DNA of 56,650 bases from Nitrososphaeraceae archaeon (GTDB lineage Archaea; Thermoproteota; Nitrososphaeria; Nitrososphaerales; Nitrososphaeraceae). The stretch is taken from the NCBI GenBank assembly GCA_016782225.1, contig JADDOW010000054.1:1-56650 (forward strand). Direction: 5' to 3'. Numbering within the stretch: the first letter of the stretch is position 1; each line of letters begins with the position of its first letter. The notes under the pieces are model-generated. The model saw only the letters and a list, made by a program, of their open reading frames with translations. It was not told the origin of the DNA and did not search any database. The position numbers were made by a program, and so were the translations under genes. This document shows, in pieces, positions 1 through 56,650 of this stretch.

Positions 1-120
1 TTGACCTTGGTCATATCCTACAACAAAAATACCAAATAATACAATAGCTGCTAAAAAGCCCATGGCTATTTTCGAATTATCATATTCACTAACAACTTTT
101 CTTTTACTGAATAAAGACAT
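1..120 (-). CDS. Small single-pass membrane protein, C-terminus cut by window edge (possibly CbtB-like)
   Basis: The reverse strand opens with an ATG at 120 and reads 40 codons without a stop to the window edge, so the C-terminus is missing. The visible part is a short basic/polar head (MSLFSKRKVVSEYDNSK) followed by one hydrophobic helix of about 20 residues that ends in GYDQGQ. A TATA-like box lies about 20-30 bases upstream. From memory, small archaeal CbtB-type proteins (putative cobalt-transport partners with a His-rich tail) begin in this way, but the diagnostic His-rich tail would lie outside the window, so the family name is only a guess. That this is a coding region is much more certain than its function. 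Confidence 0.6.
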   Translation of the reverse strand, partial: MSLFSKRKVVSEYDNSKIAMGFLAAIVLFGIFVVGYDQGQ

Positions 121-480
121 CAATTGAACATCAATTATGCAATATATAAAGGATTGTGTAGTTTATCCAACTCAAAAGCCATAATGACCCCAATTCCCAA
201 CAACGCAAATCAAAACGCAATTAAAAGCAATCCCACAATTCCACAATAACAGGATATAGCATTTAAACATCAAACCAGTAGCCGGATAACCACATAATTA
301 CGATATAGCATATCGTTGGGAACCACATTCCATTAATGATTGATTTCCAAACAATCAGTTTATGGGTTTTCATTAACTAATGACATCAAAAGATTTGGAA
401 AGTAGGACTGTTTGTGTCATCTTTTGTTTTTGCATTTCCAAAGAATTTAATATTACAATCGAAAGTTTGTATACATACAT
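121..480. other. Intergenic, no gene seen
   Basis: Between two divergent small genes. Apart from the TATA box at 141-150 I see only AT-rich sequence with no open frame that resembles a protein. Confidence 0.6.
141..150 (-). promoter_or_regulatory. TATA box of the gene at 1-120
   Basis: On the reverse strand the sequence reads TTTATATATT, about 21-30 bases before the ATG at 120. This is the spacing expected for a leaderless archaeal transcript. No other gene could use it in this orientation. Confidence 0.5.
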
Positions 481-636
481 ATGACTATGTCATGTTTAAG
501 ATGCGGGAATCTAATGATATGGTTAAATGGCTCCATTAGCCATTCTCGTGACACTAATTACTATGAATGCAAAAACTGCAAGATAAAAGTTATCAAACAC
601 CCTGACGAAAAAATAACAGAAATAGAAGAAAACTAG
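481..636 (+). CDS. Tiny zinc-ribbon protein (51 aa)
   Basis: An ATG at 481 opens 51 codons ending in TAG at 636. The protein has two paired cysteine knuckles, CLRC at residues 5-8 and CKNC at residues 34-37, in the usual spacing of a treble-clef or rubredoxin-like zinc ribbon, followed by a charged KITEIEEN tail. Such stand-alone micro zinc ribbons are common in ammonia-oxidising archaea. They bind one Zn(II) and are usually guessed to act in protein or nucleic-acid contacts, but no function is known here. A run of AT-rich sequence with ATATGAC directly before the start leaves little room for a Shine-Dalgarno site. The gene is below usual length cut-offs for gene calling. Confidence 0.7.
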   Translation: MTMSCLRCGNLMIWLNGSISHSRDTNYYECKNCKIKVIKHPDEKITEIEEN

Positions 637-916
637 ATCACATAGTGGTTAATTCGTACAAAATATTGCCAAGCAAAAGATATGAATCGATTAAAAAGAA
701 TCATAAAAAATACAAAAAGAAATTTAACCGTTTTTCGACAGGAGTGGAAAAAAATCATACCAACAATAATAGTATTTATCTAATTTTTGTTGAGTTTACT
801 TTCAACCATATCCATCAAAATCAAACTCAAACAAATGGTTAGATGGAGCCAAAAGTATTGTGAGATTCACCATGGCGCATTTCCTTCATAATTAGATCTT
901 GTAGACATTAAAGATT
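637..916. other. Intergenic, no reliable gene
   Basis: A 65-codon frame with a GTG start at 645 exists, but its composition is Lys/Asn-rich with no motif, as expected for AT-rich non-coding DNA. I see nothing else. Confidence 0.5.
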
Positions 917-2113
917 ATGCCAGGCATACTAGAAATCAAGAAAAACCTAGAAAACAGATGGCTTGCATTCCTTAACTCAAATGCAACGAAATTCACGGCA
1001 ACAAATCTTTCGGGGGCAACACCTCCATCAGTTTTTGTAGGCGCATACGGATATCCCAAGGTAAAAGTTGGGCCAATGATCCCACCGTTACATGGTAATA
1101 CCTCAATATTTGACAGTCCAGAGAAATGGCTCGGAAAAAACTTGGTGGAAATTGCAAATTATAGGATGTCACTTGTTAGAGGGGTATTTGATATCGATGC
1201 GCATACAATTTCAGGGAAACAAATAGAATCATTGCAGGAAGTGGCCATGGCAAATTCACCTGCTGAAAGCGAATTGTTATTTGAAAAAATTCCATTTATT
1301 GACATGGAACAAAAGAAAAACACAGGCATTGATGCAGACTCTGCACCCTATGGTTTGACTGCACCCTTAAAAAATTTCAAGGCAAGTTCGTCATTTACAG
1401 TAGACAAAAGAATAGAAAAGGTATTCTACGATGCAGATTTGCCCTCAAAAGACTCTGTAATGAACCTATATCATGACGGGGTGGAAATTAGCAAAATTAA
1501 CCGCATTTTGAGCATCGGGATGGTTGGGTTAAAAAAAAACAGGAAATTGGTCCCAACCAAATGGAGCATTTCTGCTACAGACAGCACAATTTCGGCAAAT
1601 TTGATTAAAAAGATAATAGGAGAAAACTATCAGCCTGTTGATTTGTTTGAGGTATACAAATACTCTCACTTATACAATCACTATTCAGTTGTTTTGATTC
1701 CCTTTAGCACCTGGTCCTTTGAGATGCAGGAGGGATGGCTGGACAGCAAAGGAAACATAGGAATGGGTTCAGATTTTGAAGACGTCAGGGGTATGAACCA
1801 CTATCCACATATAGCTGGGGCATATTTTGCAGGCAGGCTATCAATAGCTGAGCACCTAAATAAAATAAAAAGAAAGGCAGCTGCATTGGTTCTGAGAGAA
1901 ATACACCCTCAGTACATATTTCCAGTTGGGGTTTGGCAGATACGGGAAGGAATTAGAGAAGCCTTAAAAGGCTCTTTCAGGGAATTTGAAAATATTGAGA
2001 GTGCCCTTTCTTTTGCCTGTTCTTCCCTATCAACATCTAAAAACGAATGGATTAGAAATAGCAGAATATATCATAGCGTCAGAGAACAAAAAAGAATTTC
2101 AGAATATTTTTAG
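917..2113 (+). CDS. Nre-family archaeal DNA repair protein with C-terminal PCNA-binding tail
   Basis: The 398-residue product matches the archaeal Nre family: the N-terminal stretch AYGYPKVKVGPMIPP (about residues 43-57), the central KDSVMNLYHDGVEISKINRILS segment in two parts, and the C-terminal KWSISATDSTIS and REIHPQYIFPVGVWQIRE blocks. Length agrees with the family. Nre proteins are genetically linked to repair of DNA damage, with roles shown in haloarchaea, and bind PCNA through a PIP box. The last eight residues, QKRISEYF (391-398), fit the PIP consensus Q-x-x-h-x-x-aromatic-aromatic, which suggests that this protein also docks on the sliding clamp. The N-terminal zinc-finger cysteines found in some Nre members are absent. 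It stands alone, with no operon partner. Frame and start (ATG, no upstream alternative in frame with support) look clean. Confidence 0.92.
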   Translation: MPGILEIKKNLENRWLAFLNSNATKFTATNLSGATPPSVFVGAYGYPKVKVGPMIPPLHGNTSIFDSPEKWLGKNLVEIANYRMSLVRGVFDIDAHTISGKQIESLQEVAMANSPAESELLFEKIPFIDMEQKKNTGIDADSAPYGLTAPLKNFKASSSFTVDKRIEKVFYDADLPSKDSVMNLYHDGVEISKINRILSIGMVGLKKNRKLVPTKWSISATDSTISANLIKKIIGENYQPVDLFEVYKYSHLYNHYSVVLIPFSTWSFEMQEGWLDSKGNIGMGSDFEDVRGMNHYPHIAGAYFAGRLSIAEHLNKIKRKAAALVLREIHPQYIFPVGVWQIREGIREALKGSFREFENIESALSFACSSLSTSKNEWIRNSRIYHSVREQKRISEYF

Positions 2114-2581
2114 GCCATGTTTAGCCAAAGAGTATTTGAGATACCCACGGTGGTGAAGTATGCAAAATAAAACAAGTAGAAAAGCAGATTGTTTGGATTT
2201 GAAAAGTTCAATCCGTTTTGTAAATAAATGAAAAGATTTTAGCTACCCATCGCTATTAAACAAAGATTCAATAAACGGATAAATTAAAGTGGCGTTTAAC
2301 ATGACAAGTTTTTATCAATTTTAGGTAATGCTGCTGCAAATTATGCCCGCATAATGCAGATAAAGTGTAAATTATGCCAGCGTATAATAGTTTGTCACAT
2401 ACCCTCAATTACAACTCGGAGTGTTTGTCCGTATTTGATCAAAATTGTATGTATGAATGTATCAATGCCATAGTTTGCACAAACACGCACCATTTGGGTG
2501 ATGGTTACCAACTAATACTAATCAAGATAACAGGATCATTTATCAAAATATTTACAATATAACAGATAAACCAATTTGTCC
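2114..2581. other. Intergenic, no gene seen
   Basis: AT-rich sequence after the Nre gene. A 62-codon frame at 2374 has no protein-like character. It leads into the relic glycosyltransferase. Confidence 0.5.
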
Positions 2582-3138
2582 ATGAGAATCGCAAACATAA
2601 ACAACATATCGGATGCACCATCCACGATTGCAGAGAACCAGAAAAAGCAAAAGGGCATTCTGTAGATGTTTTTGTTTTCAATGATACAATATACAAACAA
2701 TTTGGCGGCATCAAAGTCAACTGTAGATCGCCTATTGTTAAATGTAAACTTTTTAAAAAATTAAAAAGAGACTATGGCGTATGGCATTGCCATTATTCGT
2801 ACGGTTTGTTGAAAAACAGTTTAGAGAGAAGAAACCAAGGCAAGATTTATTTAAAGCATTATCACAGAGACAATATAAGAGGGAAACACGACAATGATTT
2901 TTGCCTTGTTTCTACTCCAGATCTGTTACAATATGCTTCAAACGGCAAATGGTTACCCAATCCAATAGACACTTCCCTGATAGAAAAAATTGTTGTTGCA
3001 AAAGAAGAATCGATGGTAGCACACAAAAAAAACAACAGCAGCAACAACGACAAAGTGAGAATTGCACATTGCATCATCTATATGGAGAATGCGCAATGTT
3101 TATTGTCAATGCTGTTTTTAGCATTCGGTATAAAATAA
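2582..3138 (+). pseudogene. Glycosyltransferase (group 1) pseudogene, frameshifted and truncated
   Basis: An ATG at 2582 gives MRIANINNISDAPSTIAE, a typical N-terminus of a GT-B glycosyltransferase. The frame then hits a TAG within about 28 codons. One base frame over, the reading continues as GHSVDVFVFND and YKQFGGIK, then YGVWHCHYSYG, then IYLKHYHRDNIRGKHDNDF and CLVSTPDLLQYASNGKWLPNP in two parts, which is the donor/acceptor hinge region of the family. The shift sits in an A/G run near 2640-2655. After about 185 codons homology runs out in a polar repeat region and the C-terminal nucleotide-sugar-binding half is missing. It is therefore a dead gene for a sugar-transferring enzyme, probably from surface polysaccharide or glycoprotein synthesis. 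Family assignment is by motif recognition. Confidence 0.8.
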
Positions 3139-3330
3139 TTGTTAAGATACAAAAGCATTGCATCGGTAAGAAGAATACAGATGAAATGTGAAAACAACAT
3201 TGTAGTATTTCAGTAAAGTCAAATGGTGTAGCTAATTGTTTCTGCCAAAAGTTAGTTTGATTCAAACAGGTAATAAACATCAAGCTATTAAAAGAAGTTA
3301 AATTATTGATGATAGAGAGATCATAAATCC

Positions 3331-4740
3331 GTGATAATAAAAACAATCAACCCTTCAACAGAAGAAGTCATTGAAGAATATAACACCATATCAAAAGATG
3401 AAATAACCACCAAGACAAAGAAAGCAAAAGATGCGTTTGGAGAGTGGAAAAAAGACCATAACAAGAGAGAAAACTTTCTATATGCATTTGCCAATGAGTT
3501 CAGAAAAGACAGAGAGAATCTGGCCAAAATCGCCTCTATTGAGATGGGAAAAGCTATCAAGGAGGCAAGAAGTGAGGTAGATAAATGCGCTTGGGCAATA
3601 GAGTATTTTGCAGATAATGGGGAAATATTTCTAACTGATGAAATCATAAACACAGAAGCAAGAAAAAGTGTTGTTAGTTTTGAGCCTCTTGGGGTGATAG
3701 CTAGCTTAATGCCCTGGAACTTTCCATATTGGCAGGCGTTAAGATTTGCCGCACCATGTCTGATGGCGGGAAATACAATCATTCTAAAACCAGCTAGTGT
3801 TACGATGGGTTGTGGCATCCAAATAGAAAAAATATTCAACAAGATAGGAATGCCAGACAGTGTATTTCAAACCATTATCGCATCATCGAAAGAAGCTGAA
3901 TATCTGATAGATTCAGACGATATCAGTGCTGTAACTTTTACAGGGAGTGTTCCCATTGGTGCCAAAGTAGGGCAAAGAGCGGCATCACATCTAAAGAAAA
4001 TAGTTTTGGAATTAGGGGGCAGCGATCCATTCATAGTCTGTGAAGATGCTGATATCGATAAAGCGAGTTCTGGAGCAGTGAGGGGAAGGTTCATAAACTG
4101 CGGTCAGAGTTGTATTGCTTCAAAGCGCTTTATTGTGGTCAAAAAAATTGCAAAAGAGTTTACAGAAAAATTTGTAGAAAAGACGGAAAAACTCAAAGTT
4201 GGAGATCCCTTATCCGACGATACTGATTTGGGCCCATTAGTAAACTCCGATGCGGTCGAGGGAATTGATGGAATGGTCAAAAGAGCAATAAAAGAAGGGG
4301 CTCAGCTGCTTACAGGAGGCCACAAAACGGACGTTAAAGTCAACGGCAGTGTAAAAGGGTATTTTTACAGCCCCACGGTTTTCAACAACGTCACTCCCGA
4401 TATGGAACTAGCTCAGGAAGAAACATTCGGGCCTGTCGCACCCATATTGACCGTAGAGGATGAAGCACAAGCAATAGAAGTAGCAAACAATACAAAATTT
4501 GGTCTTGGAGCCAGCATTTGGACAAAAAATTTGGACAAGGCAGAAAGGTATTCAAGAGCTGTGCATGCGGGCATTGTCACGGTAAACAATGTTGTGATAT
4601 CCGATCCCAGGGTTCCTTTTGGAGGCATTAAAAACAGTGGCTTTGGTAGAGAATTATCCAGGTATGGGATACTAGAATTCGTAAACACAAAATCAGTCAG
4701 ATTCTATGACCAACTGAGCCGTCATCACTATGTAGAATAG
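3331..4740 (+). CDS. NAD(P)-dependent aldehyde dehydrogenase, succinate-semialdehyde dehydrogenase type
   Basis: This 469-residue protein is a full-length ALDH-superfamily enzyme. It shows the Rossmann/oxyanion block PWNFPYW (Asn130), the cofactor Lys in ILKPAS (Lys153), FTGS (203-206), the general-base Glu in LELGGSDP (Glu227), the catalytic Cys in NCGQSC (Cys261) and the EETFGP cofactor-ribose Glu. The KSVVSFEPLGVI start of the core and the PFGGIKNSGFGRELS tail are those of succinate-semialdehyde or related aldehyde dehydrogenases. It oxidises an aldehyde to an acid with NAD(P)+. In ammonia-oxidising archaea an ALDH of this type has also been proposed to work as an acyl-CoA reductase in the 3-hydroxypropionate/4-hydroxybutyrate cycle, but that cannot be decided here. 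The start is GTG at 3331, because the nearby ATG is out of frame and stops at once. It is a single gene in its own unit. Confidence 0.93.
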   Translation: MIIKTINPSTEEVIEEYNTISKDEITTKTKKAKDAFGEWKKDHNKRENFLYAFANEFRKDRENLAKIASIEMGKAIKEARSEVDKCAWAIEYFADNGEIFLTDEIINTEARKSVVSFEPLGVIASLMPWNFPYWQALRFAAPCLMAGNTIILKPASVTMGCGIQIEKIFNKIGMPDSVFQTIIASSKEAEYLIDSDDISAVTFTGSVPIGAKVGQRAASHLKKIVLELGGSDPFIVCEDADIDKASSGAVRGRFINCGQSCIASKRFIVVKKIAKEFTEKFVEKTEKLKVGDPLSDDTDLGPLVNSDAVEGIDGMVKRAIKEGAQLLTGGHKTDVKVNGSVKGYFYSPTVFNNVTPDMELAQEETFGPVAPILTVEDEAQAIEVANNTKFGLGASIWTKNLDKAERYSRAVHAGIVTVNNVVISDPRVPFGGIKNSGFGRELSRYGILEFVNTKSVRFYDQLSRHHYVE

Positions 4741-5127
4741 TATAACAGTAGATATAGCATATAGTAGTGTTACATGTTAAAAAGCATCAACACCATTTTT
4801 TCTCGTTATTAAGTTGAGATGGCCTGATAATCAAGCGGGCAAACACTAAAACACCCTCGGGGATTAATTCTATGCAAACCATAATCAAGTTTTTTGTTTA
4901 AGTAAGGCATTTTAACAGATTGCTTTCCAATACCTAAATCAAATCAACTATAGGGACATCACATTACAACAATTAAAGACACACCACAGGACTGTTACTT
5001 ATAAAATCACAATAACAGCTAGTTTTGACAACATTATACAGGTTAAAATCAAAAAAGAAAGATGCAATGGCTGTCTGTTGCTTGTATTTCATGCCAACAA
5101 AAGATCAAAACAACAACAAGACTTATT
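4741..5127. other. Intergenic, no gene seen
   Basis: Separates the convergent aldehyde dehydrogenase and membrane protein genes. No protein-like frame on either strand and no clear terminator hairpin. Confidence 0.5.
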
Positions 5128-5523
5128 CTATTGCCTCATGGATTTTGATCTATCGCTTATCCTTAATGCCATTGTGCTTGTATACACCAACAAGCCTTGC
5201 AGCAAGTATCCACCAACTATCAAAACCATGGTGTTAAGGGGTCGTGACAGTGTCATTATTCTATTGATATGGGCATTAACTAAACTGTTTCCCACAATGA
5301 TTATTATAGCAATCAAAATACAAACAAAGAGTGGCTTTCTGTAGCCCTTTGCGACAAGAATAGCCAGTGACACATAGACCAATTCAAGGAAAATTGCATA
5401 AACGATAAACCTTGGATCACCAAATGGAATTCCTATTAAACCAACTACCACTATAGAAACAAGTGTGACCAATACAGGAAAGTTTGGTCTTTTAATGTCA
5501 AATACACTGTTTTTCATATCCAT
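5128..5523 (-). CDS. Small four-helix integral membrane protein, function unknown
   Basis: The product is about 131 residues from the ATG at 5523. A second ATG two codons later is equally possible, and a longer frame up to 5571 has a non-membrane, unlikely extension. After a short cytosolic head (MKNSVFDIKRPNFP) there are four predicted membrane helices: VLVTLVSIVVVGLIG, FIVYAIFLELVYVSLAIL, LFVCILIAIIIIVGN and LNTMVLIVGGYLLQGLLVY. A loop has the motif GIPFGDPRF between helices 1 and 2. The C-terminus is basic. I do not recognise a named family. The pattern FDIKRPNFPVL followed by a hydrophobic core looks like a conserved archaeal membrane protein rather than chance. No gene partner is adjacent. 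Confidence 0.68.
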   Translation of the reverse strand: MDMKNSVFDIKRPNFPVLVTLVSIVVVGLIGIPFGDPRFIVYAIFLELVYVSLAILVAKGYRKPLFVCILIAIIIIVGNSLVNAHINRIMTLSRPLNTMVLIVGGYLLQGLLVYTSTMALRISDRSKSMRQ

Positions 5524-6097
5524 CAAAAGTTTATCATGATTTTTGTAAAAACAATCCCATAGGACAGTCAATAAACAGACATGGCGATATTTTGCTGGTT
5601 ATTGGGTTAGATAGAGCATAATGTATAACACCAACCAAGAAATTGAGAGTCAATGCGCTTTTGGGTACAAATAAATTATTTGCATATTTAAAATTTTGTC
5701 CACAATAGAAATCTTTAGTGCATCGCAAAAGGTAAGAAGAGTAGCATTTCAATGTTTTATCATGTTCAGTAATTTCGCCACTATCCCACGTAAAATCAAT
5801 CTTTGAGTCCCGCAAATTATCCGCATCTGCTTGGATGGTTCCAAGCAGATGCAAATGAAAGAGAGAATAACCAATATAATATGTATACAGACAAGACGAC
5901 AAGGTAGCCCAAATCCAATTCGTTATTTAGGTAGGCGCAGAAGCCGCAGAGGAGCGGGCATTTTGCTCATGGCTGAATAATCAAAGCATTCAATTCAAAG
6001 TGCTTTTTCTCCATGAATTAATTAACAAGTTAACAAATTAATTAATATCCCAAGTACAAAATCAGGTTATTGTGCCCCCATAATAGCAAGACAATTG
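5524..6097. other. Intergenic, no reliable gene
   Basis: A 122-codon reverse frame (5534-5902) lacks motifs and overlaps the next gene's upstream region, so I do not call it. An AT-only imperfect palindrome (around 6014-6041) lies just past the end of the DHH gene and might act as a terminator element. Confidence 0.4.
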
Positions 6098-7126
6098 TTA
6101 TTTTAAAGCTTTTTGCAACTCCTCAATAACGTCTCCTGCCCCTACCTTTGGGTTTTCCCCTTCATCGATTAAAGGTTTTATTATTCCGCCAGCAGCATAA
6201 CTATGACCACCACCGTTCAATCTCTGCGCAATAAGATCACATTTTATATCTGAATCAGGCTTTCTTCTGATGCTTAATTTTCCGTCAGGGGCAAACAAGA
6301 TTGCCAAGTCCGCATCTTTATGCAATTCAAATATTCTCTGTGCAATTATGCTTTTGGATAGAACTTGGGGGGATTCAACAATTGCAACTTTATACTTGTG
6401 TATATTCCGGATTACAAGGGAATCCATTGCGTTTTTCATAGCAGATTCCTTTAGCGGAAGGTACTTGCTCTCATAAACTTCCTGCAATTCATCATCCCAA
6501 AACACACCTTTTGATGCTTTTTTTACTATTGCATGCAATTTCTTATGAGCATTTGGGAGCGTAAGATAATACCTAATGATTTCAGGCAAAGGCGGGGGAC
6601 TTTTTATTTCATTTAACCCAAAATCTATGTCATGGGCTAATTTTGCCATCCTTTGGCATGCCGTTCTTTTAATGTTTAATGTCTGACAGATAAGCTCTGA
6701 AGCGCATTTTTTTTCCTCTTCCTTTGACAATATCAAAGTAGCAAAAGATTGTACTTTTTTCCTTATGTTTTCATTCCAGAAATGATGATCAATCCATAAA
6801 AAATACCAACCAGACTCCTTTGCTTTTCCTGCCGCAGCCTCTATTGGTTCAACATCCTTGATATCATCAACAGACAAATCACTTATGATTATGACACCCC
6901 TCTTTTTTGATTTGGAAACACTGTTTTCGATTGTCTTTGATACCTGCACCATATTGCTATAGCCGTAATTTGTAAGGTGGACCAAAGTGTCGGGAAACGC
7001 ATTCTTTAGGATGGCACCACAAAAAAGCCCATCAACATCTTGTTGGTGAGTTATTGATAGGACCCTGTTTTTTATTTTTGATATTGTTATATCCTCAATC
7101 AATTCAGATACAAATAAAGCATTCAA
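6098..7126 (-). CDS. DHH/DHHA1-family phosphoesterase
   Basis: The 342-residue protein has the two-domain layout of DHH phosphoesterases. Motif I is HQQDVDG (His27, Asp30, Asp32), motif II SDLS (Asp83), the name-giving DHH is at 113-115 in WIDHHFW, and motif IV is LAHDID near 164-170. The DHHA1 substrate-binding domain carries GGGHSYAAGG at 305-314. All metal-binding residues appear present, so it should be an active Mn2+-dependent phosphodiesterase. Archaeal relatives degrade short oligonucleotides (nanoRNase) or cyclic dinucleotides, or act as RecJ-like nucleases. The length fits the short nanoRNase-like type better than RecJ. The start is TTG at 7126, because no ATG is present in frame before residue 59, beyond motif I. 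It is divergently oriented from the PAC2 gene and shares a roughly 180-base promoter region with it. Confidence 0.9.
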   Translation of the reverse strand: MNALFVSELIEDITISKIKNRVLSITHQQDVDGLFCGAILKNAFPDTLVHLTNYGYSNMVQVSKTIENSVSKSKKRGVIIISDLSVDDIKDVEPIEAAAGKAKESGWYFLWIDHHFWNENIRKKVQSFATLILSKEEEKKCASELICQTLNIKRTACQRMAKLAHDIDFGLNEIKSPPPLPEIIRYYLTLPNAHKKLHAIVKKASKGVFWDDELQEVYESKYLPLKESAMKNAMDSLVIRNIHKYKVAIVESPQVLSKSIIAQRIFELHKDADLAILFAPDGKLSIRRKPDSDIKCDLIAQRLNGGGHSYAAGGIIKPLIDEGENPKVGAGDVIEELQKALK

Positions 7127-7270
7127 TATATTTTATTGGTATTGCGTCAATGACTAATCAAAATATCTAAATAAAAGATTCACAATGATGGCGGATATGA
7201 CCATACAGACCAAATTGGTTTAATGTTGGCTGATTGGGGGCAACAACAAAGAAGCTTATTAACTATTCTG

Positions 7271-7281
7271 CATATATATAA
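7271..7281 (+). promoter_or_regulatory. TATA box of the PAC2 gene
   Basis: CATATATATAA lies about 25-35 bases before the ATG at 7306, and a purine-rich AAAGGTAAAAGG follows. This is the expected position of an archaeal TBP site for a short-leader transcript. Confidence 0.55.
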
Positions 7282-7305
7282 AACATCAAAGGTAAAAGGT
7301 AAGAA

Positions 7306-8160
7306 ATGAGCTCCGTATCAAATTCAACAACAACAATCAGAACAATATCAGATTTTGATAAACTACAAAACAGCAAATCAGTTCTTATTGCAGGCTTTCC
7401 CGGTCCTGGCCTTGTAGGATCAATAAGCACTAGCTATATAATTGATAAGTTAAATATGCATCAAATTGCGTGTGTCGAATCACAGTATATTTCTCCAGGC
7501 GTGATATTTATAGATGGGAAGCTAAGGCATCCATTTCGTTTATATGCAAATGAGGCAGGCAACGTTTGTGTTCTTGTGTGTGAGGCGCCCCTTATGATAA
7601 ATGGCATTCATTCTGTGCTTGACACAGTGATGGATTGGGCCATCAAAAACACCATTCAAGAGGTTCTTGTTTTAGACGGAGTTCCTGTGCAAGGTATCCC
7701 AAGATCGGACAGACACACCACCATACTGCAAAGTACCGAAATGGAGAATAACATCACAAATGATAACAACAATAAAAAGGAGGGGAACATTTCAATCTCT
7801 GACAATAAGGGTCACATACAAAGTAATTTCAATAACAGCGCCATAGAGGAATCCCTTAAAAAGTACACCACATTCATAGGAGGAATTGCAGGAGGATTAC
7901 TATCGGCCTGTCTGTCCAACCAGATCCCATGTGCTGCAATTCTTGTTCCCTCCTCTAGCGGAATTCCTGATCCTGAAGGGGCAGCTCTACTGATTGAGTC
8001 CTACAACAGCATCATAAAGGATGAGAACTTGAAAATAGACCCAACACAATTAAAAGAACAAGGACAGATCTTAAAGAGACAATTGGAACAAATCATAAAG
8101 GCAGAACAAGAGCAAAGAGAACAGGTAACCATGACAGGGCAAAGAGTAATGTACGGGTAA
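7306..8160 (+). CDS. PAC2-family protein (proteasome assembly chaperone-like)
   Basis: The 284-residue product begins, after a polar head, with the PAC2 signature VLIAGFPGPGLVGS (about 26-39) and continues with the phosphorylase-like core: ISPGVIFIDGK, VLVLDGVPVQGIPR, GGIAGGLLSACL and ILVPSSSGIPDPEGAALLIE. It ends in a charged coiled coil rich in Gln/Glu/Lys. Archaeal PAC2 proteins resemble the eukaryotic chaperones that help proteasome rings assemble, and PbaA/PbaB-type members bind proteasome subunits. A low-complexity Asn/Asp/Ser-rich insertion at about residues 145-178 is unusual and probably forms a surface loop. A proteasome-beta-like gene is present in the same window but 46 kb away, so no operon link can be claimed. 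Confidence 0.9.
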   Translation: MSSVSNSTTTIRTISDFDKLQNSKSVLIAGFPGPGLVGSISTSYIIDKLNMHQIACVESQYISPGVIFIDGKLRHPFRLYANEAGNVCVLVCEAPLMINGIHSVLDTVMDWAIKNTIQEVLVLDGVPVQGIPRSDRHTTILQSTEMENNITNDNNNKKEGNISISDNKGHIQSNFNNSAIEESLKKYTTFIGGIAGGLLSACLSNQIPCAAILVPSSSGIPDPEGAALLIESYNSIIKDENLKIDPTQLKEQGQILKRQLEQIIKAEQEQREQVTMTGQRVMYG

Positions 8161-8784
8161 CTAAACGATTTTGATAACGGATTTTCCACAACATAACCGC
8201 AATAAAAGAACAATCAAAGACAATTTATGCAACTGCATTAACCTGTCAAAATGGCAGTTAGATCAGGTAACGAAAACGGCAAATCAGCAATAAACTGGCA
8301 ATAACCTATTCCAAGTCTTCATTGTTTTTATTATTTCCTTAGTATTTGCCTCCAAACAACAATTAAAGTAAATAAATAATTATTTTAGTTTTGTTAATGC
8401 TATTATGGACCTTCCTCCTCTTCCAGTTTTTCTCTTTGCTCCTCCTCCTCTTTTTCATGTTCTTCTTTTAATTCCTCTATATCCTGGTCAGTTTCCACAA
8501 TGTTTTCACAAATACATTAAATACCACATCTAATAAATATAATAGAGATTTTTTTTCGGTTATGAGGAGCCCAGTCACAATGGATATTGGGGAGGATACG
8601 CACTTTTCCTTCCCCCATCACCTTAAAAGAAACGTCTTTGTTTGAGGATGCGCAAATCATATGATTAAACTCCCAATTACCAACACTCCATCCTCAAAAA
8701 AAATCTAAACTTGGCCAAATCTTACAGTAAATGGTTCCCTTAATTGTTTATATTGTATTTTGCAACAGCAAACAAATGTTAATT
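8161..8784. other. Intergenic, with a possible relic of a small acidic protein
   Basis: On the reverse strand near 8403-8499 two adjacent frames encode Glu/Lys-rich pieces (DQDIEELKEE, then EEEEQREKLEEEEG) that join only across a one-base shift. This may be a decayed small coiled-coil gene or chance pyrimidine-rich DNA. Nothing else is seen. Confidence 0.35.
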
Positions 8785-9395
8785 TTATCTGCTGCTGCCT
8801 AGACTTGCAAATATAGCTTTGATTGTTTCGGTCCAGGCTCTTTTGTTAAAATCATTGCTTATTCCGATTATTTTACTCAATGACAACCCATCATATAGTG
8901 ATACTAGGCCACACGCTATGGCATTTACATCCGCATCTTTTTTAAAAAATCCTTTTTCAATTTGTAGGTTAAGGTATTCAGAAACTACACCCAATATCTT
9001 CATTCTCTGCTCATACATTACATTTCGCAACTGTTGGTTTCGCGAACATTCAGATATTATCTCAAATGCTATATCTTCTGTTCATCATCTTTTACCATAT
9101 CCTGAAAACTATCATAAAATTTTTCAGCATTATACAAAAGATCTCCTTAGCTTTGACTAAACAACACATCCAATTGTCCTTTTAGTTTTTTGACGTTATT
9201 ATGGCATATGGCATAAAACCAATCCTCTTTGCTTTTAAAGTATAGATACAATGTGCCTTTGCTTACGTCGGCATCTATGGCAATATCCTCCATCCTTGCT
9301 TTATCGAATCCATATAAAGAAAAGTCAATTACAGCTGAGCTGATTATCCGATCCCTAGTTTCTGCTTTGTATTGTGTGCTGACTTTAGGAGACAT
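8785..9395 (-). pseudogene. TetR/AcrR-family repressor, broken by an in-frame stop and a frameshift
   Basis: From an ATG at 9395 the N-terminal helix-turn-helix is intact: TRDRIISSAVIDFSLYGF, then MEDIAIDADVSKGTLYLYF and KSKEDWFYAI, which is a canonical TetR DNA-binding domain. A TAA at about 9147-9149 interrupts it after FSQS. In-frame reading then continues as GDLLYNAEKFYDSFQDMVKDD until a TAG. One frame over, the ligand-binding half runs DIAFEIISECSRNQQLRNVMYE through to FASLGSSR at 8785. At least two separate lesions are needed, so the gene is probably dead, although the DNA-binding domain alone could still be made. It lies 33 bases downstream of the membrane protein gene on the same strand and was probably its co-transcribed regulator. 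Confidence 0.85.
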
Positions 9396-9428
9396 CTTTG
9401 TTTGTAGTGGCAGCGTTTCTGGGATTGC

Positions 9429-10571
9429 TCAAACTAGATCAGTTGCATTGCTATATTTTACAGCCAATTTTGACCGTTTTTTTTCTGAAATCATTGCCCC
9501 CACCATACCCATTATAGCACCCACAATGATTGTAAAGGGCAATACTGCAGGTAAAGTGGTTACAAATATTGGCAAAATGTCATCTATGGGGTCAAAGTCG
9601 TGATATCCCATAAAAACGGCAAAAGTAGTTGGAAGCATCGGATAGCCAAGCATATAGAATATTGAGCCCACCATCGCACCAGCAATCAATGTCGATTTTT
9701 CTGTTCCAAGAATCCTTGTTTTTAACTGCGATGCCGCTGCTGATGATTTATTTGATACTAAATCAGCAACTATTGCGATTATTACAAGTGACAAGTAGCC
9801 TGGCATGAAAGGCATCAATTGATTTGAGGGAATAATGTTTGTAACTGTAACTAATCCAACCAGTATTGCCGCAACGGCACTTGCTCCATACCCTCCAAGA
9901 GTTTTAGATGCAGTAACAAACACCATTGCACTGATTAGGGGTAGTACGACAACGGCAATTGCTGATTCGGCCATGGGATTTAGGTTAAAGTTAAAGTGCT
10001 CACCATCAGAAAATGGCAGGACAAATGCGTAGGTATACCATATCATTGTAAACCACATGGCAGCAAATGCCGGAAATAAGGAGGCCTTTACCATTCTTTT
10101 CTGGCTCATGAATCGTAAATTCACGTTTATTCTCGCAAGTCCCAGTACAACCGCAATGGAGTTGATTAACATGCCCGTAACCAACGTCAGGTGCGTAGGA
10201 CTGAGGAGACCATCAATTCCAAATATCTCATGCCAAAGATAATCAGATGGGCCGGCCACCAAAGAAACTGCAGACCCTATTGCAAGTAATTTAAAGGAAA
10301 TTGTGAAAGGCAATTTGCGCATTTCTTTATTTTTGTAGAAAAAATGCAGTGCAATTGCTGAAGATATGGCCAACAAACCTATGCCAGCATAAAGCAAGGT
10401 ATGTGAGGGGGTAAAGAAGGTTTCAGGCAATTGCAACAGATGGGAGGTAACGTCCCAACTTGTTCCCCCTATTTGCAAAACAGAGCCCGCAGTGGCTACA
10501 ATTAGCAAAACTACAGACAAATCCATGGGGTTCATTTTCAATTTTAAAAACCAATCCCCGTCTTTTTTCAT
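9429..10571 (-). CDS. Polytopic membrane protein with a duplicated His motif, function unknown
   Basis: The 380-residue product has about ten hydrophobic segments and little soluble domain. Two related motifs stand out in the first third. W39-D40...H44 is followed by TPSH (54-57). D110-x-x-W113-H114...D120 is followed by SPTH (124-127). In each case an aromatic/acidic/His cluster precedes a membrane helix that begins with Pro-x-His, as if a helix pair had been duplicated. Similar motifs occur in uncharacterised membrane proteins of bacteria and archaea, and the buried His/Asp residues suggest metal or proton binding. No transporter family name can be given with confidence. A tetR-type gene follows in the same transcription unit, and a small palindrome overlaps the promoter. 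This suggests repressor-controlled expression of an export or resistance function (inference). Confidence 0.85.
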   Translation of the reverse strand: MKKDGDWFLKLKMNPMDLSVVLLIVATAGSVLQIGGTSWDVTSHLLQLPETFFTPSHTLLYAGIGLLAISSAIALHFFYKNKEMRKLPFTISFKLLAIGSAVSLVAGPSDYLWHEIFGIDGLLSPTHLTLVTGMLINSIAVVLGLARINVNLRFMSQKRMVKASLFPAFAAMWFTMIWYTYAFVLPFSDGEHFNFNLNPMAESAIAVVVLPLISAMVFVTASKTLGGYGASAVAAILVGLVTVTNIIPSNQLMPFMPGYLSLVIIAIVADLVSNKSSAAASQLKTRILGTEKSTLIAGAMVGSIFYMLGYPMLPTTFAVFMGYHDFDPIDDILPIFVTTLPAVLPFTIIVGAIMGMVGAMISEKKRSKLAVKYSNATDLV

Positions 10572-10594
10572 ATGTATATCTTAAACAGGTGCTA

Positions 10595-10619
10595 GATAAA
10601 CTAACTGACTAGTGAGTCA
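10595..10619 (-). promoter_or_regulatory. Promoter with possible TetR operator
   Basis: On the reverse strand, TGACTCACTAGTCA (10606-10619) is an inverted repeat with arms TGACT/AGTCA around a four-base spacer. It sits directly upstream of a TATA-like TTTATCTAG (about 10594-10602), some 25-30 bases before the ATG at 10571. This is a good place for a repressor or activator site in front of the membrane protein-tetR unit. That the TetR protein binds it is inferred from position only. Confidence 0.4.
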
Positions 10620-11021
10620 TAATGTAATTGGCAGTTTGATGTCTTATCCGTCCCCCATACCCCCAAAGGACAAAGCAATTAAAATCATCTTCAATAACCA
10701 AAAGTAAACTTTTTTGCAAAGGACAGTTTCACAATCAGCTTGATCAATGCAAAATGGAGTGTCGGTTCAAATGAGGTTATGCAATGTGTATTGCAAAAAG
10801 GAATCCCAAGATGTAATCAGTGACAATTTTATTTTTACCGAATATTCATGTATGGACCATATAGACGTTGCATTATCGGTTCGGCATTGATTATCAAAGG
10901 TACAAGATAAAAAACAATTTTTTTAAACCTGCCATGCCACATCCCATTGCTTCTCTCTGCAGTTATAAAGTGTAAATGTTCTTATAGAGAGAATGCCACA
11001 GTAATCAAGCCGCATCAATAT
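10620..11021. other. Intergenic, no gene seen
   Basis: AT-rich spacer between the divergent upstream region of the membrane protein and the small membrane protein at 11022. No recognisable frame. Confidence 0.5.
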
Positions 11022-11201
11022 TTATAGCCGTTTAGACCTATCTGTTTTTATAAGTCTTTTGTAAATCCACCACCCTCCAACAACAACAATTCCAAGTACC
11101 ACAAGCCCTATGAGAATAGAAGCAATAATTTTTACTAAAAAACCAATTATTACAAATATTACTATCAATGCGATTATACCGATGATTATGCGGCCTATCA
11201 T
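11022..11201 (-). CDS. Small membrane protein (59 aa)
   Basis: The ATG at 11201 opens 59 codons. The protein is nearly all hydrophobic: two helices (IIIGIIALIVIFVIIGF, then IIASILIGLVVLGIVVVGGWW) joined by a short VK linker, followed by a basic tail IYKRLIKTDRSKRL. The positive tail predicts a cytosolic C-terminus. No family is recognised, but Ile/Val/Gly-rich two-helix proteins of this size are common in archaeal envelopes. It lies about 110 bases upstream of the end of the Hsp20 gene on the same strand and could follow it as a second gene. The intact frame and sensible topology support coding. Confidence 0.65.
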   Translation of the reverse strand: MIGRIIIGIIALIVIFVIIGFLVKIIASILIGLVVLGIVVVGGWWIYKRLIKTDRSKRL

Positions 11202-11311
11202 CTATTACATCGATAATCCCGTATTGCAGGAGTTAACCTTTCAATTTTATTTTGACTCGCGTATTGCCTTAGAATGAAGAAAAACAAAAAGGCAACCGAA
11301 AATCAATTGCG

Positions 11312-12007
11312 TTATTCTATCGCTATCTCTTTTCCTTTTGGTTTAACAGATCTCTTTTTTTTGAAGGTTACCTCCAAAACCCCATTATTGTGTGTAAACC
11401 TTGCAGTTTCAGTATCTGCGTCTTGGGGCAATTCGATAAGTTTGCGATAGTTTCTTTGAGGCGCATTTGTCAAAACCTCCAACTTTCTGTCATAGGCGTT
11501 TATCGCAATGTCTTCTTCTTTTACACCCGGCATTTCCATTACAACTTTGACTTCCCTATCTGTGGAGTTTATATCGGCCACAGGTTCTCTTTCTGTGGGG
11601 GTTTTTGGTGCAGATGGTCCGCGTTCAATCAAATACTCTCCAAATATAGAAGTCATTCTTGCGTTTTCTTTATCCGATTCTTCATCTACAAAAGACACAG
11701 CATTTCCAAACTCCATCACTTGGGGTCTGCCACTAGGTCCAACAATCAGGGTGTAGCCATACACAGTTGGTTCATCTCGTTGTAGTCGGTCATATTTGGG
11801 TATATGGTACTCACCCAGCGTTTCCTTTGTCAGGTTTGGTGTGAGAGTGTAGAATTGGTTTAGCATTTTTGACATTTCTTCTTGAATGGATTCAAATTCC
11901 CTAAAAGAATCCCTGTTGTCATGGGATTGGGATTTATTATTACTCCTACCGCGTCGGCCAATTATTTTGTTAAGCCAATTATTTTTAATCACATTTTTAA
12001 AGCTCAT
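11312..12007 (-). CDS. Small heat-shock protein, Hsp20/alpha-crystallin family
   Basis: The 231-residue protein has an alpha-crystallin domain from about residue 143 to 220. It includes the beta-strand pattern REVKVVMEMPGVKEEDI and the hallmark GVLEVTFKKK near its end, followed by an IxI-type anchor (IAI at 228-230) that docks into a neighbouring subunit. The long N-terminal part contains a YGYTLIVGPSGRP block (about residues 82-94), typical of archaeal Hsp20 forms with an extended N-arm. Such proteins are ATP-independent holdases that form oligomers and bind unfolding proteins. The start ATG at 12007 is preceded by a strong TATA element within a set of palindromes, which suggests stress control. 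The ferritin-like gene lies just upstream on the same strand, but about 280 bases apart. Confidence 0.9.
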   Translation of the reverse strand: MSFKNVIKNNWLNKIIGRRGRSNNKSQSHDNRDSFREFESIQEEMSKMLNQFYTLTPNLTKETLGEYHIPKYDRLQRDEPTVYGYTLIVGPSGRPQVMEFGNAVSFVDEESDKENARMTSIFGEYLIERGPSAPKTPTEREPVADINSTDREVKVVMEMPGVKEEDIAINAYDRKLEVLTNAPQRNYRKLIELPQDADTETARFTHNNGVLEVTFKKKRSVKPKGKEIAIE

Positions 12008-12009
12008 AT

Positions 12010-12080
12010 TGTAACTACACCCTACTATATGTAATGTTTGTTACACTATAAATATTTACCTAACATTATGTATAGTTACA
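12010..12080 (-). promoter_or_regulatory. Palindrome-rich control region of the Hsp20 gene
   Basis: Three elements cluster within 71 bases before the Hsp20 start. TGTAACTA (12010-12017) and its inverted copy TAGTTACA (12073-12080) flank the region. Inside is the palindrome TGTAA-N6-TTACA (12030-12045), next to a TATA box read on the reverse strand as TAAATATTTATAG (12046-12058). The shared TGTAA/TTACA half-sites look like a repeated operator for a dimeric regulator, plausibly a heat-shock repressor. The repeats are seen; the regulator is inferred. Confidence 0.5.
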
Positions 12081-12286
12081 TATGAAACAGAGTTTTTCTT
12101 AACATAAAAAAAAGAGATAAGGTTGCAACAGAGGTAAAGAAAAAGAAAGGTCGATGCGGAACCGTATAGCTATCACCATTTCTTGGAGAATGTGTATCGG
12201 CATGACATGTCGTGCCGCGTAGAGTTTAGCCACGTCATGAAATGGAATTATTTAGTTTCCATTGGTTATTGGTAAATCCAATGTGC

Positions 12287-12928
12287 TCACTGTGACTGTG
12301 TTGGTGTTGGCGACGATGTCGGTGAGGAGGCCGTAGCAACTGCAGACTGTATCTTTGGCCATAACTGAGCCATCATTCCAGGTGAATGTGTCCTAATCCA
12401 ATCAGCCATATTCTGCTCATCTTTCATGTTCAGCGATAGCGGCTCTACCGCGACTAAAAACATCCCGCCAACCATTTGAACTTTCTGTATTAACATAAAA
12501 TAGCAACTGATTTCGGCATTTTCTAAAATCAAGTCCTCTTCCAACCTCTTTAGTTCCCATTCCTGTTTGGTCAGGGTGTTTTTCATCATTTCCGCCATTG
12601 TCTGCGGGTACAAAGGCAACGGCAACCCCAATTTATCCAAGGTAGGCTCCCCACCCAACCCAGAAATTAGTTGCTGCAGCCTTTTTTGGTGCATCATACC
12701 TTCTTCAATGTGCTGTTGCATCCTTTGTTTGGCTTCTGGTATGCTAACTTCTTGAATACGGGTTTGAAGACGCTCTATACCGACATTTTCCATGGCAAGA
12801 GCTCCATTTAACTCTAAAGCAAACTTTTGAGTCAGAATATCAATTTTAGGTAATGATTTTGCGGTATCCACAACGACATCCTTAACCGCACTTACTTTAT
12901 ATTTAACCTTATCAACAATTTCTCCCAT
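12287..12928 (-). CDS. Ferritin-like four-helix protein (DUF892/YciF type)
   Basis: The 213-residue protein contains long amphipathic helices with the DUF892 arrangement. A first Glu-bearing helix (ALAMENVGIERLQTRIQE) is followed by KQRMQQHIEEGMMHQKRLQQL and the turn ISGLGGEPT, which is a strong family mark. A third helix carries KQEWELKRLEEDLILENAEI and a fourth QKVQMVGGMFLVAVE. The Glu/His positions fit a ferritin-like di-metal bundle, but I cannot confirm every ligand. Relatives are induced by osmotic or oxidative stress and their biochemical role is unsettled. The C-terminus is a Ser/Thr/Pro/Gln-rich tail. The start is ATG at 12928 and a TATA-like ATATAAATAG lies just upstream on the reverse strand. 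The neighbouring Hsp20 gene makes a stress role plausible. Confidence 0.78.
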   Translation of the reverse strand: MGEIVDKVKYKVSAVKDVVVDTAKSLPKIDILTQKFALELNGALAMENVGIERLQTRIQEVSIPEAKQRMQQHIEEGMMHQKRLQQLISGLGGEPTLDKLGLPLPLYPQTMAEMMKNTLTKQEWELKRLEEDLILENAEISCYFMLIQKVQMVGGMFLVAVEPLSLNMKDEQNMADWIRTHSPGMMAQLWPKIQSAVATASSPTSSPTPTQSQ

Positions 12929-14138
12929 CCTGTACCATAACTAACATGATATAAATAGATCTCAAACAAAAATTAAAATAATTTTAATTATTTATTTCAT
13001 ATTTTGTTCTTTCCAGTCCTTTGGTGCTGTTTTTTGGGGGGGGGGAAAGGTTATACCGCATCTGGTTCTACTGAAACCATCCGCGTTGTTAAAACAGTTG
13101 TGGGGTATCTTCAGTTGATGTGTTTTTTTTGGGTGCTCAGAATTGAGTGCAGAAAAAACACGGTGGAAAGACGAATTCGATTCCAATGCCCTCAAACTAG
13201 ATTATATATAGTTTCACGGTATTACATAAGTGTCACATTTATACTGGAGAACGCCTGTAGCACATGGGATACTGAACTTATAAGAATTCACCTTAAGTAT
13301 ATCTATCGCTGTTTATTATATATGTGTCATAGAATTCTATAACGTAGTGATGACGTAATCTGATAGAAAGTTTACTTGCCTTTGTTTTGTTGCAAAAGAG
13401 AAAGATATTGAAAATTTGGATACAATAAGGTTTGATGAATTAGCTAAAGAATTAACAAGCAACAAGAGAACTAGAAAAAAAGAATTAGGATCCATATTCA
13501 TCCAAAGATTAGAAAAATACTATTAAAAATAAGTGATACTACAAAAGAATGACCAATGATGATATTGATATCCTAAAAATGGGCATAATGGAATATGACA
13601 AGACAGTTAAAATTAAAAGAACGAGTAAAAGGGTATTTGAGCAACTTACAGGTTCATAATGCTACATTTGTAAATGTATGGAAAAACACAATATTCCTAT
13701 ACCATAAAGGTACTTGCATACGATCTATTAATAAAAAGTGAAATCATGTTTTAGGATATATTCAAAAGTGTTAGAAAATCACCAACGGAATTCCAATAAC
13801 GGAATAAAACACCCGATGACAAGACAGAACCAAATTATCTAAATGGTTTTTACCAGCCATTCTTGAACATTCCAAAAATAACACCCGAAGAGTGAACAGA
13901 ATCCATATTTTTAATATTTGTATGCCTTTATGAAAAATAAAGCAACAGTGATCAAACACAATTAATAACAAAAACAATCTTCCCACCCCACCCCTCCCAA
14001 AATACAAAATTTGACTATTCAAAATAACTAGGAAGAAAAAACAATCAAATCACCATATAACTGCAAGATAAAAACAAGTCATCGTCATTGTCAGGACACC
14101 CAAAAAAAACATAACGCATTTTTTAGGCTTTAAAGTAT
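12929..14138. other. Long spacer with two small open frames of unknown status
   Basis: This 1.2 kb holds no recognisable gene. At 13549-13659 an ATG opens a 36-codon frame (MTNDDIDILKMGIMEYDKTV, then a basic tail with KRTSKRVFEQLTGS) that has protein-like composition. Just before it, about 13393-13527, a frame without a clear start reads KDIENLDTIRFDELAKELTS and IFIQRLEKYY. Both may be remnants of one small regulatory or phage-type gene. A poly-G run (13036-13045) lies near 13040. Confidence 0.35.
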
Positions 14139-15191
14139 CTAGTCCATGCACTGTAGTGATTTCATATCAATCACAAATCGATATCGAACATCGCTATGTA
14201 CCACCCGTTCGTAAGCCTCATTTACCTTATTGATTGGGATTAATTCAATGTCACATGTAATATTGTTCTTGCTGCAGAAATGAAGCATTTCCTGGGTTTC
14301 CTGAATGCCCCCTATTGCAGAACCCGCAAGACTACGGCGGGCACCAACAAGCGGAAAGGCGCTAATAGGCGTTTCTCTTTCCGGCAGACCAACCACAACC
14401 ATAACCCCATCAAGTGCCAGCATATTCAGATAACTATTCCAATCCAATGTAACTGAAACAGTGTTGGTTATCAAGTCAAAATATCCTTTGAGAATATCAA
14501 AAGTTTTTGGATCAGATATAGAATAAAACTTGTCGGCCCCCAACTTTTTTCCTTCCTTTTGTTTTTTGATTGAGTGGCTTAACACGGTGACTTCGGAACC
14601 AAGTGCATGTGCTATTTTTACCCCCACATGACCCAGGCCACCAAGACCAATAATTGCAACCTTCTTTTTAGGTCCAGCTTTCCAATGCACAAGTGGAGAA
14701 TAAAGAGTTATTCCAGCACAAAGAAGGGGAGCCGCGCTATCAAGCGGAAGGTTGTCAGGAATTCGAAGGACATATTTCTCATCAACTACAATTTTATTTG
14801 AATAGCCCCCTAGTGTGGGAGTCTTTCCGTCCCTTTCAAAGTCATTGTAAGTAAGAGTTGCGCCCTCAAGACAGTATTGCTCAAGTCCTTCAAGGCATGA
14901 GTTGCACTTTCGGCAGGAATCAACAAAGCAACCAACCCCAACCCTGTCCCCCATTCTAAAACGAGTTGATTTTGATCCTACCTGTGAAACAAAACCTACG
15001 ATCTCATGCCCCGGAACCATTGGAAAGGTGGACCCATCCCACTCGTCACTCACCTGGTGGATATCAGAATGGCAAATCCCACAGTATTGGATGTCTATCA
15101 CAACATCATGGTCACGAGGATCCCGTCTTTCAAAAGAGTATAGAGCAAGAGGTGTTTTTGCTTTTTTAGCTGCATATCCACAAACCTTCAT
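14139..15191 (-). CDS. Zinc-dependent alcohol dehydrogenase (CAD/YahK type)
   Basis: The 350-residue enzyme is a medium-chain dehydrogenase. Catalytic zinc ligands are seen as Cys40 in CGICHSD and His62 in GHEIVG. The structural zinc site is Cys93, Cys96, Cys99 and Cys107. The NAD(P) Rossmann motif is [17 protein letters not shown], and the motif [13 protein letters not shown] (substrate cleft) and SIGGIQ-like [13 protein letters not shown] are those of the YahK/cinnamyl-alcohol subfamily. Members interconvert aldehydes and primary alcohols, usually reducing aldehydes with NADPH. The likely role is aldehyde detoxification or redox balance. The start ATG at 15191 gives the family's usual N-terminus [10 protein letters not shown]. 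It is monocistronic, with about 135 bases to the divergent small zinc-finger gene. Confidence 0.93.
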
Positions 15192-15326
15192 TTAATTATC
15201 TTCTTCCTCTGTTACAACTGCCTTGACCATTTAATAACCTAACCAGGTAAAACACGACAATAAAAAAACAGCAGAGACAGTTGTGACGTAATAAATTCAT
15301 AAATAGAGTATTTGCGATGTTATTTT

Positions 15327-15515
15327 ATGGTTCGCCCGGATATAAATAAAAATGAACCTCAACAAAAGACATGCAAGGTTTGCGGATTGACCGCTCGGAA
15401 TAAAGACGAACTAGATGACCACATTAATCACGCTCACAGGCAAGAGAATCCCAACAAGGCAAATGGGGAAGCAGTCTCAGCAGAACAAAAAATAGACCCT
15501 TTTTTCGAAACATAG
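15327..15515 (+). CDS. Small C2H2 zinc-finger protein (62 aa)
   Basis: From the ATG at 15327 the product reads MVRPDINKNEPQQ and then TCKVCGLTARNKDELDDHIN with HAHRQ. This is a single C2H2-type finger: Cys-x2-Cys, then His-x3-His about 17 residues later. A TTG at 15312 in frame would add five residues but is less likely. The acidic, flexible C-terminus ends in IDPFFET. Single C2H2 fingers of this kind are frequent in ammonia-oxidising archaea and presumably contact nucleic acid or protein; the role is unknown. A TATA-like TTCATAAATAG lies about 20-30 bases before the ATG (15296-15306). Confidence 0.8.
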   Translation: MVRPDINKNEPQQKTCKVCGLTARNKDELDDHINHAHRQENPNKANGEAVSAEQKIDPFFET

Positions 15516-15581
15516 CACAAAACACCACTGATGCCAATTTGTTGGATATCTAAAAATAAAATTTAATAAATGCTACAAAAA

Positions 15582-15773
15582 TTATCTCTTGTTTTCCTGT
15601 GATGCTTTAATCAAAGGCGCATATCCATTTTTTCGCAGCTTTTTGTAGGATTTGGGTTTTTTCATGCCCTTTGCAAGGAATCTCCGTATGGTCGCCGCCG
15701 CAGCCGCCTCCACAATTAGAAAAAACAATACCACATAAACTTCAATCAATCCGCAAAATACAATCAACAACAC
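15582..15773 (-). CDS. Small protein with N-terminal membrane helix and basic tail (63 aa)
   Basis: A GTG at 15773 opens 63 codons. The N-terminal half is one hydrophobic helix (LLIVFCGLIEVYVVLFFLIV), followed by EAAAAATIRRFLAKGMKKP and a Lys/Arg/Tyr-rich tail SYKKLRKNGYAPLIKAS. An ATG further upstream is out of frame. The composition suggests a membrane-anchored protein with a positively charged cytosolic tail. It does not match a family I know. It lies between the C2H2 gene and the MFS exporter, on the exporter's strand. Confidence 0.5.
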   Translation of the reverse strand: MLLIVFCGLIEVYVVLFFLIVEAAAAATIRRFLAKGMKKPKSYKKLRKNGYAPLIKASQENKR

Positions 15774-15829
15774 CCAGCATTATTCTCTATTGACTTTGAC
15801 AAACGGCAAAACACAATCATGCTATCGCT

Positions 15830-17239
15830 TTAGGTAACCCATTTTATTATAGATGGAATGACCGAAATAGCCATAATAATCGCAGATACAAAAAATATGA
15901 TATGCACGGATATCATAAATTTGTCAACCTCCTTGTCAGTATTGTTCAATGCGTAAAATGATCCCGTAAAAATGCTTTGGGCCGCATCCAACGGCATAAC
16001 CTGGGTAAATACCAAGAACACCAAACCAATACTGAACGCACTTCCAGTCATAACCAATGTAGTGCTAATGCCTGCTGCCACTCCGCGCCTGTGAGATGGA
16101 ACCGAACTCATGATTGTGGCTCTGTTGGGTGAGGCGAATATTCCCATTCCAGCACCTACCAACACCAGTGGCATCAGGGATTCATAGAAAGAGGTAGTTT
16201 CGCCAATCCCCGCAAGCATCAGGAAACCAACTGCAGACACGATTAAACCTATTGGCGTAAATATTTGTAATTTGAGTTTGTCATATAACCATCCGCTTAC
16301 GGGCGCAAAGACAGCCAAGGCCAGAGAAACCGGAATTAGGCATATTCCGGCATTTAGTGGATCAAGTCTCATGGATGGCCCTTGGAGATAGAACACCATA
16401 ACCAACGTAAAAGCGCCTCGTGCCAAGGCATTAAGAAATATGGCCATGTTGCTGCTAGCAAAAAGTTTAATTTTAAATAGAGAAAGGTCAAACATTGGCT
16501 GGGACACCTTTTTCTCTACAAGGTAAAAAAGCGTAAGAAGGGCAGCACCACCTAAAATGACCAACATGGACGTAATTGCATCAGTAATTTTGAAGGAACC
16601 AAAAGTAATTCCAACCAAAAGAAGAACCATCCCCCCAGAAAGCGTGGCATTTCCAAACCAGTCTATTTTCTCTTTTCTAATTGTCCCTAATTCGCGTAAC
16701 TTGGCGTAGGACCAAACTGTTGCAAACAAGCCTATTGGAATATTTATCCAGAAAATGGATCTCCAGCCCAAATAAGACGTCAAAAAGCCCCCAAGGGCTA
16801 GCCCTATTACAGAACCTACAACTATAGAAATCTGATTTAGCCCTAAAGCCCTTCCTCTTTCGTTTTCTGGAAACACATCTGCAAGTATCGCAGCGCTGTT
16901 TGAAAACAGAAATGCTGCACCCAAGGCTTGAACAACCCTAAATACTATCAACTGCTCCCCAGTCTGCGATACACAGCATAGAGTAGATCCGATTGTAAAC
17001 AGTGCAAAGCCCAAGTTGTATAGCTTTATCCTACCAAACATATCTGCCAACCTACCGAAAGTTAAGAGTACAGATGCAGTTACCACCAGGTACCCAATAG
17101 CTATCCATACAAGTGTTATGAGAGACGTATGAAGTTCAGATGCTATAGACGGCAATGCTATAACAATGATATTTCGGTCAAGCGACGCCATCAGTGTGCC
17201 GATTGTAGTATTACTTAATGCTATCCATTTGTAATTCAA
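15830..17239 (-). CDS. MFS drug/proton antiporter, DHA2 (14-TM, EmrB/QacA-like) family
   Basis: The 469-residue protein has about 14 hydrophobic helices. The N-terminal half shows the DHA signature LDRNIIVIALPSIASEL (helix 1), motif A GRLADMFGRIKLYN between helices 2 and 3, and the antiporter motif C region GSVIGLALGGFLTSYLGWR followed by IFWINIPIG. The C-terminal half contains GMGIFASPNRATIMSSVP, a typical DHA2 block. The length matches the family. It should export toxic organic compounds in exchange for protons. No local repressor gene is seen; the broken tetR is 7 kb away. The start is TTG at 17239, chosen because it gives the conserved N-terminus and no ATG precedes helix 1. Confidence 0.92.
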   Translation of the reverse strand: MNYKWIALSNTTIGTLMASLDRNIIVIALPSIASELHTSLITLVWIAIGYLVVTASVLLTFGRLADMFGRIKLYNLGFALFTIGSTLCCVSQTGEQLIVFRVVQALGAAFLFSNSAAILADVFPENERGRALGLNQISIVVGSVIGLALGGFLTSYLGWRSIFWINIPIGLFATVWSYAKLRELGTIRKEKIDWFGNATLSGGMVLLLVGITFGSFKITDAITSMLVILGGAALLTLFYLVEKKVSQPMFDLSLFKIKLFASSNMAIFLNALARGAFTLVMVFYLQGPSMRLDPLNAGICLIPVSLALAVFAPVSGWLYDKLKLQIFTPIGLIVSAVGFLMLAGIGETTSFYESLMPLVLVGAGMGIFASPNRATIMSSVPSHRRGVAAGISTTLVMTGSAFSIGLVFLVFTQVMPLDAAQSIFTGSFYALNNTDKEVDKFMISVHIIFFVSAIIMAISVIPSIIKWVT

Positions 17240-17302
17240 GCCTCCTTATTTGTCAAGTCATCATATTATAAACAATGGCTTAAGTTAATGACTTGCGCAT
17301 CT

Positions 17303-18024
17303 GTCAAAACAGTTTAGTATTTTCACGGCGGCGGAAGGAATTTAGGCGGTTTTGATACGCATGAGCGATTATTAAGAGAACACGCCAATGGCTTACATGC
17401 TGCCATTGTGTTTGGCAACTATACCCGCTCACCTGAGGCAAAATACCCCATTGCTTTAGAAGAGGCATATACAGTCACAAAATGGATTGCAGAAAACGGG
17501 CAAACCCTAAGCAAAAATTCATCACGTTTGGCAGTGGCAGGAGACGGTGTGGTGGGAATATGGCAACTTCGGTTGTGCTCCTATCCAAAGAACGTGGCGG
17601 GCCAACCATTGGTTTTCAACTGCTTTCTAACCGGTCACAGATGCCAATTTTGATACCGACTCCTATATTAAATACCAAGATGGGTATTTTCTCACTCGCG
17701 AGGCCATGAAATGGTTTTGGGCAAACTATCTTTCAAATTATACAAGCATACAGGAGCCAACGGTTTCTCCACTGAGGCATCTGTTGGTCAACTTGGTGGA
17801 TTGCCACCAGCGCTCATCATAGTGGATGAGAATGATATACTGAGATGAGTAGGGGGGAAGCATATGCGCATAAGATGATGCAAGCAAAAGTCCCCCCCCA
17901 CCGCAATTCGTTTTTTTGGCACAATCCATGACTTTGTGTGCTAAATGCAATTGCTGATACACCTGCTGCAGGAGGCGCAATAGTGCATGCGTCGCATGCA
18001 CTTGAGGAGGCGCTATTACATTAG
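17303..18024 (+). pseudogene. Alpha/beta-hydrolase (HSL/lipase family) pseudogene
   Basis: The oxyanion block YFHGGGRNLGGFDTHER, then AIVFGNYTRSPEAKYPIA and the segment VTKWIAENGQ are readable in one frame up to the nucleophile elbow. There the expected GDSxGG is altered to GDGVVG, and the frame shifts to GGNMATSVVLLSKERGGPT. Further on, in other frames, DTDSYIKYQDGYFLTREAMK and PPALIIVDENDI (acid region), FFGTIHDFV (catalytic His region) and HASHALEEALLH are visible up to a TAG at 18022. At least four lesions and the loss of the Ser codon show that the gene is dead. The intact enzyme would have been an esterase or lipase. Confidence 0.85.
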
Positions 18025-18250
18025 ATACGGGTTTTCGTTTTGATTGTTGAAACTTTATTTTTGATTGTGTATTGGCATCGCTCCCCCATTTTTTTATCAT
18101 CAAAGAAACATATGCAACAAGCATCATCCAAAAAAAACACCTTTTCCAAATCTGAGATTTTCTGCAGACAAGTATCACTTTGTATTATATATCACAGACA
18201 ACAATTGTTACAAAACAAAAAATCAGCACAGAGTTCAAAGCAAACTATAG

Positions 18251-18627
18251 TCAATTACCTTCACAATCACCACCATGTTTGCAAAATGCCTTGACTCCAG
18301 GTCCCAATATGCTACCTGCTACTGGCACAACGATCATGGCAGAACTTGGTGGAAGTTTCAACTGTTCCATTATATATGAGATGATAGATATGCCTGTGGC
18401 GCTATTTTCCGTTTCAACCTTTTTGTGAATAGTGCATGTTGACCACACAGATCATCATGTAAGACGTCTGCATATGCAATCCAGATGGACCTGCCATCAG
18501 GTGATGTTCGATTATATTCAAAATCCACCTCATAAATACTTGGCATAACCAAACCTGGATCGCCACCTGTTTTTCGATAATTTATAAGTATTTTCTCAAG
18601 TTTATAGTAGATTACGAAGTTTACCAT
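18251..18627 (-). pseudogene. Unknown protein, frameshifted
   Basis: On the reverse strand a frame from an ATG at 18627 encodes a protein-like segment (DPGLVMPSIYEVDFEYNR, SPDGRSIWIAYADVLHDDL, CGQHALF). Near 18425-18430 the reading passes in another frame into HKKVETENSATGISIISYIM and PPSSAMIVVPVAGSILGPG, ending KHGGDCEGN at 18251. The two halves join if one A is added to an A5 run. The composition (one or two Cys, no membrane helix) tells little, and I do not recognise the family. It may be a real gene with one indel (biological or from sequencing) rather than a deeply decayed one. Confidence 0.55.
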
Positions 18628-20072
18628 TAGAATTGAAGTTTGGTGGCAAGCTGCTCAGCGGGCTCACCTGCTTTATGAACGTCAGAGTAAATCAATACAC
18701 ATCAGATTCGTTATAAAATATCATGTCCCCCATTGTCAGTGTCTCAACTGTATTTAATAACTTGTTCATTTAATCTTCAATATTCAAGGATATTTTTAAA
18801 GATTTTATCCTTAAGCTAATTTAATATCAATGATTTAACAAAATATTAAACAAATTGATCGTAATCTTTTGGGGTATTTGTTCTTGCTTATTGGCCCATA
18901 GGTAAAGATACAATAAAAAGCAAAAAGATTTAATTATCATGATATTGAGGTATTTCACAATAAAATTAATAGGCACTTTTTGGATAATCCATAGTCCACA
19001 TCAACCTTGTCAGAGGCAAAACTTGTATACAATCAGGAGCCAATAATTGCAAATGGACACTAAGGCCTTTTTGTTGCGGTAGTTTAAAAAAACAAACCTT
19101 TAGCCCTTACCATTTTGCCTAAATTGACAGACATAATTGCACAAGTACCATCGTCAAGACAAATTATATGAAAATAAAGGGTTTATTCTTCAAACAGGTG
19201 TTTCCCATGATGAAGTTGATTGCCTATCTGAAAAGTTCTACCCTGCGAGCGCATTGAAGGTGAGTGCGCAGCCAAATAACGAGCTGCCGCTACCAAAATA
19301 TTCACAAATTCAGCATCCACATAATTCGCATCGCCATAATCACCCGGATGAAAACGATGCATCTATCTAAATGCCGCCTCCATCATTTGAATGGAATGAA
19401 AGTTACGGTCAATAACTGCCACTTTACCTCCGTATGTCGATACACTGCAATGCTTTAGCCTTTATTTCTATCTGTCACATGCAAAAAAAACATTTTCTTT
19501 ACATTTTAATGGTCATACAATATGATTAATCCTATAATTTGTCGAACATTCAGATACATAATTCAGAACGTAGTCAATCAAGTAAACTGAAATAACGAAT
19601 AACAAAAAGACGTATATGCATATACACAATATAATTATTATTCTCTTTCCATAATTTGCAGTTAGTAGTTGTTGTGAATTAACATGCCATTCCATCATAT
19701 TACAATGGTTTTGCTTTGAAATAATTTAGGTAGCCCTTGCGCATATTGGCAAATGCAGTTGTTGGATAGGCAAATACCATACAAATACACCAAGTAATTT
19801 ACAATCCTGATGCGTTCTTGTATGTTGATTGTGGTGGCAGTAAAAGTAAAGGAACGGATGGCGTCATTGCTAGTTTGTTTATGCAATTATTCCATGGCGA
19901 TTATGCAACACTCTTTTCGTTGCAATGGATCTTTTGTTTGTTTCAGGCTAGGTTTGCTAGAGAATAAACGATTACCATTGTTTAATTATACTGTAAAATT
20001 ACCGTCTCTTCGGATTTCTAATTAACCCATCTTAAATGTTTAATAACATTGGTGCAGTATATCTAAAGACAC
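18628..20072. other. Long spacer, no reliable gene
   Basis: This 1.4 kb has only weak frames. One at 19137-19370 encodes a 77-residue polar His/Asn/Pro-rich peptide without an ATG, and another at 19810-20025 lacks motifs. A TATA-like box lies shortly before the secreted protein gene at 20073. I see no RNA gene. Confidence 0.4.
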
Positions 20073-20546
20073 ATGAACTTTAAATTCTCGTTTACAATGC
20101 TTGTCATTGCAGTATTGTCTTCCACAATAGCTTCAATAGCCATCATACCAACACCGGCGTTTGCACAGACTACTGGAGCCAATAATAATGCAGGCAACAA
20201 TCAAAACTTTAACAAATTCATGGCTTGCTTATTTGATAATAACAGTAATGGAATAGTTTCAGAATCAGAAGTAAGCGAAGTCTTAGAATCAACTGACAAT
20301 CAACCTACAGAACAAAAAATAAGAGACTGTTTTGCGCCAATCTATAACACAGGTACCACAGGTGGATCCACTACTACTGGTCCTGCTGCCACTGATGACG
20401 CTGCCACTGATGACGCTGCCGCTGATGATGTTCCTGATGATGATGCCGATAGAACCGTTGCTCCAACTGCTGCAGATGTTGCCGCTGATGATGATACTGT
20501 AGATAATGGCAACGGCGGAGAAGAAGAAGAAAATGAAGGCAACTGA
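20073..20546 (+). CDS. Secreted EF-hand-like protein with acidic Ala/Asp-rich tail
   Basis: The 157-residue product starts with a clear signal peptide (hydrophobic core LVIAVLSSTIASIAII, cleavage expected after AFA at residue 31). A mature domain with one EF-hand loop follows: Asp55, Asn57, Asn59, Gly60 and Glu66 stand at positions 1, 3, 5, 6 and 12 of the calcium loop, followed by the helix VSEVLES. Two cysteines (52 and in KIRDCF) may form a disulfide. The C-terminal third is Asp/Ala/Thr-rich with a repeated ATDDA unit and ends in EEEENEGN, so it is strongly acidic. It probably binds Ca2+ outside the membrane or is a surface protein. The single EF-hand is unpaired, so dimerisation may supply the second. 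Confidence 0.8.
   Translation: MNFKFSFTMLVIAVLSSTIASIAIIPTPAFAQTTGANNNAGNNQNFNKFMACLFDNNSNGIVSESEVSEVLESTDNQPTEQKIRDCFAPIYNTGTTGGSTTTGPAATDDAATDDAAADDVPDDDADRTVAPTAADVAADDDTVDNGNGGEEEENEGN
20385..20429 (+). repeat. 15-base tandem repeat inside the EF-hand gene
   Basis: The unit GCTGCCACTGATGAC occurs twice in succession and a third time with two changes. It encodes (A-A-T-D-D)n in the acidic tail. Copy number could change by slippage without breaking the frame. Confidence 0.75.
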
Positions 20547-21079
20547 AAACACGGGTTTTAACTAAAAACAAAGTGTAATGAAAAAGTTTTTAGAACACCC
20601 TTTTATTTTTTGGTATCTAAGAAACAACTGACATAAGGGAAAACTAAACAGTAAAAACACTTTTACATTTACACAAAATTCAAAAGGGTCTGTCAAATCT
20701 TAATCTACAAAATAACATTTAGCACAGCATCTAACTAGCATGCAATTGTTTATTGTTATTCCTATATTCAAAAACAAAACTTAATGTTCTGTTTGGTTTA
20801 TCCATCATAAATTGATTGTCAGGGTTTATTATTTGTGGCAGATATCGGGTATCCGATCCGTTTGGCCACATGTGGTCATTGTCTTTGCAAAAAAATAATC
20901 AGTTTAAAATTTGATGTTGTGCTTGTTGCATACTAAACAATACACACCAACAATGTAGGCGCCATCCTTATTCTACCGGAGATACATTACTGGCATGCAG
21001 CAGAGGTTTGCGCAAATCCGTGTCAATCAATTATATCCATGCTGTCAAATATGTTTACAAATGACCTCTAAAAATCCAT
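20547..21079. other. Intergenic, no gene seen
   Basis: AT-rich spacer with T-rich runs after the EF-hand gene. No open frame of interest. Confidence 0.5.
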
Positions 21080-21302
21080 ATGGATTATTCGATAATATTT
21101 GTAGATCTGAATGACGAATTGTTTGTAAAATCAATTGATGACATAATCATAAACTCAAAACGACACAAAGATAAGAAATGCATTATCAAATTTAGATAGA
21201 GAAGCAAAACTGAGGGGGATAACTCTTCATCAAATGATCCATGAGCTAATGCAAAAAGACATTAATGAAGAAAGAGATATCAAAGGGCTAAAGACCACAT
21301 AA
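21080..21302 (+). pseudogene. Possible small gene relic, two frames
   Basis: An ATG at 21080 reads MDYSIIFVDLNDELFVKSID and DIIINSK, then stops. One frame over, from about 21165, the DNA reads RNALSNLDREAKLRGITLHQ and MIHELMQKDINEERDIKG up to TAA at 21302. The second part has the composition of an amphipathic helical tail. The pieces may be one frameshifted small gene; I do not recognise it. Confidence 0.35.
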
Positions 21303-21887
21303 TGTCTTGACTATTACTGCCACTTGAATAATAGTACACACATCACCTTGATGGCATTTACGACAATAACACTGATTACTGCTCTGCTCTAGTGGCTGTC
21401 TTTTATCATTAACAAAAACTAATTGAATCCCAAAAACATCTTGGAAGGATTCCAATACGATGGCCTTGTTTCCACGCAACATTCAGACGCTAGTCCAGCG
21501 AGTTTTTTTTTGTTATAAAATGGTGAAGGCTTTTCACCATTGTTGGAAACTTTCAAGCCCACTTTAACAAAAGGTAATCAATTCAGATTGATTGAGCAAT
21601 AAATAATAGATATAACTGATCCGGTTGGCAACAAATGAAAAAACATCAAATTTAATACACTGGATGGGTTCCTATTCCATCCCAAGTTAATTCAACGGGT
21701 ATGACTTGACATCGGCATTTAAATGGATACCGAGAATGTTACCTAGCATTTTATGGAAAAAGGAAAAAAAGGATGTTTCAGATAATCACAAACATCAAAA
21801 AACCAATCTCGTGATGATTCCTTCCTTTGTCTACTTAACAATTTTCGTTTTCGACAATAAAAAAAACATAAATCCTTAAAACCCAAA
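21303..21887. other. Intergenic, no gene seen
   Basis: No convincing frame. A short inverted repeat around AAAATGGTGAAGGCTTTTCACCATTGTT (about 21518-21543, in pieces GGTGAAGG and CTTTTCACC) could form a small hairpin. Confidence 0.4.
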
Positions 21888-22325
21888 ATGGTTTCTGTGA
21901 AGGATAAGCCATTTGATTTTCACGGCGCAACATTCACCGTCAAGGTTCTTACTTCTGAAACAAATGGTAGATATACTATTCCGGATGTAATCCATCCGCC
22001 TGATATGGGTCCTGCATTACATATGCATCCCAAAGGTTCAGAAACCTTCTACATAATTGAAGGCCATTACGAGTTCATTTTGAATGGGAAATCACTAAAT
22101 GATAAATCAGGAGATGTAATCTTTGTTCCAAAAGGAACTCCACACAGATTTGTTGTAGGGCAAAAAGGTGGGCACGCTCTTGTGATTAGTCCTCCGGAAC
22201 TTGAGTTTTATTTCCTCAAAGTAAGTGAATTGCTTGGCAAAGGTGATGTTTCCTACATAACAGAATCAGATATTGGAGAGCAATATGGCCAGGTTTTCCT
22301 AAACAGCACAAAACATTGGAAATAA
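21888..22325 (+). CDS. Cupin-domain protein
   Basis: The 145-residue product is a single conserved-barrel cupin. Motif 1 is H45-M-H47...E52 in HMHPKGSETFYIIEG, and motif 2 is GDVIFVPKGTPHRF with His86. These are the three His and one Glu that hold a metal ion, so a metal-binding barrel is expected. The length matches stand-alone Cupin_2 proteins, whose activities range from dioxygenase and isomerase to small-molecule sensing, and the substrate cannot be told from sequence. A TATA-like AACATAAAT lies about 20-25 bases before the ATG at 21888. It is monocistronic. Confidence 0.88.
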   Translation: MVSVKDKPFDFHGATFTVKVLTSETNGRYTIPDVIHPPDMGPALHMHPKGSETFYIIEGHYEFILNGKSLNDKSGDVIFVPKGTPHRFVVGQKGGHALVISPPELEFYFLKVSELLGKGDVSYITESDIGEQYGQVFLNSTKHWK

Positions 22326-22583
22326 TAAAATCCAGGAGCCTCTCACATTTTTTCAATACGTCCAAATTTATTTATTTGATATTTTGTTGCAATGTATTTC
22401 ACACCCACTAGCAACAGGGCGCATGAGCAACACCAAGCCCATACCAATCAACAACTAGAAAACATCAAAAATCCCGCTCACCTGCTTTGGGTGCCGATCC
22501 AATTATCTTTTATTATAAAGACATAGCATACGCACAGAAGACGGATAAATTATCTTCTTTTTTTATTCATTGATTGGATTCCC

Positions 22584-23129
22584 TTATTGCTGATGGTGAG
22601 GATAAACTTTTATCTCATTTCTAGTGAAATCCTTAAACTTTCTTTTTAGCTCCTCCCGCATTCCTTCAGGAACTTCATAATATACAATTAGTTGCATAGA
22701 ATCATTTGCAAGAATATGAGACTGAGACCCATGAGTTTTACCATTGTACTCTTTTATCAAATCGGCCAACACTTCATATTGGTTTCTTATTTCATCAGTT
22801 GAAGAGCCTTGCAGTATTTCTAAAGAATTATCCATCGGTTGTTTGTTGTTAAACTTTGGAGTCCATGGTTTCTTATAATTGTAATTGCTGTTATAACCAT
22901 TCTTATGGTTGTTATTGTAATGGGTTGGCTTTGGTGCAGCGTTATTGTTAATAGGTGCTGCTGCTGCTGGAACAGGTTTATTGTTATTTCTTGACCTAAT
23001 TGGGCAAATATGTTTCTTCTTTGCTGATATCTCCCAATACTCACTGGTTATTGTATTCCAGTATATCCTGGTGTTACAGCCATAAACACAATCTTTAGGA
23101 TTAACATTAACGGCATTAGGAGAACTCAT
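22584..23129 (-). CDS. Zinc-binding protein with Asn-rich linker, archaeal, function unknown
   Basis: The 181-residue product has a small N-terminal domain with Cys14, Cys18, His40 and Cys42 (CVYGC ... HIC), a likely metal site around aromatic residues (RIYWNTITSEYWEI). An Ala/Pro stretch and then a long Asn/Lys/Tyr-rich low-complexity linker (about residues 47-98) follow. The C-terminal domain (DEIRNQYEVLADLIKEYNG and LIVYYEVPEGMREELKRKF) looks folded, with helices and a beta strand, and ends in a His-rich tail. The N-terminal motif resembles a mini domain that recurs in thaumarchaeal proteins. The polyasparagine linker resembles disordered regions that can drive condensates or bind RNA, but this is speculation. 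The start is ATG at 23129. Confidence 0.72.
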   Translation of the reverse strand: MSSPNAVNVNPKDCVYGCNTRIYWNTITSEYWEISAKKKHICPIRSRNNNKPVPAAAAPINNNAAPKPTHYNNNHKNGYNSNYNYKKPWTPKFNNKQPMDNSLEILQGSSTDEIRNQYEVLADLIKEYNGKTHGSQSHILANDSMQLIVYYEVPEGMREELKRKFKDFTRNEIKVYPHHQQ

Positions 23130-23837
23130 TCCCTAGAATAAGTTACTTTTGGCAATATAAATTAATTTTTGATAGTGATTATTTGTTATTTAAAGAACCT
23201 CTCAACTAGGTTCGTAACATATCCATCACTAAACCACTTGGGCCAACTACCATATTGGCCCAGCCTAACACTATAGCATTATTTTGTTTGAATAGGTATG
23301 GAGATGACTAAATGCGCCATATGTTTACCACAAAATTGCAAAGGAATAGCCAATTAAAACATATAGACAATTATCATGGACTAACGTGATCTTATCCAAA
23401 GGATTTAGTGGGTACTCAAGTTGTAACTTGAAGCCATTTATAATGACTTTATCTGTCCTTTGCCTATATATCTTAAACGAGTTAGATACTATATTCACAC
23501 CTACAATGTTTTATTGTAAGCGTAGCGTCAAATTCCAATTTTAAAGACCAAGGCAGAATAATCCATCAACCATCATTTAGACAACTCATATGCCAAGAAT
23601 ATTAAAACAATATTTGCTAGCTTGTGGCAATTGACAACAATATGACTGCAAGATAAAAGCAAGCAAACAGGTTTTAAACTATGAGAAGGATTTGGCAAGC
23701 ACGATATAAACTATAAACTACACATGAAAAGGTAATACAAGATATGCAAAATTTTTTCCATTTAATTAGTTTTATATAACAATCTTTTTTTGATGTTAGA
23801 ACATTATTTATAGAATAGGTTACCCATATAGCCACAC
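23130..23837. other. Intergenic, no gene seen
   Basis: This 0.7 kb lies between divergent genes. No frame resembles a protein. A TATA-like element lies about 25-30 bases before the start at 23838 (TTATTTATAG). Confidence 0.5.
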
Positions 23838-23948
23838 ATGAAATGTGCATGTTGTGGTGGGATGATGATCATAGAAAAAGAGACAGAAAAGGTAATGACT
23901 CTTAAATGTAAAGAGTGTGGATTAAGCGACAGTAAGCTTAAACAATAA
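23838..23948 (+). CDS. Micro zinc-ribbon protein (36 aa)
   Basis: The ATG at 23838 opens 36 codons: CACC at residues 3-6 and CKEC at residues 24-27 form the two knuckles of a zinc ribbon, with two beta strands (MMIIEKETEKVMTLK) between them. The TATA-like TTATTTATAG upstream has leaderless spacing. Its size and layout match the other tiny zinc ribbons of the window. The function is unknown. Confidence 0.6.
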   Translation: MKCACCGGMMIIEKETEKVMTLKCKECGLSDSKLKQ

Positions 23949-23997
23949 GACCCAGAAGAAGGACGTATAATTATCATCATATCCAATTCTTTTGTTT

Positions 23998-24036
23998 GCA
24001 GCAGCAGCAGCACCACCACCACCACCACCACCACCA
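23998..24036 (+). repeat. Trinucleotide microsatellite (GCA)5(CCA)8
   Basis: Five GCA units run directly into eight CCA units between the micro zinc-ribbon gene and the SRPBCC gene. It is not inside a called gene. Its reverse strand reads TGG/TGC, so length changes could matter only for local regulation. Confidence 0.8.
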
Positions 24037-24118
24037 CACACCACAATTCACGAAAAAACACAATAAAGATTGCAATAAATCAGAATAAATTTAATTATCC
24101 ATATTGCCTGTTCTAACT

Positions 24119-24562
24119 ATGGTTTTTGTTGAAGATAGGGAAGGTATTTTTGACGCACCAATAGACAAGGTGTCGAAATTGGCCAAAGCACATTTTACCG
24201 ATGGCTCCAAAATCCATACACGCGCCAAAAACCTTGTTACAGACATGATAAATGAACATTCATTCACCAACAGATGGGATGAAGAAATCAATGGACAGTC
24301 TACAACTATAAAGGCAAAGGGAACCATTTTTTATCCAATAGGTATTGCATTTGAGGTTATAGAAGGACCGTTTGCAGGCTCAACGTATTTTACATACTAC
24401 ATACCAAGTTCAGATAACAAAACCAACGTAGTGGTAGCAGGGGAATTCATATCCAAATCTATTGACCCCACTGTTGGTGACGATGAAAAACTTCGCTCAA
24501 TTGTGTTATCAACCTTTGAAAAAGTGTTTGAGGAAGATGCGGCATACCTAAAGAATATCTAG
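24119..24562 (+). CDS. SRPBCC/START-like ligand-binding protein
   Basis: About 147 residues from the ATG at 24119; a TTG five codons upstream would add five residues. The profile fits the SRPBCC helix-grip fold: a first strand with DREGIFDAPIDKVSKLA (helices at the wall opening), a series of beta strands (STTIKAKGTIFYPIGIAFEV, FAGSTYFTYYIP, NVVVAGEFIS) and a long C-terminal helix (DEKLRSIVLSTFEKVFEEDA) that closes the pocket. Such proteins bind hydrophobic ligands or act as cyclases; the ligand cannot be predicted. Several paralogues per genome are usual in Nitrososphaeria. A TATA-like TTTAATTAT lies about 25-30 bases before the ATG. Confidence 0.75.
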   Translation: MVFVEDREGIFDAPIDKVSKLAKAHFTDGSKIHTRAKNLVTDMINEHSFTNRWDEEINGQSTTIKAKGTIFYPIGIAFEVIEGPFAGSTYFTYYIPSSDNKTNVVVAGEFISKSIDPTVGDDEKLRSIVLSTFEKVFEEDAAYLKNI

Positions 24563-25283
24563 CAATGCATATTGTACGACGCGAAGTAAAATGCATCAAT
24601 CACCTATAAAAGCATCACACTATAAGGGCGGATGATTGATCCATGTGCATTTGTTGGGCAATTAATGCAAAAGATACAGGTCATTGCCATCAGTGGGGCT
24701 TCAAAAACAGAGATCATTGATAAAGGCATGGGTATTAACCATGCAATAAAACCCGGTTTACTTTAGCTCATAATATTACGATTAAATAATTATTTTTTGT
24801 CAAGATATTTCACCATGTTCATAATGACAATCAACAAGACAAAGAAGGACGCAACAGTTACCGGAATCTTTAGTTGGATAGGTTTTGAAACATCCTTTTA
24901 GTCAGCAGAAAACGTCTCAATAACCTATGACACGATGATAAAGAAAAAATCGCCTTTGACAAGATTTCCAAAACCACATGCATAGAAAAGGCGGTACAAG
25001 ACACAAAAAAATTGGTCTTTGTTTTGTTTACTCAATAACCACTGAGCATAACAATATAAAAAAATAGGCAAATCAGGTTGTTACCCTAAAGAGTCAGATA
25101 AAAGAAATGCATAATTCAAATGAGGCAAATATAAAAAACGGTTGTGTTTATCTTTAGATGGCGTTATTTAGGCATCCACAACAACACAACACCACAACAC
25201 ACAGACATAGAGATATATATTAAAAAAGCAGTTTGATGAAAATAACGGTTTTAGCTAAAAGAAGGCAATAAAATGGATCAAAA
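24563..25283. other. Spacer with possible small relic
   Basis: A 28-codon frame from ATG at 24815 (MFIMTINKTKKDATVTGIFS ...) is followed in a second frame by ENVSITYDTMIKKKSPLTRF. This may be a decayed small protein. Nothing else is seen. Confidence 0.35.
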
Positions 25284-25463
25284 TTAAGTTTCCCAAAGTA
25301 TTTCTTTTGTGTCATATGTTGCTATATACCCACAATTGGGACACCGCTCTTCAGTTTTGGATTCTGTGGTGTTTGCAGTTTTAAGGTTATTATCGGTTAA
25401 AAAAGCCATTCCCTGAATTTCAAAACCTCTTTCGCATCTTTTGCATTTTGCTTTGGCAGCCAT
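25284..25463 (-). CDS. Small zinc-ribbon protein (59 aa)
   Basis: The ATG at 25463 opens 59 codons with CKRC at residues 7-10 and CPNC at residues 41-44, a treble-clef style zinc ribbon with a long polar insert. The C-terminal part IATYDTKEILWET would form the closing strand. A TATA-like element (ATTTATATATTTATTTATG read on the reverse strand) lies about 10-35 bases before the start, as expected for a leaderless transcript. It is probably a stand-alone Zn-binding adaptor; no function is known. Confidence 0.7.
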   Translation of the reverse strand: MAAKAKCKRCERGFEIQGMAFLTDNNLKTANTTESKTEERCPNCGYIATYDTKEILWET

Positions 25464-25692
25464 AAATTAGGTAGCATAAATAAATATATAAATGAATTAA
25501 GATTGGCATTTAGCGCATTTTAACAACATTTCCCAAATTGCCCACAATAATACACATATTCATGTACTTTTTTAAGACAACCTCTCAACCATCCCCCACA
25601 TAAACATCAAAGTAGTCTTTGGCAACATAGGATATTGAGGCGAGGAAAGAAATCACCCCTCATTTGCATATAGAGCATAACTATGATAATGA

Positions 25693-26232
25693 CTAGTCCT
25701 TTACCCAAATTCCATGGTTTGTGTTTAGTAAAGCGTATTGCTGAGGGGTCATCTTTTTTATGTCATCCATTTTATAGGCACATATAGATAAAAAAAAAGA
25801 GAATTGTTTTTCCAATATTTCATCATATAGAATCAATGCATTTTCGAGACCCTCTATAAAAAACGCAGTAACATCTACAAATGCTCGAAGTCCCCTTTTA
25901 CCCCTTTTGGAGGCATTTGAAAAAGCAAACTCCCATTTTTTTAGAATTATATAAGTATTAAAGTCACCATCAGGGTAATACCATTCTTTTGGGGTCGTAA
26001 TTATAATGTCATCTTTTAGACCCTCGAAATCATTTACATTGCCAAAGTTCCATTTTTTTGCAATTCTTTTGATAATTTCATCTTTAGACAAAGAATCCAT
26101 CATTATAAAAAAAAATTCATTGTTATCAAAACCTGATTTAAGAAAAGAAAAGCAATCACGCAATTTAGCCTCTTCGTTAGAATACACCACAAACACATGG
26201 TCCCCCATTTCCAAAGAGCTAAGACAATTCAT
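25693..26232 (-). CDS. MEDS-domain protein (DcmR-like sensory domain)
   Basis: The 179-residue protein is one MEDS domain. It opens with GDHVFVVYSNEEAKLRDCFS and FLKSGFDNNEFFFIMMD, then DDIIITTPKEWYYPDG, and the core helix-strand ALRAF-like GLRAFVDVTAFFIEGLENAL, followed by LSICAYKMDDIKKMTPQQYA. This RecA/KaiC-like fold was described from methanogen and methylotroph signal proteins (DcmR) and is expanded in Nitrososphaeria, usually fused to or beside histidine kinases. Here it stands alone without a transmitter domain, so it may sense a hydrocarbon-derived ligand or act as a partner of a kinase elsewhere. It starts at ATG 26232. Confidence 0.85.
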   Translation of the reverse strand: MNCLSSLEMGDHVFVVYSNEEAKLRDCFSFLKSGFDNNEFFFIMMDSLSKDEIIKRIAKKWNFGNVNDFEGLKDDIIITTPKEWYYPDGDFNTYIILKKWEFAFSNASKRGKRGLRAFVDVTAFFIEGLENALILYDEILEKQFSFFLSICAYKMDDIKKMTPQQYALLNTNHGIWVKD

Positions 26233-26545
26233 TTTTCTAATTCATTTGTCTTCCATCATTATAGAATATGTGATATTAAAATATTATAGCCACAGTTGAT
26301 AAAATGGGTTACTGGAGAAACTGCGTCTTAAAACCATGTTCACTCTCATGTGTCACAGTCACCCACCGCGGGTTTAGTAGTCAGTGTATTTCAGTACCCA
26401 CTGTGCTTAAGTAATTAGTTAGTTGAGCACATTATTTGGCGGCCCGCAAACTTATTACCAGTTCAAGTGGCACCGCTTATGCATATTTTATTAGCCTTCC
26501 CCATCCCTGCTATCCTTATTGTGTTTAACTTTGGGGGAGGAAGTT
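26233..26545. other. Intergenic, no gene seen
   Basis: A GC-richer patch around 26360-26480 was inspected for a tRNA cloverleaf and did not fold into one. No protein-like frame. Confidence 0.45.
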
Positions 26546-26668
26546 TTACATTATTGGGTGCAGACTTTCCCTGACGGCATTAGAGCACGGACAGGCACAA
26601 TTTTCCACTATTTGCAGGTTATGGTGTACACCTCTTTGACAGTTTTCACATAATTGAGGTTGCGACAT
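26546..26668 (-). CDS. Micro cysteine-rich protein (40 aa)
   Basis: The ATG at 26668 opens 40 codons. Cys7-x2-Cys10 is followed by two His (residues 15-16) and the cluster C24-x-C26-x-C28. This gives more than four possible zinc ligands and resembles a compact ribbon. A TATA-like TTTAATATTTTAATATACG lies about 10-30 bases upstream on the reverse strand. Frame length alone is not convincing, but the concentration of Cys/His in a 40-residue peptide is. Confidence 0.6.
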   Translation of the reverse strand: MSQPQLCENCQRGVHHNLQIVENCACPCSNAVRESLHPIM

Positions 26669-26909
26669 TAGAAAAACAATACGTATATTAAAATATTAAA
26701 GTTTGCCATACTGTAAAAAATACGACTAAAACGAAATTTTTCAATAGTCATCTGGATTGTGTTTTTATTCATTAAAAGCATATGAATTACTGACAGATGC
26801 GATAAAGACAAACAAAAGGTGCCATAATGAATTAAAGCCTTTATGTAGAGAGGTATTGTTTTTCTTCCTCTTCCTCCTCTTCCTTCCCAACCATCCAATA
26901 AAAATTAGA

Positions 26910-28700
26910 ATGTCTAGTAACAGACAAAATTTGCCTGCTTGCCTACGCCATCTTAGAGGCGAAAGCCCTTATCCTAGTTGTATTGGTTCTTTGGTTTTTC
27001 GAAGGATGATATTAGGGCATTATAGAATACGAATGATGAAATCATTGCCCATCTACCGTATTGCAACATCAACTGACACGCGTTTTAATAACTATGAATT
27101 AGATGATTTGGCTAAAAGACTATTTGAAATAGGCAACTATTCTCTCCAGGAAACCAACGGACGCAGATTGCTCAGATCTTCAAATCATCTAATAGACGTT
27201 GATAACAAAAGTGGAGCAGTATGGGCAGCAGATCAAACATATCTATGGAATCCAAAACTATACCCACATCTACCAAACAAACAAAATGCAAGTAAAATAG
27301 CAGATGAGTTTATAATAAAAAACAACCTTCTTCCCCATGTAGAAGAAGACGACAACAACAACCTTTTTGCGATAGAGATGCTCGAACCTGCAGGTAGTTA
27401 CATATCGACTATGAACAGAATTAACGGTGAAAGAGAGGATCGGCAGCTTGACTTCAGGATACAGTATTCTTTTCAAATCATATTAGATGATGATCCAGAA
27501 AACGAAAGTGGTACGGCAGCAGACATCGCCGTTCCCATTATTGGCGCAGGTGCAAAGCTAGGCGTAACAATAGGAGATGAAGGAAAAATTATAGCATTTA
27601 ACAGCTCATGGCAACCGTTGGAATCCACAGAGACCAATGCAGACTATGTTCCAAGAGAAATAGCTGACACATACTTTAGAAAACTAACAGAAAAACTAAA
27701 CATAGAATCGTTTGATGCCACTCTGGCATACACTTTTACCCAATCATATCCAAACAAGCATCAACAACAGTATCTATATCCTGTGTGGACCTATAGAAGT
27801 ACTTGTAACATCGATAACCACAAGTTTCCACTGAGGATTATAACCATTCCTGCGACAGGGTTTGGTCCGACTCCCCGAAGCTATGAACCCCAACCTAGCC
27901 GTTCAAAGCAACACACACCATTGAATTGGAATTGGAAAACCGGAAAAAGAAGGGGGCTAATCTCCATCAACCCATATGAGGCAAGCATATCCTGGATAGG
28001 CCAAACTGGTGGCCTGAGTGGCAGCAGAAACAACGCTCAAGGAGTTGTGGATGAACTAAAAAACGCGGGATGGAACATAAACTTCAACTGGGGAGACTGT
28101 AACGCATGGGATACCGATTGGGCAGGAAATGACGATAATTATATTGATTCATCAGATTTTGTATTTTACACAGGCCATGCCGGTGTTGACGGATGGCAAC
28201 TTTTCAGTCACAATGATTGCAGCCCAAGATATTTAACACCAGTGACAACTGGGAACTCCCCTGAGGTATCCAATGATAGATGGGGAAAACAAGATTTAGA
28301 ATGGATAGTTATTGCCGCCAGCGGTCCATTGGAAGATGACATTTTAGCAAAGGATGGAGGAAACGCACTAAACCGCTGGGATGGTATATTTGACGGCTTA
28401 CACACATTGATGGGATATGGTGCAGTTACTTTTGACACTGAACATGAAGGGCAAAGAATTGTTCAGTATGCTCGAGAAGGTCAAACCCTAATAAACGCAT
28501 GGTTCCGCACTGCTCAAGAGATCCAACCTTCCAGTAATGGATGTAAAGCACCATATGGCCCCACCGTTTATGTTGGAGCGCTATGGGTAGGAAGTGAGGG
28601 GCAGCCAGATCCTTTTAATGATCATCTCTGGGGATATGGGTCAGTAGCGCCAGATCCGGTCGACCCAAGCTATACTACATGTATGTGGGTTCCATGCTAA
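26910..28700 (+). CDS. DUF6345-like protein with caspase-like strand-His / strand-(Cys to Ser) layout
   Basis: This is the longest gene of the window (596 aa). The start could also be one of the ATG codons at 27033/27036, which would give the more family-like N-terminus LPIYRIATSTDTR. The N-terminal half is alpha/beta with no membrane helix. The C-terminal half matches what I recall of DUF6345: GQTGGLSGSRNNAQGVVDEL, GWNINFNWGDCNAWDTDW, SSDFVFYTGHAGVDGW (His423), LEWIVIAASGPLEDD (Ser471) and LNRWDGIFDGLHTLMGYG. The two hydrophobic strands, one ending in Gly-His and one in Ala-Ala-Cys/Ser, mirror the His and Cys sites of clan CD (caspase/gingipain) peptidases. In the homologues I remember, position 471 is Cys; here it is Ser. 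It has no obvious signal peptide and stands alone. Confidence 0.75.
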   Translation: MSSNRQNLPACLRHLRGESPYPSCIGSLVFRRMILGHYRIRMMKSLPIYRIATSTDTRFNNYELDDLAKRLFEIGNYSLQETNGRRLLRSSNHLIDVDNKSGAVWAADQTYLWNPKLYPHLPNKQNASKIADEFIIKNNLLPHVEEDDNNNLFAIEMLEPAGSYISTMNRINGEREDRQLDFRIQYSFQIILDDDPENESGTAADIAVPIIGAGAKLGVTIGDEGKIIAFNSSWQPLESTETNADYVPREIADTYFRKLTEKLNIESFDATLAYTFTQSYPNKHQQQYLYPVWTYRSTCNIDNHKFPLRIITIPATGFGPTPRSYEPQPSRSKQHTPLNWNWKTGKRRGLISINPYEASISWIGQTGGLSGSRNNAQGVVDELKNAGWNINFNWGDCNAWDTDWAGNDDNYIDSSDFVFYTGHAGVDGWQLFSHNDCSPRYLTPVTTGNSPEVSNDRWGKQDLEWIVIAASGPLEDDILAKDGGNALNRWDGIFDGLHTLMGYGAVTFDTEHEGQRIVQYAREGQTLINAWFRTAQEIQPSSNGCKAPYGPTVYVGALWVGSEGQPDPFNDHLWGYGSVAPDPVDPSYTTCMWVPC

Positions 28701-29085
28701 TGACCCCATACCTTTTTGTACACTATTCTCCCTTAGCACATCATTTAATGGAGCGGAAATGTATATCATATGGAGTATAGCGATTTCAAATACAATTCAT
28801 TTAGACGACGCATTATAAAAGTTAGGTTCAATCAAATGGGTTCACCACAGGCATGGCAATCTTTGTTATAGACAACACAATCACCTGTGTACATTTATCA
28901 ACCCACAAACCTATAGTAAGGTTTCAGATTCAGAGGCATATTGGTGTTAAGCCATCAACTATCAACGGTTTTTCGCGTTAGTCAACAACCCCCATCACCA
29001 TATTGTTTTCCTGTTACCTTGTTTCATCAAAACATCGCTGAGGGGGTTATGGATGGCCACTAGACCATTTTACAATACAGAATGA
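28701..29085. other. Intergenic, no gene seen
   Basis: Convergent spacer between the DUF6345-like gene and the monooxygenase gene. No protein-like frame. Confidence 0.5.
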
Positions 29086-29433
29086 TTAAATGTGTTTTTC
29101 GGTTATTTCCGTGTATAATTTAACTTCCATTGGTCTGACCAACAAACCACCCACTCTTTCCCTGTTTTTATACGATTGCGGACTTTCATAATGTTTGACA
29201 AATGTATCCTTACTTGACCACACCTCATCAAACATGATTTCATTTGGGTTTTCAGTTGAAGAATTTAGGACATATGAAATATTTCCTTCTTCTTTTCTTG
29301 AGGGTTCAACAATGGGAACAAGAATATTCAGCAACTCCTGCCTTTTTCCCTCTTTTGCTTCAAGAAATGCCAAGACCCGCACAGGAGAGTTTCCATTATG
29401 AATGTTGTTGGATTTGGAGTCATTATTTTTCAT
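29086..29433 (-). CDS. ABM-domain quinol monooxygenase-like protein
   Basis: The 115-residue product holds one antibiotic-biosynthesis-monooxygenase domain: a strand VRVLAFLEAKEGKRQELLNI leading to helix 1, EPSRKEEGNISYVLN, then EIMFDEVWSSKDTFVKHYES and a final strand REVKLYTEI-like VEVKLYTE. The layout is that of YgiN/LsrG, dimeric cofactor-free enzymes that act on quinols or small carbonyl compounds. A Ser/Asn-rich 17-residue head precedes the domain. It lies in a loose cluster with an F420/PPOX protein and an FMN reductase, all on the same strand, so a joint role in quinone or radical detoxification is possible (inference). Confidence 0.85.
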   Translation of the reverse strand: MKNNDSKSNNIHNGNSPVRVLAFLEAKEGKRQELLNILVPIVEPSRKEEGNISYVLNSSTENPNEIMFDEVWSSKDTFVKHYESPQSYKNRERVGGLLVRPMEVKLYTEITEKHI

Positions 29434-29998
29434 TTTTCAATAGAATTATAAATCTTAATTAAACTTTATGATAAGTTTGTGAATTATGCAACTTAACCCA
29501 GCATAAAAAGACATACAGTTAAAGAGATAGTTTTGCCCACCATATGAACCACCGTAACATTATATCAGCCAGCCGTTTAACCCTTTAAAATCCCCATTTT
29601 TATAGCCTGCAACATGTTTCAACTCAACTCAACTCAACCATCCTAGATGTGGTTATTACAACAAGATGGCCATCCCCATAAAACGCATATTCAAACAGCA
29701 TATTGAAACATCCTATCACGATGGATTTTATGGCACCAAAACAGTAACAACAATTAGGAAGAGAAAACACCACAAAAAAATGAGTTTATTGATGGAACAG
29801 AATCACCATCAAAGACCGCAATAGAACTGCATATCATCAAGTCAAGTCAAACACGGTATGAACATGGTAAATGGGGTTAGCCTTCATCTTCCTTTTGGTT
29901 TGGCATTCAAGCCATTATTATCCACATTACCCAAACTAACAATGGCAGAGCAGTGGCGCAGCATCTTTAGGCACCATAACAATCAATCCTTTTTTTCA
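29434..29998. other. Intergenic, no gene seen
   Basis: Spacer in the redox cluster. A tandem CAACTCAACT repeat of five bases (CAACT, about 29615-29637) is the only structure noted. Confidence 0.5.
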
Positions 29999-30475
29999 TT
30001 ACCCCTTTTGTAAATACTCTGTATATCGAGGTGGCAAATAGAATATCTTTTCTGGTTTTATTTTGAGAATAATTCTCTGGACATCGGGTGAATGAGATGG
30101 ATACCTTTCAGCGTTAAGGTATCGCCTTGCAAGCTTATCTATATGCTCATCAGCGCCTTCAGTTGTCTGTTCAACTACCCTTCCCTTAATGGTTACCATA
30201 CTATAGGGGTTATCTTCATCAACAAATGAAATCGACACCCGCGGATCTCTGGTCACATTCTTTTGCTTTATTCGATCCTTGGCAGTATTCACCAGAATTT
30301 CCCACCCTTTGGCGTCCTCATTTTCCACTATATCCATCCATGTGGGAGTGACCTGTGGTGAACCATCTTTGTTTACAGTGCCTAAAAAACCAAAATTTTT
30401 TCCTCTAAAGAATCTAATGATTTCGTCTGTTAGAATGCCCTTATTGTTATTTTCAATATTCTCCTGTTTACCCAT
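29999..30475 (-). CDS. PPOX-class F420-dependent (split-barrel FMN-like) oxidoreductase
   Basis: About 158 residues from the ATG at 30475. The frame is open further up to 30565, but that extension lacks family character. The split-barrel pattern is clear: the start FFRGKNFGFLGTVNKDGSPQ, then VTPTWMDIVE, a strand ILVNTAKDRIKQKNVTRDPRV, then SISFVDEDNPYSMVTIKGRVVE and the C-terminal IILKIKPEKIFYLPPRY. These are hallmarks of the PPOX-class F420-dependent family (TIGR03618-like), which uses F420 or FMN to reduce diverse substrates. Ammonia-oxidising archaea make F420. It is on the same strand as its neighbours but separated by more than 400 bases on each side, so it is probably transcribed alone. 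Confidence 0.9.
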   Translation of the reverse strand: MGKQENIENNNKGILTDEIIRFFRGKNFGFLGTVNKDGSPQVTPTWMDIVENEDAKGWEILVNTAKDRIKQKNVTRDPRVSISFVDEDNPYSMVTIKGRVVEQTTEGADEHIDKLARRYLNAERYPSHSPDVQRIILKIKPEKIFYLPPRYTEYLQKG

Positions 30476-30961
30476 TAATTTACACCAAGCATTAATGTTA
30501 TTTGTTGCAGAAATAAACTTTTTAGACGAAAAAAAGAGCACTAGATCCGAATCATATTTCAACACATGTAGCCAGCCCTGCTGCCATGACTACAGACAGA
30601 TGTACCAATCATCATCGCCATTATCAATGCTGTTGTTGATGTGTCAGATTAGCGCCTACAATGGCAAGAGATTTTCAAAGTTGCCTCTATTTCCCTTTGC
30701 GCTAAAAGCGGGAAAGAGAAAACCATCGCAGTTTCAATGGAAAGGCTCCGGCAATTGCATATTCACCATTATTACAGATGGGGACGACGGTTATCAGAAT
30801 TGCCTTTAGTGTATTAGGTTTATTTATGATTGTGTTTGCAAAACATCACCAGTGCCAAGTCTGACAGATAAAGCTAGGTATGACAATAGTGCGTTATTTT
30901 GTTTACTTGAACATTCAGTCAGTCCCCATTTAATTGCATAATTTTAAATAAAGTTTTTTGT
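30476..30961. other. Intergenic, no gene seen
   Basis: Spacer between two reverse-strand redox genes, with no recognisable frame. Confidence 0.5.
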
Positions 30962-31521
30962 CTATTTTCCTAATCTCCGGGTCCATTTTACAAGGTTTTC
31001 AAGCAATTGCCTCAAGAACTTTTGTGTGTTTTCGTCAACTAGCCTGCCATTTGCATCAAATTTATCCTGTGCGAATGTAACCAGAACCTCTGGCCTGTTG
31101 ACCGGATACATGTTTAGGAATACAAATATCTGGCGAAGATGATATTGAGCCCTCGCACCACCCAACGTGCCAACAGACGCACTCATTATGGCAACAGGTT
31201 TTTCATCAAATGGATTGTCCCCATACGGTCTTGAGGCCCAATCAATTGCATTTTTTAGAACTCCAGGCACTGAATAGTTGTATTCAGGAGTTGCAACCAG
31301 AATTGCATCTGCATCCCTTATTTTAGATTTAAACTCTTTTACCTTCTCTGGCATGTCTCCCTCAATATCCTGGTTGAATGCAGGAATACCATCGATGTCG
31401 AAAATTTCCAGACTTGCATCCCCTGGCATAAAATCGGCTGCAGCACGCAAGAGAGACTTATTATAAGAGCCTGTCCTTAGGCTTCCCGCAAAACCAGAAC
31501 TTTTAACTTGCCATCAATCAT
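30962..31521 (-). pseudogene. NADPH-dependent FMN reductase, one-base frameshift near the N-terminus
   Basis: An ATG at 31521 starts MIDGKLKVL and then must shift one frame at about 31495-31500 to continue with the FMN phosphate-binding motif GFAGSLRTGSYNKSLL. From there the frame is open to 30962: IFDIDGIPAFNQDIE, VATPEYNYSVPGVLKNAIDW and SVGTLGGARAQYHLRQI, all typical of the NADPH:FMN reductase/azoreductase family. The expected sequence would need one added base in the run around CTGGTTTT. Every family motif outside this point is intact, so either the lesion is recent or the assembly has an indel. Without correction the protein would lack its FMN-binding loop. Confidence 0.85.
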
Positions 31522-32855
31522 ACATTTAGAGTTGACATCTAGTTCTTTATGTTTGTGGTATCCCTAAACATCCAATTAGTGTTAGACAACCCATCCTCGT
31601 TTCCGAGGTTAATTTTCCATGCTTATGAAGGAAAAGAAGACCAACAATCAATCTTTAAGAATTTTAAATAAATAGAGTTCGTGTTGCGCACAAGTGTCAC
31701 TGATGTTGTGGACAACAAAATACATAACAACAATCCACAGCCAAGGATTTGTTTTTTATAAATAGAATATCATGTAACTTTAGTTCCCTTCATGAAAAAT
31801 ATCGAAAAATAAACTCATTGTGGACATCTAAAGGAGATATGTATACGCAAAACCCATAAACCAATCACAAGATCTGCAAGACTATTTAATCTTTATTTGT
31901 CCTTTAGGGAAACCATAAAACCCCAAAATAGTATGCAATTTGTTCTGGCATTCATACTATTTTGCATTGCCATTCAGGCAGTTGCCTATTAGGTTGCTAA
32001 TTTGACATAGCCATCATCAATTAACAGTGAGATCAATGAAAAGGAACCATGTAACCATAATAAAAAATGGAGATGGTTTTGACAATTTGGAATTACAGGC
32101 GCAATTTGCCAAACATACTCATGTTTAGTTAGGTCCATAACTCTCAACAAAATTTTTCCACATGTAATGGAATATAGCTGCGGCATCAATTACCCTTATT
32201 GTTGAACGGATAAACCTGTCGCGCGAAAAGGCATCTAAATAAATCATGTGTTTTGCAAATAATAATTGTAAAAAATATAATTATGTTTAGCTTAACTTAA
32301 AATTTTATAATATATAAATACACCGCCTTTAAAACAGAGTAAACTAGAAGACTTGCAATTCTTTTTGATTTGTTGTCATCAGGTTATACCTACAATTACA
32401 TAATTTCCAAATACCCATGGTTTTCCACACATACCATCTACATAAACAAAATCATGGCATTATTTTTGAATAGATAAAACACAACATTATCTTTGAATCC
32501 TTTTCTTTTTTCAGATTTTGCATATGTTTAATGCATGTTATCAAATCTTTGATTTGGACCAATTGTTTTCCTTTATTTACACAACAAGAATTATTTATGC
32601 AGTTATTCCAAATACGTATCTGTTTTAAGCTCCCAATCACCATTCCAATTCCCATTTTTACTTTTTTTCATAATCTAATGAGGACTTTACAGTTTTGGGT
32701 TTTTTTAGAGCGCGTATTTCTCCAGTCTTAAGCGCAATTTGGGACCCTTTACGGGTGTGAATAAAAAACAATCCATTTTTGATGCATTTGTGAGGTGCAA
32801 AGCAAATATTGCTAAGGTCAAAGCGTTTATAGTCCTCACTTTTCATTCTGATACA
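31522..32855. other. Long spacer, no reliable gene
   Basis: This 1.3 kb holds small frames only. Composition is AT-rich with several TATA-like words (for example 32308-32318), and I see no protein-like frame or RNA gene. Confidence 0.45.
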
Positions 32856-33251
32856 ATGACCACAAAAATTTTTTTGAACTTACCGGTAAAAGACCTCAAT
32901 AAGGCAATAGAGTTCTTTACCAAACTTGAATTTAGTTTTGATCCCCAGTTTACCGACGAGAATGCAACATGCATGATAGTTGGGGAAGACATATTCGTAA
33001 TGCTCTTGGTCGAAAAATTTTTTAAAACATTTACCAAAAAAGAAATTTGCGACACTGCAAAAAACACAGAGATGATAGTGGCGTTGTCTGTCGAAAGCAG
33101 AGAAAAAGTTGACCAGATGATAAACAAGGTTGTGGGGGCTGGGGGCAGAGAATACAGAGAGCCACAAGACCATGGATGGATGTATGAACGCAGTTTTGAG
33201 GACATTGATGGACATATTTAGGAAATAGTATACATGGATGAAATGAGATAG
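32856..33251 (+). pseudogene. VOC/glyoxalase-like protein cut by a Trp-to-stop change
   Basis: An ATG at 32856 gives MTTKIFLNLPVKDLNKAIEF and FTKLEFSFDPQFTDENATCM, the N-terminal repeat of a vicinal-oxygen-chelate fold. The second repeat ends GWMYERSFEDIDGHI and meets a TAG at 33219. The next codons read EIVYMDEMR before a second stop at 33251. Family members usually have GHxWE at this place, so a TGG-to-TAG change has removed the last strand with the Glu that helps bind the metal. The truncated 121-residue product may still fold partly. The intact protein would be a glyoxalase- or bleomycin-resistance-like enzyme or binder. Confidence 0.82.
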
Positions 33252-34525
33252 GAAAAGTACGATAGTGACAGTCATGGTGCCAAAGCAAAAGACAAAGAAC
33301 GGAAGGGGAAAATGCAAATGGTCCTGCAATTATTGTGAGAATCTGATGCGGCATCAACATCCACTAGCTTTGGGCATTTGTTTTTACAGCAACCCAATAT
33401 GGTCATAGGGGCATGGCATTCCGTGTAACAAAAACTGGAAGTTGCATTGCGTTTTTTTCAACATGATAGCCTGAATCGGCATTTCAAATTGAAAATGTTC
33501 AAATCGAGATAAAGAGATTCACATGAGTCCTCTACCGCCTCCCCCCCTTCCCCAATCCATCAACATCGCATATCCAATGCCAAGGAATTTCAGATTGCAA
33601 AAAAGGTTTTGTTCGGGACAACAATGCTAAAAACAGACAATTGAGCAAAAAGTTCAGTTCCACAACTTCGGACCTAAATAGGCTTTGGAAAACTCCATTA
33701 CAAAATCAATTGTATGATATCCAGCGCCATTCAACACGCAAACACAAACTCAAAAGAACGAATTCTTCTACGGGACATATTGCCGAGGCGATATAGCATT
33801 GTTCCCTAAATAATGTTTTGTTGTGGGGGATCACCTAATTGCAGTTGCAACAGTGATAGGATGATGGTGTTACGCATCCATGTTTCTTGAAATTGCGTGT
33901 TTGGAGGACCAGCAGCATCAGCAATAGCCTGGCACAACAAAACAACGTTCACGTTGAAACAAATGTTTAGATTTAAATAATAATCAACCGTAGATATACT
34001 TAAGGAAGATTATTTAACATTTGGTAGACCTTGTACCACTGATTTCGATTTATTTTTTAAAGCAAAATTGGTCAGCATACAATGCTTCCCTGTCTATAAT
34101 TAAACAAAAATATTACATATATATAAAGACGATTGGCTTCGCGACATAAACAGATATGTAGTGGTTAATTCAAACGCATCATAAAAAAAAGATGATCCCT
34201 TCCTTGCTAATCTGCCATAACCACAAATCCACAGCCCAATTCAACCATTCCCCATCTCAAGACAGGGTATCGATGGCAGGCCATAAACTAAAGCAATATT
34301 ACTGAAAACACATCATTCGTTTTCGATTCGCAAGTAGATTTTTTATTGAGGCCATTATTTAATCACATAAACAACACACATCCATTTACGGCAAAAGATA
34401 ATACCTACTATACTTTTACTCACATACACATTTTCAAAAATATTCTTATTGTATTGCCTATAAGTCAAACAGATAAGCAGAAGGCAGGAATAAAATAAGA
34501 GTAATGTTCTTTTCTTCATTTACAG
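33252..34525. other. Long spacer, no gene seen
   Basis: 1.27 kb with many stops in all frames. A TATA-like ACATATATATAAAG at about 34115-34128 is not followed by any recognisable gene and may be an orphan promoter of a lost gene. Confidence 0.45.
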
Positions 34526-34888
34526 ATCACCCAAAAAGAATCACGAAGCCATTGTGCAGCTCAATGGCCGCGTTGTTGACACATTTAAGGAATACGGTGT
34601 CCGGAGGTTTAAGGTTTTTCAGCTCAGCAGCACTGAGGATATGATGGAATTGTCAACATATTCAAAACCGTTTCAGCTGACCAAGACGATGAAATATGGA
34701 TGGAGATACGATCCTATAGAGACCGCAAGCATCTGGAGTAAGGGTATGCAAAGATGATGAATGATAAAGACATGGCAGCAGAGGCAATACAGTTTCTAAA
34801 TCTTATCACACCTGGCTCCCGGTGCATCTTTGGGGAATTCAGTCGCCTAAGGGCAATGGGCTTGCTTAGTGTAATTTATAACGACTAA
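34526..34888 (+). pseudogene. DUF1428-like protein, broken
   Basis: The reading SPKKNHEAIVQLNGRVVDTF, then KEYGVRRFKVFQLSSTEDM runs in one frame. After a shift near 34645 it reads IVNIFKTVSADQDDEIWMEI and RSYRDRKHLE, then TAA, then GYAKMMNDKDMAAEAIQFLN with a closing GSRCIFGEFSRLR. The FVSWIxxxSRxHRDEVxxxVMxD-like segment and the final GGF-like block suggest a small ferredoxin-fold protein of the DUF1428 (YbaA-type) kind. At least one frameshift and one in-frame stop are present, and no start codon is clear. The family call is tentative. Confidence 0.65.
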
Positions 34889-35170
34889 CAAGAAGGCAAG
34901 ATGAGTAAGAAAAAGAATGTCGGTTGTGAATGCATATCCATCCATCTAGATTGTCGTCACCCGGAAAGTGATTCTGAAACCAGCATGTGAAACACTAAAA
35001 GACTACAAAAAGAGTCACAGTCATGCTGCCTAAGAAAGATTGTCCAAGGTCATTTAAAGCGGTCAACAAGCACATCCAAGAGCACCAAATTATAACCATC
35101 GAGTCTCAGTTTTTATGCTTATTATTGACTAGGAGACCAAACCCGAGTCCAAAACCACTTGACAGCATTA

Positions 35171-35202
35171 TTTTATATAATTTAATTTAATTTAATTTAA
35201 TT
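35171..35202 (+). repeat. TTTAA pentanucleotide repeat at the SPL-gene promoter
   Basis: After TTTTATATAA, the sequence carries about four to five TTTAA units (35179-35202). The block lies 30-60 bases before the ATG at 35233, so it overlaps the probable TATA/BRE region of the radical SAM gene. A change in repeat number would move or duplicate the TATA element. Confidence 0.6.
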
Positions 35203-35232
35203 ATTCCATATTTGTATTAACCAATTGTTATA

Positions 35233-36201
35233 ATGAGTCTGTGGTACAGCAAGAAGGCGCCCGATTTTGAAACCAAAAACAGCAAATCGGTGCTTCACCC
35301 ATTTACGGTAATGGGCTATAAAGGCCATACCCTGAATTTGTATCAAGGGTGTCATCACAGATGCGGTTATTGCTATGCAACATATGTCTGGTCACCAGAA
35401 TTCTACGATAAAATATACGCCAAAAGTAATGCACCCGAAATTCTTGAAAACCAACTGAAAGCATGGAAATCAAAGGCCATTGAACCAGTAATGATATCAT
35501 CAGCCACGGACGCATATCAGCCAGCAGAACTAAAGTTTGAGTTGACAAGAAAATGCGTCAAAGTTTTGCAGAAATACGGTATCCCTTACTATGTGTTTAC
35601 AAAATCAACACTGATATCAAGGGACATGGAGCTTCATAAACAATACAAAGACAATTGCTTTGTTGTGTGGTCAATTACAACATGCAGTGAAAGCATCAGA
35701 AGAACAATAGAGCCCGGAACTCCACCTGCATCAGCAATGTTTGAGGTAATAAAGAAATTCAGTGATTCTGGAATTCGCTGCGCCATAAATATAGACCCCA
35801 TTGTTCCACTTGTTACAGACCCCCCTAAGGATATTGAATCCATACTTGACAATGGCCTTAAGGCAGGGGTCCAATACGTTTTTGGTTCAACGCTAAGGCT
35901 AAGAGCGGACATATGGGAAAGAATGAAAACTATTTTTGGATTTCTTGGTAATGAAAAAGATGACAGAATCAAAGAATACAGCAGGCTATACCATTTCATT
36001 GAGCCCCTCAGGCAAGGCCATAATCTGGCTGCAGACAAGCATTACTCAAACACCATACTCGAAAACCTAAGGGAAGCAGCAATGAGCAGGGGAATGTCTT
36101 TTGGTTTTCCGCACCTGATCGAAAAAAGCATGCAGTTTAAAACAAAAAAACTGCACAGCGATACAAAAAAAAACCAACCCACACTGATGGATTTTATTTA
36201 G
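35233..36201 (+). CDS. SPL-family radical SAM protein (spore-photolyase-like) with C-terminal PIP box
   Basis: The 322-residue protein is of the SplB/COG1533 type. It has the radical SAM motif Cys40-x3-Cys44-x2-Cys47 in YQGCHHRCGYCYATY, a SAM-binding SSATDAYQP block, VFTKSTLISRD, VWSITTCSESIRRTIEPGTP and INIDPIVPLVTD, and the tail FGSTLRLRADIWERM. All cluster ligands are present, so a 4Fe-4S enzyme is expected. True SPL repairs a UV photoproduct in DNA, but most relatives are of unknown substrate. The last eight residues, QPTLMDFI (315-322), fit the PCNA-interacting pattern Q-x-x-L-x-x-F-h. This would tether the protein to the replication clamp and makes a DNA substrate likely (inference). 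It stands in its own unit with TATA at about 35171-35180. Confidence 0.9.
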   Translation: MSLWYSKKAPDFETKNSKSVLHPFTVMGYKGHTLNLYQGCHHRCGYCYATYVWSPEFYDKIYAKSNAPEILENQLKAWKSKAIEPVMISSATDAYQPAELKFELTRKCVKVLQKYGIPYYVFTKSTLISRDMELHKQYKDNCFVVWSITTCSESIRRTIEPGTPPASAMFEVIKKFSDSGIRCAINIDPIVPLVTDPPKDIESILDNGLKAGVQYVFGSTLRLRADIWERMKTIFGFLGNEKDDRIKEYSRLYHFIEPLRQGHNLAADKHYSNTILENLREAAMSRGMSFGFPHLIEKSMQFKTKKLHSDTKKNQPTLMDFI

Positions 36202-36534
36202 CCAACACTTATCTATTTGAATAAATTTGGGTGGTTTTGATTTTACCTCATCTACCTGCCGCTTGGCCAAAAATCGACAAGATTGAAGTTGGCGTTATGG
36301 GGCAGATAGGGAAACAAATATCAAAAATGCACTATGCATACTAGGCCCTAACGAAATTATTGATTTATTGCTAAAAGCCCAATTCATTTGAAAACAGCAT
36401 TTCCTGCACTACTGCAAGGAAACAAAATGTATAAGGTACTGAAATTCTGCGAATAGTTAAGAGATAGGGATCCAAGTATGGGTTTTGCCATTTAACACTA
36501 TTTTTTTATATCCAGCTCTAATTACAATAAGCAT
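36202..36534. other. Spacer with weak relic
   Basis: Around 36314-36390 one frame reads NIKNALCILGPNEIIDLLLK before a stop, possibly a fragment of an older gene. Nothing else is seen. Confidence 0.35.
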
Positions 36535-36657
36535 ATGTCAGAAATAAAAGAATCCATCGAAGACATCGTAGACAAGATAAAAGGAGGCACAAAAAAATCC
36601 GGACCTAAAACCAAAGGAGAAGGCGAAGAGGCAAAAGCGGCAGCAGACTATACTTAG
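36535..36657 (+). CDS. Small charged protein (40 aa)
   Basis: ATG at 36535 opens 40 codons: MSEIKESIEDIVDKIKGGTK, then a Lys/Gly/Glu-rich tail ending in AAADYT. The first half forms an amphipathic helix and the rest is flexible and charged. A TATA-like TTTTTTTATAT lies about 20-35 bases before the start, with short-leader spacing. Similar short Lys/Glu-rich proteins are seen in archaeal genomes, but I know of no function. Confidence 0.55.
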   Translation: MSEIKESIEDIVDKIKGGTKKSGPKTKGEGEEAKAAADYT

Positions 36658-37349
36658 ACAATTTTTAAAGCCCAGTCTTTTTTAATTTTATGACAAGGTT
36701 TGAATGGATGAAATGCTTTTAGATATCTATTAGCATAATTTACGAATGCATGAAAGTTCTTTAAGGAATTCGGTTCATTAGGGGGGCAACAAAAAGCTGT
36801 TAGAAGCATTACTAGCACACTATAAACATATCACACATCATTTGAATTATACCTAGTGACACAACATATGGATAATGCAACACACATTGGGAATATTCAG
36901 AATACCTTCCCTCAATAACAAACTTAAAACAGCATTATATGAGCATGGGATTTACAAACTCTTTGTTTAAACTCAAGTAGGCCTCAAATAGGACCTGAAT
37001 ACGTGTCTTTCAAACGAGGGTTTTTTTTGGATATTTTCATGATCATTTCCCTGAAAACAATTGTGATTTGTGCTAAAACATACTAAAAGTAATGCAAGCC
37101 CCAAATTAGTTTCAAGGAGGTTGCCCTAAATAGCAAGCATAATCACGTATTTCATTTGAAAAATAACATCGGATTCATAATTGTGTTACTAAGGTAATTT
37201 ATTATACCCCTACGATGTTATGTGACATGGTATTGGCTTCATGTCGGCAGAAGCAAGCCCAATAACGACCCCATTGTACAATGGTATGAAAATCCGGTAA
37301 AGATATGAATATTAATAATGCCCCAAAACAAATGAAATGAGATAAAACA
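36658..37349. other. Intergenic, no gene seen
   Basis: 0.7 kb without a protein-like frame. A T-rich run at 37019-37028 follows no obvious hairpin. Confidence 0.45.
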
Positions 37350-37673
37350 TTGGCTCAGTTCTTTTTCAAGCCCGACCCTATTGACGGTGTGGAGTTCAAG
37401 CCCGTTAAAATAGACATTCACCTTGGGGTAATCAAGATAGTAGATGAGGAGATATACTATGACTTTCAGCCAAACAACACCGAATGCGTAATCGTAGGAA
37501 CAGACAGAAAAGATGTGCTAGCAAGAATCCAAAGAGGTTTTGAGTATCAGTTTAGGGCTTATGGCAAAGCAAAAGACGTGGAACATGACCCAAACCTGGA
37601 CTATAACGCTAAACAAGCATGGAAGAGGTTGCAGAGGCTAATAATAAATAAAAAAGATAAAGGGCAACTGTAA
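37350..37673 (+). CDS. Conserved-looking hypothetical protein (107 aa)
   Basis: A TTG at 37350 opens 107 codons. It has no ATG upstream, because a TGA stops the frame 12 bases before. The product has a beta-rich first part (FKPVKIDIHLGVIKIVDEEI, YYDFQPNNTECVIVG) followed by an amphipathic helix (DVLARIQRGFEYQFRAYGK) and a basic tail with KQAWKRLQRLIINKKDK. The alternation of charged and hydrophobic residues is that of a folded cytosolic protein. I do not recognise the family. It is a single gene with no near neighbour on its strand. Confidence 0.65.
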   Translation: MAQFFFKPDPIDGVEFKPVKIDIHLGVIKIVDEEIYYDFQPNNTECVIVGTDRKDVLARIQRGFEYQFRAYGKAKDVEHDPNLDYNAKQAWKRLQRLIINKKDKGQL

Positions 37674-38443
37674 ATTATGAAAAGAGGCGTTTTGGGTTTT
37701 ATTGATTACTTGATAACAATGGTGTAGAAACATTATTTCATATTGCACACACAGCTGCCCAAAGACATAGGTTTTCGGTCGTAATCCATGAGGAAAAAAA
37801 GTAACTAAAACAACAAGGAATACAACGCAATATGCATTTTGATTTGACTGCCAGTCATTGAACACAGAAAAAAAATTGAGAACATATCAAATTTTTGTGT
37901 TTATGTATTTCTATATGCCAAAAACCCACAAAACTTAAAAGATATACCATAATGGAGACCAGTAGAAAAAACATTATGAATCATTTCATGTTTATTATGA
38001 AAAACCACCATTTCAAATGGTATCATAAACATGTTCCATTACAGGGCCATTTCTTTAACAATGAGTTCAGTATCACAGAAACAATACCTCACTGTGAAAT
38101 GATATCCAAAACAATAAATCGAATAGATAAAGACCTGATCTCAAAAACCATATGACATAGTGATGCCGAAAAAATATCAATGACAACAATCCATCATACC
38201 CAAACAACCTGTTGGCTGCATTATAACCGTTAAAATCAAAATTAACGAAGTTTCGCTTCCCCAATCGGATTTGGCGGTGTATACAAATGATACAATCAAT
38301 TTCAATAGGCTAATCAAGTCATGTCAATTACTGAAGACCTGCCAAATGAAAACACATCTCAATGAAAATATCCATATTTTCACATATATTTCAACGAGAA
38401 AAAGATTAATCCCCTTCAAATACAACATCCAAACAATAGGAAA
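37674..38443. other. Spacer with one weak small frame
   Basis: A 67-codon frame from an ATG at 37952 (METSRKNIMNHFMF ... ending RIDKDLISKTI) has an odd His/Phe/Asn-rich composition and no motif. I do not call it a gene. The rest is empty. Confidence 0.35.
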
Positions 38444-39061
38444 ATGAATGATGAGCCCCCGTTAGATTTTTTGTCGCAAAAGGACCTTAATTTATCTAAT
38501 CTAATACAAACGATAGGCAAATACTCGATTGAAACACACAAGGATCCCTTTGAGTCTTTGGTAAAGTCAATAATCTACCAGCAACTTTCATCAAGGTCTG
38601 CAAACGCAATTTACAGCAGATTCTTAAGGCACTATGACAACACCCTTCCAACTCCAAAACAAATCATTTCGACATCTGAAGACACTTTTAGAACCAAAAT
38701 AGGACTGTCACACAAGAAAATACAATACATAAAGGATTTGTCTTTGAGAATCTTCAAAGGGGAATTAAGATTGAGCCTTTTACCGGATATGGCGGATGAA
38801 GAAATCATAGCAGAATTGGTTAAGGTAAGGGGCATAGGTAGGTGGACCGCGGAAATGTTTCTGATTTTTCATTTGGGAAGGGAGGACATAATGCCTTTAG
38901 GTGATTTGGGGATAAGAAAAGCCGTACAGAAACTGTATGGTTTACCGCAACTTCCTAGTCCCTCAAATGTTTTAGAAATCTCTTCATGCTGGAAACCTTA
39001 TAGAAGCATTGCCGCCTGGTATCTATGGAAATCACTTGCTAGCTTTGAATCCATTGGCTAA
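38444..39061 (+). CDS. AlkA-like DNA-3-methyladenine glycosylase (HhH-GPD family)
   Basis: The 205-residue protein is a compact AlkA-type base-excision enzyme. It has the entry helix DPFESLVKSIIYQQLSSRSA (34-53), the helix-hairpin-helix LVKVRGIGRWTAEMFL (125-140) that grips the DNA backbone, and the catalytic Asp in MPLGDLGIRKAV (Asp154). The C-terminal WKPYRSIAAWYLWK is also typical. It should remove alkylated bases such as 3-methyladenine from DNA and hand over to AP endonuclease. It lacks the N-terminal TBP-like domain of E. coli AlkA, as do many archaeal and Mag-type enzymes. It is monocistronic, starting at ATG 38444. It has no iron-sulfur cluster motif. Confidence 0.93.
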   Translation: MNDEPPLDFLSQKDLNLSNLIQTIGKYSIETHKDPFESLVKSIIYQQLSSRSANAIYSRFLRHYDNTLPTPKQIISTSEDTFRTKIGLSHKKIQYIKDLSLRIFKGELRLSLLPDMADEEIIAELVKVRGIGRWTAEMFLIFHLGREDIMPLGDLGIRKAVQKLYGLPQLPSPSNVLEISSCWKPYRSIAAWYLWKSLASFESIG

Positions 39062-39467
39062 AAATGCAGTAATAAAAAAAATTGAAGCATGTTTTGCTGT
39101 TCTGACACTAACCCAGTCATGAGAAGTGGAGCACACACCCATTACCGACCAATCCACTTTCCAATTTCCAATTTGCAGTCCATAAGCAATTCAATCAGTT
39201 AAAATGACATCCACTAAACTACCAGTTGAATACGCGCTACATTGACTTTAAATAAACAAAACTGCAGCCAATAATTGGAGGCACATCTACTACCGTTTGA
39301 TATTCATGTTATGCCTTTTTGGTACACACACATATCTCCAACAATCCCATTATCATAGTTTTAAAATTCTGCGGTAAGAATCAGAATTTAGACAGACGAG
39401 GTTCAAGTGGCCAGTTTTGTTTTAAAGACATATTAAACGCATATCCATTTGAATCAGATGCTTCACC
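39062..39467. other. Intergenic, no gene seen
   Basis: AT-rich spacer without a frame of interest, ending at the TTG start of the ZIP gene. Confidence 0.5.
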
Positions 39468-40287
39468 TTGAATTTCCCATCATTGGCAGAACTTAATCCA
39501 ATCCTCCAGGCTTTCGTTGCAACCGTGTTCACATGGCTTCTCACAGCAATCGGAGCGGCATCGGTATTTTTAACAAAGGAGGTTAAAAGAAAGGTTCTGG
39601 ATGGTATGCTCGGATTCGCAGCAGGTGTGATGCTATCTGCAAGTTTCTTTTCCCTGCTTTTGCCAGCACTTGATTTAGTCACGCTACAGAACAACATTCC
39701 TTCATGGTTACCTGTTGCGATAGGCTTTGCATTGGGTGGCATATCCATTAGGATAGCAGATAGGATCATTTCCCATTTGCATGTTAACATTCCACTTGAT
39801 TCTGCGACGGAAGGCCCAAAGACGAATTTGCAAAGGAGTATCCTCCTGGTTATTGCAATAACCATACACAATATTCGAGGGAATGGCAATAGGTGTTGCC
39901 TTTGGAGCGGCATCATTAGGGATTCCAGGAGCCACTTTGGGCGCGGCAAGTTCCCTTGCCATAGGAATAGGCCTGCAAAATTTTCCCGAGGGAATGGCGG
40001 TATCCATGCCATTGCGTCGTGAAGGACTAACCAGGCTCAAAAGTTTTTGGTATGGCCAGCTATCCGCTGTTGTGGAACCAGTTGCGGCTGTGTCTGGCGC
40101 TGCTTTTGTGTACCTAGCTCAGCCTTTCCTAACTTATGCGCTTAGTTTTGCGGCAGGGGCCATGATTTTTGTTGTGGCGGAAGAGGTAATACCAGAGTCC
40201 CAGAGTGGCGGAAACGGAGACTTGGCAACACTTTGTCTTCTGGCGGGTTTTGTGATAATGATGGTATTAGACACAGCACTCGGATAA
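39468..40287 (+). pseudogene. ZIP-family metal transporter, frameshifted at the metal motif
   Basis: The first frame (TTG start at 39468) gives helices typical of ZIP proteins: FVATVFTWLLTAIGAASVFL, MLGFAAGVMLSASFFSLLLP and WLPVAIGFALGGI, then ITIHNI. Here the family has HNIPEG. In this sequence the Pro codon has lost two bases (about 39874-39880), and the continuation EGMAIGVAFGAASLGIPGAT lies in another frame, followed by IGIGLQNFPEGMAVSMPLR, the second metal motif, and the last helices to 40287. The transporter (Zn2+/Fe2+ uptake, ZupT/GufA type) is interrupted exactly in the transmembrane metal site, so it is inactive unless the indel is an assembly error. Confidence 0.85.
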
Positions 40288-40698
40288 CTATAACAACCAA
40301 GATCATATCGGTCCATATTCCAACTAACATAATAAACAAACCACAAACAGGGATTTTGTTTGTTTCATCGGCTTAAAAACACACAAATCACAAATTGTAA
40401 CGGAAAAATCGATTATTGGCAATGCATGCTTTGAGAAGCAAAAGAGGGTAGTGTAGTCTATTCATATAGCCATTTCCATTGCCGATGTTCAGATTTAGAA
40501 AACCCACCCACACCAATTACTATCATATGGCAGTCAAAACCTAATTAAAGAGTTCTGAAAACAATAGTTACGCAAATTGCTCAATTATCAAAGATGCTGG
40601 AAGCAAAATGGCCATCAACCCACACTTTAAATAATTTTCTATCCCCATAGTATTATGTCTTCAAACAACACATTTAACGAAAGCCCAAAACCATTTCA
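40288..40698. other. Intergenic, no gene seen
   Basis: Spacer. A frame at 40655-40760 reads a basic KPFHGTGRNIKGHGKGRQH but is out of register with the next gene and is probably a shadow. Confidence 0.4.
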
Positions 40699-41268
40699 TG
40701 GTACTGGACGCAATATCAAGGGGCATGGAAAAGGCAGACAGCATTGCCAGAGTCACTAAACTATAAGGATGAGGTAGAACTAATTGTAAATGACCTGAAT
40801 GCCCAAAAACTGATAACAATGGATATAAAAAGAGGTTTCTTTAGTAATAAAAAAACAGAACTCTATATTTCCGAAACTGGAATGAGAATTCTAAGTACAA
40901 AGAAACAGGAGTTATCCAGCAAATCCCAACATCTTCAACAACTATACGATACTGGTGAAAGGGGACAAATGCAAAGCTTTCTGGACTCCAACAGAATGTG
41001 GATGCCCATGATGTTATTTTCAGGATTAATGAGTGTAATGTTTTTTGCCTCAATGATGTCATTTATGGGAATGGCCATGAATCCATCTGAAAGTGCCCAA
41101 ACAGAAGGTCAGGCGGATGAATCTGGTGGAGCCGAAGACACCGGGGTTGCTGCTTCGGATAGTGAAAGTGCTGATGCCAGTGATGTGGGTGCTGAAGGTG
41201 ATATGAGTGGTGGTGGAGGAGGCATGGACGCTGGTGGCATGAATGCTGACGGGTTTGACTCATTTTAG
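40699..41268 (+). pseudogene. Helix-turn-helix plus membrane protein, split by a frameshift
   Basis: An ATG at 40699 reads MVLDAISRGMEKADSIARVT and KL in the style of the first helices of an archaeal winged-helix domain. It stops at TAA. The recognition part YKDEVELIVNDLNAQKLITM lies in another frame (open from about 40744), and runs through IKRGFFSNKKTELYISETG into a coiled-coil. A Met/Phe-rich membrane segment (MWMPMMLFSGLMSVMFFASM) and an acidic Gly/Asp-rich tail follow, to 41268. The two halves match one protein if the frame is shifted around 40757-40765. A downstream TTG start (40744) could give a shorter protein lacking the first helix, so I cannot exclude that part of it is expressed. 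Confidence 0.65.
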
Positions 41269-41721
41269 CATGGCGAAAATGCCACGCATAGGAAATGACA
41301 GCAATAATAGCAACACCAAACAAAGCAGCAGCACCTAACGCCCATAACGTGGCCTAATCAGACAGAGACACATCATTGTCATAAAGTCAATATTCCCAAC
41401 AAACTTTGCTGACGAGTGTTGTTTTACTACATGTTATCTCATGGAAGGTCATTGTATGAAGATGCCGTTTTTCTTCTGAACTTAAAAAAGCAGAACTCAA
41501 AACACATTCTGCGAATTCGTTGTTTTTGCGGTTTGTAGTTGTACTCTTGAGGCAAATGTCTTAAAAAAAACATAATTGGACCTTCAAACACAAACAACAC
41601 TTAATCCAGATAAAATCATGTCTAATTTTAAAAAAGCGTGTTTTATAGTTACTGATATGATTGACTTGTTCGGCGAAAATTTTGATCTCACCTGTTAAGG
41701 TCCCAGGGTAATCGTTGAAAT
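41269..41721. other. Intergenic, no gene seen
   Basis: No recognisable frame between the convergent genes. Confidence 0.5.
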
Positions 41722-42036
41722 CTAACCCATATTCAGGGCAGAAACATTAACACCTAACTCATCTTCAGGCATGGATTTCAAAACAGGGCATTGACTTAGT
41801 ACTTTTTCCAAGTTTTGTAAACCATCCTGTCCCCCATTTGAAAGCAATCCCTGGCTATTAGATTTGAGAAACTCCTCTTTACCCCCCTCTATAGAATACA
41901 GGTTATTGAGTATCTCTTTGGCCTTCTGTTTACATTGATCATCAAAAGCACCGGGTGAAAGGGCTGCGATCGCTATTGCGGTTATGGCGATTATCGCTAT
42001 TGATGCCATGATAATGATTTTTTGACCCTTTTCCAT
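41722..42036 (-). CDS. Secreted or membrane-anchored small protein with two cysteines
   Basis: About 104 residues from the ATG at 42036 (a GTG three codons earlier is possible). It begins with a short basic head and a hydrophobic helix (IIIMASIAIIAITAIAIAAL) that may be a signal peptide or anchor. The outer domain has Cys in DDQCKQKAKEILNNL and in VLSQCPVLKSMPE, which could form one disulfide. I do not recognise the family. The alpha-helical character and the small size fit the many secreted hypothetical proteins of ammonia-oxidising archaea. Confidence 0.7.
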   Translation of the reverse strand: MEKGQKIIIMASIAIIAITAIAIAALSPGAFDDQCKQKAKEILNNLYSIEGGKEEFLKSNSQGLLSNGGQDGLQNLEKVLSQCPVLKSMPEDELGVNVSALNMG

Positions 42037-42329
42037 TTTCCACACTGATCAACCTGCTCAATTATAAAAAGACTGTTGTGTAATTTAGTGAAACAAATAT
42101 CTTTCAGTCATCTAAAAAAGCAAAAAGGATCCATGATAATATACAGGTCTCTTATATGTTAGCCCTTTACAATGTCTAAGACCATGACCACGTTGGTTAT
42201 GCCCACCAATGATAGTGCCTTACATCCATTGTTGATTTTTTAGTGTGGGGTGTATGATCTTTTTCTGCTGCCTGCAGGCATCAGATTCGATTTAAACTAA
42301 ACAAATTGGCTCATCCTTGGGCCAGATAT
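42037..42329. other. Intergenic, no gene seen
   Basis: Upstream region of the reverse-strand secreted protein and relic ground before the cupredoxin fragment. No clear frame. Confidence 0.4.
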
Positions 42330-42479
42330 GCAAATTATGGAACAATAACCCCTGAAGGGTTAAACCCCCCCTGCTTGGCCCCCAAAAATGAAATTGCGGT
42401 AACATTTGAAAATCCAGGCACTTACAACCATCTTTGCATTTTCCATCCTCGGATGACGGTAAGTGTATTGGTCAAATAG
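42330..42479 (+). pseudogene. C-terminal fragment of a cupredoxin (type 1 copper protein)
   Basis: A frame without a start reads ITPEGLNPPCLAPKNEIAV and then TFENPGTYNHLCIFHPRM, followed by TVSVLVK and a TAG at 42477. The block F-x-x-P-G-T-Y-x-x-x-C-x-x-H-P-x-M is the classic copper site of plastocyanin-like proteins (ligands Cys, His and Met). The N-terminal part with the first His ligand is missing. Cupredoxins are abundant in ammonia-oxidising archaea, where they carry electrons outside the membrane. This copy is a dead fragment. Confidence 0.6.
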
Positions 42480-42867
42480 ATTGGATACTGCTGCTTTTTC
42501 TGAAATGATAAAACCCCTATTTCTATTTTTTAGGGATTGATCATCATGAAGGTCGTCTCACCGATTGTCATGTTTAACCGTCTAGTCCAAAATCAGCTTG
42601 GAACTAGGGTCCAGTTGGTTGGTGACAACAGGCACTTCACTAATGGCTCGTTAAAGTTGGGTTTTACTAAAATAAGGGTGTGTACAGAAAGTGGACAATA
42701 TTCGTTAATTTAAAATTCTGGCCATGTTCGATGCATTCACATGCTATAAAGTCGCAGGCACTAACAAAAATAATAGAAGAGGCTTTGGAATGTTTTTTCG
42801 CTTTATGGGAGGGAGGAGAGACAATAGTAGAAAGGATCTTTACTTTGACTTATCCCATTTTATTTTG
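42480..42867. other. Intergenic, no gene seen
   Basis: The long forward frame that runs through here (42680 on) is the opposite-strand shadow of the secreted protein gene, so nothing is called. Confidence 0.5.
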
Positions 42868-43269
42868 CTATTCAAATATGCCTATTATTTTGCCAGTTAT
42901 GTTCTTAAATATATTTCCTGCAGGAACTGATGCATTAGAAATAACATTACCCCCTCTTTCGGTAGCACTTTCCAATGTTTCAGGAAGATTGCTTATTACG
43001 ATACCAGTTTTATTTAGCAAATTGGTTACTATAGAGCCAACTCTTTCAGCAGTGTTTGTTGTTGACACATTATCCTCGGATTCACCTATTATTATAACAG
43101 TTTCGTTATTCCCTGTTTCTAATACCACCGCAGTTTTGTTTTGCAAACTAGTGTCATTTGCCAACATTGGGCCTGTAGAGTTTCCCTGAGCGCTTACTGC
43201 ATTAATGGGATTTAGCATGAAGAGCAGAACGGATGCGGCAATTGTCAATAAAACAAAAATTTTAATCAT
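42868..43269 (-). CDS. Secreted protein rich in N-glycosylation sequons
   Basis: The 133-residue product starts with a signal peptide (hydrophobic core IFVLLTIAASVLLFML, AVSAQG near residues 24-29 as likely cleavage region). The mature part is polar and contains eight Asn-x-Ser/Thr sites (NST, NDT, NKT, NET, NVS, NKT, NAS and NIT) in about 105 residues. This is far above random, so it is probably a heavily glycosylated surface protein. Two segments have alternating hydrophobic residues that could make beta strands (VVLETGNNETVIIIGE, VGSIVTNLLNKTGIVI). It has no Cys. The function is unknown; AglB-type N-glycosylation is assumed from the lineage. Confidence 0.75.
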   Translation of the reverse strand: MIKIFVLLTIAASVLLFMLNPINAVSAQGNSTGPMLANDTSLQNKTAVVLETGNNETVIIIGESEDNVSTTNTAERVGSIVTNLLNKTGIVISNLPETLESATERGGNVISNASVPAGNIFKNITGKIIGIFE

Positions 43270-43589
43270 GTATATGTTACATCATAGTATCTAAAATATC
43301 TATTGTCTTACACGTTTAGGGGTATTCCTAATGATTGAGCATTTATTTGTATGTCCATAATCAGAGAATGTCCAAGATAATGTTTTGCGGCGAGATTTAG
43401 GTATCGATGTCGCTTTCCCCTATACCTTCCTTCCCTCCTCACTAACAGATTCATCTATACCATGGTTTTCTCGCAAGTCTTTGCGGCTACCCCTGTTAGC
43501 AATATTGGGCCGCTATTATTTTCTTTGACAACCCGCATATCATCAAAAGAAATAGGCAGGCCAACCTTGCCAAGCTGCCGTTAGAAATA
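43270..43589. other. Intergenic, no gene seen
   Basis: Upstream region of the reverse-strand secreted protein gene. No frame of interest apart from a short reverse relic at its end. Confidence 0.45.
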
Positions 43590-43724
43590 TTAAGTGCCTG
43601 TAGGGATTTCACAGTCCTCTATCTTATTGCCATTTACCGACATGTAGCCATTCAGACAGCCCTTTATAATAGCAGTCTCCACACCAGCCATAGGTTTCTT
43701 AATTGAACGGATAGTCTTTTCCAC
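43590..43724 (-). CDS. Small open frame or relic (44 aa), two cysteines
   Basis: A GTG at 43724 opens 44 codons: VEKTIRSIKKPMAGVETAII and then KGCLNGYMSVNGNKIEDCEI with a PTGT end. Two Cys 15 residues apart and the Gly/Asn-rich turn between them look like a small secreted or C-terminal domain. No signal peptide precedes it, so it is probably the tail of a decayed gene. I do not recognise it. Confidence 0.35.
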   Translation of the reverse strand: MEKTIRSIKKPMAGVETAIIKGCLNGYMSVNGNKIEDCEIPTGT

Positions 43725-44067
43725 CCGTCATGCCGATTTGAAAACAATCCCTGTCACCGATGGTACTTGCATATGCTATTGAGGGATTGTTTTAATGGTA
43801 GTCAAAGATACAGATAACAAGACAAACATGACTGTACTGTTCAAATAAAAAATACTTGCTGAAATATTGTTTTGGAGATGGAAACTTCTTTCCATGAGTA
43901 TGTAATCTAAGAGAGGTCTATTGCATATTCGGTCATTAAATGCCGATTCATTCTAATATGTTGAAATCAATGTTCAGATGGTATAAAATTAGTGTTTTTT
44001 CAGAAATTGGGGTAGCCCAATTGAAGACCCAAATTATAGTTGTTTGAAATATAGAGATAGCACACAC
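43725..44067. other. Intergenic, no gene seen
   Basis: Spacer before the YjbQ gene. A short TTG-started extension of the YjbQ frame (from 44044) is possible but not needed. Confidence 0.45.
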
Positions 44068-44487
44068 ATGACAGTGATAACTAGAAATATTCATATCAAA
44101 ACCAGTCGAGAAAACGATATTGTGGATTTTACAGAGCAAACATCAAAAGCAGTAAAAGAAAGTAAAATAAAGAATGGGATTGTCACAGTTTTTGTTGCGG
44201 GATCAACTGCGGCAATAACAACCATAGAGTATGAACCGGGACTTAGGGAAGACTTTCCAAAGATGTTATCTAGGATAGCGCCAAAAGGTATTGAATATGA
44301 GCATGATAATACATGGCATGATGGAAACGGACACTCGCACGTTCGTGCATCCCTGATTGGGCCAAGCTTAACCATACCGTTTACAGAAGGTCACATTATG
44401 TTGGGCACATGGCAACAAATAGTGTTGTTAGAAATGGACGCAGGACCAAGAGAACGCAGGGTTATTATGCAGATAATAGGGGAATAG
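44068..44487 (+). CDS. YjbQ-family (UPF0047) protein
   Basis: From the ATG at 44068 the product is 139 residues, exactly the size of the YjbQ family. It has the TTIEYEPG block (Glu57), then EYEHDNTWHDGNGHSHVRAS with His79, His84, His89 and His91, and the C-terminal GTWQQIVLLEMDAGPRERRV. These histidines and acidic residues sit around a trimer pocket. E. coli YjbQ has weak thiamine-phosphate synthase activity in vivo, but the physiological role of the family is not settled. All conserved residues are present. It is a single gene in its own unit. Confidence 0.93.
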   Translation: MTVITRNIHIKTSRENDIVDFTEQTSKAVKESKIKNGIVTVFVAGSTAAITTIEYEPGLREDFPKMLSRIAPKGIEYEHDNTWHDGNGHSHVRASLIGPSLTIPFTEGHIMLGTWQQIVLLEMDAGPRERRVIMQIIGE

Positions 44488-45198
44488 ATGCCAAAGCACA
44501 CATAGCACATATGCGCTAACTCCCTCCTATGCGAATTGTCTTCCAAGGCTTTATCAAATAATACCAGACCCTTGATCAGGTCACATGATTTTGGCATATT
44601 GCAATCATTTTATAAAATAACTACAACAGATCAATTGCAAACTAGGTCTCATTTTATGGATATTGTTATGTGTTCAAATCTTTTTCCAATTCTTCCCTTG
44701 TTTTCCCCCCCCTTCTAGTTAGGTAGATCCCTTTTGGGGGTTGCGATTGACCAAATACGCCCAAAGGGATCTAGTAATGTCCATAGATAGCACACAAAAG
44801 ACATCCATAATGGCTGGCATAATCTTCGCAACTCCACTATTTACAGATCGACCAAACAATGCGCCAGAATTTTATGTAAAGGGTGTATCATATCTGCATA
44901 AATTCACCCAATGGATTTAGGTGAGCGGAGATTGCCCATGGGAAATTCAACCGATTTAAGAACAATTGCACCCCATATCTTTAACTCCTCATTTGTAACA
45001 ATCTTTTACCGTCTGCACTAGAGTGTGCCCATAAATGATTCTAGGGCTCCAAATGCATTTTTACGGTATTCAATGGATTTTGGTCCATCATTGACCACCA
45101 TATATGGGGTTAGGGAATTATACCCATCAGGCATTGCATAACCGTTTCTTTATCTTAATTGGGGGTACGATACTATAAAATTGCCATAATTAGCGTTT
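44488..45198. other. Spacer with one hairpin and a small open frame
   Basis: At 44778 an ATG opens a 47-codon frame (MSIDSTQKTSIMAGIIFATP and so on, ending KFTQWI), of doubtful status. The main structure is the inverted repeat at 44724-44773. No gene is called. Confidence 0.35.
44724..44773. repeat. Inverted repeat (possible hairpin or element end)
   Basis: TAGATCCCTTTTGGG (44724-44738) faces CCCAAAGGGATCTA (44760-44773), complementary except for one extra T. The spacer is about 21 bases. It lies away from any called gene end, 240 bases past YjbQ, so it is a weak terminator candidate. Alternatively it is a relic of a small mobile element. Confidence 0.6.
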
Positions 45199-45531
45199 CT
45201 AAAATTCAATACATCGCTCTGGACTTAACTCCACAACCAGGCCATCATTCCACCTATATTTATCAAACATCAGGAGACAAACATCTGAAACTAATTTTGG
45301 ATTTGCATCATTGTCAATTATTTTTCCGTTACCCTCAAAAGTTCTGCTATTTACAGAGAACGAAACTAACGGGTTATTTATTATGTTTTGAACCCAATGC
45401 GCTTTCTTTTTGCGTTCTGACAACACATAATATCTGCCGTCATGTTCTACAAACCAAATCTCAATTCTATGGCACTTGCCTGTTTTCCATCCATTACTAT
45501 TCAGATACAGGAATTGTGGTTGTCGGCCCAA
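45199..45531 (-). CDS. Deazaflavin (F420)-dependent nitroreductase-family protein (Ddn-like)
   Basis: The 110-residue product reads QFLYLNSNGWKTGKCHRIEI, WFVEHDGRYYVLSERKKKAH, then WVQNIINNPLVSFSVNSRTF and YRWNDGLVVELSPE. These are the blocks of the F420-dependent Ddn/DUF385-type split barrel: the T-x-G-R-K-S-G-x-x-H-x motif (here NSNGWKTGKCHR) and the W-x-x-N-I/L block. It is slightly shorter than usual at the N-terminus, and the start is TTG at 45531, so a few residues could be missing. It should bind F420H2 and reduce quinones or other substrates. It is the second F420-type protein of the window. Confidence 0.85.
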   Translation of the reverse strand: MGRQPQFLYLNSNGWKTGKCHRIEIWFVEHDGRYYVLSERKKKAHWVQNIINNPLVSFSVNSRTFEGNGKIIDNDANPKLVSDVCLLMFDKYRWNDGLVVELSPERCIEF

Positions 45532-46016
45532 TAATTATTCAGTATAAGACTTGCAAATAAAAATTACTTTACCGAATACAAAAAGTCAACCGCCAAAAAC
45601 AGATGCTTTGATATTAGGAATGAAAAATAAATTTGACCATAGTTTTGATTTCATTTCTGGTTAAGAAGAAAAGCCCGCCCATTTCAATTTTATTTTATGG
45701 ATCTTGTTTGACATGGTGAGATTGGGTTCGGCAAGCCCGTCACAGAGAAATCAGCGTCTTTAACCAATAAATTTTTATGACCGAGTACAATCTGTAATAC
45801 TCAAATAGATAACGGCTTCGGAGCCATGTGCAACAGATTTGAGTTGGTTTTCCACTCAGGTAAATCACATTACTTGGATAAAATGACAACAACCATAATG
45901 AGACTATCTATGAAATCAATGTTATTGAATATTTTTTTGTTAAATGTATCTGAATGTATTTTTAAATAAACTCTATTCATAATAACTAGATATAAAAAAT
46001 TTTATTGTATTATAGA
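45532..46016. other. Intergenic, no gene seen
   Basis: Divergent spacer between the Ddn-like gene and the RNase H-like relic. A TATA-like AGATATAAAAAA at about 45988-45999 has the right distance to the TTG at 46017. Confidence 0.45.
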
Positions 46017-46446
46017 TTGCGTGTCCTAAGCATAGCAATTGATGCGGACGCTTCTCCATCCGGTTATATTACATGGCACAATCATTTCACCAATAAAAGC
46101 AAAATTCGCACGGTAAGACCCTCCATAAAAAATGAGAGGTTTGGCGTTTAGAGAATGGAAATGCTTGCAATCTATTTTGCGATTGTCGATAACCTAAGAG
46201 CATTCAAGAAACTAAAAAGGGCAAGGCAAATCATCATAGTCAGAAGTGACTCAAAATCCACCATAGAGCAACTGAATGAAAAAACAGAGATAAAATACAA
46301 TCTCATTCAGAGAATCTACAATTCCATAAAAAGAATGCTTGATAAGATTTACATATACGATAGTTTTTGACTATCAAAGCAGAACAGAAAACCTAGCAGG
46401 AAAGATAATAGAAAACATTTACCGAGAGAGATATCATAAATCATAG
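46017..46446 (+). pseudogene. RNase HI-like (RVT_3 type) domain, broken
   Basis: A TTG at 46017 reads LRVLSIAIDADASPSGYITW, with the first catalytic Asp region, then SIKNERFGV before a TAG at 46149. In the same frame the next stretch RMEMLAIYFAIVDNL carries the Glu-containing helix, and QIIIVRSDSKSTIEQLNEK the third Asp with SDS. After KIYIY a frameshift near 46360 leads to VFDYQSRTENLAGKIIENIY and a stop at 46446. The order (Asp, Glu, Asp-Ser, late Asn/Asp region) is that of archaeal/plant-type RNase HI domain proteins. One stop and one shift suggest a recently lost gene. The TATA box is still in place. Confidence 0.75.
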
Positions 46447-46736
46447 ACCCCTTATAATCGCACACAGATTGAGTAGCAAAAAAGATTAATCGGCAAACAT
46501 AAAGGTAATGCGGGATTGAGTTAAAAATTTTATAGATTCAAAACGGCTAATTTGGATTATTGGCTCTATTCATTTAATGAAAAACTATAGATTGAAAATG
46601 CCTGTCTCTTTTTGTGCACACAAGAAACAGAACTCCCTCAGGGCGCATTTGCTGGGCGGCATGCTGAACAAATTTGACCCAATTTGCCACCCAAATGCAC
46701 AAAATCAACCGATATGAAAAATAATGGAAAAGAGGA

Positions 46737-47143
46737 TCATTCGATAAAATAAAATCCCAAGGCAATGATTATGTATACAGCAGTAAAAGCATCACCCCCT
46801 CAAACCAATTACTTTTTCCATCATGAGCTATTAGGTTGAGTATAATTGCCGCCATAAAAACAGTTACTAATTCATATAAGGCGAATTCCAGTGTGAAAGG
46901 CTGACCTAGAGCAATTCCTGCAAAAACCAAGATCGGAACTACAAAAAGTGCAATTTGTGTGCCAGAGCCTGCCGCTATACCTATGGACAAGTCAATCCCT
47001 CCTTTTCTTGCCAAGAGAATTGCGCTACTGTGCTCAGCAGCGTTCCCAACAATACCCACTATGATAGCACCAACAAATAACTCGCCAAAACCAAACCCTC
47101 TACCTGTTTCCTCCACCGAGCCAACAAGAATTTCACTGACCAC
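46737..47143 (-). pseudogene. C-terminal half of a Ca2+/H+ antiporter (CaCA family)
   Basis: The reverse strand reads SEILVGSVEETGRGFGFGEL, FVGAIIVGIVGNAAEHSSAI and LLARKGGIDLSIGIAAGSGT, the second alpha repeat of VCX/ChaA cation-proton antiporters with its conserved Gly-Asn-Ala-Ala-Glu-His. Further helices follow (IALFVVPILVFAGIAL and LVTVFMAAIILNLIAHDGKS). The end of the last helix shifts frame at about 46769 to AVYIIIALGFYFIE. The N-terminal half with the first alpha repeat is missing; upstream only unrelated DNA is found. A CaCA exchanger needs both repeats, so this is a dead remnant. Confidence 0.85.
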
Positions 47144-47316
47144 AACAACCCCACCCTAAGCGCCACATCATTTTGAGGTGCATTTCAAATAGATCTTTCC
47201 AATTCCGTTCAAACCAGAATCCTTTGCTGCAAATACGGAAGATACTGCTTAAATGGAAACAGTAGTCACAATTATGCAACAATCACAGCAAAAAACTATT
47301 TGCCATCTATGAAGCA

Positions 47317-48420
47317 ATGTTTTTTTATCATACGGAATCAATAGGGATATTGGTTGTCGATACAATTCGCACCCTTAAGCTTCTTAGCAATTGGACAGGA
47401 AATAGGATATTGCAAAAAAGGCGCCCATTGATTGCGGTCTATAGCTTTACCCACTATTGTAACTATTATTGCCCCATGTGCCCTTTTGGTGATCCTGATA
47501 AGATCAATCAGATAAAATTTGCAAAAAAGCATGATCTTACGACTGATCAGTGGAAGACAATTTTCGATAAAACCTCCAAATATTGCATCTGGTCAATAAT
47601 TGAGGGGGGTGAGCCAACTTCTCGGCCAGATTTTATGGAACTTGTAAGGTATCTTTATGGCCTCAAAATGCCTATTGCCCTTATCTCAAACTGCTCTCTT
47701 TTACACAACATAGACATATCAGAACTCAAAAGATATATTCAATTTATCACATGCAGTATCGATTCTGCTTTTGAAGAGTCGTACTGCAAGGTCAGAGGAG
47801 TCAACAAGGGGGCCTTTCAAAGAGTAATTAAAAACCTTCAGCTATTGCAAGAGCATAGTTTTCCCCATTACTTTAATAGCGTTATAACAAATTTCAACAC
47901 AGAGGAATTCATCAATCAATCTTATTTTGAAAGGGCAAAGGAATTGGGATCTGATGCCGTTTCCTTAACTTTTGTTGAGGACAGATCAGATGTCAATTAT
48001 TCCCTTCTTCCAGACAGGATTACAATGAACAGAGTTTGTGAAAGCATACTTGACTATTCAAAAAGGCATTCAAGACCAAGGATAATGATCCCTGACCTGT
48101 ATTTTAAGCAAATCCTAGAAAACGGACACGCATTATTTGACGAGTGTGGGGTATGGAAAAGTATTTTTGTTAATGGCGATGGATCAGTTTTGGTTCCCTG
48201 CTGGAAGTTTAAGAGTCCAGAGAACACATACGATCTGTTATCAAAAAGTATAGATGACATATGGAACGCACCTGAATGGGATATTGCAAAAACCTGTCAC
48301 GACTGCAAAGTTTTGGGCTGCATATGGTACTCATCCCAGCCTGTAACAACTTTTGCAGGCAACTATTTGAAGGGATTGTCACAATACATAAACCAAAAAA
48401 ACCAAGACATATCGGTATAG
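47317..48420 (+). CDS. Radical SAM protein with SPASM-like C-terminal cysteines
   Basis: The 367-residue enzyme has the radical SAM motif Cys48-x3-Cys52-x2-Cys55 in FTHYCNYYCPMCPFGD. SIIEGGEPTSRPDFMELVRY (the GGE-type SAM-binding turn) and CSIDSAFEESYCKVRGVNKG are standard core blocks. The C-terminus contains CGVWKSIFVNGDGSVLVPCW and CHDCKVLGCIWYS, at least five Cys in a SPASM/twitch arrangement that would hold an auxiliary iron-sulfur cluster. Such enzymes modify peptides or small molecules, or make lipid or cofactor precursors (the HpnH-like group shares this frame). The substrate is unknown, and no candidate peptide gene or maturase is adjacent. The hydrophobic N-terminal part may associate with the membrane. 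The start ATG at 47317 is the first in frame. Confidence 0.88.
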   Translation: MFFYHTESIGILVVDTIRTLKLLSNWTGNRILQKRRPLIAVYSFTHYCNYYCPMCPFGDPDKINQIKFAKKHDLTTDQWKTIFDKTSKYCIWSIIEGGEPTSRPDFMELVRYLYGLKMPIALISNCSLLHNIDISELKRYIQFITCSIDSAFEESYCKVRGVNKGAFQRVIKNLQLLQEHSFPHYFNSVITNFNTEEFINQSYFERAKELGSDAVSLTFVEDRSDVNYSLLPDRITMNRVCESILDYSKRHSRPRIMIPDLYFKQILENGHALFDECGVWKSIFVNGDGSVLVPCWKFKSPENTYDLLSKSIDDIWNAPEWDIAKTCHDCKVLGCIWYSSQPVTTFAGNYLKGLSQYINQKNQDISV

Positions 48421-48815
48421 CAAACGACAGTCCGGACATCAGATCAAGACCATATTCCTCTACGGATAGGCCAAATAATGTCGTAATGAAAAAAAATGAT
48501 ATCAAATGTAAACAAACAGGCCTACTGCAGATCATAAAGGGATATACTCATGGGCAACACGACCAGTTCGCCTATTCTTTTTATTGATAACCATCGTTGC
48601 CATGACATTATCATCATATGGCGACTATGCCAAAATAATACAAATGTGTTTTCAGTTAGGTAATGAAGTCAAGAATTCAGTTACCAACTCCTATAAACCA
48701 GATCATCATTTAGCATGCAATGTTTGGTGTAATTGTTTTTGACACCATATAGACACATACCTAGGTGGATGACAAATAGCATAAAATGCTAAACTGCAAA
48801 TAAAAATATTCACAC
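48421..48815. other. Intergenic, no gene seen
   Basis: Convergent spacer. No recognisable frame or terminator hairpin. Confidence 0.5.
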
Positions 48816-49134
48816 TCAGGCTGAAAAACAATGAGCGCTACTACCGTCCCATACCACCAAGTTGAGCTTTCCCCTTTCCTGGAGCAAATTCAGATGGGCT
48901 GCTGCAAAAGCCGCAAGGTCCAAATCAAAACTTTGCCTCTTATCCCAATGGGCGTAAGTCTTAGCGCTGTTTGATTCAAAACGCGTTGCAATTGCCTTCT
49001 TTTCCTGTCCAGTGGGCATAGCCTTTAGCACAAAAATCTCACGGAACAGGTACAACGGCCAAAAACAGATGAATACCAACTATTGAGACAATAGTTGCAA
49101 TAATAGCATCTAACACCAATAACTTTTTAGTCAT
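48816..49134 (-). pseudogene. Small membrane protein relic
   Basis: An ATG at 49134 reads MTKKLLVLDAIIATIVSIVG and IHLFLAVVPVP, one membrane helix, then TGA. In other frames GYAHWTGKEG and, near 48840, WWYGTVVALIVFQPE follow. The last is a plausible second helix. At least two frame changes are needed. The layout resembles a small two-helix subunit; no family is identified. Confidence 0.4.
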
Positions 49135-49748
49135 AGTCTTTAGCGATTACAGGATTATAAAAATATTATTTGCTCAAGTTTGCAATAACCCAAAAGCGGT
49201 GGCACACCATTCAGCTGCCGCCGCCTATTTCAATATTCATCTCACATAAAACACCATGCTACATATTATGAATAGCATTAAGTAAGACTGAAAAATTGCA
49301 ATTGTAACGGTGTATAACCGATTACAAGTCGATATAGTTTTTAGGATAATCAAATCAAGAACGTAGATTGGTTGCAGCAGTTGTCATGGGCAGATGGGTT
49401 TGTGTTGGATACGCCCCCGCGTACAAAAAGGATAAAACCACTCAGGCGTGAATGGTCTCACAAAGAGTATCTACCCATGTGTTAGTTTTTTTATTTTGTG
49501 CAGTTACAACAGACATTATTTTTGCGGCCATGTTCTGAGCGGTCTCATGATTTCTTGGCATTAACCTAACCTACATCACTTAGCGCCTATTTTGATTTGA
49601 CACCGTTACTATAAATTGCAGATGGTTTGTTTGTTTGTACGAGTTTGAAACACACCCATTCTAGAATTAGAACAAACACAAAGAACAGGTTTTAATAATG
49701 CTGCCATAGTTATTGACTATATCTGATCTTATCAGTGTTTATTTACCG
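49135..49748. other. Intergenic, no gene seen
   Basis: No protein-like frame on either strand. Confidence 0.45.
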
Positions 49749-49922
49749 TTATTGTGGTGACTCTTTTTCTTTAAGTGTCTTTTGCGCTTCTTTCAAAAGA
49801 TCTATAGCATATTTGTCTTGTCGAAATGCTCTTTCGCCCAATATTTCCAAGAGAATTTCACACAGTCTACTATCAGATTTTTGTTTCTCCGTTAAGTTGC
49901 TTATTGTATCCTCAGTGCTCAT
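49749..49922 (-). CDS. Small helical protein (57 aa)
   Basis: ATG at 49922 opens 57 codons: MSTEDTISNLTEKQKSDSRL, CEILLEILGERAFRQDKYAI, then DLLKEAQKTLKEKESPQ. The heptad-like spacing of Leu/Ile suggests two amphipathic helices. The composition is balanced and typical of a real protein, unlike the AT-rich chance frames around it. Length and style resemble small archaeal helical hairpin proteins. The opposite-strand frame at the same place is a shadow. No family known. Confidence 0.6.
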   Translation of the reverse strand: MSTEDTISNLTEKQKSDSRLCEILLEILGERAFRQDKYAIDLLKEAQKTLKEKESPQ

Positions 49923-50517
49923 AACAATGACTATCAGCCATATTTTGGTATTTATGGATTATTGGTTAAATGTTGCAACTGCAATAAACATATCCTAACG
50001 CATTTAAAGTCACATCACCACATCAAAAACCAAAAACCAATACCAAATTTCCTCTCCCAATACAATTAACTAACTCAAAAGAATGCCAATAATGGTCATA
50101 ACCAGACATTTAAGGCATAAGTAGACATATTTTTATTGTGACTGCTCAGTTTTGAACACTTGCTTGAATAGCTACATTAATAGTGTGATATTTTTTGCAA
50201 TGATTTTAAAAAAGTTGTGGTTGTGACAATCTAATAACCAAAAAAGAAATGGATTTCAAACATTTTTCTATTTGGGTACATTTGGGTGATGAGCTTTCGC
50301 CCTCTTCCGTCTTTTATTAACCAATGCAGTCAAAAGAAGTTTAAAGCAGCGCGAAACCTACTAATGATGTGGTGGTACAGGATCATCGAGGTGAAGGGTT
50401 TTTGGATTTTTCTTGTTGGCCCAAAGAAATTGAGATCGGACTTGGGAGAATGGACTTGATTAAAGCACATTCATTTAATGCTAACATGGCTTTTGCTTGC
50501 CTAGGACAATAAGGAAT
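49923..50517. other. Intergenic, no gene seen
   Basis: Spacer before the GC-rich block. The switch in base composition begins near 50560, just inside the relic, not at a visible element end. Confidence 0.45.
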
Positions 50518-52220
50518 TCAATCAGTAGTGTGTATGTGACAACATTCATTCCGGAGAACCTGATGAACAAATGAGATCGCAATTGATCCTTCGCCCACAG
50601 CTGAGGCAACTCGCTTGATGCTGCCACCTCGCACATCGCCCACAGCAAAAATCCAAGGCAAACTGGTTTCGAACAAGTATGGCTGACGGGTAAGGGGCAG
50701 CCTGCAGCGCTCACGCTTTCAGGCCACACAGATCGGGACCCGTCTTAATGAAGCCTTTGGCATCGAGAGAGACGCAGCAATCGAGCCAACTTGTGTTCGG
50801 ATCAGCACCGGCCATGATGAACACGTTCCTGATGTAATGCTCCTCAGTATGCCCAGTTTGGCTGTTTCGCCACCGAACGGATTCGAGGCGACCGCCGCCT
50901 CCTTCAAGGGTCACGATCTCAGTGTGCGTCCGTAATAATATCAAAGGATTCTCTTCGATCAGTCGGATAAGGTAGCGCGACATGCTCTCGACCAAACCGA
51001 CAGACCTAACGAGCATATGCACGCGCTTTGCCTTCTGAGCCAAAAAGACGGTAGCCTGGCCAGTCGAGTTTTCCCCGCCAATCACAATCACTTCCCCACT
51101 GCGCACAGCTGAGCTTCCAAAAGGTTGCGCCGTAATATACACCCGCACCTTCAAAGCGTAGCAAGTTTTTCAATTGTGGCCGCCTATACTCAGCTCCGGT
51201 CGCAATTATGATGCCGCGTGCTGGAATTCGTGCCCCGTTCTCCACCTGGACAACGTATGGTTTGCGGTCGCAGGAAAGTCGAGTGCCCTTGGTGATAAGC
51301 ACCTCCGCTCCGATCTTCTGCGCCTGGTTGTACGCACGGGATGCAAGTTCTTGGCCCGAGATGCCGGTTGGAAATCCCAAGTAATTCTCGATTCTTGAGA
51401 TTGAACCAGCCTGGCCGCCAGGCGAGCTCGTTTCCAGAACCAGGACGTCAAAGCCCCTCGGCAGATCCACATACTGCCACAGCCAAACCGGAGGGACCTG
51501 TCCCGATGATTACGAGATCGCGAACTTGGGTTTGGTCAATTGGTTCGTTGAACCAAGGCAGTCTGCGATTTGCCTGTTGCTTGGATTTCGGTGCACAATC
51601 TTGCCTTGGCAGATCATTACTGGTATCTCGCTTGCGACAATGTGGAAATTATCCAACAGGCTCTGTACGTCTTGATCGCGTTCAAGGTCTATGTAGCTGT
51701 ATGGGTGTCCGTTGCGCATCAGAAACTCTTTGATCTGAAACGTACGGGCCGAATTTGATGAACCGATGAGCACAACATCCCCAATGCCGGCCGCCACCAA
51801 CTCAACCCTGCGGAGAATGAAATCCCACATTAGGATTTCGCCAATCTCAGCATCGCCCTGCAGAAAAGCCAACCTATATTGCCGGTCCAGTTCAATCACG
51901 CTACCTGGCTTTGTCGCACGTGCTCTGAAGAGAGCCCTGCGGCCGGAGAGCATGTTGATCTCGACTGTGAATTCGCCTGAGCCATGTACGGTGATAAGGA
52001 TCTCAACGGCGCTGGATGGACGCAAAATCTCGATCTCACTAGTGACCACTACAAAAAACGGTACTGTACTGCTGCCCTGCTCTACTAGTACTTACCATGG
52101 TTTCATCGCACGCTCGTGCACACGCTCTGCAATTCGACTAATCAGTTCTTGGGTTAATTTCGGAAATATATGCTCAGTATGAGATCTGCTTAGCGGAAGA
52201 ACTCCGGGTTTATTGCTCAT
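50518..52220 (-). pseudogene. CNB-thioredoxin-like-thioredoxin-reductase fusion, broken, GC-rich
   Basis: From ATG 52220 the reverse strand encodes a cyclic-nucleotide-binding domain (HIFPKLTQELISRIAERVHE, then a TAA, then VLVEQGSSTVPFFVVVTSEI, INMLSGRRALFRARATKPGS). A thioredoxin-fold domain follows (GDVVLIGSSNSARTFQIKEF, NGHPYSYIDLERDQDVQSLL), then a TrxR-type flavoprotein: DLVIIGTGPSGLAVAV (FAD), SPGGQAGSISRIENYLGFPT, VIVIGGENSTGQATVFLAQK (NADPH) and WIFAVGDVRGGSIKRVASAV near the end. The expected length of 550-570 residues agrees. Breaks lie at about 52094, 51475, 51140 and 50710. No CxxC redox pair is seen in the FAD domain, as is usual for this fusion type. The piece is much richer in GC (35 of 60 bases at 51181-51240 by my count) and looks bacterial, so it was probably acquired and then lost. 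Confidence 0.9.
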
Positions 52221-52443
52221 AGAGGTAGTTTCCGTTGCACTTGTTCCTTGCGAATAATCGCAGGGAACTTTTGGGTTTGAATCAAGGAATCACGTTTTGA
52301 CATATTGAGCATACCCTGCATAGTCTGGTCAGAATTGGAGAACAATAATGTTGGGGTCATCTTATGGACAAGAGAAAAAATGGCCCCAGTTTTGCCTCGG
52401 CTCATTAGGGTATTCAAATCCATAAAGGGGCATTGTGATACCA

Positions 52444-52602
52444 ATGGAATATCATTTAGAAGAAAAGCAGAAACTCTGCCTGGAGACAATGGACTTTAAC
52501 TTGCACTCATTATACTTTGAAGCGTTCTTTTGTCCCGGAAGGTATTGGATCTCTGCCTTTGAGAGAATAGACATATGTAAAGAGGTGGCAAAAAAGTATT
52601 AA
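52444..52602 (+). CDS. Small protein (52 aa), unknown
   Basis: ATG at 52444 opens 52 codons: MEYHLEEKQKLCLETMDFNL, HSLYFEAFFCPGRYWISAFE, then RIDICKEVAKKY. It is acidic to neutral, aromatic-rich and contains three Cys, unlike chance frames. It could be a separate micro-gene or the tail of a lost gene, and no promoter is obvious. I do not recognise it. Confidence 0.45.
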   Translation: MEYHLEEKQKLCLETMDFNLHSLYFEAFFCPGRYWISAFERIDICKEVAKKY

Positions 52603-52627
52603 ATCATTCATAGCCAAATAGGCTCAT

Positions 52628-52993
52628 TTATTCCAAAATAATTACAAGGTCATCCATATTAGCATTCATCACCCTTTTTTCTTTCATGATCATGTCCAAC
52701 AAGTCAAATCCATCATGTTCTATAGCATACACATGCCTTTGGCCATTGTATGAGATAATGTGATAATCAACTAGATAAAGCAAATACTTTTTGAGATTGT
52801 TAATTGATAATGGCGTTGCTTTTTGCATTTCACGCTCAAGGTCATTGATAGAGATTCCGTTAATGCAACATACTAAAATAGGCTCCACAATGGCCGCCTT
52901 TAATGCAGGCGTTCTCATGGCTTTGTTATAGTATTTGGAATTCATTTTTTCCTTGTTTCTATTAGGCATGCCATTATCACCCAGTAAGGCCAT
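52628..52993 (-). CDS. Winged-helix DNA-binding protein
   Basis: From the first ATG (52993) the product is 121 residues. The core LKAAIVEPILVCCINGISIN, DLEREMQKATPLSINNLKKY, LLYLVDYHIISYNGQRHVYA and IEHDGFDLLDMI is an archaeal winged helix: three helices and a beta hairpin (wing) with a short helical tail. Such small proteins are common transcription regulators in Nitrososphaeria. The frame is open further upstream to a TTG at 53059, and the extra residues would add CYCCQPKCQHC, a possible zinc knuckle. I keep the ATG but note that the longer form is possible. The neighbours give no hint of the target. Confidence 0.75.
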   Translation of the reverse strand: MALLGDNGMPNRNKEKMNSKYYNKAMRTPALKAAIVEPILVCCINGISINDLEREMQKATPLSINNLKKYLLYLVDYHIISYNGQRHVYAIEHDGFDLLDMIMKEKRVMNANMDDLVIILE

Positions 52994-53784
52994 TGACTGA
53001 ATGCTTGAATCCAAGCAGTGCTGGCATTTCGGTTGACAACAATAGCATCCTAAATGCAACGGTTGTCATGCATATTCCCACATGCAATTTCTGTTGATGT
53101 TTGTAATAGTACATTCCATCTTCCACAATCTTTGTGGCCAAATCAATCAAATGCTATTGCACCTCTTTTAAGCACCATTAGTTGTTGTTTAACTCCTGGC
53201 ATACCAGGCATTGCAAAGAGCTATTTGTTTCAAAGACAGATTTCATTGACATGATTTTTGCCAAATTCATATTTGACATGCTTTATGATCTTAAACAAAC
53301 TTTATTATATACAACTTTGTTAGAGGTGTGCATAATCAATGCAGCTTATTAATCTTTATGTTACAATTATTTTAATTTGTTGCCTTATGGTTTGCTTAAC
53401 GAGATATGGATAAATACCGCTTGCATCCTTCACCTAGATGTTGGGAATTATCCAATGCCTTTTCCAAATCCAAACTTTACCCTAAAGTAATGGATTGTTT
53501 AGGTTCCATATGCCTCACATTCAGTTGGCTTTGTTTCCATTTCCAACTCCAAATTTTATTTTAATCATATTGTGGAACAGATTACCATTTGAAGATTTTT
53601 TTTCTATGCCCAGTAACTGCCGTATCATGGATTAGCCGGAAACAACAAAATTAGTCTTGCCCATGATAGTAAGGTCGCCTAATAAGGACTCAACTTACAA
53701 TATAGGGGCCATTAACTTTGTATTTTGTAACTCCAAAATCATGCAGCATTAAAATAAGCCAATTCACATCAAATACTAAAATTT
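52994..53784. other. Intergenic, no gene seen
   Basis: 0.8 kb upstream of the Ntn hydrolase gene. No protein-like frame besides the possible extension of the winged-helix gene. Confidence 0.45.
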
Positions 53785-54561
53785 ATGACCACGGTAATAT
53801 CCATAAAGGCCAAAGATGGAATTATTTTAGCAAGTGATAGTCAAGGAACATCAGTAAAAGTAAAGACCACCATAAAAAAAGTTTTCAAAATAAACAGTTT
53901 CATCGGTATTGGCGCCTCAGGGGATGCCTCCCAAATTGAATTATTTGTTGACGAACTAAAGCAACATTTACAGAATGAAATTGAATTGGAATCAGAATTT
54001 AGAAATCAAATGTCCAATATTGTGTTGAATATGCATCGAATACACAATCATAACCATTCTTTATTGTGCGGATATGCCGGCACCAGGTTATTCTTTTCCC
54101 CCCTTTCAATAGCAGCTGCAAAACCAAAGAACGGGGATCCTTATATTTACAGGGTGGGTTTTGGAGCAATTGGAAAAAATAAGGAGGTTTCTCCATATCT
54201 ATATAAGATAAACAGGGATTATGTGTCCATAGGCTCTGGTTCTAACTATGCCCGTTTAGTTCTCAAACAACAAGATAGAATTTATGCCTCAGTGAAAAAG
54301 AAATTGTCCGATTTATCTACAGAAAACAATGTCGGAATAGCATCATACGTAATAAATGAGGTGAAGCAATTGGACCTGGAGACAGGAGGAAAGACTCAGA
54401 TTGCAGTAATTAACCATGACGGTTACAGAGAACTTTCCCATAATGACCAAATCAAGTGCCATCAAATAATGATTGATAACCTATTTTCTTCATTGCAGGA
54501 GAATTTTTCCAATAGTGAAAAAGCAAGGGAGTTTATTTGCAATATTTTTCCATTTGATTAA
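53785..54561 (+). CDS. Stand-alone proteasome-beta-like Ntn hydrolase
   Basis: The 258-residue protein begins MTTVISIKAKDGIILASDSQ, the start of a proteasome beta or HslV subunit without a propeptide. Removal of the Met would expose Thr2 as the N-terminal nucleophile. Catalytic partners line up: Asp18 (Asp17 in proteasome numbering), Lys32 in IKKVFKI (Lys33), the SIGSGSNYA block (151-153 SGS), and DLETGG (Asp197, Thr200, Gly201, in place of Asp166, Ser169, Gly170). The C-terminus is longer than in HslV and carries extra helices. It may be a divergent archaeal beta subunit, or a self-assembling peptidase. It lies alone, not with an alpha subunit or an ATPase. The start is ATG at 53785 with no propeptide codons upstream. 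Confidence 0.87.
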   Translation: MTTVISIKAKDGIILASDSQGTSVKVKTTIKKVFKINSFIGIGASGDASQIELFVDELKQHLQNEIELESEFRNQMSNIVLNMHRIHNHNHSLLCGYAGTRLFFSPLSIAAAKPKNGDPYIYRVGFGAIGKNKEVSPYLYKINRDYVSIGSGSNYARLVLKQQDRIYASVKKKLSDLSTENNVGIASYVINEVKQLDLETGGKTQIAVINHDGYRELSHNDQIKCHQIMIDNLFSSLQENFSNSEKAREFICNIFPFD

Positions 54562-55490
54562 CTGCTTACGATTATAACAATTGAATAAACTATTCAATTG
54601 ACTCAAGTGCCTTAAAGTTCTATATAGAATGACTATATATCAGACAATCTTTTATCAATAGGTAAAGTATAGACAATAAATCCTGTTTCTTTTATCGTCT
54701 GCCCATAGTTTCTCCAAAGCCATCGGTGCGTCTTCATTTGGTGTTGTGAAGGGTTGATCCGTCCGTAAAGCGCCTTTTCGCCCATCAGTTTGACTTAGCC
54801 TCTGAATGTCTTTTCAGCCAATGGTATTTTTATATCACAGGAAGTGTCAGTTGGGCAGTTGTCAATTTCAAAACCCTTGTTACATCACAGGCCTTAAAGC
54901 CCCATTCCAAAACAGGGAAAGAGACAACTCTCTTTTGTATAAAATAATATGTTTTTAAATAAAAAAACAATCATTAATACCATATCTTTGAGTAAGACCA
55001 TAGACAGCGATTCTTAGAGCAGATGAAAGAGTATGACAAGTATTTTGACTGCTTTCATGCCAATTATGGTGACTCCATAACAAACACAAAAATGAGTTTG
55101 TTGCCGTAAAAAAAACCCAAAGGTTTACCATGATGCCAACCCGCTTAAGCTGTTGGAACTGCTAATGGCAGACGGTGTGATGACACTGACCACACTTTCA
55201 TAGAGTTTGTGAAATGATGCTTCACTATGAGACTCTCCAATTGAATTGGGTGGTTCATCTTTTGTCCTTCTTTTTTATACCATATTCTTTTCATGAAGCG
55301 AGATTGCATTTAATTATATTAGCAGAGAATCAAAAACAGGTTTATATTTTAGTTAGGCTTACCTAATCATGTCTGTGAATCTGCGCCATAGACCAAATAA
55401 ATAATTCAAGCGCACCTAAGCACTACACACCAAATCCTTTGCATGTCATACAATGGACACATTTGTTAACTGGATCTTGTACCACTGATA
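54562..55490. other. Spacer with small relic frames
   Basis: Near 55023 an ATG reads MKEYDKYFDCFHANYGDSIT and stops. A second frame further on (VYHDANPLKLLELLMADGVM, about 55122-55198) looks like the remains of a small regulator. Nothing intact. Confidence 0.35.
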
Positions 55491-55544
55491 TAAAGGAGTG
55501 AATTAACAAAAGATGGTATTGGCATTTACAAATTCACTCCTTTA
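55491..55544. repeat. Perfect 14-base inverted repeat
   Basis: TAAAGGAGTGAATT (55491-55504) and its exact reverse complement AATTCACTCCTTTA (55531-55544) are 26 bases apart. No called gene ends or starts within 400 bases. By chance such a perfect arm pair at close distance would be rare in this window. It may be a terminator-like hairpin, an operator, or the end of a lost element. Confidence 0.75.
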
Positions 55545-56036
55545 AAATTTTATTATAGCGTCATTGTGAAACCAACATATTCAATGATTGCACCAGATGT
55601 CAATTTCCTTCATGGGTATAAAAGTCCCCATTCCAATAAGATATGGTGGCACAATCAAACTAACGGAATGTTTTCTGTAGTCTGAAATGATGTTGCAACA
55701 GAATTTGAAGTTGACAAGTGAGTTGAGGATGCAGCTATGACCGCCATGTCTGAGGATCCATAGTTTGCCATTCCGTACATTAACTGGTGGCATCGGTTAC
55801 AATTGAGTATACAATTTCCACAAAAACCATTTTACGTCAAAATGCCAAAATATATGAAAATTATTAATGTGCCAAGAAGTGGATTACAAATGTCCAATCA
55901 TAGTTAATCCCATTAGCCATAAGAAACGCCCAATCTCTGCTTCAATTTGCAATTTGTAACACAAATGTTTTGTTTTACTCAATTATTACAAACAATTCCT
56001 TGTTGTTAAATATTGTTCAGCCCATATTATGCATAT
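55545..56036. other. Spacer, one doubtful reverse frame
   Basis: A 70-codon reverse frame (55581-55793) contains LWILRHGGHSCILNSLVNF but no conserved family motif. I do not call it. Confidence 0.35.
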
Positions 56037-56484
56037 ATGTATCGTCAATATGACAGAAACACAACAGAACATTCACAGAGCTTTGTCAAAAAACACCAAT
56101 GGGGAATAACTCAGGTGGTCGCAGTTGTGGGCGTCATCCTAATTGTTGGTTTCTTATTTAGCGGCGGAACAACGCAAAACAACAGTAGCATTGGCTCAAT
56201 ATTTGAACCCATGCCCACCTATAAGTCAGGTTTGGGTCCATCAATGGGTATGTGGCCGGGCCACTGGGTTTGCCATCTGTGGGCTCAACCGTCATTGCAG
56301 CGGAGCAGGGAGGCACAGGCGTAACGGAAACCCAGTTTGTCTCAATTGACGAAAATATGTGTTTAGCGATTTTCCGCTAGGAAACTACATAATAATGGCG
56401 GCATTTCCCGATGGGTCAAGCACATCTTTAGACAATGTCAGAATAGAAGGCGGTTCGGTACAGACACTCAACATCAAACACTGA
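56037..56484 (+). pseudogene. Membrane-anchored protein with carboxypeptidase-regulatory-like domain, frameshifted
   Basis: ATG at 56037 gives MYRQYDRNTTEHSQSF, then one membrane helix ITQVVAVVGVILIVGFLF and a polar stretch up to PTYKSGLGPSMG. The reading then moves to another frame (VAGPLGLPSVGSTVIAAEQG, GTGVTETQFVSI) and near 56358 once more, to VFSDFPLGNYIIMAAFPDGS, ending STSLDNVRIEGGSVQTLNIK and TGA at 56482. The last part is a beta-sandwich of the carboxypeptidase-regulatory/transthyretin kind, used for surface proteins. At least two frameshifts are needed. If intact it would be an anchored extracytoplasmic protein. Confidence 0.7.
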
Positions 56485-56650
56485 TTTTTTTCTACCAGTG
56501 TGTTTTTGGGTTCAAGACAACATTGGAGGAGTCAGCATACCCATATCCCAACATCATTGTTCAAACAGGAATCTGCCAAAATCAATTTTTTATGGTTTGA
56601 ACAATCATACTTCATGCCAAATAGATATTTTAAATAAAAGATAACCAGCA

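Follow-up and report, generated by a model that had tools for sequence, protein, structure and literature searches.

A 555-residue protein encoded in the window, a 56,650-nucleotide stretch from a soil archaeon of the Nitrososphaeraceae, belongs to the family DUF6345 and carries a Ser at the position where typical members have a Cys. On sequence evidence the family is probably kin to clan CD, and it is fairly likely both that DUF6345 constitutes a clan CD-type family of His-Cys peptidases and that selection has kept its archaeal member as a pseudopeptidase, with a peptide or protein as its binding partner. Proteolysis is predicted for DUF6345 proteins, the Cys-bearing members included, as are the fold, the loss of catalysis in the window protein, and its binding role. 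DUF6345 is an unstudied family with members in archaea, Bacteroidota and Deinococcus and in at least one phage, and it would thereby gain a testable assignment as a new clan CD peptidase family.

The gene occupies positions 27033–28700 on the + strand, within an open frame (26757–28700, +) that amounts to 647 residues in full. The supported start is the ATG at 27033 or 27036. In L001, a 98% identical orthologue, the homologous MMKSLPIYR is immediately preceded by a stop codon, with further stops ahead of it; a comparison of the window with L001 shows 7.6% divergence and indels in the region before the gene, against 2.5% and zero indels within it; and the homologues from Dyadobacter begin at the position matching ATG 27033/27036. 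A start at ATG 26910 and the 647-residue frame were rejected in view of the upstream stops in L001 and the upstream indels. The preliminary description had counted from ATG 26910, and its His423 and Ser471 consequently become His382 (28176–28178, +), which follows FVFYTG and is the first residue of the dyad, and Ser430 (codon AGC, 28320–28322, +), at the nucleophile position. The motifs that it had reported are present in the translation, with FVFYTGH and WIVIAAS each hydrophobic and strand-like ahead of the His and the Ser, and 28176–28322 reading HAGVDGW...LEWIVIAAS within the frame 26757–28700. No signal peptide is evident from the sequence of the 555-residue protein.

The DUF6345 domain (PF19872) forms the C-terminal half of the 555-residue protein, at 27993–28685 (+; residues 413–643 of the 647-residue frame), and is matched in Pfam with an E-value of 5.6e-45 and a score of 153.9 bits, compared with a curated cut-off of 26.9, over profile positions 3–217 of 221. 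As the match covers the whole domain, membership stands even though the Cys is absent from the second site. The protein shares with the family the invariant His, a (D)LEW-type strand before the nucleophile and a conserved LH...G region after it, and differs from a typical member in having Ser in place of Cys at the nucleophile position. DUF6345 was the sole Pfam match to the domain, with none to PF00656 (C14) or PF12770 (CHAT), and searches of NCBIfam and of PDB sequences with the window protein gave no match. A literature search found no paper on DUF6345.

Across the family, the dyad site is strikingly uniform. An initial alignment of 23 members, in which the His was the sole invariant column, was extended by six more to 29, and all 29 have His at the first site; at the second, 26 carry Cys and the remaining three Ser, namely the window protein and its two same-genus orthologues (HC 26, HS 3). 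The preliminary description had given the second-site residue of the family as Cys, within IAAC, and this was correct, Ser being confined to this archaeal clade among the members sampled. Around the site, the window protein reads IAAS-GPL and its nearest Cys-bearing relatives, the Dyadobacter proteins (~45% identical), IAAC-GPL. The His motif, FVFYTGHAG, fits the pattern G/S-H-G/A after a hydrophobic strand. Directly after the His, the window protein, its orthologue L001 and the Dyadobacter proteins, which bear Cys, have Ala, whereas L002, the other archaeal orthologue, and most members have Gly. A Gly beside the catalytic His is structurally conserved across clan CD families (PMC4357240), and this Ala counts as evidence against a clan CD pseudopeptidase.

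A resemblance to clan CD had been suggested in the preliminary description from the arrangement of two strands followed by His and then Cys, and it is borne out by profile comparison, with the dyad in register, and by a protein that bridges CHAT and DUF6345. Gingipain (C25) and legumain (C13) likewise show the clan CD order, in which one strand leads into the His and a later one into the Cys (PMC4357240), and the caspase/haemoglobinase fold comprises a 2-1-3-4 parallel sheet with the dyad at the ends of strands 3 and 4. The likeness of DUF6345 to these two peptidases is one of residue order, and no DUF6345 member gave a Pfam match to either. The profile comparisons used hhalign and excluded the bridging protein L028; z values were derived from the scores against column-permuted profiles. 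DUF6345 aligned with C14, represented by Spirosomaceae orthocaspases, with a score of 30.7 (E 9e-4, z 7.3) over 103 columns that span the His-Gly motif through to the Ala-Cys motif, and with CHAT with a score of 26.9 (E 0.005, z 6.5) over 133 columns. In each alignment the His columns coincided and the nucleophile column of DUF6345 met the catalytic Cys of the other family. By comparison, the accepted clan-mates CHAT and C14 reached a z of 3.8 with each other, whereas unrelated controls were flat (DUF6345 against response regulators, z -0.3; against MEDS, z 0.2). Response regulators also scored with CHAT (z 4.2) and C14 (z 3.2), over 20–21 columns only; z values of 3.2–4.2 are therefore unspecific when taken alone, and the argument rests on the higher z, the long alignments and the register of the dyad. 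The HH-suite probabilities of these two DUF6345 comparisons were low, at 7% and 23%, because the alignments are shallow.

The bridging protein, encoded at L028:1267-2121 in a member of the Bacteroidota, matches CHAT (E 1.2e-9) and DUF6345 (E 1e-5, just below the cut-off) over overlapping residues, as well as the solved CHAT chain 8tl0_A (1.4e-7, phmmer). It can thus be regarded as a CHAT/DUF6345 intermediate that is useful for joining the two families. When it was included in the DUF6345 profile, 8tl0_A was also the best PDB match, at an E-value of 0.21 that is by itself non-significant. Profile A5 also hit designed ‘Pizza’ propellers among the PDB entries, an artefact that was discarded because it arose from summing many 7-bit repeats of a short motif around the His. 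CHAT (PF12770) includes an active peptidase, TPR-CHAT/Csx29, and its profile kinship with DUF6345 brings both His and Cys into register; the window protein differs from it in being without TPR repeats, in having a YcdB-like domain at the N-terminus instead, and in the Ser at the Cys position. AlphaFold models of the full-length protein and of the domain only, built from a five-row alignment that left out the phage protein L078 (which MAFFT had misplaced), reached pLDDT values of 30.6 and 29.7, owing to a lack of alignment depth. A fold search with such a model (pLDDT ~30) returned nothing meaningful; the models were unusable, and the proposed fold is consequently taken from sequence profiles.

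DUF6345 might instead comprise non-peptidases that employ the His-Cys pair for other chemistry or in a structural role, within an alpha/beta fold only partly like that of clan CD. This would suit proteins that are without known activity, models with a pLDDT of around 30 and modest profile probabilities, but it is unlikely: the residues conserved across this very divergent family are those that define clan CD, the register holds with two separate clan CD families while unrelated controls stay flat, and one protein bridges CHAT and DUF6345.

The Ser itself is genuine, as its codon is AGC in all three archaeal orthologues, one base away from TGC, and these come from three separately assembled genomes, one of them distant by ~0.85 synonymous changes per site; sequencing error is excluded on this basis. 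In a phylogenetic tree, the HS proteins group together as a clade of three (support 100/98), nested within a five-row group with the HC Dyadobacter proteins (support 99/97), such that the pattern is explained by a single Cys-to-Ser change along the archaeal branch. The dN/dS ratio is 0.12 between the window and L001, and 0.08 between the window and L002 (at dS 0.85), with similar values in both domains, and the three orthologues are of equal length with no indels. The surroundings of the locus keep the same order in all three genomes. A neighbouring gene with a MEDS domain (window 25693–26232) remains intact in two of the three, the window and the L002 genome; it is broken in L001, where the protein match crosses five stops and the DNA alignment shows indels. 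With low dN/dS and no indels in the Ser gene while its neighbour decayed, the Ser-form protein is, to judge from these sequences, maintained and functional after the Cys-to-Ser change. A pseudogene reading was dismissed, as the frame is under selection and three assemblies agree.

Clan CD enzymes rely on a His/Cys dyad (PMC4357240). The window protein retains the dyad His382 and the residues that flank the nucleophile, with the nucleophilic Cys itself replaced by Ser430, and since this Ser stands at the catalytic-Cys position the protein would be at most a pseudo-member of clan CD in catalytic terms. Formation of the acyl-enzyme is expected to be inefficient in a clan CD domain with Ser at the nucleophile; most likely, then, the domain binds rather than cuts, its former substrate groove holding a peptide or protein partner that is left uncut. 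The preliminary description had offered a choice between a Ser variant and a dead pseudoenzyme; of these the second fits best, in the form of a pseudoenzyme whose function is maintained.

That His382 and Ser430 form a working Ser-His dyad, making the protein a slow peptidase, esterase or acyltransferase, is quite unlikely. We know of no Ser-dependent clan CD peptidase. The His is nevertheless kept in the three orthologues, in IAA-x-GPL surroundings that are the same as those of the Cys relatives, the domain is under strong selection, and the nucleophile alone has changed, whereas the change most often seen in bacterial pseudo-orthocaspases affects the His as well and yields Tyr-Ser (PMC6426788). 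Against this, trypanosome metacaspases of the His-Ser and Tyr-Ser types are reported to lack proteolytic activity (PMC6426788).

Those metacaspases, together with the bacterial pseudo-orthocaspases, provide parallels to the maintained pseudopeptidase favoured here, having lost the Cys to Ser and being considered proteolytically inactive yet functional (PMC6426788). The C14 orthocaspases and metacaspases are thus both profile kin of DUF6345 and subject, in their pseudo-variants, to the same loss of the nucleophile to Ser. The window protein differs from them in having no C14 sequence, in being archaeal, and in keeping the His where the commonest pseudo-orthocaspases have Tyr-Ser. In an earlier survey, all 93 archaeal caspase homologues kept the His-Cys dyad, with no archaeal pseudo-variants (PMC6426788), whereas the window protein would represent a natural archaeal Cys-to-Ser pseudo-variant of clan CD. 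As the Dyadobacter (Cys) and archaeal (Ser) proteins are ~45% identical, the pair permits a direct before/after comparison.

Alignment columns reveal five further cysteines shared by the three Ser-clade archaea and missing from both Dyadobacter homologues: Cys258 (codon 27804–27806), Cys356 (28098–28100), Cys396 (28218–28220), Cys504 (28542–28544) and Cys550 (28680–28682), all on the + strand. The sole Cys lost in the archaeal proteins relative to Dyadobacter is the nucleophile. It could be supposed that the domain was repurposed, gaining five cysteines and shedding its reactive thiol so as to work by disulfides, a metal site or a moved nucleophile, and the nucleophile alone going the opposite way would agree with this; it is, however, very improbable, with no signal peptide evident, no recognisable metal motif, and a comparison of two lineages only, which says little on the order or independence of the gains. 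An archaeal clan CD-type domain that either uses a Ser-His dyad or has shifted its nucleophile onto one of these five cysteines seems rather improbable; if true, a Ser-dependent member would be the first known in the clan.

The N-terminal accessory domain (27033–27950, +; ~300 residues) gave no match in a Pfam search, and is related to the C-terminal domain of other DUF6345 proteins. Its profile scored 40.3 against the C-terminal domain of the Spirosomaceae and phage proteins, compared with 24.7 for the best of 100 column permutations. Two members of this C-terminal domain in the relatives match DUF4901 (YcdB/YcdC repeat) weakly, and the N-terminal domain of one relative gave a weak match (E 0.058) to FTP, a thermolysin propeptide motif. 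The accessory domain can thus precede or follow the peptidase-like domain, an arrangement in keeping with a role as partner or pro-domain, and this is probably what the N-terminal domain of the window protein is.

DUF6345 is rare and patchy in its distribution. Within the archaeal phylum it was matched in four of 300 genomes, one of them (L008) being spurious, as it had no convincing frame, and within the phylum of the Dyadobacter relatives in ten of 296; it is also found on one Deinococcus plasmid and one phage contig. Three of the 15 genomes of the window's genus carry it, every one in the Ser form, and among the 70 genomes of the window's family there is one further match beyond the genus, a distant one; the window's own genome has a single copy. 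The record for L002 is titled Nitrosopumilus sp. (MGR_bin428), probably a misnomer, because a genome search places this genome in the window's genus. A different type of DUF6345 protein, with His and Cys intact, is encoded at L016:36-1577 (G335), in the same family as the window's genome. The closest relatives outside the archaeal genus are the two Dyadobacter proteins, at 41–44% identity by tblastn and 45–47% in the alignment, which suggests transfer between the Bacteroidota and this archaeal lineage, in either direction. No relatives were found in the phage collection, and most IMG/VR searches were likewise empty. The phage-contig protein (L078:2962-4263; IMG/VR 3300014208_000171) is of the Cys form with a C-terminal YcdB-like domain, and its gene is flanked by a tail-type gene and by a lysozyme gene that probably belongs to a lysis cassette.

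Follow-up and report, generated by a model that had tools for sequence, protein, structure and literature searches.

COG1533-type radical SAM proteins occur widely in bacteria and archaea, and no substrate is known for them beyond spore photoproduct lyase (SPL, or SplB). The catalytic tyrosines of the Bacillus subtilis SPL are Y97 and Y99 (PMC3742179). MacNeill (2016) described the adjacency of NreB and SplB genes in archaea and posed the function of the archaeal SplB-like proteins as a question; these genes are linked to PCNA via the adjacent NreB (PMC4929162). Since this archaeal SplB-NreB-PCNA link is published, a DNA-repair role had been suspected before. COG1533 SplB genes also occur in the SOS regulons of several bacteria, the subgroup not being stated (PMC8565304). 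Two further groups of relatives, the PA0069 and Rv2578c families, are defined by curated models. For neither of them, nor for the archaeal clade described below, was a published function or clamp contact found in the part of the literature that was covered, which did not include bioRxiv. Within the same partial coverage, no report was found of an SPL-like protein with a clamp motif of its own, and an earlier mention remains possible. Already known are thus the enzyme superfamily, the PIP box, the NreB-SplB link and QLxLF as C-terminal beta-binding consensus (PMC4549789). A precedent for exchange between the two peptides exists in transposases of the IS1634 type, one protein family whose bacterial members use QLxLF for the beta clamp and whose archaeal members use a PIP motif for PCNA (PMC4549789).

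The locus considered here was found in a Nitrososphaeraceae archaeon (assembly GCA_016782225.1). The window, that is, the whole stretch of DNA analysed, comprises positions 1 to 56,650 of contig JADDOW010000054.1 and contains the following features:

35233 to 36201, forward strand: SPL-like (COG1533-type) radical SAM protein of 322 amino acids, from its Radical_SAM domain and AF2 model
35350 to 35373, forward strand: CxxxCxYC iron-sulphur motif (C40, C44, C47) with Y46, followed by Y48; invariant in 32 sequences
36112 to 36174, forward strand: variable linker, residues 294-314, with high entropy and gaps; pLDDT about 50 at residues 305-312
36175 to 36198, forward strand: C-terminal PIP box QPTLMDFI, from conservation in Nitrososphaeraceae and likeness to the DP2 tail
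917 to 2113, forward strand: NreA with Nre_N and Nre_C domains (PF04894, E 6e-76; PF04895, E 1e-36)
2087 to 2110, forward strand: C-terminal PIP box QKRISEYF of NreA, on the same 56-kb contig

The 322-residue translation of the open reading frame at 35233-36201 closes with ...HSDTKKNQPTLMDFI*, so that KKNQPTLMDFI forms the C-terminal end of the protein. In the GTDB collection the window is matched most closely by a genome named Nitrososphaeraceae archaeon (92% identity), and several further close relatives bear the name Candidatus Nitrosocosmicus. A Radical_SAM domain (PF04055) is recognized with an E-value of 7e-13. The nearest NCBIfam models are PA0069 (NF033668; 147 bits against a cut-off of 360, covering model positions 59-291 of 348) and Rv2578c (NF038135; 134.5 bits against 430), both below cut-off, and the model of spore photoproduct lyase itself, TIGR04070, scores only 21.4 bits against 400. 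With PA0069 and Rv2578c the archaeal protein shares the CxxxCxYC motif and a TDxYQPxE core, and like them it ends in a clamp-type peptide. A profile search of the PDB with the archaeal sequence did not reach SPL, whose structure 4fhg is nevertheless the best Foldseek match of the AF2 model in the PDB (E 2e-9, TM 0.62, 11% identity). The model has a mean pLDDT of 88 and is ordered up to about residue 293; order is poor at 305-312, after which comes a short C-terminal helix (318-321), linker and tail having pLDDT values of about 50-60.

Comparison with SPL shows a common radical SAM TIM barrel and, beside the cluster, two active-site tyrosines. In the alignment of 32 sequences C40, C44 and C47 are invariant, as are Y46 and Y48, whose spacing is that of Y97 and Y99 in SPL (PMC3742179). 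The two proteins differ in that the archaeal one carries a clamp tail and seemingly has no cysteine at the place expected for C141, the hydrogen donor of SPL. This position falls at S90 when judged by spacing, not by superposed coordinates; on the same basis the window protein has no cysteine at residues 80-100, and the clade no invariant cysteine there. The window protein is not a spore photoproduct lyase sensu stricto, and since the hydrogen-donor cysteine is seemingly absent (by spacing), repair of the spore photoproduct by the known route is not expected.

The sequence-only reading had proposed that this protein ends in a PIP box, QPTLMDFI, at its extreme C-terminus, and the translation confirms it. 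The motif had been placed at 36178-36198, one codon short; 36178 belongs to its second residue and the actual span is 36175-36198. The extreme C-terminus had also been named as the place where archaeal clamp-binding proteins carry such motifs, and two proteins of the same genome agree with this: DP2, the large subunit of PolD, ends in QPTLLDFL, and NreA in QKRISEYF. The DP2 tail is identical to QPTLMDFI at 6 of 8 residues, the two differences being conservative. The PIPs of archaeal DP2, NreA and NucS resemble the tail described here in motif and in their extreme C-terminal location after a flexible linker, but DP2 belongs to a polymerase, NucS is a nuclease and the chemistry of NreA is unknown, and none of them is a radical SAM enzyme. 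NreA-type protein is a PCNA partner whose PIP is required for repair (PMC4929162), and the NreA encoded 33 kb from the SPL-like gene on the window contig serves as an internal positive control. FEN1 of the same genome ends in SQSLDKWF, a PIP without the canonical glutamine spacing, and RNase HII of this genome has no PIP, so that not all expected clients have one. The genome encodes a single PCNA, and its alignment with archaeal PCNAs of solved structure spans almost the whole protein. In a census of 203 open reading frames of at least 150 amino acids, drawn from the window and 14 syntenic stretches of 13-19 kb, the C-terminal motif was found in 13, comprising 11 copies of the SPL-like protein and 2 of Nre. 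C-terminal PIPs were also sought with a degenerate DNA pattern, which was set aside because it gave 187 matches, mostly outside genes, against 112 for the reversed control.

A lone QxxLxxF C-terminus is weak evidence, and homologues were therefore compared. Across 27 Nitrososphaeraceae sequences, the tail has Q in 25, L, I or M in all and F or Y in all, with entropies of 0.46, 0.87 and 0.92 bits at these three columns. The 20 linker columns ahead of it are mostly above 2.5 bits and heavily gapped, differing in both length and sequence. A conserved tail behind a variable linker is what characterizes a short linear motif at a free end of a protein. In its strict form (Q..[LIM]..[FYW] within the last 16 residues) the motif is present in 46 of 57 members of one clade, which has an SH-aLRT support of 100 in a tree built without the last 25 residues, and in 0 of 47 relatives beyond it. 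The expectation that archaeal homologues keep the tail while the sequence before it varies thus holds inside this clade and fails outside it. Composition alone is expected to yield some occurrences of so short a motif per genome, and a random C-terminus might have come to resemble QxxLxxFh by chance. The comparative data already refute this explanation, to which we assign practically no weight: 46 motifs were observed, spread over several families of the phylum, where 2000 shuffles of the clade tails gave 0.55 on average and never more than 5, and the two closest species differ in the tail by 2 synonymous and 0 replacement changes, in the linker by 2 and 4.

Clade members that lack the strict motif mostly have degenerate versions of it. 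In families f7, f14 and f21 the glutamine is replaced by E, D or I, and it is absent in two genomes of one genus (MVSLVDFM and AVTLLDYI); glutamine is likewise missing from the C-terminal PIP that has been proven for Pyrococcus DP2 (PMC7101311). Scans of the phylum brought only 5 clade members beyond the class, from three families, and all are PIP-like: four have a terminal or near-terminal Q..L..[FY] (QRKLIEYA, QAMLTVFY, QVVLTVFY and QRRLTLYV), and the fifth has QTQLSSYL about 11 residues before its C-terminus. Two genomes of genus g5 depart from this picture, one with a stop codon directly ahead of LKQHQISDFV, by which the tail is lost (L065), and the other with the gene broken in its middle (L072). 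Of the 62 genomes sampled from the window's own family, 48 have the SPL-like gene. It was not found among the listed genomes of the sister family f2 (probably Nitrosopumilaceae), complete ones included, and the clade is missing from some close relatives too; the enzyme is therefore dispensable.

A tail of this kind might also pack on the surface of the enzyme itself or at a dimer interface, its likeness to a PIP box being coincidental. The short helix predicted at 318-321 does indicate helix propensity, but the folded core is complete without the tail, linker and tail are modelled at low confidence (pLDDT about 50-60), and a linker that varies freely in length and sequence is not what such packing would lead one to expect. 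Moreover, relatives outside the clade lack the tail, and bacterial relatives have a different clamp peptide in its place. We hold self-packing to be very improbable.

These bacterial relatives, from the PA0069 and Rv2578c families, carry a beta-clamp motif at the C-terminus, in the same place as the archaeal PIP box, a correspondence that the sequence-only reading had not foreseen. The sample is small (n=23) and was drawn from plasmid and phage collections, some records of which resemble misfiled chromosomes; the relatives in it span four phyla. A strict beta-clamp motif, defined as Q[LIMY]x[LFM][FLI], ends 15 of the 23 proteins, whereas shuffled tails gave 0.08 on average and at most 2. Examples are DQLSLF in Paracoccus, VQLSLL in Sinorhizobium, EQLRLF in Aeromonas, TQLTLL in Streptomyces, EQLSFF in Acetoanaerobium and QLDLFAGIV in Legionella. 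Looser versions are found in seven others (QEPLF, QESLF, QQSLFD, QGELF, QLSLGI, QLGF and QLALV), and a single tail, QMTLADFM, is PIP-like instead of QLxLF. The latter belongs to a homologue on a gut 'phage' clone (L228, MT838272.1), for which an archaeal origin was considered and dropped: its other genes resemble those of gut Bacillota, and the tail is best regarded as an odd bacterial one. Because the bacterial relatives match the PA0069 model to its last position, the tail is part of the PA0069 family.

The archaeal clade and the bacterial families differ in the peptide itself, PIP box against QLxLF, and the archaeal clade is separate in the tree. The two tail-bearing groups are not sisters, tail-less archaeal proteins lying between them (SH-aLRT of these forks only 83-84), and the tails were therefore probably gained or re-coded separately. 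Two differing peptides with one shared meaning, the binding of a clamp, would otherwise be hard to explain. The IS1634-type transposases offer the same domain-specific swap within one family; being mobile-element enzymes, they are a precedent for the swap and no relatives. The bacterial tails also bear on whether the archaeal one binds mainly another replisome protein, such as primase. In Pyrococcus, primase as well as PCNA is bound by the C-terminal PIP of DP2 (PMC7101311), and the tail of the SPL-like protein is almost the same as that of DP2 in its own genome. Bacterial relatives, however, show a beta-clamp motif and no primase motif, which leaves the clamp as the partner shared by bacteria and archaea; a tail directed mainly at another replisome protein is in our judgement quite unlikely. 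We are highly confident that the C-terminal PIP box tethers the radical SAM protein to the sliding clamp, binding data being absent. The clamp tether and the repair or replication-coupled role that had been read from the sequence are likewise supported, without binding data, by the tail kept in homologues of the clade, by the likeness to the DP2 tail and by the beta-clamp tails of bacteria.

Several observations concern the surroundings of these genes in bacteria and viruses. In Sphingomonas (L221) about 420 bases separate a PA0069-family gene from dnaE, and in Legionella adelaidensis (L235) one is divergent from polX, each being a single case. A conjugative Runella plasmid (L216) has a tail-less COG1533 radical SAM gene between HipA-like genes on one side and a gene with a UvrD-helicase domain on the other. 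Viral contigs yielded only distant relatives without clamp tails and PA0069-type genes truncated where the contig stops. A distant radical SAM protein of COG1533-like type is encoded by bicaudaviruses, the two-tailed viruses of Acidianus.

A connection between an archaeal COG1533 radical SAM protein and PCNA is also the feature of the NreB-adjacent SplB-like proteins (PMC4929162), but there the PIP box is on the Nre neighbour, whereas in Nitrososphaeraceae it is on the SPL-like protein itself. A distant SPL-like gene adjoins nre in ten genomes from the class; these SPL-like proteins have no PIP, and most of their Nre neighbours end with a recognisable one. The Nitrososphaeraceae gene is not adjacent to nre: 33 kb separate the two in the window, and complete relatives show no linkage between them. 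It can be inferred that there are two routes to PCNA, one in cis through the protein's own PIP box and the other through an Nre partner. Apart from small local clusters, no conserved neighbour gene that would support a DNA role was found in Nitrososphaeraceae. A NUDIX gene lies downstream of the SPL-like gene in three genomes of one genus. In the window, an HhH-GPD base-excision glycosylase (AlkA-like; 38444-39061) without a PIP tail is encoded 2.2 kb downstream on the same strand, and it is not kept as a neighbour in relatives.

The reading that we consider likely is that of a PCNA-tethered radical SAM enzyme that acts on DNA, with its last eight residues as the tether; binding to PCNA, the DNA substrate and direct reversal chemistry are inferred for the archaeal enzyme. 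In such a mechanism the TIM-barrel domain (residues 1 to about 293) would bear the [4Fe-4S]/SAM site, and a flexible linker of about 20 residues would lead to the PIP box, which may insert into the PCNA pocket as a short helix. PCNA would thereby bring a 5'-deoxyadenosyl-radical enzyme to DNA that has just been replicated or patched by repair, and there the enzyme would most likely remove or directly reverse a base lesion or crosslink; the bacterial relatives may act likewise on the beta clamp through QLxLF. The best fit is a radical enzyme held on the clamp that either reverses a lesion other than the spore photoproduct or uses another hydrogen donor. A clamp-tethered enzyme could also have a target that is no lesion, such as RNA primers, ribonucleotides, nucleotides near the fork or a clamp-bound protein. 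The seeming lack of the SPL hydrogen-donor cysteine leaves room for such targets, as do the absence of a known substrate for archaeal SPL-like proteins (PMC4929162) and the fact that no functional paper on PA0069 or Rv2578c was found. Against them, the established core archaeal PCNA partners work on DNA or RNA (PMC4929162), the closest fold is that of a DNA-lesion enzyme, and bacterial COG1533 genes are SOS-regulated (PMC8565304); a non-lesion target is unlikely, though not negligible. We incline, by a modest degree, to extend the DNA-directed reading to an unrecognised class of sliding-clamp clients, in which the PA0069 and Rv2578c families and the archaeal clade would each use a peptide for their own clamp and serve radical repair of DNA behind the fork, tail-less archaeal SPL-like proteins reaching PCNA via a neighbouring Nre protein instead.

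Tethering to the clamp in bacteria as well as archaea, by a different peptide for each clamp, indicates where an enzyme of this widespread type acts. The tail is a simple experimental handle, since the eight residues can be removed or Q and F mutated, and the function of SplB-like proteins becomes testable in tractable bacteria such as Caulobacter, Sinorhizobium and Paracoccus. The sliding-clamp tool belt would thereby gain a new chemistry.
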